A program made the position numbers and the translations under genes. The notes under the pieces were generated by a model. The model was not told the DNA's origin, did not search any database, and was given only the letters and a program-made list of their open reading frames with translations. Source: a virus. From it: a stretch of 30,798 nucleotides of DNA. Below, piece by piece: positions 1-30,798 of this stretch (position 1 is the stretch's first letter; every line of letters begins with the position of its first letter). The stretch lies in the IMG/VR virus record IMGVR_UViG_3300030329_003102, positions 1 to 30,798 of that record. One strand, given 5' to 3'.

Positions 1-103
1 AAAGTATCAGTAGTTATATCTTCTGAGGTTATAATATGTCCAAATATATCATCATCATATTGGTCAGCATTGTGTCCATATGCTTCTGTTTCTTCAACGA
101 TTA
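1..103. repeat. Terminal overlap, left copy
   Basis: Positions 6-103 are identical to 30701-30798, and 1-4 match 30696-30699. The only difference is at position 5 (t) versus 30700 (a). The most economical reading is an assembly overlap of a circular or circularly permuted genome of about 30,695 bp. A true short terminal repeat cannot be excluded from sequence alone. The reading frame of the large tail gene runs through it uninterrupted. Confidence 0.93.
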
Positions 104-2501
104 GCCAATTCGGATTAATAAATTCAGTTGTAAAATCCCAATCACTTGCATTTTTACCCATTCCCCATTCCATCTGATCATTTTCATATCTTAAATCATA
201 TAGAGATGAATATATCATTTTAAAATAAACCTCTAAAAAATTTCCTTCAAACATAGGTCTGAAACATTGGTATTTTAAATCTGGATCATTTTCTAGAATT
301 TGCCCCATTCCAGTTTCCATAGTATACAACCTATGCCACATATCAAATATTTTTTTCCAACCTAAATAAACTATATTTCTAAATGTTACATAATTTAAAT
401 AAACTGCACTGTCATCAGATATTTCTATAAAATTATTTTCCCAAGCAGAATGAATATCATTTTCTGTTGGGTAAACATTTACTACTCCATTATTATAATG
501 TATTTCTTTTAATGTAGCTTCAAATTGTTCATAAATCGTTTCAAAATCAGGGTATTCTCCATCAACTCCGAGCCATAATTGAATAGCATTATTTTGAGCA
601 TATAATAATTCTTCTAAACTTGAATCGTGAATTTCTTCTGTATAATAAAAACTATGCCTTCCAGTTACTGATGCAAATATTTCTTCATTTCTTACATCTG
701 GAATATGCACAGATTGTAAAAATCCAATATTATCCATTTTAAGTTTTTGTTTATAACTACTACCGCTATGCCTTAAATCTTTAGGGTAAAATTCAAACAT
801 TAACATATAGTCAAAACTATTTGCTGGCTCTAATAAAACTCGATCATCTGCTCCTGAATCTCCATAATATAAGCCCTGCACTTTTTTCCAAAATAAATTT
901 TCATCTGAAGATCCACCGCCACCAAAATATTTGCTCTGATAATCTTCAGTATTAGTATCTTCTAATAATAAAGGTGTATGTTTATATGGATCATTGTTAG
1001 GTGCATAATCATTTGTTACATCATCTGGGTCTTCTTGTAAATCTTCGCTTCGTTGTATTAATAACCAATTTAAAACATCTCTCCAAGCATTGTTTGTTTG
1101 ACTTGATCCAATATCTTCTAATCTTGGTTTTATTTTATCTTTCCAAACTGATGCAACTAAAGGTGCTATAAAAAAACCAGTTCCAGTGCTTGTGCTAGGT
1201 AAAGTGCTATTATTACTAGCATTATCTCCAGTAGTTATATTCCAATTACTTGCAACAAATGTATTTCCAATATATTGCCCATTAACATATAAATTTTTTA
1301 AAACATTAGTTGTTCCTCGTTCCATCTTTAATAAAAACCATCTACCCTCGCCAACATTATGATCACTAGAATTATAATTGATTACACCAGTATCTAAAGC
1401 ATTGACATAATCAGTTGTTGCATTTATTATTGGATCTGTATCTCTATACCATATTTTTCTATAACCAGCATTGTCATTTATTTTTTCAATATTTGTAAAA
1501 TTATGATCTAAAACTTCATTCACTTGTAAATTAGCAAGATCTAAAACTGATCCAGTTCCAGCTCCAACATTTTCAACCAACCTAACTGATAAACCTTGTA
1601 TATCCCATAAATTAATTCCGCTTTGCAATTCTTCTTGTATTTCAGGTAATAAATAATTAACATTATCACCAAACCTGTTTCCTACTGTTACTCTGGAATA
1701 TGGGTATGCTTGTAAATTTGCAGTTGTTTCAAAATGATCCCAGATTAAATAATCATTTTCATTTTTTATATATAAATAATAAATATTATTCATTGGTAAA
1801 TCTGAAGTAAACATTGATGGTAGTTTTGCAGTTTTATGAGTAGCAGTTGTTGGGTGAATATCTAACATTACATTCATTGTTCTATCATCATTAGGATCTA
1901 TATATGGTAATGTTGGTGATTTATCTACTTTCCCAAATACCATAGGCACCGTTAATTTATCATTATTTTTATATCTTCTTAAAACACGATCCTGAATATT
2001 ATCTGGTAATTTATCAATAGTGGTATGTGGTATTTGTTTATTTGCAATCTTTTGCTGAGTTGAATCTTCTCCTAAAATTGCAATGCTTTCTTCATTAGAT
2101 TCTAATCTAGTTATCACACCTGAAAAAATCATAGCACAATCATAATCAGTTAATTCAGAAGAAAAATTAATATTATTAGTTGAAGGCGATTTATAAAATA
2201 AATAAATCTTATTTAATATAATATCATTTAATTCTGCAAATTTATCTTTATAATCCACATAATTATATAAATCACATCTAAAGGTATTTATTTTTAATTT
2301 TTTTTGATCATAATCTGTATTTATTTTTACTTTAGATACTTTTTTAATTATAGGTAATGTAACTATATCATTTAATTTTAATCTATGTGTTGACAAACTA
2401 TGTAAAACATTATCTTCATTATCGGTAATTATTACAACTGGTATTAAAGTTTGTTCTGGTGAAATTACATCATTTTTAAATTGTTTAGAGAGTTCAAGCA
2501 A
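1..2501 (-). CDS. Giant tail hub/fibre protein, N-terminal 833 codons (continues at 30695)
   Basis: This frame is open from 2501 to the window edge and, across the terminal overlap, joins in frame with the ORF ending at 29024. The joined gene encodes about 1390 aa. The start is a TTG at 2501-2499: an in-frame stop lies at 2517-2519, and an AAGGAG Shine-Dalgarno sits six bases upstream of the TTG. The next in-frame Met is far inside the protein. It overlaps the tape-measure stop by 8 nt. Its place directly after the tape measure, its size and its mixed beta/aromatic-rich composition suggest the siphovirus tail hub, Tal or J-like position; this is inferred from synteny, not from a recognised N-terminal domain. 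A section near residues 165-200 with VPMVFGKVDKSP recalls hub-type tail proteins. The role would be at the tail tip: host binding or envelope penetration. Confidence 0.85.
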   Translation of the reverse strand, partial: MLELSKQFKNDVISPEQTLIPVVIITDNEDNVLHSLSTHRLKLNDIVTLPIIKKVSKVKINTDYDQKKLKINTFRCDLYNYVDYKDKFAELNDIILNKIYLFYKSPSTNNINFSSELTDYDCAMIFSGVITRLESNEESIAILGEDSTQQKIANKQIPHTTIDKLPDNIQDRVLRRYKNNDKLTVPMVFGKVDKSPTLPYIDPNDDRTMNVMLDIHPTTATHKTAKLPSMFTSDLPMNNIYYLYIKNENDYLIWDHFETTANLQAYPYSRVTVGNRFGDNVNYLLPEIQEELQSGINLWDIQGLSVRLVENVGAGTGSVLDLANLQVNEVLDHNFTNIEKINDNAGYRKIWYRDTDPIINATTDYVNALDTGVINYNSSDHNVGEGRWFLLKMERGTTNVLKNLYVNGQYIGNTFVASNWNITTGDNASNNSTLPSTSTGTGFFIAPLVASVWKDKIKPRLEDIGSSQTNNAWRDVLNWLLIQRSEDLQEDPDDVTNDYAPNNDPYKHTPLLLEDTNTEDYQSKYFGGGGSSDENLFWKKVQGLYYGDSGADDRVLLEPANSFDYMLMFEFYPKDLRHSGSSYKQKLKMDNIGFLQSVHIPDVRNEEIFASVTGRHSFYYTEEIHDSSLEELLYAQNNAIQLWLGVDGEYPDFETIYEQFEATLKEIHYNNGVVNVYPTENDIHSAWENNFIEISDDSAVYLNYVTFRNIVYLGWKKIFDMWHRLYTMETGMGQILENDPDLKYQCFRPMFEGNFLEVYFKMIYSSLYDLRYENDQMEWGMGKNASDWDFTTEFINPNWLIVEETEAYGHNADQYDDDIFGHIITSEDITTDT

Positions 2502-5043
2502 TCGTTTCTCCTTGCCTTAATGCTTCTCTTAATGAAGGAACAACATTTTCTTCAACGAATGTATCTGTTAATACATTTCCAGAAATGTTTAATGTAATCC
2601 CTTGAGTTCCTCCCTCCAAGTTTACATCTTCCAGAGGTGTAATAGTAACTCTCTCTCTACCTCCCTCACCTACTCTAATTAATTCTTCTCCATCTGTTAC
2701 CCAATCACCACCAGCTCTATATCCTCTAGGCTGAGCACTTGAAATCTGATCAACTTGTGCTTTTCCGTGAGCAACTGCAGCAGTAAAGGCTGCCGCTCCC
2801 AAAATTTGTCCCCAAGGGGCTGGGTATTCTGTGCTATAATGTTTCCATTGAGCAGTAGCAGCTCTATATGTATCAATCAAGGTTGTTGCTATTGCTATAC
2901 CTTTATAAACTTGAAATGCTTTTTTGCTAGATTCTCCCCAACTTTGAAAATCACTAGCCATTTTATCTGTAAAACCCCTTCGTCTTTTTTGTTCATTTTC
3001 TATCGCAGCAATTCTAGCATCTGCTTCAGCTTCAACTGCAGCAGTTTCATTTGCATCTATTTCTTTTCGTTGCTCTGAATAATAATCAACAATATCATTT
3101 CTAGTTATATTAGCTTCTTCAAATAAAGTAGAATTTTCATCAAAAGCAGTCAACATCTCTTGCTCTGCTTCATCATTTCGTGATCTTGCAGTTGCACTAA
3201 ATGATTCAAATTGTTCTAATAATTTTTGATGTTTTTTGGTATCTCTTTCTAAAATTTTAGCATCAAATCCATCTATAATTGCTAAATGATTTGCATTGGA
3301 ATCTTCAAGCATTTCTTTATTTTCTTCATACCAACTCAAATATGCATCTTTTTGTGCTTCTAAACTTTTATTAACTAAATCCCCAGCAGCATCTCCATAT
3401 TTGTTTGTATATTTTTGAAATAATTCCGTTGCTTTTTCTATATCTTCTTCTGTGAATTTACTTAACGGATCTGGTGGATCTGTTTTATCTGGATCGTCTA
3501 AATCTTCCAATCCCCATAATAGCATAAATTCATCTAAATTCCTTTGAGCTTGTTCTAGGTCAAAAGTCATTGTTGGCAACATAACATTTTCTTGCATACT
3601 ATATTCCCGAAGGTGTTGGGTAAAATCCCATAATAGTGCCGCCAATTCTCTTTCATATGTTGCTCCATTATCTCGTAAATCATCTAAACCAAAAGGATTT
3701 AGTGGATCCCATTTAGGTCGTGGTTGGTGATACAATAATTCGCCAGCCATTTCTTTTAATTCTTGATTAAAAGCTTTTACATCTCTATTAAATAACTTAA
3801 CCCAACTTTCATCATCTTCATAATAAGGTTTTGAAAATTCATCTAGCATTGCAATAGCAGCTTCCATTGTACTCACATCAGGGTCTGCAATATCAATATC
3901 AACATCTATTTGTGGGTATTTATTTAATTTTTCAAAATCTGCAATAATATGAGTAGCATCTCTTGCTGAATCTCTCATAGTTTTAGCAATTTCTTCTGCA
4001 TTATGTTTTATAATTTCTTGCCAAATTTGATTTTTTATTGCTTTGTTAGCAGAATCATTATAGTCATCTAAATTATCTTTTAAATCTTGTAATGCAAAAC
4101 TTTCTTTGTCTAAACCATCAACAACTTCAGGTGCAATTTTTCTTAATTCATCATAATAAAAATTTCTTCTAAATTGATCTTGATTATATTTAATCAATGC
4201 TTTTCCAAGCATATTAACCTGAATTTGTTCTGCCTTCATTTCATCACTTGTTTCGTGAATATTTGAAGCAAATACTCCAAAATTTTCTGCTATTCCTTCA
4301 ACAAAAGTAGCAAATCCTTTGACATATGGTAATAATTGCTCACCTATTTTTTCAGCCATATCACCTAATGTATTTGTCATCTGATCTAAACTGCCTTGTA
4401 ATGTTTCACTTCCAACTGCAGTAGCCATTCCACCAAACTGAGTTTCTAATTCATCTAAAATAACTTTTTGTGCAGAAGCAGTATCGCCCAGATCCATAAA
4501 ATCCTGAATTAATTCTTTTTGATCATTTGATAATTGCACGCCTACTCTAGACAATGCTGATATGCCTTGAATTGGGTCATTTAATGCTTTTCCTAATTGA
4601 ATGGTTTGTTCCTTTAAACCAGTTCCCATAGCTTCACTCATATTAAGCACAGTTTCAATAGCATCAGGAAAAACATCAGATCCAATTTTAGTAAATGTTA
4701 GCATCAAAGATTGAGCACCTAATATTGCTTCATCTCCAAATCTAGTAGTTCTTTGTAAGGCACTAGCCATTCCTTTTAATTCTGAAGCAGTTAATCCAAC
4801 TGCATTTTTAGTAGATTTCAATGCAGTTTCTAATTTCCGTTCAGCCATTTCTTGAGCAGCAAAGGCTTTAACTGATGCTTTTAATCCATCAAGCAACATT
4901 CTTGCACCATAAATTGCTCCAGCTACTCCAGCAGCAGCTTTAGCCATTGATTTTAATGATCCACTCGTTCCTTTAATTTTTCTCTGAGCTTTATTCCAAC
5001 CACGAGCTTCAGCTTCTATAATATGTTTATTTTTTGTTGCCAT
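2494..5043 (-). CDS. Tail tape measure protein
   Basis: 849 aa. It sets tail length and is ejected with DNA during infection. The N-terminal 60 residues are Lys/Arg/Ala-rich (residues 1-35) followed by an Ala/Gly-rich hydrophobic stretch (about 34-50). Residues 80-230 carry the TMP core seen in many siphophages, including a SALSRVGVQLSNDQK-type segment. Long charged coiled-coil-like helices follow (about 560-690), then a hydrophobic Ala-rich segment (about 700-755) and a Gly-rich tail. At about 1.5 angstroms per residue the length predicts a tail near 125 nm. The position right after the frameshifted chaperone pair is diagnostic. The start overlaps the upstream stop by 17 nt. Confidence 0.93.
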   Translation of the reverse strand: MATKNKHIIEAEARGWNKAQRKIKGTSGSLKSMAKAAAGVAGAIYGARMLLDGLKASVKAFAAQEMAERKLETALKSTKNAVGLTASELKGMASALQRTTRFGDEAILGAQSLMLTFTKIGSDVFPDAIETVLNMSEAMGTGLKEQTIQLGKALNDPIQGISALSRVGVQLSNDQKELIQDFMDLGDTASAQKVILDELETQFGGMATAVGSETLQGSLDQMTNTLGDMAEKIGEQLLPYVKGFATFVEGIAENFGVFASNIHETSDEMKAEQIQVNMLGKALIKYNQDQFRRNFYYDELRKIAPEVVDGLDKESFALQDLKDNLDDYNDSANKAIKNQIWQEIIKHNAEEIAKTMRDSARDATHIIADFEKLNKYPQIDVDIDIADPDVSTMEAAIAMLDEFSKPYYEDDESWVKLFNRDVKAFNQELKEMAGELLYHQPRPKWDPLNPFGLDDLRDNGATYERELAALLWDFTQHLREYSMQENVMLPTMTFDLEQAQRNLDEFMLLWGLEDLDDPDKTDPPDPLSKFTEEDIEKATELFQKYTNKYGDAAGDLVNKSLEAQKDAYLSWYEENKEMLEDSNANHLAIIDGFDAKILERDTKKHQKLLEQFESFSATARSRNDEAEQEMLTAFDENSTLFEEANITRNDIVDYYSEQRKEIDANETAAVEAEADARIAAIENEQKRRRGFTDKMASDFQSWGESSKKAFQVYKGIAIATTLIDTYRAATAQWKHYSTEYPAPWGQILGAAAFTAAVAHGKAQVDQISSAQPRGYRAGGDWVTDGEELIRVGEGGRERVTITPLEDVNLEGGTQGITLNISGNVLTDTFVEENVVPSLREALRQGETIA

Positions 5044-5461
5044 TTTTTTCTTTTATTTTATTTTTAGAATGTTGCAGTGTTATAAGTTCAATATTTAAAA
5101 ATTCATCAATTAGATTTATTGGTGTTTCTTTAATAGTAGGATAAGGCGGACAATTGAATGCTTTGCAAAAATTATATTCTTTAATTCTTTGTTGTATATT
5201 TTTATCGAGTAATTCATATGTGTTGCTAAACATAAAATGCTCTATATACAATGTTTCAGCTACATCAACTATTCCTTTATCCTCCAATTCTTTAGCACAT
5301 AATAATAATTCATCATAAACATCATTAATATTATTAAATGTTTTAGTAGTATTGGTTACTGGGCATAATGCTTGATAAGGATATTTAAAATTATTGTCTC
5401 CACCATTTTGTAAACCCTTTAGTGAAACAACTACATTTATATCAAATATTATTTTTTCTAT
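5027..5461 (-). CDS. Tail assembly chaperone, frameshift extension (gpT-like)
   Basis: This is the -1 frame continuation of the gene starting at 5712. It is open from the A9 slippery run to the stop at 5027, adding 144 residues. The frameshifted fusion would be 228 aa, the equivalent of lambda gpGT. A late TTG at 5287 could in principle start an 86-aa protein, but there is no ribosome binding site before it and the open frame extends fully back to the slippery run, so translation by frameshifting is favoured. The product contains a conserved-looking Cys region (FCKAFNCPPYP) and a Lys/Asn-rich C-terminus. It probably helps the tail tube assemble on the tape measure and is absent from the virion. 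Confidence 0.82.
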   Translation of the reverse strand: MEKIIFDINVVVSLKGLQNGGDNNFKYPYQALCPVTNTTKTFNNINDVYDELLLCAKELEDKGIVDVAETLYIEHFMFSNTYELLDKNIQQRIKEYNFCKAFNCPPYPTIKETPINLIDEFLNIELITLQHSKNKIKEKNGNKK

Positions 5462-5469
5462 TTTTTTTT
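5458..5469 (-). other. Slippery site for programmed -1 frameshift
   Basis: On the minus strand nine consecutive A residues (5469-5461) directly precede the in-frame TAG stop (5460-5458) of the short chaperone. Re-reading one A moves ribosomes into a frame that stays open for 144 more codons. Poly-A slippage just before the tape measure is the classic G/GT arrangement of long-tailed phages. I did not establish a downstream pseudoknot. Confidence 0.82.
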
Positions 5470-5712
5470 ATTGATACTACTAATAACAACACCAGCCATA
5501 GCAAATATTTGTTCATTATTATATTCATTTATTTGCTCTCTGGTGTAATCAGTTCCAATTTCCAGAACTTTCAAAAACCAAGAAAAATTTTTATCTGCTT
5601 TCTGATCAAAGATCATATTGTTTATTTCTTCTCTTTCATCTAGAGTGCAATCCTTTACTTTCATTGTAAAGGTTTTAAATTTTCCATTTTCGTCAATTAC
5701 TTTTTTTTCCAT
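5458..5712 (-). CDS. Tail assembly chaperone, short form (gpG-like)
   Basis: 84 aa. Acidic and mostly helical after a short beta N-terminus (MEKKVIDENGKFKTFTM). It sits between the tail tube gene and the tape measure, the invariant place of gpG-like chaperones. It ends in Asn-Lys-Lys-Lys encoded by the A9 slippery run followed by TAG, so most ribosomes would make this short form and a fraction would shift to the long form. The start is ATG at 5712, preceded by an AGAGGATAAGGGA region. Identification rests on position, size and the frameshift rather than on residue motifs. Confidence 0.8.
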   Translation of the reverse strand: MEKKVIDENGKFKTFTMKVKDCTLDEREEINNMIFDQKADKNFSWFLKVLEIGTDYTREQINEYNNEQIFAMAGVVISSINKKK

Positions 5713-5743
5713 TCCCTTATCCTCTTTTTAGTTTAAGTTATTT

Positions 5744-6838
5744 TTACCAATCTGCGATTGCTTCAGAACTATATATTTCGCTTTTAAATGCTTCATCACC
5801 ACTACTTGTTCCAGCATCAACACCTTCAAATGCTAATGTATGAAATATTCCATTCTCTGAAATATCTTGAGCTGGATCTCCAGTATATTGACAATTAACT
5901 GTAAATTTAGCTTCGCCAGCAGCATTAATTCCAGATCCAAACTCTAAAATTAATTTCAATGTATCACCATCTAAAAAATCTTGAATAACATTTGTTCCAG
6001 CAGTATAATCAAAATTTTCGTCCATTTTAATTGTTATACTACCAGTTACTGCATATTCTGGTAATGCATAACATTCTGCATCTCCATTAGTATTCCAGCC
6101 AACTCTATTAACACCATTTGCAATATCTATATTAAATGATTTTAAAACTAGATCTTGTGCAGCATTTCCCTCAACTGTTAATGTCTTTGTAGCCATATTG
6201 CCCATATTCAAAAAGGTAGTATTTTCTACACTTGTCCAATTAGCGTGAGTAAAATCTGTTTCTAAAGATGTTGCTCCAGCAAGTGGGTTGCTAAATCCAG
6301 AAAAATAATTTCCACTACAATTAACATAACCACCATTAGTTCCATAGTCACCGCTTATGCTTAAATCTGAAACTATACCACCAGCAATTCTAGTTCCACC
6401 TGATGATTGTGGACTATATGCAATATTTAAAGTATGAGGTAATCCAGAACTAACTGATCCACCTACTTGTGCTACCTCTGATCCTTGCCCACCTACTTGC
6501 GATGTATGAACACTACTGCCTTCTGAATGTTCTTGTGTAACACAAGTAATATGCTGAGCCAATAATGTTGGTGTAGCAACAAAATCAAAAGGCATTGTAA
6601 CTGTTCCACCTCTTGCATTTATTATTGTATCATTTTTATGCCTTACTAATCCTCTGCCTGATAGTAATCTTGATTCTCTTGAAATATTAAATGTGGGTTT
6701 AGTTACTTGCAACATTGGTAATTGTCTATAAGCTTGTCCGTCCGTTCCATCATTATCTCCACCTTGTCCGAAGTTTGCTTCTGAATGTATTCCACATCTA
6801 ACATCACTAATAGGTCTAACAACTGTATCTATTGACAT
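5744..6838 (-). CDS. Major tail tube protein
   Basis: 364 aa, beta-rich, Gly/Ser/Thr-rich and nearly free of long helices, as expected for a tail tube subunit. It lies between the neck/terminator genes and the tail assembly chaperones. The N-terminal 60 residues (ISRESRLLSGRGLVRHKND) resemble the tube domain that precedes a central Gly/Ser-rich insertion (about 105-170). The C-terminal third looks like a second beta domain (ITIKMDENFDY onwards) that may decorate the tube. An AAGGAG site precedes ATG 6838 by 9 nt. The assignment is by composition and synteny. Confidence 0.8.
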   Translation of the reverse strand: MSIDTVVRPISDVRCGIHSEANFGQGGDNDGTDGQAYRQLPMLQVTKPTFNISRESRLLSGRGLVRHKNDTIINARGGTVTMPFDFVATPTLLAQHITCVTQEHSEGSSVHTSQVGGQGSEVAQVGGSVSSGLPHTLNIAYSPQSSGGTRIAGGIVSDLSISGDYGTNGGYVNCSGNYFSGFSNPLAGATSLETDFTHANWTSVENTTFLNMGNMATKTLTVEGNAAQDLVLKSFNIDIANGVNRVGWNTNGDAECYALPEYAVTGSITIKMDENFDYTAGTNVIQDFLDGDTLKLILEFGSGINAAGEAKFTVNCQYTGDPAQDISENGIFHTLAFEGVDAGTSSGDEAFKSEIYSSEAIADW

Positions 6839-6841
6839 TTT

Positions 6842-7039
6842 TTATTTCTCCTTCGCTTTTTTATTAGTTTTGTTATTGTCTGTTATTTTTACCAAACCCA
6901 TAGCAGACATTCGTTCTGCTATTTCTCTTGGTAGTGCTAATTCTATTCCTTCTCTTAACTGATCAAACTCTTTGCTCGTGCAAGGAACATTATTAACATT
7001 TAAAACTCTTAATTTATCCACTAATCCCTTTACTCTCAT
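6842..7039 (-). CDS. Small unknown protein between tail terminator and tail tube
   Basis: 65 aa, basic at the C-terminus (NKKAKEK). Strong AGGAG before ATG 7039. The only recognisable features are a helical central part (FDQLREGIELALPREIAERMSAMG) and a Lys-rich end. It may be a small neck or tail completion factor given its neighbours, but I do not recognise a family. It ends 3 nt before the tail tube start, so the two are co-translated. Confidence 0.7.
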   Translation of the reverse strand: MRVKGLVDKLRVLNVNNVPCTSKEFDQLREGIELALPREIAERMSAMGLVKITDNNKTNKKAKEK

Positions 7040-7057
7040 TTATATCTCCTGATTTTT

Positions 7058-7495
7058 TTAACTTATATTTCCAAAATGTGTTCCTGATAAACTCCATTGA
7101 GCCAAATAATAATCTGCTAATTCTTCTTCTGTTTCTTGATCTAATAAACATTCATCAAGTGTCATATTAATTAACTCACTATCATCTGCTAAAGTCAATG
7201 TTAAATTATCGTGAACTAATGCTTCTAATATAGAAACCTGATTTAAAACATAATTTTGAAATTGATTATTATTTCGTTTTAAAAAATAATATTCTATTTG
7301 AATATTATATTCCCTGATCTCCATATGTGATGCTACATCAACTAAAGTAGATCCAGTTGGTATAACTTTTATAAACTGATTGCTTTTAGTTTTTATAGAA
7401 TTGTGATCATATACTGGGCATTTCATTTCTGATCTAATTTTGCCCATCAATGCAATTAATATATTTTTCCAAGTATTTTTATAAGTTACAGCCAT
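7058..7495 (-). CDS. Tail terminator/completion-like protein
   Basis: 145 aa alpha/beta protein. The pattern is an N-terminal helix (YKNTWKNILIALMGKIRS), a central hydrophobic strand region (IREYNIQIEYYFLKR) and a C-terminal acidic segment. This size, fold pattern and position just upstream of the tube gene fit tail terminators such as SPP1 gp17 or lambda gpU. Its ATG overlaps the stop of the connector gene upstream (TAATG), implying coupled translation. The family call is inference from synteny; no invariant motif is available for this group. Confidence 0.55.
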   Translation of the reverse strand: MAVTYKNTWKNILIALMGKIRSEMKCPVYDHNSIKTKSNQFIKVIPTGSTLVDVASHMEIREYNIQIEYYFLKRNNNQFQNYVLNQVSILEALVHDNLTLTLADDSELINMTLDECLLDQETEEELADYYLAQWSLSGTHFGNIS

Positions 7496-8481
7496 TATCT
7501 TCTAGTTAATTCTATTGTTTTGCTGGATTTATTGGTTTGCTTTCTTTGATTTCCAAAAACTTCAATTTCCCAAATATCGCCATCTGTTGCACTTGCTCCT
7601 TGAAATCTTCCATATAAGCCATTAAATATTTCTTGCAACCCTCCAGTTATTTTTCTTGTATTGCTTGTTACTCCAAATAATTTATCATTTCCGTATGAAT
7701 GAACTTTAAATGTTCCCACTCCGTAAGCACCTGAATCTTCTATTTCTATTTTAAGTAAATCATATAGTTCACCTTGATATTCTCCACCAAGTTCTACAAT
7801 ATCCATTGTTCCACTTGTATTTCTATATCTAATAGATCCTTTTTTATCATTCGCATCTGTTTCAAAAGATAATTTATAAATCCCATCATTTAATTTATCT
7901 ATAATTCCAGTTCTTTCTGAATTTGTTACTAATGCAAAATAATAATCAGCTTCTTCTGATGATCCTTCTTTAGATCTAATTATATTTGATGCTCCCAGCC
8001 AACAAGTTGCTTTTTTTATTATTGGATCGTGTTCTTCAGCTACACTAACTGCAGCAGTATTTGTATCTATTAATTTTGTTTGTTGTAAAGGTGTAGAAAA
8101 TCTAGCATCTAAATAATTATGCAACTCCATAGAAGCATCAACCAAAACTTGTTCCAAATATGAGGTATAATCTTGCCCAATTTCAAAAACTTGTTCATTA
8201 ATTGTAGTAGATGAATAATTGCTATTGTAATATTCAACCTGATTCGTAGCACTTGCATAAAACCACTCTCCATTGCTATCTACTGCTCCTGAAGATCCTT
8301 GAGCAGCAGCTAATTCTTCACCATTAACAAATAAAGTGTCTGCATAGCCACTATCTCTAAATAAATGCAAATTCCCTGATGTTAAACTAGGAAATATTTG
8401 CACCTTTGAATCAAAATCATTAACTCTGTTAAAATATTTGTGAAAATCTGAAACACTAGCGTATTTAAAATCTGAAGCCAT
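7495..8481 (-). CDS. Head-tail connector (adaptor)-like protein with inserted domain
   Basis: 328 aa. Residues 1-20 (YASVSDFHKYFNRVN) and about 105-180 (LEQVLVDASMELHNYLDARFSTPLQ, then DPIIKKATCWLGASNII) follow the gp36/DUF1320-type adaptor pattern, in which helices form the ring below the portal. Between them a beta-rich insertion of about 80 residues interrupts the usual compact protein, and a beta C-terminal domain of about 120 residues is added. It sits directly upstream of the tail terminator-like gene, as expected for an adaptor. It is twice the length of common adaptors, so the extra domains may be exposed at the neck. Confidence 0.6.
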   Translation of the reverse strand: MASDFKYASVSDFHKYFNRVNDFDSKVQIFPSLTSGNLHLFRDSGYADTLFVNGEELAAAQGSSGAVDSNGEWFYASATNQVEYYNSNYSSTTINEQVFEIGQDYTSYLEQVLVDASMELHNYLDARFSTPLQQTKLIDTNTAAVSVAEEHDPIIKKATCWLGASNIIRSKEGSSEEADYYFALVTNSERTGIIDKLNDGIYKLSFETDANDKKGSIRYRNTSGTMDIVELGGEYQGELYDLLKIEIEDSGAYGVGTFKVHSYGNDKLFGVTSNTRKITGGLQEIFNGLYGRFQGASATDGDIWEIEVFGNQRKQTNKSSKTIELTRR

Positions 8482-8491
8482 TATTTATCCT

Positions 8492-10186
8492 TTATCCTAA
8501 TAATATAAGTTGTAATTTAGCATTTTCTTTTTTATTAACACTTTTAGCAATTATAGATTCAATAGTATTTATTCCATTTACTAAATAGCTCACTCCTCCA
8601 GAATGTGCAGAATGAGATTGTCCGTAAATTTTAAATTCCGAATTAGGCAAGTGTGTAAATTCGCAATGTCCTTTCTCGTAGTCAACCCAACCAACTTTAG
8701 TTCCATTATGTAATAAATTTCCATTTCCATCATCTAATAAAAAAGCATTTATATTTGTAACCTCTTTATTTGTAGTTTTATCTTCCATAGTTTCAGGGGC
8801 TAGGCTTGATGCTGGTCCATAGCAAATTGTGTCTGTTGTTCCTCCTCCGTGATTAGATCCTTGCAATTTAGGAACTCCAGATGCTAGTGATGGAAATCTT
8901 CCAACATCAAAAGGTGTAGTTCCTGAAACATTTGCAATCCCTACTCTTGTTTCTGAATGGTTAGAATGTGATTGTATTCTTATATCACCTCTATGCAAAT
9001 TTATTGTAACTTTTTTATTTGCTAATCCACCGCTTCCATAATATTCTTCATCAAATACTGCTTGTATTTTTGGAATTACTGCATTTGAAGATCCAGCAAA
9101 TGTTGTATCACTTGAATCTGTTGTAAATGCAATAGCAGTTTCTGTAGAGGTTGAATCAATTCCTCCATTATTAAATTCATCTACTACTATGTGAAATGTA
9201 TAAGTTGTAGATGCGCTTAAGCCAGTTTTGTCAGAGGGCTTGATTCCACTCAATCCAAAATCTAAATAACCACCTTCAGAATAGAAAGGTCCAATAACAA
9301 CAGATCCGGGCACCAATCCATCAACCAAACTATCTGCAGTTCTACCATAACCAAAAAATGCACCTCTTTGCTTAAACTTTCCACTAGCATCAGTTTGACA
9401 TTTTCCCTGATCATAAGGTAAATATTCATTACCATAAAAATAATTTATTTCTTCATTATTAGTTATAGCTCCAGCATCAGTCCCTAATAATCCTCTTTTA
9501 ATATTAACCGTAGTTCCTGATACTGAAACAACTTCAACCACTTCATCAGGTGTATTGCCTAAAATTAATAAATCTCCAGTTTTAAACCAGCTACCATCAT
9601 CAACTACAAAAGCAGTTGCAGATGTATCTGAAACAGTTCCATCAATTAAAACATCTGATCCACCTGCATATGTAGTTCCAGATATAACTGCTGCTTTTCT
9701 ATATTCATTTCCACTATTAATATCTTTTGGCTCTATTCCTATTGATCCAACTGCAGCAGAAGATGCTGATTCTACAGTAGCAGCAGCATCATTATCATAT
9801 GCTACATAGCGAGAATTTGGTAAATAAATAAAATCACCAGCTGGTAATAAAGTTGATATTTTTCTTTTATTTCTAGCTTCAGTTAATCCTACATTATCAT
9901 TATTAACAACATCAACAGAGCTAGAATTTTTATAAGATTGCATAGATAAAATTAATTCAGCACATATATTTCCAGTATTTTTAATAACTAATGCTTTTGC
10001 ATTATGGGTAGTTAATGCTCCTAAATCTTTGCTAAAACTTGAAAGTGTTTGAAACCCATCACCTGATGCAGCTCCATAGGTAACTTCTTGATCAACAACA
10101 AACTGATCTGTATATGTTTTTGTTGAACTGCAATTATATGATCCATCTGCTTGTATATTTAAATCTATTGCAACTTTTTTTGCCAT
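8492..10186 (-). CDS. Large virion structural protein, fibre- or neck-associated
   Basis: 564 aa, Gly/Ser/Thr/Asp-rich and all-beta in appearance. A section near 325-350 (TGLSASTTYTFHIVVDEFN) reads like a fibronectin-type III or Ig-like strand pair. A central beta section (TAFVVDDGSWFKTGDLLILG) resembles small barrel repeats found in marine phage structural proteins. It has no Cys-rich or enzymatic motif. Located between two fibre-like genes and the connector genes. A role as a head fibre, neck whisker or side-tail fibre is inferred from composition only. Confidence 0.55.
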   Translation of the reverse strand: MAKKVAIDLNIQADGSYNCSSTKTYTDQFVVDQEVTYGAASGDGFQTLSSFSKDLGALTTHNAKALVIKNTGNICAELILSMQSYKNSSSVDVVNNDNVGLTEARNKRKISTLLPAGDFIYLPNSRYVAYDNDAAATVESASSAAVGSIGIEPKDINSGNEYRKAAVISGTTYAGGSDVLIDGTVSDTSATAFVVDDGSWFKTGDLLILGNTPDEVVEVVSVSGTTVNIKRGLLGTDAGAITNNEEINYFYGNEYLPYDQGKCQTDASGKFKQRGAFFGYGRTADSLVDGLVPGSVVIGPFYSEGGYLDFGLSGIKPSDKTGLSASTTYTFHIVVDEFNNGGIDSTSTETAIAFTTDSSDTTFAGSSNAVIPKIQAVFDEEYYGSGGLANKKVTINLHRGDIRIQSHSNHSETRVGIANVSGTTPFDVGRFPSLASGVPKLQGSNHGGGTTDTICYGPASSLAPETMEDKTTNKEVTNINAFLLDDGNGNLLHNGTKVGWVDYEKGHCEFTHLPNSEFKIYGQSHSAHSGGVSYLVNGINTIESIIAKSVNKKENAKLQLILLG

Positions 10187-10196
10187 AATTATTCCT

Positions 10197-11003
10197 TTAC
10201 CTTAAATGATATTTTAAACTTAATTGCACTGATATATCATCAGTTCCATCTGTTTCTTCAACAAATGCAACAATAGCTTTGCCGCCATCAACATTTGCCT
10301 GATTAATTGTTAATGTTCCATTTGATGCCCTATCATCTCCAATAGTTATAGGGCTTAAACTATCAGAAGCAGATCCAGTTTGTGCTAATACTACTCCGCT
10401 TGATAAATCTCCAGCAGTTGATCCACTTCCAGTAACTACATTATATTGCATTAAATGAAGATTAGCACTAGCAGAGCCATCTGCAGTCATTATATATGCA
10501 ACTTCATCTATTGTTATATTATCTTGTAAAATCCAAACAACTGCGGAGTATGTTTTTGATCCAGAAGCAACTGTTAAACTTAATACTGGATTTGTTCCAT
10601 TTGATCCCCAATTAGCTCCATTCATAGCACCTGCACCCCAAGTTGCACTATCATACATTATAGGGTTTACGATTAATGGGTGATGAACACCATCTGCAGG
10701 GCTCATATCATACATTCCAAAAAATTTATATTGAGTATTTACATTATGCCCTAATGCTTTAACTAAATCATTAGTTGTATCTACAACAAACATTGTATTC
10801 CCAGCTCGATCGTGAACTTCAAATGCAGTAGTATTATTTGTATTTGATGTTACTTGTAAATGTCTATCTGAAATTTTAACTGAAGATGTAGATCCATCAC
10901 CTGATAGCACTTTTTTAGCAGTTGTTCCAACTCCATTATTGCTATTATCAACATATAAAAGATCTTTGTAAGTTGTCTTTGGTGATTTGCTAGTGAAACT
11001 CAT
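10197..11003 (-). CDS. Fibre-like structural protein
   Basis: 268 aa. The N-terminal 80 residues (SPKTTYKDLLYVDNSNNG, then a VHDRAGNTMFVVD-type strand repeat) have the short beta-helical repeat style of marine phage tail fibres, and a beta-sandwich-like C-terminal half follows (about 100-268). A 70-nt non-coding gap lies upstream (11004-11073), with a good AAAGGA before ATG 11003. The N-terminal repeat type is shared with the 409-aa gene upstream, suggesting that both belong to the same appendage. The receptor-binding role is inferred. Confidence 0.6.
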   Translation of the reverse strand: MSFTSKSPKTTYKDLLYVDNSNNGVGTTAKKVLSGDGSTSSVKISDRHLQVTSNTNNTTAFEVHDRAGNTMFVVDTTNDLVKALGHNVNTQYKFFGMYDMSPADGVHHPLIVNPIMYDSATWGAGAMNGANWGSNGTNPVLSLTVASGSKTYSAVVWILQDNITIDEVAYIMTADGSASANLHLMQYNVVTGSGSTAGDLSSGVVLAQTGSASDSLSPITIGDDRASNGTLTINQANVDGGKAIVAFVEETDGTDDISVQLSLKYHLR

Positions 11004-11073
11004 AAATTTAGTCCTTTACTTTGGTTATAATATAGCATAATATTTATTTTAAAAAACATATTTATTAATTTAC

Positions 11074-12303
11074 CTATTCACCATCATAAATTGTTTTAGG
11101 TAATGCAGTTGCTTTAATTACAAATGGTGGGTAGGCTAATCCGTGACTTGATCTAAGTCCATATTGTAAATATACTGTCTTTGTTACACCTCCAGTACTG
11201 AATCCAATATAAAATGTATTGCTACTACCGATTGCAGCTAAATCATCTGCACCTAATACAAATTTCCAAGTTAGCATATGCTTATCTGCTTCATCATCAC
11301 TAAAAGCTAATCCATAAACATCATATTCAAATTCCTCTCCAACTTTGTTATATGTAGAGCTATCACTTAATCCAACATTAAGTTCAGAATCTGTAGATGT
11401 GTGATTAAAAAAGGCGTTGCACTCTATTTCAACAAATTCACTAGGTGGTGTTATAAAAGTTATTTGATGTGCTGCATCTTCAACAGTCATAGAATTTTGT
11501 ATTTCATAACTATTATAATTTGTTAAATCTCCTTGCAATCTTGTGTATCCTATAATTTGCCCAGCTTGTGCAATAGGCATATCAACACCAGTATCATCTG
11601 TAAACCAGAGAGTATTTGGTGCATCATCGTGTACCCATAACTGCCCATAACCAGCAACATCTGTTCCAGCATCTGCAGTTTCTTTTATTAATAACCCACC
11701 ATCATCTGCTTCTAATTTTAATAATCCATTAGGATTTATTGTTAAATGTCCAGCAGTTCCATCACTATCACTAGTTAATATTGTAGTTTCTCCATTTGCA
11801 GATGTATTAATATTAAAAAAATTAGCAGTTCCCACTGCTGAATGTATTCTAAAATCAGTAGCAGCTCCTGAAATCATTTCAGCAATATATTTAGTTCCAG
11901 CTTTAAATGTAATATTATCACCATCTGCATTTAATGTTATATCAGTGGTAACATCTAAAGTCAAAGCTCCTCCAGCAACTATTGTATCTAAATCAGTTAT
12001 AGTTAAATCTCCATTAGCATAACTTACATCTGATAAATCATTTAAACTATCTACATCACTAGCTTCTGTTATAACTTCCGATCCTCCAACAGTTAGCGAA
12101 TCTCTAATATCTAAAGAATCTGTTAATAGTTTACCAATTATTTTTAATTCTGATTTTGATATTTGTATTGGAGTATTATCAACTCCAACTTTTAAAACTT
12201 TAAATTCAGAAGAAAGTGCAGTATCATTTTCCAACAATACTGCATTTTTCTTTTTCTTCTCAAAGATTTGTAATAATTTGTTTATTATTCTTTGAAACTC
12301 CAT
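11074..12303 (-). CDS. Fibre/spike-like protein with beta-repeat shaft
   Basis: 409 aa. Residues 1-25 are basic and helical, probably an attachment segment. Residues 60-235 are short Asp/Gly/Thr-rich beta repeats (for example LTITDLDTIVAGGALTLDV), typical of trimeric phage fibre shafts. Residues 250-409 form a compact beta C-terminal head (ITFITPPSEFVEIECNAFFN onwards), a likely ligand-binding tip. The start has only a weak ribosome binding site. The unusual point is its position upstream of the neck and tail genes rather than after the tail hub. Confidence 0.65.
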   Translation of the reverse strand: MEFQRIINKLLQIFEKKKKNAVLLENDTALSSEFKVLKVGVDNTPIQISKSELKIIGKLLTDSLDIRDSLTVGGSEVITEASDVDSLNDLSDVSYANGDLTITDLDTIVAGGALTLDVTTDITLNADGDNITFKAGTKYIAEMISGAATDFRIHSAVGTANFFNINTSANGETTILTSDSDGTAGHLTINPNGLLKLEADDGGLLIKETADAGTDVAGYGQLWVHDDAPNTLWFTDDTGVDMPIAQAGQIIGYTRLQGDLTNYNSYEIQNSMTVEDAAHQITFITPPSEFVEIECNAFFNHTSTDSELNVGLSDSSTYNKVGEEFEYDVYGLAFSDDEADKHMLTWKFVLGADDLAAIGSSNTFYIGFSTGGVTKTVYLQYGLRSSHGLAYPPFVIKATALPKTIYDGE

Positions 12304-12311
12304 TAGCTATA

Positions 12312-12458
12312 TTATTTAATAAATTTATTCATTATCGGTTTAATAAACATATCTAATGCGATGTCGTCATATTTAGTAGGTGTAATTTTAACAATTTTTT
12401 CCAGTGCATAAAATCCTACCAAAACATATTCCCAGTTACTAGTTAGCCATTCCATCAT
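12312..12458 (-). CDS. Small membrane-associated protein (48 aa)
   Basis: The start is ATG 12458, placed seven bases after GAGGAG; a second ATG follows immediately. The protein has a hydrophobic aromatic N-terminal half (NWEYVLVGFYALEKIV) and an amphipathic C-terminus containing PTKYDD. It overlaps the end of the upstream coiled-coil gene by 20 nt. Small proteins of this style sit with lysis genes in marine phages, and a holin or holin-accessory role is possible but unproven. Confidence 0.7.
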   Translation of the reverse strand: MMEWLTSNWEYVLVGFYALEKIVKITPTKYDDIALDMFIKPIMNKFIK

Positions 12459-12660
12459 CTATTTGCTCCTCATTGATTATAGTTGTAATTTGAACAATAT
12501 TTTCAAAAAATTCTTTTGTTTCCTGATGCCCATCTTTAATCTCTTGTATTTCTTCTTTATTTATTATAGGTGGGTGTGAATCTTTTTTAAGAATTTTAAT
12601 TTGTTCATTTAAATCTAATACTATTTTTTGCAATTTTTCTATTTCTTTTTTATAATCCAT
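12439..12660 (-). CDS. Small coiled-coil protein
   Basis: 73 aa. Residues 3-30 form a strong heptad pattern (IEKLQKIVLDLNEQIKILKK), and the rest is acidic and helical. No membrane segment or enzyme motif is visible. It starts by ATG overlap with the stop of the BhlA-like gene and overlaps the 48-aa membrane protein, so these three are translated together. A structural accessory to the lysis proteins, or a fibre chaperone, would both fit. Confidence 0.7.
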   Translation of the reverse strand: MDYKKEIEKLQKIVLDLNEQIKILKKDSHPPIINKEEIQEIKDGHQETKEFFENIVQITTIINEEQIDDGMAN

Positions 12661-12962
12661 TAATATTTTTTATTTCTATTTCGTTCTTGTATTCGTAAAA
12701 ACTTATCTTTGTATTCAGATAAATAAGCCATAATTTCAACTAAACTCCTGTATGATCTTTCTATTCCTTTTTGTTCTAACTGCATCTTTTTTTGTTGATC
12801 TATTAATTTTATTAATATTCCTTCAACTCTCCCAAAACTCTCTCGTAATTCTTTGCTTAATTCATCTTGTATATATTTGTTTTGCTTTTGTATAAATAAC
12901 CAAAATGCTATTGCTACTACCAGCGGCACTCCATATCGTTCTACTATTTGAAGCCAATCCAT
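12660..12962 (-). CDS. BhlA/UviB-like membrane protein, possible holin
   Basis: 100 aa. A single N-terminal membrane segment (about residues 8-24, VERYGVPLVVAIAFWLFI) is followed by a long charged coiled coil (28-95). That is the layout of the BhlA/UviB holin-like family, which typically reads GVP followed by a hydrophobic helix and then Lys/Glu-rich heptads. It lies two genes from the lysozyme and opposite in polarity to the XhlA-like protein, which has its membrane segment at the C-terminus. It would act in the inner membrane to permit endolysin release. The family call is from topology and the GVP signature. Confidence 0.6.
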   Translation of the reverse strand: MDWLQIVERYGVPLVVAIAFWLFIQKQNKYIQDELSKELRESFGRVEGILIKLIDQQKKMQLEQKGIERSYRSLVEIMAYLSEYKDKFLRIQERNRNKKY

Positions 12963-14144
12963 TCACACCACCACCTTAAATATAGTTGTTCCTTGCTTAA
13001 TCTTGTCACTTGATTTTGCATTATAAGATTCAAGTGATTTATCTATATCATAACCTTCAGTATAATTTTGTAGATCTATTTTTATTCCATCTCTGTTTCC
13101 ATTATTATAAAATATATAGCAATTCTGTGATGCTCTACCTGATAAATTCAATGCTTTCTCGCTGTAATCATTTGCCCCTACCATTGAGCTGGATCTAGAA
13201 TAATTGTCGCCAACACGAGCCGAATGTATGTGTCCAAAAATAACATAATCAATTTTTGTTCCTCGCATCTTGTATCTTCCTACCATCTGGGTAACAGATG
13301 ATTCTATTTTTCCTTTAATTGATCCATTTCCGTGTAATACTAATAAATTTTGTCCAGCTACTTCAACTACTACCTCTGTCGGATCTCCATCAATAAAATT
13401 AATATTTGAATCTTTAAAAATATATCGTAATGTTTGAAAAATTGTAAAATCATAATTATCAGTTGCTACTAAAGGGCTCCAACCCCAATCTTTTTTAACT
13501 CTTGATTCATTACCAGTAACCATACAAACAGACACATTAAATTCTTCATTCAAATGTAATATAACTTGTTGCATAATATCAACTGCTAAAAAAGTTGCTT
13601 TAGCTCTATTAGTAGCCATTGATAATAATTCATCTAATCTGCGATCTGAATTTAATAAATCACCTGATTGCACCATCAACACATTTGTAATTCCAAATGC
13701 TTTAAAATATTTAGTCGCTTTATCTACAAACATTTTACATCTAGCAGATGCAATTTTAAAATCATATTTATTATGCTCTAAATTTACTAGTTCGTTAAAA
13801 TGCACATCGCTAAATTGTATAACACCAACTGCTTCTTTATATTCTGAATGCTTTTTAGTATATTGTGATAATTTATATGAACTAAATATATCTATTAATT
13901 TTGAACTATATTCAGAAACTGCATTTTCTATTCTTGCATATTCTCTAAATGATTTTCGTTCTATTCTATTTAGATCTTGGTAGCTTTGTTTTTGTTTGGC
14001 TAATCTAACATTTTCTTTAATTAGCCGAATATCTTCAATAGGGGCAATAGTTCTAGAGTGACAAATTTTGCATAAATATCTCTGGTGTCCTCTGTCAAAT
14101 CCACTCTTTACTAAATTGCCTGAGTGACAAGTTGGGCAATACAT
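12963..14144 (-). CDS. Calcineurin-like metallophosphoesterase with N-terminal zinc ribbon
   Basis: 393 aa. Residues 3-28 form a four-Cys zinc ribbon (C3, C6, C25, C28) of the style CPTCHS...LCKICHS, like the InsA N-terminus of IS1. After a helical linker (40-100) come the metallophosphoesterase motifs in order: SDVH (D113, H115), GDLLN (D162), TGNES (N212), HGNG (H271) and GHIH (H305, H307). These are the metal ligands of the two-metal phosphoesterase site, related to Mre11/SbcD and YfcE-type enzymes. The substrate could be DNA, nucleotide or phosphoprotein. It sits inside the lysis group rather than with replication genes, which is unexpected. Upstream and downstream starts abut its ends. 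Confidence 0.88.
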   Translation of the reverse strand: MYCPTCHSGNLVKSGFDRGHQRYLCKICHSRTIAPIEDIRLIKENVRLAKQKQSYQDLNRIERKSFREYARIENAVSEYSSKLIDIFSSYKLSQYTKKHSEYKEAVGVIQFSDVHFNELVNLEHNKYDFKIASARCKMFVDKATKYFKAFGITNVLMVQSGDLLNSDRRLDELLSMATNRAKATFLAVDIMQQVILHLNEEFNVSVCMVTGNESRVKKDWGWSPLVATDNYDFTIFQTLRYIFKDSNINFIDGDPTEVVVEVAGQNLLVLHGNGSIKGKIESSVTQMVGRYKMRGTKIDYVIFGHIHSARVGDNYSRSSSMVGANDYSEKALNLSGRASQNCYIFYNNGNRDGIKIDLQNYTEGYDIDKSLESYNAKSSDKIKQGTTIFKVVV

Positions 14145-14359
14145 TAATTAAAATATATCAAATAAGATAAAACAGAACTAACTGCAGCTCCTACTCCAAA
14201 TATCCAATAAACTTGCTTTTCTGTTTTTCTTACTCTACCATTAATGGTATCTAAATGATTCTCACATTTATCAACTTTTTCTTTTAAATATTCCAGATCT
14301 CCAGTTATTCTAACAAGATGCAAGGTAATGTTTTCTCTGTATTCATCTAATTTAGTCAC
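14144..14359 (-). CDS. XhlA-like lysis membrane protein
   Basis: 71 aa. The start is GTG 14359, seven bases after GAGG, overlapping the lysozyme stop by 8 nt. The N-terminal 50 residues are an amphipathic coiled coil (ITGDLEYLKEKVDKCENHL), and residues 51-69 form one membrane segment (VYWIFGVGAAVSSVLSYLI). This is the architecture of the XhlA hemolysin/holin-accessory family that works with an endolysin and a second membrane protein. Immediate coupling to the lysozyme supports a lysis role. Confidence 0.7.
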   Translation of the reverse strand: MTKLDEYRENITLHLVRITGDLEYLKEKVDKCENHLDTINGRVRKTEKQVYWIFGVGAAVSSVLSYLIYFN

Positions 14360-14762
14360 CCAATGCCCTCAATATCTTGCTCAACTCTTCAGCTCTATTC
14401 GGTGTCTGTAATGCCCATTTACTTTCAAGCATTTCATAACTAGCTTTTTTATAATCTTTATGCTCTAATAAATATATAGTTTTTTTAAAGCGACTAAAAC
14501 CAGTAACCCCTAATTGATAGCACATATTTATTATTACATCTTGTGCTTCTCTTGGCTGATCATCAAACCATCTAAATCTATCTTGTATTTTACAAGTTAG
14601 ATCATATAATTTTCTAATTAATATTTGCTCTGCTATATCTTCATCTAAAACAAGATCTTTAATTGCAAATCCGTAACCAATAGTATCAAATCCAGCAGAG
14701 CATTTGTAAACTCTGCTTCTGAATCCTTCGTGTTTTTTAATTTGCTCGATCAAGAAATCCAC
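14352..14762 (-). CDS. T4-type lysozyme (GH24 endolysin)
   Basis: 136 aa muramidase that would hydrolyse the beta-1,4 bond between MurNAc and GlcNAc. Residues 9-31 match the GH24 active-site block: catalytic Glu in KKHEG (E12), then YKCSAGFDTIGYG with the conserved Thr (T27). TPNRA near the C-terminus is the other family hallmark. The position of the T4 catalytic Asp20 is held by Cys21 here. The start is GTG 14762 with little Shine-Dalgarno. There is no signal peptide or SAR-type N-terminal helix, so it needs a holin. It is followed by coupled XhlA-like and nearby BhlA-like genes. Confidence 0.9.
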   Translation of the reverse strand: MDFLIEQIKKHEGFRSRVYKCSAGFDTIGYGFAIKDLVLDEDIAEQILIRKLYDLTCKIQDRFRWFDDQPREAQDVIINMCYQLGVTGFSRFKKTIYLLEHKDYKKASYEMLESKWALQTPNRAEELSKILRALGD

Positions 14763-14764
14763 TA

Positions 14765-15256
14765 TTATTTTTGTTTAAAATGAAATCTAAATGTTAGATC
14801 ACTAGCTGCATAAGTAACAGTTCCACCAATAATAACTGTAAAATATAATGAAGTAGATCCAGCATCTGCTTTACATAAGAAAGGCAATTTAGGTTTTGTT
14901 CCAGTTTCATTAACTGGCATACAGATATTGTATTCACCCATATCTAAAGCGCCATCGGCTGGTATATCAACCCAACCACAAAAATTTGCAGCTAATCCTT
15001 CAGCAGCAGTAATATTCATAGCATCATTAGCTGATTCCATTGATTGATTAGATCCCATAATAATAACTTCCATAGCAGTAGCACTTGATTTTTTACTATT
15101 AACTGTTATGTTTACCAATTCTGCAGTTCCACCTTTACCTAATACTGCATTTGGTATTTCTGCTTTATTAAAAAGAGCATCACCATCTGCATATTCATTA
15201 GTGTTTAAAGTAGGAGTAACATCTATAATTGTATAATTGCTAAATGAGTTAGACAT
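14765..15256 (-). CDS. Probable capsid decoration/auxiliary head protein
   Basis: 163 aa, all-beta in appearance with alternating hydrophobics (AMEVIIMGSNQS, then LYFTVIIGGTVTY) and no enzyme motif. It follows the capsid gene and a Lys-rich small gene, and its ATG overlaps the latter's stop (TAATG). Proteins of this size and position often decorate the capsid surface. I do not recognise the family, so the role is inferred from place and composition. Confidence 0.5.
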   Translation of the reverse strand: MSNSFSNYTIIDVTPTLNTNEYADGDALFNKAEIPNAVLGKGGTAELVNITVNSKKSSATAMEVIIMGSNQSMESANDAMNITAAEGLAANFCGWVDIPADGALDMGEYNICMPVNETGTKPKLPFLCKADAGSTSLYFTVIIGGTVTYAASDLTFRFHFKQK

Positions 15257-15423
15257 TATTTATCTCCTTTATCTTTTTTCTTTTTAGCTTTTTTAACTGC
15301 TTTTTTAATTGCTTTTCCATATTTATCAACTTCTTCAAAGCGTTCTTTTAAAGAATCCAATTTGTGTTTAGTTCTAATATATTTAACTACCAAACCATTT
15401 GCTTTTTTAAAAAATCTTTCCAT
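15256..15423 (-). CDS. Small Lys-rich protein (55 aa)
   Basis: 55 residues, starting at ATG 15423 after a strong AGGAGAG. The N-terminal half is an amphipathic helix, and the C-terminal 20 residues are mostly Lys (KKAVKKAKKKKDKGDK). The high basic charge suggests nucleic acid or capsid-interior binding. It lies between the capsid hairpin and the decoration-like gene. Function unknown. Confidence 0.75.
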   Translation of the reverse strand: MERFFKKANGLVVKYIRTKHKLDSLKERFEEVDKYGKAIKKAVKKAKKKKDKGDK

Positions 15424-15441
15424 TCAACTCTCCTAAGTTAT

Positions 15442-15463
15442 GAGGGGTAGTTGCCTACCCCTC
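15442..15463 (-). other. Perfect RNA hairpin with GCAA tetraloop after the capsid gene
   Basis: On the minus strand a 9-bp perfect stem (arms 15463-15455 and 15450-15442) closes a GCAA loop, a GNRA tetraloop present only in the minus-strand RNA. It starts 20 nt after the capsid stop. It lacks a following U-tract (ATAACTTAGG), so it is better read as an mRNA stability element or weak attenuator than as an intrinsic terminator. Confidence 0.8.
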
Positions 15464-15482
15464 CACGATTATCTACTATGAA

Positions 15483-16352
15483 TTAAGAAACATCAGATAA
15501 CATATAAACACCAAATGTGTCCATAACTTCAATCACTCCACATTTTAAAGAGCAAACATATTCTGTAGATTGATATGATGCATCTCTTTGTGTTTCTACA
15601 TTAATTAAACCAGCAGAACTAACACCTAAGCCTAATGCTTTTTGTGAGAACATACCAGCTGGGCAATCATTATTTCCATCTTCTAAAACTTCTTCAGAGA
15701 AATAAATATTTACTCCACCTAATTGTCCAACATAGCCATTGCTTAACATTTCTGTTGATACTGGATTATCTGCTAAAGTTCCTGATGAACTTGCTACAAC
15801 TAATCCTTGTATTCCTTTAGCTCCCCAGATCTGTTTTGAGTTACCAACATAATTAAATGGTAAAGGTGCACCAGCAGCGTGTAATTGTCTAGCCGCATCG
15901 AAAAATAGATCTAAACTCAATGCAGTTCCAGCAGCAGCTGATGTTTGACTAAAACCAGAAAATAAATCTGTTAAAAGATCATCTAATTTTAATGAAGCAG
16001 CGTTTGCTAAATTAGTTGCAATATTACCAGTAAGATCATAAGCAGATCCTAATCTTGCTAAATCTGAAACATCTGCACGAACTACATAATTTTTAATTAT
16101 ACATTCGTGAGCACCAGTTGCTACCGCATCTGATCCTTGTTCAGCAGTTTCACCTAGATCATCAACATCAGTAGATGCTAATGCAGTCATATCTACAAAT
16201 GTCACAGAAGCAGCTCCAGTTACTGCAGGTGCAGTCCAAACTAGAGGAGCCATAACATTTTTCTTTTTAAAAGCCATAACAACATCAGGCAATATGTGGT
16301 CTGCTGCTGTTACTGAATAATTGGCGAATGATGATTTTTGAGTTGTTGCCAT
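15483..16352 (-). CDS. Major capsid protein, HK97-fold-like
   Basis: 289 aa. Ala/Ser/Gly-rich and soluble-looking, with an N-terminal arm (ATTQKSSFANYSVTAADHILPDVV), an E-loop-like region (TDVDDLGETAEQGSDAVATGAHECIIKNY split over 85-115) and a beta C-terminus. The position downstream of portal, MuF-like and scaffold genes is canonical for the capsid. I chose ATG 16352 over the TTG at 16355 because an AAGGAG lies about six bases upstream of that ATG. The short length suggests that it uses the separate scaffold rather than an internal delta domain. It is flanked by two RNA hairpins, consistent with high expression. Confidence 0.85.
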   Translation of the reverse strand: MATTQKSSFANYSVTAADHILPDVVMAFKKKNVMAPLVWTAPAVTGAASVTFVDMTALASTDVDDLGETAEQGSDAVATGAHECIIKNYVVRADVSDLARLGSAYDLTGNIATNLANAASLKLDDLLTDLFSGFSQTSAAAGTALSLDLFFDAARQLHAAGAPLPFNYVGNSKQIWGAKGIQGLVVASSSGTLADNPVSTEMLSNGYVGQLGGVNIYFSEEVLEDGNNDCPAGMFSQKALGLGVSSAGLINVETQRDASYQSTEYVCSLKCGVIEVMDTFGVYMLSDVS

Positions 16353-16372
16353 CAATCTCTCCTTTTAATTTT

Positions 16373-16415
16373 TATAGTCTTTCAACTGCTTTATCAAGCC
16401 TTCATTTTGACTATA
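16373..16415 (-). other. Possible leader hairpin upstream of the capsid gene
   Basis: Minus-strand TATAGTC (16415-16409) pairs perfectly with GACTATA (16379-16373) around a 29-nt loop that holds a minor GCTT/AAGC stem. It occupies the gap between the 89-aa gene stop and the capsid ribosome binding site. Seven A/T-rich pairs with a large loop are weak evidence, so this is tentative. Confidence 0.35.
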
Positions 16416-16416
16416 T

Positions 16417-16686
16417 TTAATTGTTATAGATTTTTTTTTGAGCATAGGGCTTTTTTAATGTTCCTTTTCCAAACCCTCCAAAATATCCAAATGATTTTGA
16501 TTTTTTACCTTTGAAATGCCTTTCCGCATTTTCTTGTGCTGCATCTAAATAATCTGATGTAGAGCATTTTTTATTATCTATTGTGCAACTGGGGTAACCC
16601 TCTTTATCAGTATTCATTTTTAACCGATCTTCAGGATCTAAATCAATTCCTAATATTTTTTCTTTTTTTCCATCTACTAAAGCCAT
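16417..16686 (-). CDS. Unknown small protein between scaffold and capsid
   Basis: 89 aa. Acidic N-terminal half and a basic Gly/Phe/Lys C-terminal half (FGYFGGFGKGTLKKPYAQKK). Two Cys (STIDNKKC region) are present but no zinc motif. It starts 3 nt after the scaffold stop and ends just before the capsid leader. A head-assembly cofactor is possible by position. I do not recognise it. Confidence 0.7.
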   Translation of the reverse strand: MALVDGKKEKILGIDLDPEDRLKMNTDKEGYPSCTIDNKKCSTSDYLDAAQENAERHFKGKKSKSFGYFGGFGKGTLKKPYAQKKIYNN

Positions 16687-16688
16687 AG

Positions 16689-17294
16689 TTATTGTCCGTC
16701 TGCAAAAGGATTTTGGCGTGGGGCAAATATATTACCAAACTTTCCTCCAGAATCTTTTTGTTTTGCTTTTTCATAACTATCAGGATCTTTTGTAACCCAT
16801 TCCATAGCAGAAGAATATCCACCAAACTCATCTGCTTTTCCATTACCAGCACGAGCTTGAGAAGTTGATGGAACATTATTTTTTAGCACTCTATGATCAA
16901 CATATTTTTCTAATTTCGTTAAACTCAAGCCTTCTGCAATATCTCTATCAACATCATCTGTAAGTTTCTCCATCAACGCTGATCTTTTAGTTGCTTTATA
17001 GGAATCCCATTCTTCAGCCTTAATTTTTAAACCATCTCTTTCTTTTTGGGTGTTCTCTAATAGAGTTTTATATTCACCTTGCTTCGCAAGTTCTTCTTCT
17101 TGCGCAGTTTTATTAGCTTGATTTAGTTTATCTATTTGGCTTTGTAAATTCTGCACTTGTTTTAATGCATCATTCTTCTGTGCATTAACTTCCGAGAATC
17201 TATTGTAGGGCACATTTTTATTTTCAGCTTCTGTGCTGACATTTGTTCCAGAGTTTTGATCTCCGCTAACTTGAGTTGTATTTTCGTCTGACAT
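16689..17294 (-). CDS. Capsid scaffolding protein
   Basis: 201 aa. Residues 35-105 form a long charged coiled coil (NDALKQVQNLQSQIDKLNQ), the N-terminus is disordered and acidic, and the C-terminus is Gly/Lys-rich. This is the usual make-up of scaffolds that template procapsid assembly and are then released. It lies just before the capsid gene. AGAGG precedes ATG 17294. There is no protease gene nearby, so scaffold exit rather than proteolysis is likely. The 82-nt gap upstream is the longest inside the head block. Confidence 0.82.
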   Translation of the reverse strand: MSDENTTQVSGDQNSGTNVSTEAENKNVPYNRFSEVNAQKNDALKQVQNLQSQIDKLNQANKTAQEEELAKQGEYKTLLENTQKERDGLKIKAEEWDSYKATKRSALMEKLTDDVDRDIAEGLSLTKLEKYVDHRVLKNNVPSTSQARAGNGKADEFGGYSSAMEWVTKDPDSYEKAKQKDSGGKFGNIFAPRQNPFADGQ

Positions 17295-17376
17295 TTTAAC
17301 CTCTATTTTGTGAGTATTTTTAGAAAAATCTTGCTTAAAATATAGTTAAATTTTTATTAAATCAAACATTTTATTT

Positions 17377-17817
17377 TTAACTACCTTTAATAATTACTTT
17401 ATGTCGCTTGGTTTTACTGGGTAATATTTTATGTTCAATATGCATAAATACCTCACGATCCATAAATTCAATAATCTTTTGTGGAAATGGTTGGGATTTA
17501 GTTGTTAATTTTCTACCTCTTTTATTTAATGATTGAACTATTGATCCCCTAGTTGCCCAGCCAACCTGAAAGCCACCTTTATCATATTTAATTAAACTAA
17601 AATCATTTCTCAAATCTCCAGTAACATATGGTGCTCTGGTATTTCTGGAATCTGCTGCTTGTCTTCTTATATCTCCACTAGATTTTCTTTTGCTATATTC
17701 ATTAGAATATCTTTTAAATTTTTGATCATAAACATCTTTAGCATCTTTCCATATATGATTTTTATATTTATCTCTTACCCTTCCTCCTAATTTTAAAAAA
17801 AAATTACTTTTTAGCAT
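17377..17817 (-). CDS. HK97 gp10-like/virion morphogenesis protein
   Basis: 146 aa, strongly basic. It shows the typical pattern of an N-terminal helix (RDKYKNHIWKDAKDVYDQKF), a central TGDLRNDFSLI segment and a GWAT strand (residues about 75-105), common in gp10-like neck or tail-completion proteins. It overlaps the MuF-like gene by 14 nt. It is placed before the scaffold and capsid rather than after them, where gp10 genes normally sit. An alternative is a head morphogenesis protein of the Mu gpG type. Confidence 0.5.
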   Translation of the reverse strand: MLKSNFFLKLGGRVRDKYKNHIWKDAKDVYDQKFKRYSNEYSKRKSSGDIRRQAADSRNTRAPYVTGDLRNDFSLIKYDKGGFQVGWATRGSIVQSLNKRGRKLTTKSQPFPQKIIEFMDREVFMHIEHKILPSKTKRHKVIIKGS

Positions 17818-18541
17818 CTTCTAATCTCCTTTGTGCTTCTTTTGGCTTGTGAAATGATGATCCTTCTTCACTTACAAATTCCCATTTATGCCTACAATTA
17901 AAACCACCACCATCTGTTAAAACTGATGATCCAAAATTAGATTCTATTTCTGATAATGTCATTTCACCTGCAGCACTCATTTGTAAACATATATCTCTTG
18001 TTTTATCATCTATTGCTCCAACATATGCATATTTAGTATTTTTCGGTGCAGTGTTCATCATTGTATTGCTAATAGTTCTGGAATATGTATTTAAAGTTGT
18101 ATTTACTAATGTTTCCATTTGTGAAGTAGAAATACTTGCACTCGTAACATTATCTAATATTGCTTTTGGATCTAATCCTGATAAAACACCTTTTGCAACT
18201 TCGTTCTTTATATGTGCAGCAGTTGTTCTAACTATTGACTGAGTAAAAACTTCTTGATTTAATTCTATAAATGATGTTAAAACTGATACATCTATATCTG
18301 CAAACTGAATAGTTTCTTCTAAAACTTTTCTATGTGATATAGTATAAACATCTGTTGCTTTTTTGATCTTCTCATTTAATAACTTTGAAACATCAAGATT
18401 ATTTATTGTTTGAATAAACTCTTTATTTTTTCCAATCTCTCTGCCTAATACATAAAGATCATCAATTAATTGCTCTTTAGCTGTTTCTATTATTTTAGTA
18501 ATCTGTAAAGCAGCATTTTCTATTTGCTTCTGATCACTCAT
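17804..18541 (-). CDS. MuF-like minor head protein
   Basis: 245 aa. The C-terminal domain carries the MuF/SPP1 gp7 signature: YVGAIDDKTRDIC (173-185) and GGGFNCRHKW (211-220), with conserved Cys and His. The N-terminal 160 residues are helical. Such proteins sit at the portal vertex inside the head and are involved in DNA ejection. Its ATG overlaps the portal stop (TAATG), the usual portal-MuF coupling. No toxin or ADP-ribosyltransferase extension is attached. Confidence 0.85.
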   Translation of the reverse strand: MSDQKQIENAALQITKIIETAKEQLIDDLYVLGREIGKNKEFIQTINNLDVSKLLNEKIKKATDVYTISHRKVLEETIQFADIDVSVLTSFIELNQEVFTQSIVRTTAAHIKNEVAKGVLSGLDPKAILDNVTSASISTSQMETLVNTTLNTYSRTISNTMMNTAPKNTKYAYVGAIDDKTRDICLQMSAAGEMTLSEIESNFGSSVLTDGGGFNCRHKWEFVSEEGSSFHKPKEAQRRLEDAKK

Positions 18542-19884
18542 TACTCAACTGGTTTAGCCAACGCTTCCAATAAAGAATTTCCAGCCTGATCTTCAGGAGT
18601 TTCAACTATTGCTTTTCGTTCTGCTAAATGTTCTAATGCTTCTTCTCTATTTAGATCAGGATTCATTTGCATTAATATGTCTGCCTCATCTATAATGCCT
18701 TTAGCTAATTCCCAATCCCATTTATCTCTTTGCTCCTGATTAGATAATATCTCTGTTGATTCATCATAATCTACATCTTCAAGATCTCCAGCATCTTTGC
18801 CTTCTTCAACTGCAAACATCAATCGTTCTAATTCAAATAATTTATATTCAAAATCTCTCCACTTTGTAATGTCTGATTTTCTATCGTCCATTAATTCCTG
18901 ATTCCTTAATCTTAATGCTACTCCTGATTCTGCACTTGTTCCTTCTACAAAAGATGTAGGCAGATGATAATTTTGTGCTAACATTTTATAGCCTGATTTA
19001 ATTGATTCATCTAATGCTGGAACTGAATTTGGTGGCGCAACTATATTAATTGTTCCATCAACTCCAAGATAGTTAACCTTGTCTTGTCCTACTTGCATTA
19101 AATCCTTATCAATCCCAGCTCCATTTACATATAAATAGCCGAATGATTGAAACATAACATTAGCATTTTTATTTGTTTCTGCTACATTAATAGCAAGATT
19201 AGTTTGAATTAGATCACCACTAGCATCTGTATCCATATAACTATATTCTGGTTTTCCATCTCTGTATGATTCTACAAAAGGCAGAACTCCGTATGGATTT
19301 ATTTTATCTGGGTTATCTTCGTTGCTATATATTTTTCCATTACGATCAAATATAAAATGGTTTTCATTATCCCAATATGCAAATTTTTCAACTTGTTGAG
19401 ATAATACTTGAGCCGCTACATTTAAAGGATAAACATATGCATCTGGCTTCATTGGATCATCACCATAAAATAATGGCTCATAATCAAATATAATATCATA
19501 TTCAATATGCCCTCCATTATTATCTATTCTCCAGCAAGGTTTTAATAATACACCATCAAGTAAATTAGTCATTCGTTCTAATCTTTGTAATTTCTGATCT
19601 TTATTCATAAAATATTTAGGCATATCTTCATTCGTATAAACTCTTTTTGGTGGAATCATATAAACCAAACTAATCCGATCAACCACTCTCTTTGTAATAT
19701 TAACATTTCCAACCACTACTTTTTTCAGTATTGAATCGCTAAAATATTCTGAAACATATGGCTTAGTATTTCCATTATAAAATTCTAATGCTTCATATCT
19801 TGTTTGTTTCCATTTATTTTTTTGTTGTTGATTCGCGTCCCATCTGCTCATCAGCACCGTCAATTCTGATAAATTTGGTATCAT
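18541..19884 (-). CDS. Portal protein (SPP1 gp6-like)
   Basis: 447 aa. Portal dodecamers form the DNA channel and bind terminase. Visible features are an N-terminal helical wing, the core segment YGVLPFVESYRDG (about 205-217), a long central helix with SAESGVALRLRNQELMD (about 320-336), and an acidic C-terminus. The order terminase-portal-MuF is diagnostic. Its ATGA overlaps the terminase stop, so stoichiometry is coupled. Length is normal for SPP1-type portals. Confidence 0.9.
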   Translation of the reverse strand: MIPNLSELTVLMSRWDANQQQKNKWKQTRYEALEFYNGNTKPYVSEYFSDSILKKVVVGNVNITKRVVDRISLVYMIPPKRVYTNEDMPKYFMNKDQKLQRLERMTNLLDGVLLKPCWRIDNNGGHIEYDIIFDYEPLFYGDDPMKPDAYVYPLNVAAQVLSQQVEKFAYWDNENHFIFDRNGKIYSNEDNPDKINPYGVLPFVESYRDGKPEYSYMDTDASGDLIQTNLAINVAETNKNANVMFQSFGYLYVNGAGIDKDLMQVGQDKVNYLGVDGTINIVAPPNSVPALDESIKSGYKMLAQNYHLPTSFVEGTSAESGVALRLRNQELMDDRKSDITKWRDFEYKLFELERLMFAVEEGKDAGDLEDVDYDESTEILSNQEQRDKWDWELAKGIIDEADILMQMNPDLNREEALEHLAERKAIVETPEDQAGNSLLEALAKPVE

Positions 19885-21155
19885 CTGTCTATTACTCCTA
19901 TTCTATTTGGTTTTATTGTAGGAAATTCCCATTCAACACCATAGCCTAATGCATCTGACATATGGCTTAATTCTTTGTTAGATTTGTCTATATCTCTACT
20001 GCCTTCCTTATTACAAACTTGTTCCAGATCTTTAATTAATAATTTACATTTTGGATCTATGTGCAAATTTCCTTTTGCTAACTGATTATTCATTGCATTA
20101 ACTCTGTTAATAACCTTTGGATTTATATGCTTCACCATTAATTTAAATCCACTTGCTCTAACAATATCAAGATCAGAATATGCAGCAGAACTATTTCTTG
20201 CAGATCCAGTTGCATCTGGGTATGCTATATAAGTTGTATTAGGGTATAGATCTTTAATTGTATCGCACATTCTTTGTGTCATTAGATCTCCAGCTCCCTG
20301 ATGATGCAGAGCTATTTCGTTGATAACTTTGATTTCTTTTTTATGATTAATTTGGAAGATAGTTGCACATAGAGGGGAAACATTCCAGTCCAATCCGCAT
20401 CGTATGGGCAGGCTTGGCTCATACTTACATTCCCTAATTGCTGTTTCTCTTTTGAATCCATAGTATGTTGCTCCTTGATTTAAATTGACAAATTCACCAT
20501 CAATATATGCTTTTAATAATTTTTCATCATAATTGTCTCTTAATGATTGAACATATGATGTAGGCAAATATGGATTATCAGTTGTTTTTCCGTGAACTAA
20601 TAATTTATCTGGGGCTGCTTGTTCTACCATTAAATGATGAGTATATGAAAATCCTTCTGGTGATGTCGTTATATATAACTCTGCATCTTCGCAACCTCTT
20701 AATCTACCTAATGCTTTTTGCACTGCTAATTCAGCATATTTATATGATTCAATATCTAATTCATCTATTCCGCAATAAGTATAAGATGCACCAACTATTC
20801 TCTGCGGGTGTCTTGTTTGATATATCTTTATATTTCCATATGGTGTTTTAAATTTGTGATTAGCTATATTGTATGTATAACTAATTCCATTTCGTTCTAA
20901 TAATTCTTTAAATGGCTCTACAAATACCTCTTCAGCTAGTGAATATGTAGGATATAAAATTAATCCATTTGACTTTCCATCATTACTTACTTTATTAATC
21001 ATACATATAGCAGTATTCTTAATAAAAGAATGTGTTTTTCCTGATCCAAAACCACCGCAAAAAGTTTTAATTCTTGCTTTCTTCCTATTTACTAAAAACT
21101 CCCATTGGCTCGGAAAATAATTTTCTTTTTTTAATGTTAATTTAGATGTCCTCAA
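19881..21155 (-). CDS. terL: Terminase large subunit
   Basis: 424 aa DNA-packaging motor. ATPase: Walker A GGFGSGKT at 34-41 and Walker B YCGIDELD with D131/E132, followed by an ITTSPEG coupling motif at 162-168. Nuclease: RNase H-like acidic residues at D256 (GLDWNVSP), D314 (YPDATGS) and D401 (SHMSDALGY). It starts at a TTG (21155) inside the small subunit gene, with GGAGAG upstream; no closer ATG exists. The length is typical of the terminase_3 family. The packaging type (cos or headful) cannot be told. Confidence 0.96.
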   Translation of the reverse strand: MRTSKLTLKKENYFPSQWEFLVNRKKARIKTFCGGFGSGKTHSFIKNTAICMINKVSNDGKSNGLILYPTYSLAEEVFVEPFKELLERNGISYTYNIANHKFKTPYGNIKIYQTRHPQRIVGASYTYCGIDELDIESYKYAELAVQKALGRLRGCEDAELYITTSPEGFSYTHHLMVEQAAPDKLLVHGKTTDNPYLPTSYVQSLRDNYDEKLLKAYIDGEFVNLNQGATYYGFKRETAIRECKYEPSLPIRCGLDWNVSPLCATIFQINHKKEIKVINEIALHHQGAGDLMTQRMCDTIKDLYPNTTYIAYPDATGSARNSSAAYSDLDIVRASGFKLMVKHINPKVINRVNAMNNQLAKGNLHIDPKCKLLIKDLEQVCNKEGSRDIDKSNKELSHMSDALGYGVEWEFPTIKPNRIGVIDR

Positions 21156-21459
21156 AATCTATCTCTCCAATTGGTCTAATCATCTCAACCTCTTGTTTAT
21201 CTGTTTGCCCTAATACTTGCTTCCCTAACCAGATCAACATAGTTGTATTTCCTGATTCTGCACTTTCCCATTGTAACTGCCTTAATCTAATTTTTCCTTT
21301 TTGTCGTCCTTTTGTAAGAAATTCGGAATAATTCTTTCGTAATAAAGATTCATCGCAACCATAAAACTCTGCTATTTCTATATTAGTGCAACCAAAACTT
21401 GCAAGTTGCTCTACTTTTTTGTTATCTATATCATATTTTTTTGGTCTTCCTGCTGGCAT
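21142..21459 (-). CDS. Terminase small subunit
   Basis: 105 aa DNA-binding subunit that recognises the packaging site. The N-terminus MPAGRPKKY and a helix-turn-helix (about 14-45, VEQLASFGCTNIEIAEFYGCDESLLRK) are followed by the GRQKGKIRLRQLQWESAESGNTTMLIWLGKQ stretch, with its key residues at about 51-82, widely found in phage small terminases. It overlaps the large subunit by 14 nt. AAAGGA precedes ATG 21459. Confidence 0.9.
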   Translation of the reverse strand: MPAGRPKKYDIDNKKVEQLASFGCTNIEIAEFYGCDESLLRKNYSEFLTKGRQKGKIRLRQLQWESAESGNTTMLIWLGKQVLGQTDKQEVEMIRPIGEIDFEDI

Positions 21460-21460
21460 T

Positions 21461-22210
21461 TTATAATCCTTTGATTGGCACCTTTACTTGTGAATTTAAA
21501 ATATTATTTCGTTTATTTAAACCATTTGCTCTAGTTCCTTTATAAACTTTTGTTCCCCATTTCTTCATCATATTCTCAACAGATTGCTTTTCTTTATCCA
21601 TTGTCCTTTTACCTACTAATCCTCCACTTAATCCAGATCCGTGATAATGTTTATAATGAAATTTATTTATCCTTAAAGTTTTTCTATATTTATTTATATT
21701 TTGTAACCAAAAATCATAATCTTCTTTATATGGTATATTTTCATCATATCGTAAATCAGTTTTTAAATGAGCAGAGAATGGTGCTAGAACTGGTGATAAA
21801 AAACTAAATGGTGAATAAACTCTATAACTCATAGGATCTGCATTAACATTAATTCCCCATAACTTCACACCTAAATCTTCTGCTAATTGAAAATAATGTT
21901 TTATAATATCTTCAATTTTATCTGGATCAACTGAATGGCTTTTTCCATTTTCAAAATAGCAGATGTCAGTTATATCATCATCTACTATTAGCAACCATTC
22001 TGCTTCGCATCTATTTAAAATGCTATTTAATTTTCTGGAACTATTCCCATCTTCTTCATCTGGTATGGTTATAATATTATCATAATATTTTTCATACTCT
22101 TTTTTTTGTGATTCAGGAATCCAGATGTTTGCATTTTTAAAAATTTCTATTGATTTTACTTGTCCAGCTCTTTTATATGATCTTATTGCTATATGTAGCT
22201 TATTCATCAT
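21461..22210 (-). CDS. Glycosyltransferase, TET-associated (TAGT)-like, possible DNA base glucosylation
   Basis: 249 aa. The N-terminus (LHIAIRSYKRAGQVKS, residues 5-20) followed by IPESQKKEYEKYY and the GT-A metal-binding triad in LLIVDDDITD (D77-D79) reads like the TET-associated glycosyltransferase family that modifies oxidised methylcytosine in phage DNA. A helical C-terminal part includes HYKHYHGSGLSGG. No TET/JBP oxygenase or cytosine methyltransferase is visible in this genome, so either it acts on another base, uses a host enzyme, or glycosylates a different target. It overlaps the ParB-fold gene end and precedes the terminase. A general GT-A glycosyltransferase is the safe minimum. 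Confidence 0.7.
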   Translation of the reverse strand: MMNKLHIAIRSYKRAGQVKSIEIFKNANIWIPESQKKEYEKYYDNIITIPDEEDGNSSRKLNSILNRCEAEWLLIVDDDITDICYFENGKSHSVDPDKIEDIIKHYFQLAEDLGVKLWGINVNADPMSYRVYSPFSFLSPVLAPFSAHLKTDLRYDENIPYKEDYDFWLQNINKYRKTLRINKFHYKHYHGSGLSGGLVGKRTMDKEKQSVENMMKKWGTKVYKGTRANGLNKRNNILNSQVKVPIKGL

Positions 22211-22817
22211 CTAGTAATTTTAATAGATCTTTGCCTTTTAACACTCTGCCTAATCCTTTGCTTACTAGTTTAGCATTTGAATTTTTAACAGTTTTTAAAT
22301 CAAATAATTCATTTGCTACATTCCAATCAAATTCATTATCAAAATAAAAAACTAAATAATCGTGCCTTTCAAATATTTCTGGTGAAATTTCAATTTCTGG
22401 CTCTATTTCTTCTTCTTTATGATCTATTTTTAATTCCGATTCAGTAAATCCTATTTCAATCAATTCATCAAAATCAAAATTATTAGCTAATTCATCAAAA
22501 TTCCATTCACCAGTATTTTTATTTAACCTTACATTTAATTCTCGTTCTTTTTCATAATCAAGATTTAACTCTATGCAAGGTATTTCAGTAATTTTTAGAT
22601 CCTTAGCAATTTTAACTCTTTGGTGTCCTCCAATAATAATATTCACTCGTTCCTTGTTACTATTAATAATAATTGGATCAACTAAACCAAATCTTTTTAT
22701 GCTATCTCTTAAATTTTTGTATTGATCTTTTGTTAATTGGCGTGGATTATATTCTGCTGAAATTAGATCATCAGCATTTTTTAAAACTATTTTATATTTA
22801 TTTTTATCATATTTCAC
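22200..22817 (-). CDS. ParB/Srx-fold protein (ParB-like nuclease domain)
   Basis: 205 aa. Residues 10-110 form a ParB N-terminal domain: NPRQLTKDQYKNLRDSI (24-40), GLVDPIIIN (44-52) and the nucleotide-binding GGHQR (63-67). The C-terminal half is acidic, then ends with a KGLGRVLKG-type basic tail. No helix-turn-helix centromere-binding domain is present, so this is not a partition ParB. Such stand-alone ParB-fold proteins occur in phage next to DNA modification genes. The start is GTG 22817, in a 44-nt AT-rich gap with no clear ribosome binding site. It overlaps the glycosyltransferase, suggesting functional pairing. Confidence 0.85.
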   Translation of the reverse strand: MKYDKNKYKIVLKNADDLISAEYNPRQLTKDQYKNLRDSIKRFGLVDPIIINSNKERVNIIIGGHQRVKIAKDLKITEIPCIELNLDYEKERELNVRLNKNTGEWNFDELANNFDFDELIEIGFTESELKIDHKEEEIEPEIEISPEIFERHDYLVFYFDNEFDWNVANELFDLKTVKNSNAKLVSKGLGRVLKGKDLLKLLDDE

Positions 22818-22861
22818 ATCATAATATAGTCAAGTTTATGAAATAAAAAATATTTAATTTA

Positions 22862-23278
22862 TTAAATTTCAAATATCATTATTTCAGTTCTAGGCTTTTT
22901 ATTAGCATAATATTTGCTACTATTTATAATTACTACTTGGTTATCATCTTCCCAAAACTGATCCAAACAATCCATATAAAATTTTATATAATTATCAAGA
23001 TCTGGTTTTGTTATCTTATAACTATTTAAATATTTATCTTTAATTTTTTCAGAATTTTTTCCTGATCCATAATGATATTTAGGTCGTTTGCAATAAAAAT
23101 ATATATAGAGATGAATAGCACCCACCAATTTTTCAGAAGGAGTATATTTCTGGATCTGTTTCCGCACACTTTTTTTGTCTTTGCTTGATGGATCATAAAC
23201 TCCGAATTTATGAAAGCGATGCCGCGCTTGTGCTATTGGATCTCCATCTATTATAAATTTATATTTATTTTTTTTCAT
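22862..23278 (-). CDS. rusA: RusA-family Holliday junction resolvase
   Basis: 138 aa. The family pattern is intact: GDPIAQARHRF at 12-22, KPDLDNYIK at 91-99, and DCLDQFWEDDNQV at 103-115. The catalytic acidic cluster is D93/D95, D103 and D111-D112. It would resolve branched recombination or replication intermediates before packaging. It overlaps the nuclease gene upstream by 14 nt. Length is typical. Confidence 0.93.
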   Translation of the reverse strand: MKKNKYKFIIDGDPIAQARHRFHKFGVYDPSSKDKKSVRKQIQKYTPSEKLVGAIHLYIYFYCKRPKYHYGSGKNSEKIKDKYLNSYKITKPDLDNYIKFYMDCLDQFWEDDNQVVIINSSKYYANKKPRTEIMIFEI

Positions 23279-23684
23279 TTATTAATGATTTATATCTTTG
23301 TGTATCGTCCCATCTATATATAAAACCAACATATTTTTGCATCTTTTTATTTCCATTAAACTCTGTTTTTTCTGGCATTTCCAACCATTTCCATTTAAAA
23401 TAATAACCTCTTTTATCTAATTTGGTAACATTAAAAACATAAATCACTTGTCCCATTTTAACTATATATAAAAATTGCTTCCCAAACTGCTTTGCATATA
23501 ATAGATTATAAGCATATTTATCAAATTCTATTAAAACAGAATCATAGCATTTATTTCTGTATTTTATTTCTACTATAAATTTATCATTATATGCATCAAA
23601 TCTGGAATATTTATTTTCAGCCATTTTAAAATTATTTCCATATTCATTTAATTCATATATTATTTCTTGCTCAACTGATTTCAT
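23265..23684 (-). CDS. PD-(D/E)XK-like nuclease
   Basis: 139 aa from ATG 23684, chosen because AAAGGAG lies just upstream; the longer frame to 23741 has no such site and overlaps the preceding gene. The motif RFDAYNDKFIVEIKYR gives D30 followed by E39-x-K41, the PD-(D/E)XK core, with an acidic residue at E5-E11 that could be the first catalytic Glu. The rest alternates strands and helices as in small phage restriction-fold nucleases. It is adjacent to RusA, so a role in DNA processing or recombination is likely. Substrate unknown. Confidence 0.65.
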   Translation of the reverse strand: MKSVEQEIIYELNEYGNNFKMAENKYSRFDAYNDKFIVEIKYRNKCYDSVLIEFDKYAYNLLYAKQFGKQFLYIVKMGQVIYVFNVTKLDKRGYYFKWKWLEMPEKTEFNGNKKMQKYVGFIYRWDDTQRYKSLINEKK

Positions 23685-23697
23685 TCGTTCTCCTTTA

Positions 23698-23889
23698 TTA
23701 AAAAAATTTATGTTTTTTGATCCTTGCATATCTTTTATCATTTATTTTTTTCATATTTTTTCGCCTACACACCAAACATCGTATATCTCGTTTCCCCTGA
23801 TTTACATAACAATTATTTTTTGTTAATACACAATCACAATCTTTGCAATTTGTTCTTTTTTTATATTTTTTTTTAGGCAGGTTGATCAT
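23698..23889 (-). CDS. Small zinc-finger-like protein (63 aa)
   Basis: Four Cys in two pairs, NCKDCDC (15-20) and RCLVCRRK (38-43), in a strongly basic protein, probably one zinc site binding nucleic acid. It is one of a run of tiny Cys-rich genes. ATG 23889 follows the stop of the previous gene by two bases. The pattern recalls the zinc-binding part of HNH proteins but no HNH triad follows. Confidence 0.7.
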   Translation of the reverse strand: MINLPKKKYKKRTNCKDCDCVLTKNNCYVNQGKRDIRCLVCRRKNMKKINDKRYARIKKHKFF

Positions 23890-23891
23890 TC

Positions 23892-24059
23892 TTATATTTT
23901 TTCAATCACCAATAAAAAAGAAGATCCATCTCTGCATTTCATACAAATTCCAATTATTAAAGGTCCTGAATGATCCAGATCATATAGCGGTGGTGCTATA
24001 CAACATAAACTATAATATTCTTCTTCTTCTATGATTATTTCGTTTTTCTTTAACGACAT
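23892..24059 (-). CDS. Small Cys-rich protein (55 aa)
   Basis: Strong AAAGGAG site before ATG 24059. Acidic N-terminus (EEEEYY), then LCC (18-20) and CMKC (39-42), enough ligands for one zinc. It ends two bases before the next ATG and overlaps the CCHC gene upstream by 50 nt in another frame. The good ribosome site supports translation. Function unknown. Confidence 0.65.
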   Translation of the reverse strand: MSLKKNEIIIEEEEYYSLCCIAPPLYDLDHSGPLIIGICMKCRDGSSFLLVIEKI

Positions 24060-24135
24060 ATTGCTCTCCTTTACAAGTTAATTTATTATGTCCTAATTTT
24101 TTACATTTACTGCATTTATAATATTCTAATTTCAT
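24010..24135 (-). CDS. CCHC zinc-knuckle mini-protein (41 aa)
   Basis: Residues 8-21 fit C-x2-C-x4-H-x4-C exactly (CSKCKKLGHNKLTC), the zinc knuckle that binds single-stranded nucleic acid. A basic tail (NNHRRRRIL) follows. Its ATG overlaps the preceding stop (ATGA). The long frame overlap with the next gene means that its C-terminus is less certain, but the knuckle is clear. Confidence 0.65.
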   Translation of the reverse strand: MKLEYYKCSKCKKLGHNKLTCKGEQYVVKEKRNNHRRRRIL

Positions 24136-24281
24136 TTTTTATTTACCTTTATATAATCTATATAAACTTTTTTTAATTCTGGAATTTCAGATAATAATTC
24201 AATCCAATCATTTTCTGGTATTTGTCCAGATAAATATAATTGCAAATATATTTTAGCTCTATTTATTTTTTTATTTTGCAT
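24132..24281 (-). CDS. Small unknown protein (49 aa)
   Basis: Helical, with a Lys/Asn N-terminus and PENDWIELLSEIPELKK. It overlaps the Cys-rich gene upstream by 19 nt and the zinc-knuckle gene by an ATGA. It has no strong ribosome binding site, so translation probably depends on coupling. Not recognised. Confidence 0.55.
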   Translation of the reverse strand: MQNKKINRAKIYLQLYLSGQIPENDWIELLSEIPELKKVYIDYIKVNKK

Positions 24282-24397
24282 TTATGATCTTTAATATGGT
24301 TTGGTGGAACATTTACCATTAGCGGAGTTCCTTTACCTGCATAATATCCAGTTGTAAAATATCCACATTTATTGCAATAAATTTTTGTCACTTTCAT
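24263..24397 (-). CDS. Small zinc-binding-like protein (44 aa)
   Basis: CNKCGYF (8-14) and a C-terminal HIKDHKC provide Cys/His ligands for a small zinc site. It starts by ATGA overlap with the helix-turn-helix gene. Part of a five-gene cluster of tiny proteins, four of them Cys-rich. Function unknown; nucleic acid binding is plausible. Confidence 0.6.
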   Translation of the reverse strand: MKVTKIYCNKCGYFTTGYYAGKGTPLMVNVPPNHIKDHKCKIKK

Positions 24398-24591
24398 TCT
24401 TTTATTCCTATAATTTCATTTATAATGATTCTATGTTTTCTTGCTGGTTTATTTTTATGATCAAACCAATATTTCACTGCAGCTGGGCTTACATTACATT
24501 TTCTTGCTAACCAAGATTTATTTCGTTCATTTTCTGATAACCAAATTTCAATTTTATTAATCCAACTAATATAATTTTTAAAACTTTTCAT
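24394..24591 (-). CDS. Helix-turn-helix DNA-binding protein
   Basis: 65 aa from ATG 24591, preferred over the longer frame to 24621 because AGGAG lies five to six bases upstream of it. SWLARKCNVSPAAVKYWFDHKNKP (residues about 31-54; key Ala, Val and Trp positions) is a Cro/CI-type helix-turn-helix. It is the only recognisable regulator in the genome. It sits directly downstream of a long RNA hairpin, so its expression may be attenuated. Confidence 0.75.
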   Translation of the reverse strand: MKSFKNYISWINKIEIWLSENERNKSWLARKCNVSPAAVKYWFDHKNKPARKHRIIINEIIGIKE

Positions 24592-24612
24592 AAACTCTCC
24601 TATAATAAAAAT

Positions 24613-24663
24613 GAGAGGCAAGATCTAGAGAACGAGTATGGTGTGTGGGTGATCCTGCCCCTC
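24613..24663 (-). ncRNA. Long minus-strand RNA hairpin with U-rich tail (terminator/attenuator)
   Basis: Arms 24663-24651 and 24625-24613 pair along 13 bp, including two G-U pairs that exist only in minus-strand RNA (A-C mismatches on the other strand). The loop is 25 nt, C/A-rich and purine-poor. The U-rich run ATTTTTATTATA follows, then the ribosome binding site of the helix-turn-helix gene. It could be a terminator after the SpoVG-like gene, an attenuator, or a small regulatory RNA. Confidence 0.65.
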
Positions 24664-24674
24664 GAGGTTTTTAA

Positions 24675-24989
24675 TTAAAATGGTATATCATCTTTTATTT
24701 TTGCTATTTCTGATATTCCACCGATAGATCTAGTTGGGCGATCAGTTACTCCATTTTGTTTATGGCATTTTAAAGCCATTTCAGTTAAAACATCTTTTGT
24801 TGGTTTCCGTAAAAAAACCTGATCCTGATAATTTCCATCATCATCTTTAACTGATGGATTGCTAACAAAAATTCCATTAATTCCTTCAATCAATTTGAAA
24901 CCTTTAATAACAATACCTTCTGTAGTTTCTACATCAAAAAATGCTCTTAATTTACCCCATTCGCCAACTTTCATTCTAGCTATTTTCAT
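24675..24989 (-). CDS. SpoVG-like nucleic-acid-binding protein
   Basis: 104 aa. The SpoVG pattern is clear: KLRAFFDVETTEGIVIKGFK (13-32), then LIEGINGIFVSNPS (33-46) and DDDGNYQDQVF (49-59). SpoVG proteins bind DNA or RNA site-specifically, and phages often carry them among replication genes. The start has GGAGG eight bases upstream. The acidic C-terminus recalls SSB tails (DDIPF ending), raising the possibility that it acts as the phage single-stranded DNA-binding protein. Confidence 0.8.
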   Translation of the reverse strand: MKIARMKVGEWGKLRAFFDVETTEGIVIKGFKLIEGINGIFVSNPSVKDDDGNYQDQVFLRKPTKDVLTEMALKCHKQNGVTDRPTRSIGGISEIAKIKDDIPF

Positions 24990-25460
24990 TTAGTTGCCCT
25001 CCTTAATAGCACAATCTATATCTATATTATCTGAAACATTAAATTCTTCAGAATAATATGTTTTAGATTTTACTGGTTTATTTTTTTTAAAATCATCTGC
25101 TTCTACCTCACTATATACACCATATTCATATGCATTAATCAACTTTAAAACACATCTATCTATGCCTCGTTTTTCAGCCATACAAGATAAATAATTTTGT
25201 TTACAATTTGATTTATCTGCTTCTCCAACTGATGTAATGCTATCAACCACATTCTGATCATCATCTTCCCTAACCATAGTAACTAAAAATCTGCAGCTTG
25301 TTTCACTTTGATAAATAGATTCTATTTTAGATAATTTAATTTTTTCAATGGTTGCAATTTTAGTTATTGCATCGTGGGTTAATATCCAACTATTATGGCA
25401 TTTCCATAAATCAATTTCGCCATTTAAGTTATATTTTTGTCCTAGTGTTTTAATATCCAT
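24990..25460 (-). CDS. Unknown early protein, possible single-strand annealing/recombination factor
   Basis: 156 aa. The stretch ending AEKRGIDRCVLKL...YGVYSEVEADDF (about 93-125) resembles a helix found in phage single-strand annealing or Rad52/ERF-type proteins (AEKRA..R....G..Y.E.E.DDF). The N-terminal strand region is followed by an acidic tail. It lies directly before the SpoVG-like gene, as annealing proteins often lie next to SSBs. The similarity is weak, so the name is only a hypothesis. Confidence 0.35.
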   Translation of the reverse strand: MDIKTLGQKYNLNGEIDLWKCHNSWILTHDAITKIATIEKIKLSKIESIYQSETSCRFLVTMVREDDDQNVVDSITSVGEADKSNCKQNYLSCMAEKRGIDRCVLKLINAYEYGVYSEVEADDFKKNKPVKSKTYYSEEFNVSDNIDIDCAIKEGN

Positions 25461-25472
25461 AGTAGTATCCTC

Positions 25473-25679
25473 TTATTTGCTTGTAGTTAAAGGTATTCCA
25501 ATTTGATTTCTATTTAGATCAATCGCAAATTGTGTATAATACCCATTATTTCTCATTATCGCATAATCAAAATCATTTCCTGAATATATTCCAATAAAAT
25601 CCTGATCTTGAAAATCTAAAAATTCTTTATTATAATAATCTTTAATCATTTTTTTTATTTTATTTTTTTTGCTTTGCAT
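25473..25679 (-). CDS. Small unknown early protein (68 aa)
   Basis: Basic N-terminal helix (KKNKIKKMIKDYYNKEF) followed by aromatic strands (FIGIYSGNDFDYAIMRNNGYY). GAGG precedes ATG 25679. No family recognised. Confidence 0.65.
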   Translation of the reverse strand: MQSKKNKIKKMIKDYYNKEFLDFQDQDFIGIYSGNDFDYAIMRNNGYYTQFAIDLNRNQIGIPLTTSK

Positions 25680-25687
25680 AATATCCT

Positions 25688-25819
25688 CTATTTAGTTATT
25701 TTTACAAATAAATCTATTATTTCCTCTATTGACATATTATCAGAAACCCATTGCTTCTCATCTTCTGTTAAATTTTCAGTTAATATATTCCAAACATCTA
25801 TAAATTTTAATTCACTCAT
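25688..25819 (-). CDS. Small acidic protein (43 aa)
   Basis: An ATG-to-TAG frame fills the gap between the replication initiator and the 68-aa gene. It is acidic and helical (FIDVWNILTENLTEDEKQWV). The ribosome site is poor, so expression would rely on coupling to the initiator gene. Coding is supported by tight packing on both sides rather than by homology. Confidence 0.5.
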   Translation of the reverse strand: MSELKFIDVWNILTENLTEDEKQWVSDNMSIEEIIDLFVKITK

Positions 25820-25827
25820 ATTATCTA

Positions 25828-26625
25828 TTATTTCTTTTTATAATTTATTTTAGAATTGCAACATCTACTATCTCCAGACACTTGCCAAGTTTCATAAAAA
25901 CCACTAATATTGCATTTATCACACCAACCAATATATTTATTAGTTGTAGTTGTTTTGAATTTAGATAGATCTAATTTTTTTTGTTTATGATCCCAATCCT
26001 TTGCATTACTATACCATCTTTTTAATCTTCTATTAATATCAAAGGTATTTTGTTTTTGGAATCTCATTTTAAAACCACCAATATTTTTTTCAGTCCAATA
26101 ACTACAAAAATCTTTTATCATAACCTGATCATATTTTAATTCATTAGATTCAATAATTTTATTAACTTGATTTATAAAATATTCCTCTGTTATATTATTT
26201 GCATTATTTATTTTATTAGTTTTATTGTTAGTTATTGTTTGTGATTTATTTTTAATCTGTTTCTGTTTTATTTGTGATTTATTTTCAATTTGGTAATTCT
26301 GATAAGTATCATAATTTATTATAGTTATCATAGTTGAATAGGAATTAGAATCTATTTTAATCATATGATCATTTTGTAATAATTCTAAAAATCCTCTAAG
26401 TTTAGAAATTCCCCATTTAAATTCAAACATTAATTTCTTTTGTGATGTTATAAAGCTCCCAGTTTCAACATAAATTATATTATTACCAATAACACATTTA
26501 TTTTTTTTATGATTTGCTTTTAATAACATATAAACAAATGCTTCAAATCTACTATAAACCTTGCCTCTTGTTAGTATTGGATTATCTAATATTTTTCTAT
26601 GTAAACTGATCCAACCCAAATTCAT
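25828..26625 (-). CDS. Replication initiator/replisome organizer-like protein
   Basis: 265 aa. The N-terminal domain starts NLGWISLHRKILDNPIL, then SRFEAFVYMLLKANHKK and ITSQKKLMFEFKWG...LRGFLELLQNDHMIK, the winged-helix module of phage replisome organizers. A Lys/Gln/Asn linker (115-145) contains repeated DNA. A second helical domain follows (165-215), and the C-terminus bears CDKC (about 240) and RCC, a possible zinc site. It would load the host helicase at the phage origin. No polymerase or helicase is encoded, so host replication machinery is needed. Confidence 0.78.
   Translation of the reverse strand: MNLGWISLHRKILDNPILTRGKVYSRFEAFVYMLLKANHKKNKCVIGNNIIYVETGSFITSQKKLMFEFKWGISKLRGFLELLQNDHMIKIDSNSYSTMITIINYDTYQNYQIENKSQIKQKQIKNKSQTITNNKTNKINNANNITEEYFINQVNKIIESNELKYDQVMIKDFCSYWTEKNIGGFKMRFQKQNTFDINRRLKRWYSNAKDWDHKQKKLDLSKFKTTTTNKYIGWCDKCNISGFYETWQVSGDSRCCNSKINYKKK
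26238..26285. repeat. Direct repeat pair inside initiator gene, candidate origin iterons
   Basis: The 15-mer tttgtgatttatttt occurs at 26238-26252 and 26271-26285, 33 bp apart, close to three helical turns. It lies in the AT-rich linker of the initiator gene, the place where lambda-type phages keep their origin. Two copies are too few for certainty, and the linker is low-complexity. Confidence 0.35.
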
Positions 26626-26855
26626 TAATTAAGCTCCTTAACTCTCAACCTTGCACAGATTCCATTTGATTGCCTACGATCAACCACTATATCAGCTATA
26701 AATAAACCAGAATCATCTAAGCAACCTTTAATGTTTATCATATCTCTCACAGAATCAAAATTCAAAAAAACATTGTGATTTCCAGCACATTCCCATTTAG
26801 TAACTAAATGAGAAGCATCTTTTAATTTTAAATTTAATTTTTTATTTAGATCCAT
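26625..26855 (-). CDS. Small unknown early protein (76 aa)
   Basis: Strong GGAGG seven bases before ATG 26855, which overlaps the upstream stop (TAATG). Mixed strands (NHNVFLNFDSVRDMINIKG; FIADIVVDRR) and two Cys. Its end overlaps the initiator start by one base, so it is co-translated with replication genes. Unknown function. Confidence 0.65.
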   Translation of the reverse strand: MDLNKKLNLKLKDASHLVTKWECAGNHNVFLNFDSVRDMINIKGCLDDSGLFIADIVVDRRQSNGICARLRVKELN

Positions 26856-27106
26856 TATTTTGCCTCCTCAACTATTTCCCAAATAAACACCTCTTGTATA
26901 ATGCAGGCAGGTCTTCCTATTTCCTTTATAAATTCTATTGCCTCAATTTCTGTATCAAAATGCTTGGCACCTATAAAAGATAAAAGCTGTTGTGATTCAC
27001 ATTTTAATTCTCCAAATAAAGACACCTCTTGTATGGTTTCCTCTCCAAAGGGACAGCTTGAGAATCCTACCATAAATACTTTTTTTAATACTTTTTTTGT
27101 TTTCAT
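26855..27106 (-). CDS. First early gene, small unknown protein (83 aa)
   Basis: Start set at ATG 27106, six bases after AGGAG; the frame extends to a TTG at 27181 but that region looks like promoter/leader. Lys-rich N-terminus and alternating beta/helix after it (HFDTEIEAIEFIKEIGRPACIIQEVFIWEI). Being first after the transcription boundary suggests a host-takeover role, but nothing in the sequence shows it. Confidence 0.7.
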   Translation of the reverse strand: MKTKKVLKKVFMVGFSSCPFGEETIQEVSLFGELKCESQQLLSFIGAKHFDTEIEAIEFIKEIGRPACIIQEVFIWEIVEEAK

Positions 27107-27152
27107 TTCGTTCTCCTGATTTATTAAATGTAACACCATATTCTCTGTTATT

Positions 27153-27181
27153 AAGTTATGAATAAATAGGTTACCAGTCAA
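27153..27181 (-). promoter_or_regulatory. Candidate early promoter
   Basis: TTGACT at 27181-27176 matches a sigma-70 -35 box; TAACTT at 27158-27153 is a poor -10 at 17 bp spacing. Support comes mainly from position, between the late terminator and the first early gene. A second TTGACT occurs at about 22830 before the ParB gene. Confidence 0.3.
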
Positions 27182-27215
27182 GTAATTAATTAAAATAATT
27201 TTAACTTTATATAAT

Positions 27216-27242
27216 AAAAAACCCTCTAATTAAAGAGGGTTT
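27216..27242 (-). terminator. Intrinsic terminator of the late transcript
   Basis: A 9-bp perfect stem (27242-27234 with 27227-27219) and a 6-nt loop, followed on the minus strand by a T-tract at 27221-27216. It lies about 40 bases after the last tail gene. Only the minus strand has the U-run, in agreement with all genes being on that strand. Confidence 0.88.
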
Positions 27243-27278
27243 CCTATCTAACCCAGAGTATAAGAGGATAAGGGGGGA

Positions 27279-28373
27279 TTAGATCTGTTCGGTTAGTGAG
27301 ATTTTAAAATTATATAAATTGGGAGTTTTCTGTGTTACTTGAAATTTGTCCATTCTTACTATTGCCCAATTACTTGGCGATTTATCATTTTGATCAATGC
27401 ACATAACCATTGGTAAATGACCGCCCATAGTCATTTTTACACAATTTGTATAAAAATCAACTCCATTATATGCATTATATAAACTAGATTCACCATCAGC
27501 ACCAGTAGAATGGTTATCTTGTGCAACATAGCCATTGCTATTTAGCATCATATTTTGAGATGTTACATATTTTGGTAATAAGCTTGTAAAATTAATAGCC
27601 CATTTTCTTCTTCCATTTCTTCTAAACGGATTATCTACATTTTCACTACCTAATCCAAAAGGCTCTGTTATCCAATTATCTGGTTTATTCCAATGTGATG
27701 AGCTTATTGTTTTTCCTGAAATTGATTTTTTTGTTTTATTCCCATATTCAAAATCTACTTTTGTATTTAGTTCGCAATTTTGAGGCAGATCAAAATATTT
27801 TCCAAACATTAAACTGCCGATTTTTACTGGTATATCATTAGTTAAATCTTGTTTTTTTAATCGTAAACCGATCCATTTAGATTCAATAGATGGTTGTTCT
27901 GATATTTTCCAACAACTCCAGCCATCATAGCTGGGCACAGAATTATCACTTGTATAATTTTGTATTGTTTCAGATCCTATGGTCAAAGCATTTTCACCAG
28001 TTAATGTTGCATCATTTAATTCATTCCACGATGTTATCCAAGTACTTGTACTAGCACTATTTAAATTATGTCCTAACAACATTGCATAACTATTATCTGC
28101 ATTAAAAACTAAATTTGGATCATTTTCATAATCATATGTAAATGAATCTGGCAAAATTCTCCAACCTAACCAATTATTAGTTGCTGGCATTTCAATCTCC
28201 ACCTGATCTGATGGATCTAAAATTATTAATTTATATAATTGATCATCTGTTAAATTTTCTACACCCTCAATATAATTTCTAACTCTATTCAAGCCTCCAC
28301 TTGCATATAAAAATAAAGGATAAGATGTGTAAAGTCTTGGTTTAGTAACTATTTGGTGATGTCCTTGAGCCAT
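27279..28373 (-). CDS. Distal tail/tail-tip-like protein
   Basis: 364 aa, last gene of the late transcript. A C-terminal section reading GRRKWAINFTSLLP (about 255-268) follows a SGKTISSSHWNKPDNW segment; both recall a repeated motif (GRR.W...FS.L) of marine phage tail-tip proteins. Abundant Trp and Asn. The start at ATG 28373 (GAAGG upstream) overlaps the previous gene by 32 nt. A Dit-like or receptor-proximal baseplate role is inferred from motif and position. Confidence 0.55.
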   Translation of the reverse strand: MAQGHHQIVTKPRLYTSYPLFLYASGGLNRVRNYIEGVENLTDDQLYKLIILDPSDQVEIEMPATNNWLGWRILPDSFTYDYENDPNLVFNADNSYAMLLGHNLNSASTSTWITSWNELNDATLTGENALTIGSETIQNYTSDNSVPSYDGWSCWKISEQPSIESKWIGLRLKKQDLTNDIPVKIGSLMFGKYFDLPQNCELNTKVDFEYGNKTKKSISGKTISSSHWNKPDNWITEPFGLGSENVDNPFRRNGRRKWAINFTSLLPKYVTSQNMMLNSNGYVAQDNHSTGADGESSLYNAYNGVDFYTNCVKMTMGGHLPMVMCIDQNDKSPSNWAIVRMDKFQVTQKTPNLYNFKISLTEQI

Positions 28374-29022
28374 TTGTGCCTTCTTTCCTTGTTAATTTTT
28401 TTTCTTTATAAACTATTAATTCATCTCCGCTTTTAGTATAAACTTTTTTTGTTACCAGATCCACAAAATAAAAACCAACATAATTAGCCAAATTCGTTGC
28501 TTTTTTAAATTCATTGCCCTTTGTATATAATCCTGATAATTTGCGATGCATTGGTCTTTTTTGAGGTTTTTTATTAGGAATTAATTTGGGATTAGATACT
28601 AATTCAGCAGTTCCAGCCTCTTTATCAAATTCATATTTAGTATTTAAATCAACTATATCATCGTTTCTGCCTTCAAATTCATAATCTTCCCAATTCAGAG
28701 TCATATCTTCCCAATTTGATTCAATGCTATTCCACATCTGCAAAGCTTCTCTATTTATTTTTAAATTATATTTTTTCTTTGCTGATCTAGTAACTAGTTT
28801 TGCTTTTGTAATTACTGCAGATCCAAAATAATTAAATAGATCAATTATAATTTCTGATCTAGTATTGATCTTTAAAATAATAATTTTATTTCTTCCTTGC
28901 GATATTAAATAATCTTCAGGTAATAAACTTTCAATAGATAAATTGCCAATATATTCTAATTCTAAGCCATAAAATTCAATGTCTGTTTCTATAACAACTT
29001 TATTTTTTAAAATTTTTATCAA
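28342..29022 (-). CDS. Tail-tip associated protein of unknown function
   Basis: 226 aa. Starts at TTG 29022, six bases after AGGAG and one base past the stop of the giant tail gene. The first half is beta-rich (IETDIEFYGLELEYIGNL); the middle is acidic with repeated NWEDY-type Trp motifs; the C-terminus is basic. Its place between two tail-tip genes suggests a baseplate or fibre component. Not recognised. Confidence 0.6.
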   Translation of the reverse strand: MIKILKNKVVIETDIEFYGLELEYIGNLSIESLLPEDYLISQGRNKIIILKINTRSEIIIDLFNYFGSAVITKAKLVTRSAKKKYNLKINREALQMWNSIESNWEDMTLNWEDYEFEGRNDDIVDLNTKYEFDKEAGTAELVSNPKLIPNKKPQKRPMHRKLSGLYTKGNEFKKATNLANYVGFYFVDLVTKKVYTKSGDELIVYKEKKLTRKEGTNGSRTSPNSY

Positions 29023-29023
29023 A

Positions 29024-30798
29024 TTAATCTCCTAAAACATAGCTCACCAAAGCAACTGCATCAACAACATTTATAGCATCATAATCATTGTTAGTAAGTT
29101 CTCCAGTATTTAAATTAATATTATTTATTCTATCTTGTTCTGATGCGGTTAAATATTCTATTCCAACTATATGATTTACTACTCGTATTATATCAACTAC
29201 ATTTATTATTCCATCAGCAGTAATATCACCATATGCAATTTCTAGATCATTATGAACATTTGCTAGAGCATTATAATTCCAATTAGGCAAAGGGCTTCCA
29301 TTTCCAGATAATAATGATGAATGATATTGATTCATATTGCCCACTATATCATAATCAGATCCATATCCGTGATCACCATCTACGCCTAAATAATGTAATT
29401 GATAGGCTTTTATTTTTATTTCTTTTTCACTAATATCTGTGCTCATTACCAACCATAATGGGTAAATAGCTTGTCCATTTAAATAACTTACTTTGCTATA
29501 ATCCATTCCATAAATTCTCTCATTATTAATTAATGGTATATGAATTTTATCGCCAACCATAATATCAATATAATTTAATGGTAATGTAAGATCTATAATA
29601 TTATGAACATTACACTCATTTAATAATTTATATTTTTGAAATTCTTCAACCGTTTCATTTTCTGTATGGTATCTTAATTCAAATTCTTTATAGCCATCAA
29701 CATTTTGCTCTAAGCCATAATATTCATAACCATTATAATCATAAATCAAATCTTCTATATTAATTTTATCGGAAGCCATTGGGTAATTGTCATTTCCATT
29801 ATCATATCTGTAAAACATTTTGCAAGAGGTAATAATATCTTCTACTTTAGTTTTGCTCATTTTATATCTTAAAATATGATCTTCATTAATAACTCTATCT
29901 ATATCATCTTCTGTATATTTTTCATTAATAGTAATCAAACCAAATTTTCCAGTTCCAGTAAATTTAGGGTATGATTTTGTTTCTTGTAAAAATTCTTCTA
30001 ATAATTTTAAGCTATCAATTTTTTCATTTATTGCAAATCCCATTTTAAAATTACTATGTGCTGATCTGCTTTCTTCAATTGATTTAGTATCAAATTTTGT
30101 ATAATCTGGATAAACATTAAATGTCGTTAAAATGTCTTGAGCCTCGTGCACTCTACCATAGCCTAATTCAAAGGTCAATAAATTTATTACAATGTCAGCT
30201 GGTTTATCAATGATCCCATCAGTTTGCAGAGTAAATGATTCTAATCCCATTATTTGTTGGCTCCATACCGCAGCCAAAGATGAATCATATAAATCTATAT
30301 GTTCATCACTTTCATTATTATGCAACCAACCAAATAAACTCCTATTATCAGTAATAAAAGAATGCAGCGGTGGTGCATATACAGTTTCTAATATATCAGC
30401 CCAGACACCTGCTCCCAAATATTCAGTTTCTCCAGTTGGCTCACTCCATTCACTCCAGCCGACAATATTTCGTATGCTAGTATATATAGATGCATTAAAA
30501 CCGTAAACCATTTGATCTACTATATGCCTTACTGCACCTAAGTAATCGTAATCATTTATTAAATTACCAACCTGAAAAGATCCAATTGGTGAATAGCCTA
30601 ATAAATAAGCCAATAAATTGAACTGCCCACTCATAAGCTGATCATATACCCCCAGAAATGGTATCCCACCAAATTGGTAAAACGGATCACAATTAAAAGA
30701 ATCAGTAGTTATATCTTCTGAGGTTATAATATGTCCAAATATATCATCATCATATTGGTCAGCATTGTGTCCATATGCTTCTGTTTCTTCAACGATTA
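29024..30798 (-). CDS. Giant tail hub/fibre protein, C-terminal part with dockerin-like module
   Basis: This is the downstream part of the gene that begins at 2501; the frame is open through the terminal overlap to the window end, so ATG 30634 is internal. Residues in the middle (about 965-1130) alternate helices and strands in the style of a tail hub. The final 70-75 residues are dockerin-like: GDITADGIINVVDIIRVV carries the 12-residue calcium loop D-x-T-x-D-G-x-I-N-x-x-D, and a second repeat ending AINVVDAVALVSYVLG keeps INVVD but has a degenerate loop (Thr and Tyr in place of Asp). Dockerins bind cohesins or act as surface modules; in a tail protein this could mediate attachment or complex assembly. 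Total length about 1390 aa. Confidence 0.85.
   Translation of the reverse strand, partial: IVEETEAYGHNADQYDDDIFGHIITSEDITTDSFNCDPFYQFGGIPFLGVYDQLMSGQFNLLAYLLGYSPIGSFQVGNLINDYDYLGAVRHIVDQMVYGFNASIYTSIRNIVGWSEWSEPTGETEYLGAGVWADILETVYAPPLHSFITDNRSLFGWLHNNESDEHIDLYDSSLAAVWSQQIMGLESFTLQTDGIIDKPADIVINLLTFELGYGRVHEAQDILTTFNVYPDYTKFDTKSIEESRSAHSNFKMGFAINEKIDSLKLLEEFLQETKSYPKFTGTGKFGLITINEKYTEDDIDRVINEDHILRYKMSKTKVEDIITSCKMFYRYDNGNDNYPMASDKINIEDLIYDYNGYEYYGLEQNVDGYKEFELRYHTENETVEEFQKYKLLNECNVHNIIDLTLPLNYIDIMVGDKIHIPLINNERIYGMDYSKVSYLNGQAIYPLWLVMSTDISEKEIKIKAYQLHYLGVDGDHGYGSDYDIVGNMNQYHSSLLSGNGSPLPNWNYNALANVHNDLEIAYGDITADGIINVVDIIRVVNHIVGIEYLTASEQDRINNINLNTGELTNNDYDAINVVDAVALVSYVLGD
30696..30798. repeat. 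Terminal overlap, right copy
   Basis: Repeats 1-103 with one substitution at 30700, which changes Thr to Ser in the tail protein. Removing one copy leaves about 30,695 bp of unique sequence. The mismatch may be population variation or an end-of-contig error. Confidence 0.93.

Follow-up and report, generated by a model that had tools for sequence, protein, structure and literature searches.

Question raised by the locus

Cohesin-dockerin pairing is known from cellulosomes. The locus described here raises the question of why the tail-tip protein of a virus should end in a dockerin, and what that dockerin would bind. The window (the whole stretch of 30,798 nucleotides analysed here) had a preliminary description made from its letters alone, which proposed a dockerin-like module at the end of a 1390-aa tail-tip protein. 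We analysed the record, the carrier protein, the module, its relatives in other phages and the dockerins and cohesins of a candidate host phylum.

Genome record and hub gene

The contig ends of IMGVR_UViG_3300030329_003102 overlap by 103 bp, near-exactly, with one mismatch at the edge. Because this overlap is common to both ends, the record, and with it the window, is circular; it comes from a siphophage. A minus-strand ORF with its stop at 29024 runs off the contig with an open 5′ end. Joined across the contig ends, it is one protein of 1390 aa; the length given in the preliminary description is correct, and is valid only when the frame is read in this way. The N-terminal ~200 residues of the hub are kept in relatives. 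The hub gene comes after the tape-measure gene, and terminase, portal-like, capsid and tail genes were found elsewhere in the record. The hub gene and the genes that follow it are listed below.

29024..30796, minus strand: C-terminal 590 residues (801-1390) of the hub gene; open 5′ end, continuing into 3..2501 in the joined 1390-aa frame
3..2501, minus strand: N-terminal part of the hub gene, TTG start; ORF open at the contig end, joined via the terminal overlap
28342..29022, minus strand: next gene, 226 aa, in synteny in relatives whether or not they carry the dockerin
27279..28373, minus strand: following gene, 364 aa, a structural protein, in synteny in both kinds of relatives as well

The Pfam search gave no match for the 226-aa gene, and none for the 364-aa gene. 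Three other proteins of the window were annotated. The protein at 21461-22210 matches a PHROG of beta-glucosyl-HMC-alpha-glucosyltransferases (1.8e-17) and adjoins a ParB-like/methyltransferase-type protein at 22200-22817; DNA or surface modification is a possible function of these two genes. The protein at 12963-14144 strongly matches a phage exonuclease family (phrog_284, 1.3e-59) and has a cysteine-rich N-terminus with CxxC.

Tail-tip hub core

The core of the carrier protein is located as follows.

29363..30241, minus strand: hub core, residues 986-1278, lambda gpJ / T5 pb3-type fold (30-member alignment A2; PF13550 in relatives; AlphaFold2 and Foldseek)

The core has 22–56% identity to cores in other viral contigs. 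Phage-tail_3 (PF13550) was matched by 14 of the 30 members of the core alignment, and Pfam gave no PF13550 match in the window's own hub sequence. The AlphaFold2 model of the core had a pLDDT of 87.7. Foldseek aligned this model with the tail tips of phages Chi, JBD30, lambda, T1 and T5 (E 4e-10 to 7e-7). By its predicted fold, the 1390-aa protein is a gpJ-type central tail-tip hub, which supports its earlier naming as a tail-tip protein.

Lambda gpJ ends in an Ig-like domain that binds the receptor LamB, and this C-terminus determines host specificity (PMC11101478). By position, and by analogy with lambda, the C-terminal region of the window hub is inferred to choose the receptor.

Dockerin module at the hub C-terminus

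The C-terminus of the ORF reads ...YGDITADGIINVVDIIRVVNHIVG, then a linker, then ELTNNDYDAINVVDAVALVSYVLGD and the stop. The module runs in the order DITADGIINVVD and helix, linker helix, ELTNNDYDAINVVD and helix. Its features are as follows.

29027..29272, minus strand: dockerin-like module, last 82 residues (Dockerin_1 14.8 bits; Neomarinimicrobiota profile 43.9 bits; PDB fold matches)
29246..29287, minus strand: PNWNYNALANVHND segment directly before loop 1, common to L006, L200 and L010
29192..29227, minus strand: calcium loop 1, DITADGIINVVD (sequence; conservation in 57 modules)
29168..29200, minus strand: helix of the first F-hand (AlphaFold2 model, module residues 25-35)
29060..29101, minus strand: degenerate loop 2, ELTNNDYDAINVVD, with a two-residue insertion (alignment A6)
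29036..29068, minus strand: C-terminal helix of the second F-hand (AlphaFold2 model, module residues 69-79)

Ligand position 3 of a dockerin loop is usually N or D. Loop 1 (D-I-T-A-D-G-I-I-N-V-V-D) is near-canonical and fits the F-hand pattern D-x-[ND]-x-D-G-x-x-N-x-x-D except for the T at this position. Loop 2 is degenerate, and most relatives fit the pattern at both loops. Across the alignment of 57 modules, D is invariant at loop positions 1 and 12, and D at position 5 is present in at least 90%. One canonical and one degenerate loop, each followed by a helix, had been read from the letters; this reading stands, with the T in loop 1, the insertion in loop 2 and both helices present in the AlphaFold2 model.

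The PNWNYNALANVHND segment looks like the NYNPxA..DDGSC repeats adjoining dockerins in other hubs, and it retains a short NWNYNALAN stretch of the GCTD..NYNPxA..DDGSC-type look. Repeats of this type accompany the dockerin in the hubs of L010, L033, L009, L050, L190 and L202.

The preliminary description had suggested a search with Dockerin_1 and a structure model with which to check the module. The Pfam profile (PF00404) did match the module, weakly (E = 0.035), and the score of 14.8 bits did not reach the gathering cut-off of 22.9. Taken alone, this E value would leave room for the view that the tail, hydrophobic and rich in aspartate, looks like an EF-hand by chance. A profile built from 27 Neomarinimicrobiota dockerins only gave 43.9 bits on the 82-aa tail, whereas shuffles of the same residues (n = 2000) reached at most 13.1 bits. 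Dockerin_1 is matched by homologous tails of this hub with E values down to 5e-15, and conserved relatives of the window tail include that of L006 (43% over 86 residues). The AlphaFold2 model of the module had three helices and a pLDDT of 78.5. All 26 PDB chains matched by this model at E ≤ 10 were dockerins, with a probability up to 1.00 and a best E of only 0.04 for this short module. The alignment behind the model was dominated by better-conserved dockerins, so the fold is a sign of compatibility more than independent proof. Given the shuffles, the homologues and the fold, chance similarity is scarcely credible and was ruled out.

By profile and predicted fold, the window module is a divergent dockerin at the protein end, as had been proposed; calcium and cohesin binding are inferred. 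A lack of any profile match, a fold without paired F-hands or a plain coiled tip would have refuted the proposal, and none of these was seen. The degenerate loop 2 and the score below the cut-off may mean that binding by the window module is different or reduced.

Recurrence in related hubs

Among 57 related phage tails, 54 matched Dockerin_1 at E ≤ 0.01 (best 5e-15). The alignment of the 57 phage modules also gave a profile match to solved type I dockerins (best 2e-10). A loop-only DNA pattern matched 52 of 2.9 million viral contigs, and most had the motif in a homologue of the window hub. Core-only scans with two subfamily profiles found 100 distinct complete hubs. Dockerin loops followed the core in 77 of them (two or more loops in 59, one in 18), and 23 had no loop by the pattern. 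The pattern overlooked at least one visible dockerin case (L182). Since the query cores had been taken from hubs with a dockerin, the 77% cannot be read as an unbiased prevalence. The protein ends with the dockerin pair in most members, mostly as its last ~57 residues. The region before the pair is often variable and without a clear Pfam match, and one such region is weakly Ig-like. None of the 50,697 GenBank phage records matched the tested hub ends or the module, and thus no cultured host could be read from them.

Two hub homologues (L018 and L037) carry the dockerin pair near the N-terminus (residues ~130-190 of 880), not at the C-terminus. A hub clade (L163-L169, L174-L179) has no dockerin, and several of its members end in another domain with an HMKIGxEW..VERGxxGT motif.

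In the hub-core tree (FastTree, 131 cores), the dockerin trait needs ~8 changes, compared with 20.7 with shuffled labels. L001-L003, close relatives of the window, end before the module. They cluster with the window, L006, L200 and L201, and loop 2 is degenerate in these four dockerin-bearing hubs. The short ends of L001-L003 could suggest that the module is a recent add-on of the window phage; this was set aside because L001-L003 nest inside dockerin-bearing hubs. For the same reason, L001-L003 have probably lost the dockerin, an inference that rests on the FastTree topology only. The dockerin is not essential to the hub, since L001-L003 and about a quarter of the core-found hubs are without the module.

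These data bear on a structural role. The dockerin might be a cap at the C-terminus, stabilised by calcium and acquired from host proteins, that binds no cohesin and instead helps the hub tip to fold, trimerise or resist proteases. EF-hand-like domains can serve structurally, and in the window, L006, L200 and L201 the pattern is kept with a degenerate loop 2. However, most of this divergent family has both loops well conserved, hubs without a dockerin exist, and the same tag co-occurs with cohesins in Neomarinimicrobiota. We regard such a cap as rather improbable.

Search for cohesins in phage records

In 32 long phage records, Dockerin_1 was found above the Pfam cut-off in 27, always in the hub gene. 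An extra, weak match below the cut-off was present in a 340-aa frame of record G253. Pfam detected no cohesin in any of the 32 related phage records, the window included, which extends the earlier remark that no obvious cohesin was visible in the window.

This result weighs on the possibility that the dockerin is an internal assembly joint, binding a virion protein with a cohesin-like fold missed by profiles, through which a side fibre or cap would be joined to the tail tip. Dockerins are protein-assembly plugs, and the variable regions between core and dockerin, without a clear Pfam match and in one case weakly Ig-like, could hide cohesin-like virion folds. Apart from the missing Pfam cohesin, two observations speak against a joint: relatives with a dockerin and relatives lacking it have the same two genes after the hub, and the modules resemble host dockerins and form no distinct phage-only class. 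We consider it unlikely.

A dockerin pair was also found outside the hubs. At 7674-9023, L054 has a gene for a trypsin-like protease (Trypsin 2.7e-60), predicted to be a lipoprotein, that also contains a dockerin pair (Dockerin_1 36.5 bits). L054 is a T4-like viral contig with a RecA/UvsX-type protein, a gp43-type polymerase, a sliding clamp-like protein and a ribonucleotide reductase. Dockerin proteins homologous to this protease occur in six more contigs (L016, L017, L029, L038, L040 and L055).

Likely host

Neomarinimicrobiota (SAR406) is an uncultured ocean phylum. When GTDB genomes were scanned with the phage modules, the best 79 matches listed were mostly loci of Ca. Neomarinimicrobiota. 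In many Neomarinimicrobiota relatives among the matches listed, the dockerin pair is the last ~56 residues of the protein. Dockerin-tailed secreted proteins number up to 46 per genome in this phylum. To avoid the bias of a pattern search, phylum profiles were built from Dockerin_1 matches of Neomarinimicrobiota, Bacteroidota and Bacillota-type (the phylum of Pelotomaculum) genomes. For 109 phage modules, the best-scoring profile was that of Neomarinimicrobiota in 95, the Bacillota-type in 14 and Bacteroidota in none. The comparison covers three phyla only, with fewer than 30 sequences per profile. It had been suggested that the module was perhaps taken from the host, and the likeness to Neomarinimicrobiota dockerins is in line with this. 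The G+C content of the phage loci averages 31% (~30-31%), and several Neomarinimicrobiota loci have 27–30%.

Hub homologues were found in 4 of 245 Neomarinimicrobiota genomes (best 7e-53), compared with 1 of 296 Bacteroidota genomes (4e-16). The four homologues are distant and all without a dockerin; they are therefore weak host evidence only. The 245 Neomarinimicrobiota genomes yielded no phage whose hub ends in a dockerin. The window terminase was tried as a host indicator and dropped, as it is too widespread. Neomarinimicrobiota are probable hosts, inferred from sequence comparison and not shown.

Cohesins of Neomarinimicrobiota

A search of candidate host genomes for cohesins and related dockerins had been proposed for this locus, and in Neomarinimicrobiota it found both. 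Cohesin (PF00963) was present above the cut-off in 82 of 149 genomes, in addition to the many dockerins described above; pairing of these cohesins with phage dockerins is inferred. One kind of cohesin protein has ~182-211 aa with a signal peptide and a lipobox cysteine (L285, L307, L317 and L318). Another has ~271 aa and consists of a signal peptide, a cohesin and a T9SS C-terminal domain (L288, L289 and L290). The lipobox and the T9SS domain were recognised by eye, without a predictor, and on this basis both kinds are predicted to be surface-anchored on the cell envelope. Relatives of the T9SS cohesin occur in genomes with 46, 37, 14 and 5 dockerins, compared with a median of 1 in the other 57 sampled (Mann-Whitney P = 0.001, uncorrected for relatedness of the genomes).

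Cohesin domains of the phylum are also found within large multidomain secreted proteins. The phage dockerin could accordingly serve in a reversible search step, binding soluble or matrix-bound cohesin proteins (on particles or other cells, for instance) and not a receptor on the host cell. The small lipoprotein cohesins and the T9SS-anchored cohesins are predicted on the cell envelope, which argues against this, and we think a search step of this kind very unlikely.

The gene immediately before the ~182-199-aa cohesin lipoprotein in L285, L307 and L317 belongs to one recurring family that looks CsgG-like by eye; in these three genomes, the pair is possibly a conserved operon. In six loci of the phylum (L236, L238, L239, L254, L270 and L274), proteins have a dockerin pair followed by a recurring 'DGFIGGVQMTLSH..' domain, cohesin-like by eye. 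The data also point to a surface-docking system in Marinimicrobia, where one genome of 1.8 Mb encodes dozens of dockerin proteins; we found no paper on this system in the open-access literature.

Proposed mechanism

In the mechanism that we propose, secreted proteins of Neomarinimicrobiota would bear a dockerin pair at the C-terminus, and the cohesins of these bacteria would sit on the cell envelope, as predicted. The phage hub would bear the same C-terminal dockerin at the place where gpJ has its receptor-binding domain. At adsorption, the hub dockerin would dock onto the host surface cohesins. With a host-type dockerin at this place and no cohesin in the phages, docking on host cohesins is the simplest reading. 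We think it somewhat probable that the window encodes a gpJ-type hub of an uncultured marine siphophage with a Neomarinimicrobiota-type dockerin docking onto host surface cohesins. The wider claim is evenly poised in our judgement: that a marine siphophage lineage replaced or capped the receptor-binding tip of gpJ with a host docking tag and infects Marinimicrobia via host cohesins, with cohesin and dockerin as a virus-receptor pair. There are no binding or structural data, and the exposure of the dockerin and cohesins at the surface and the role in adsorption are inferred, as is the identity of the host.

If the mechanism is true, viruses too use cohesin-dockerin pairing, as the contact with their receptor. 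Candidate receptors for phages of an uncultured ocean phylum would then be the small lipoprotein cohesins and the T9SS-anchored ones, and the dockerin would be a sequence tag linking uncultured marine phages to Neomarinimicrobiota.

Comparison with known systems

Hub and dockerin are each members of a known family. What appears new is that they are combined, that the combination recurs widely and that it implies a receptor of this type; no description of any of these was found in the open-access literature, the only literature searched. A plausible case can be made for a new type of virus-receptor interaction. Dockerins are mentioned for two other phages, and neither mention concerns the feature described here: in E. 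coli phage HSE2 it refers to a carbohydrate-binding-module structure (PMC5967307), and in VvAW1 it is a blastp remark on another gene (PMC3558961).

The window hub resembles lambda gpJ and T5 pb3 in its core fold and in having a C-terminal extension past the core. It differs from lambda gpJ in that the C-terminus is a dockerin, and other members have variable regions between core and dockerin.

The module shares with type I cellulosome dockerins, such as that of a Clostridium thermocellum xylanase (PDB 1ohz), the paired F-hand loops and helices and the C-terminal placement. Its predicted fold has a TM-score of 0.86 to this dockerin (normalised to 1ohz_B). In contrast to cellulosome dockerins, it is carried by a virion tail-tip hub without a cellulase or scaffoldin context, and its loop 2 is degenerate. 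Loop positions 10-11 of the phage set are mostly hydrophobic (VL/IL), unlike those of cellulosome type I dockerins.

The L054-type protease has the same dockerin pair in a phage genome, but it is a predicted secreted protease of a second, unrelated phage kind and not a virion hub. The dockerin-tailed secreted proteins of Neomarinimicrobiota likewise have the dockerin pair as their last ~56 residues, and the profile of this phylum scores the phage modules best; the carrier is cellular there, whereas here it is a phage hub.
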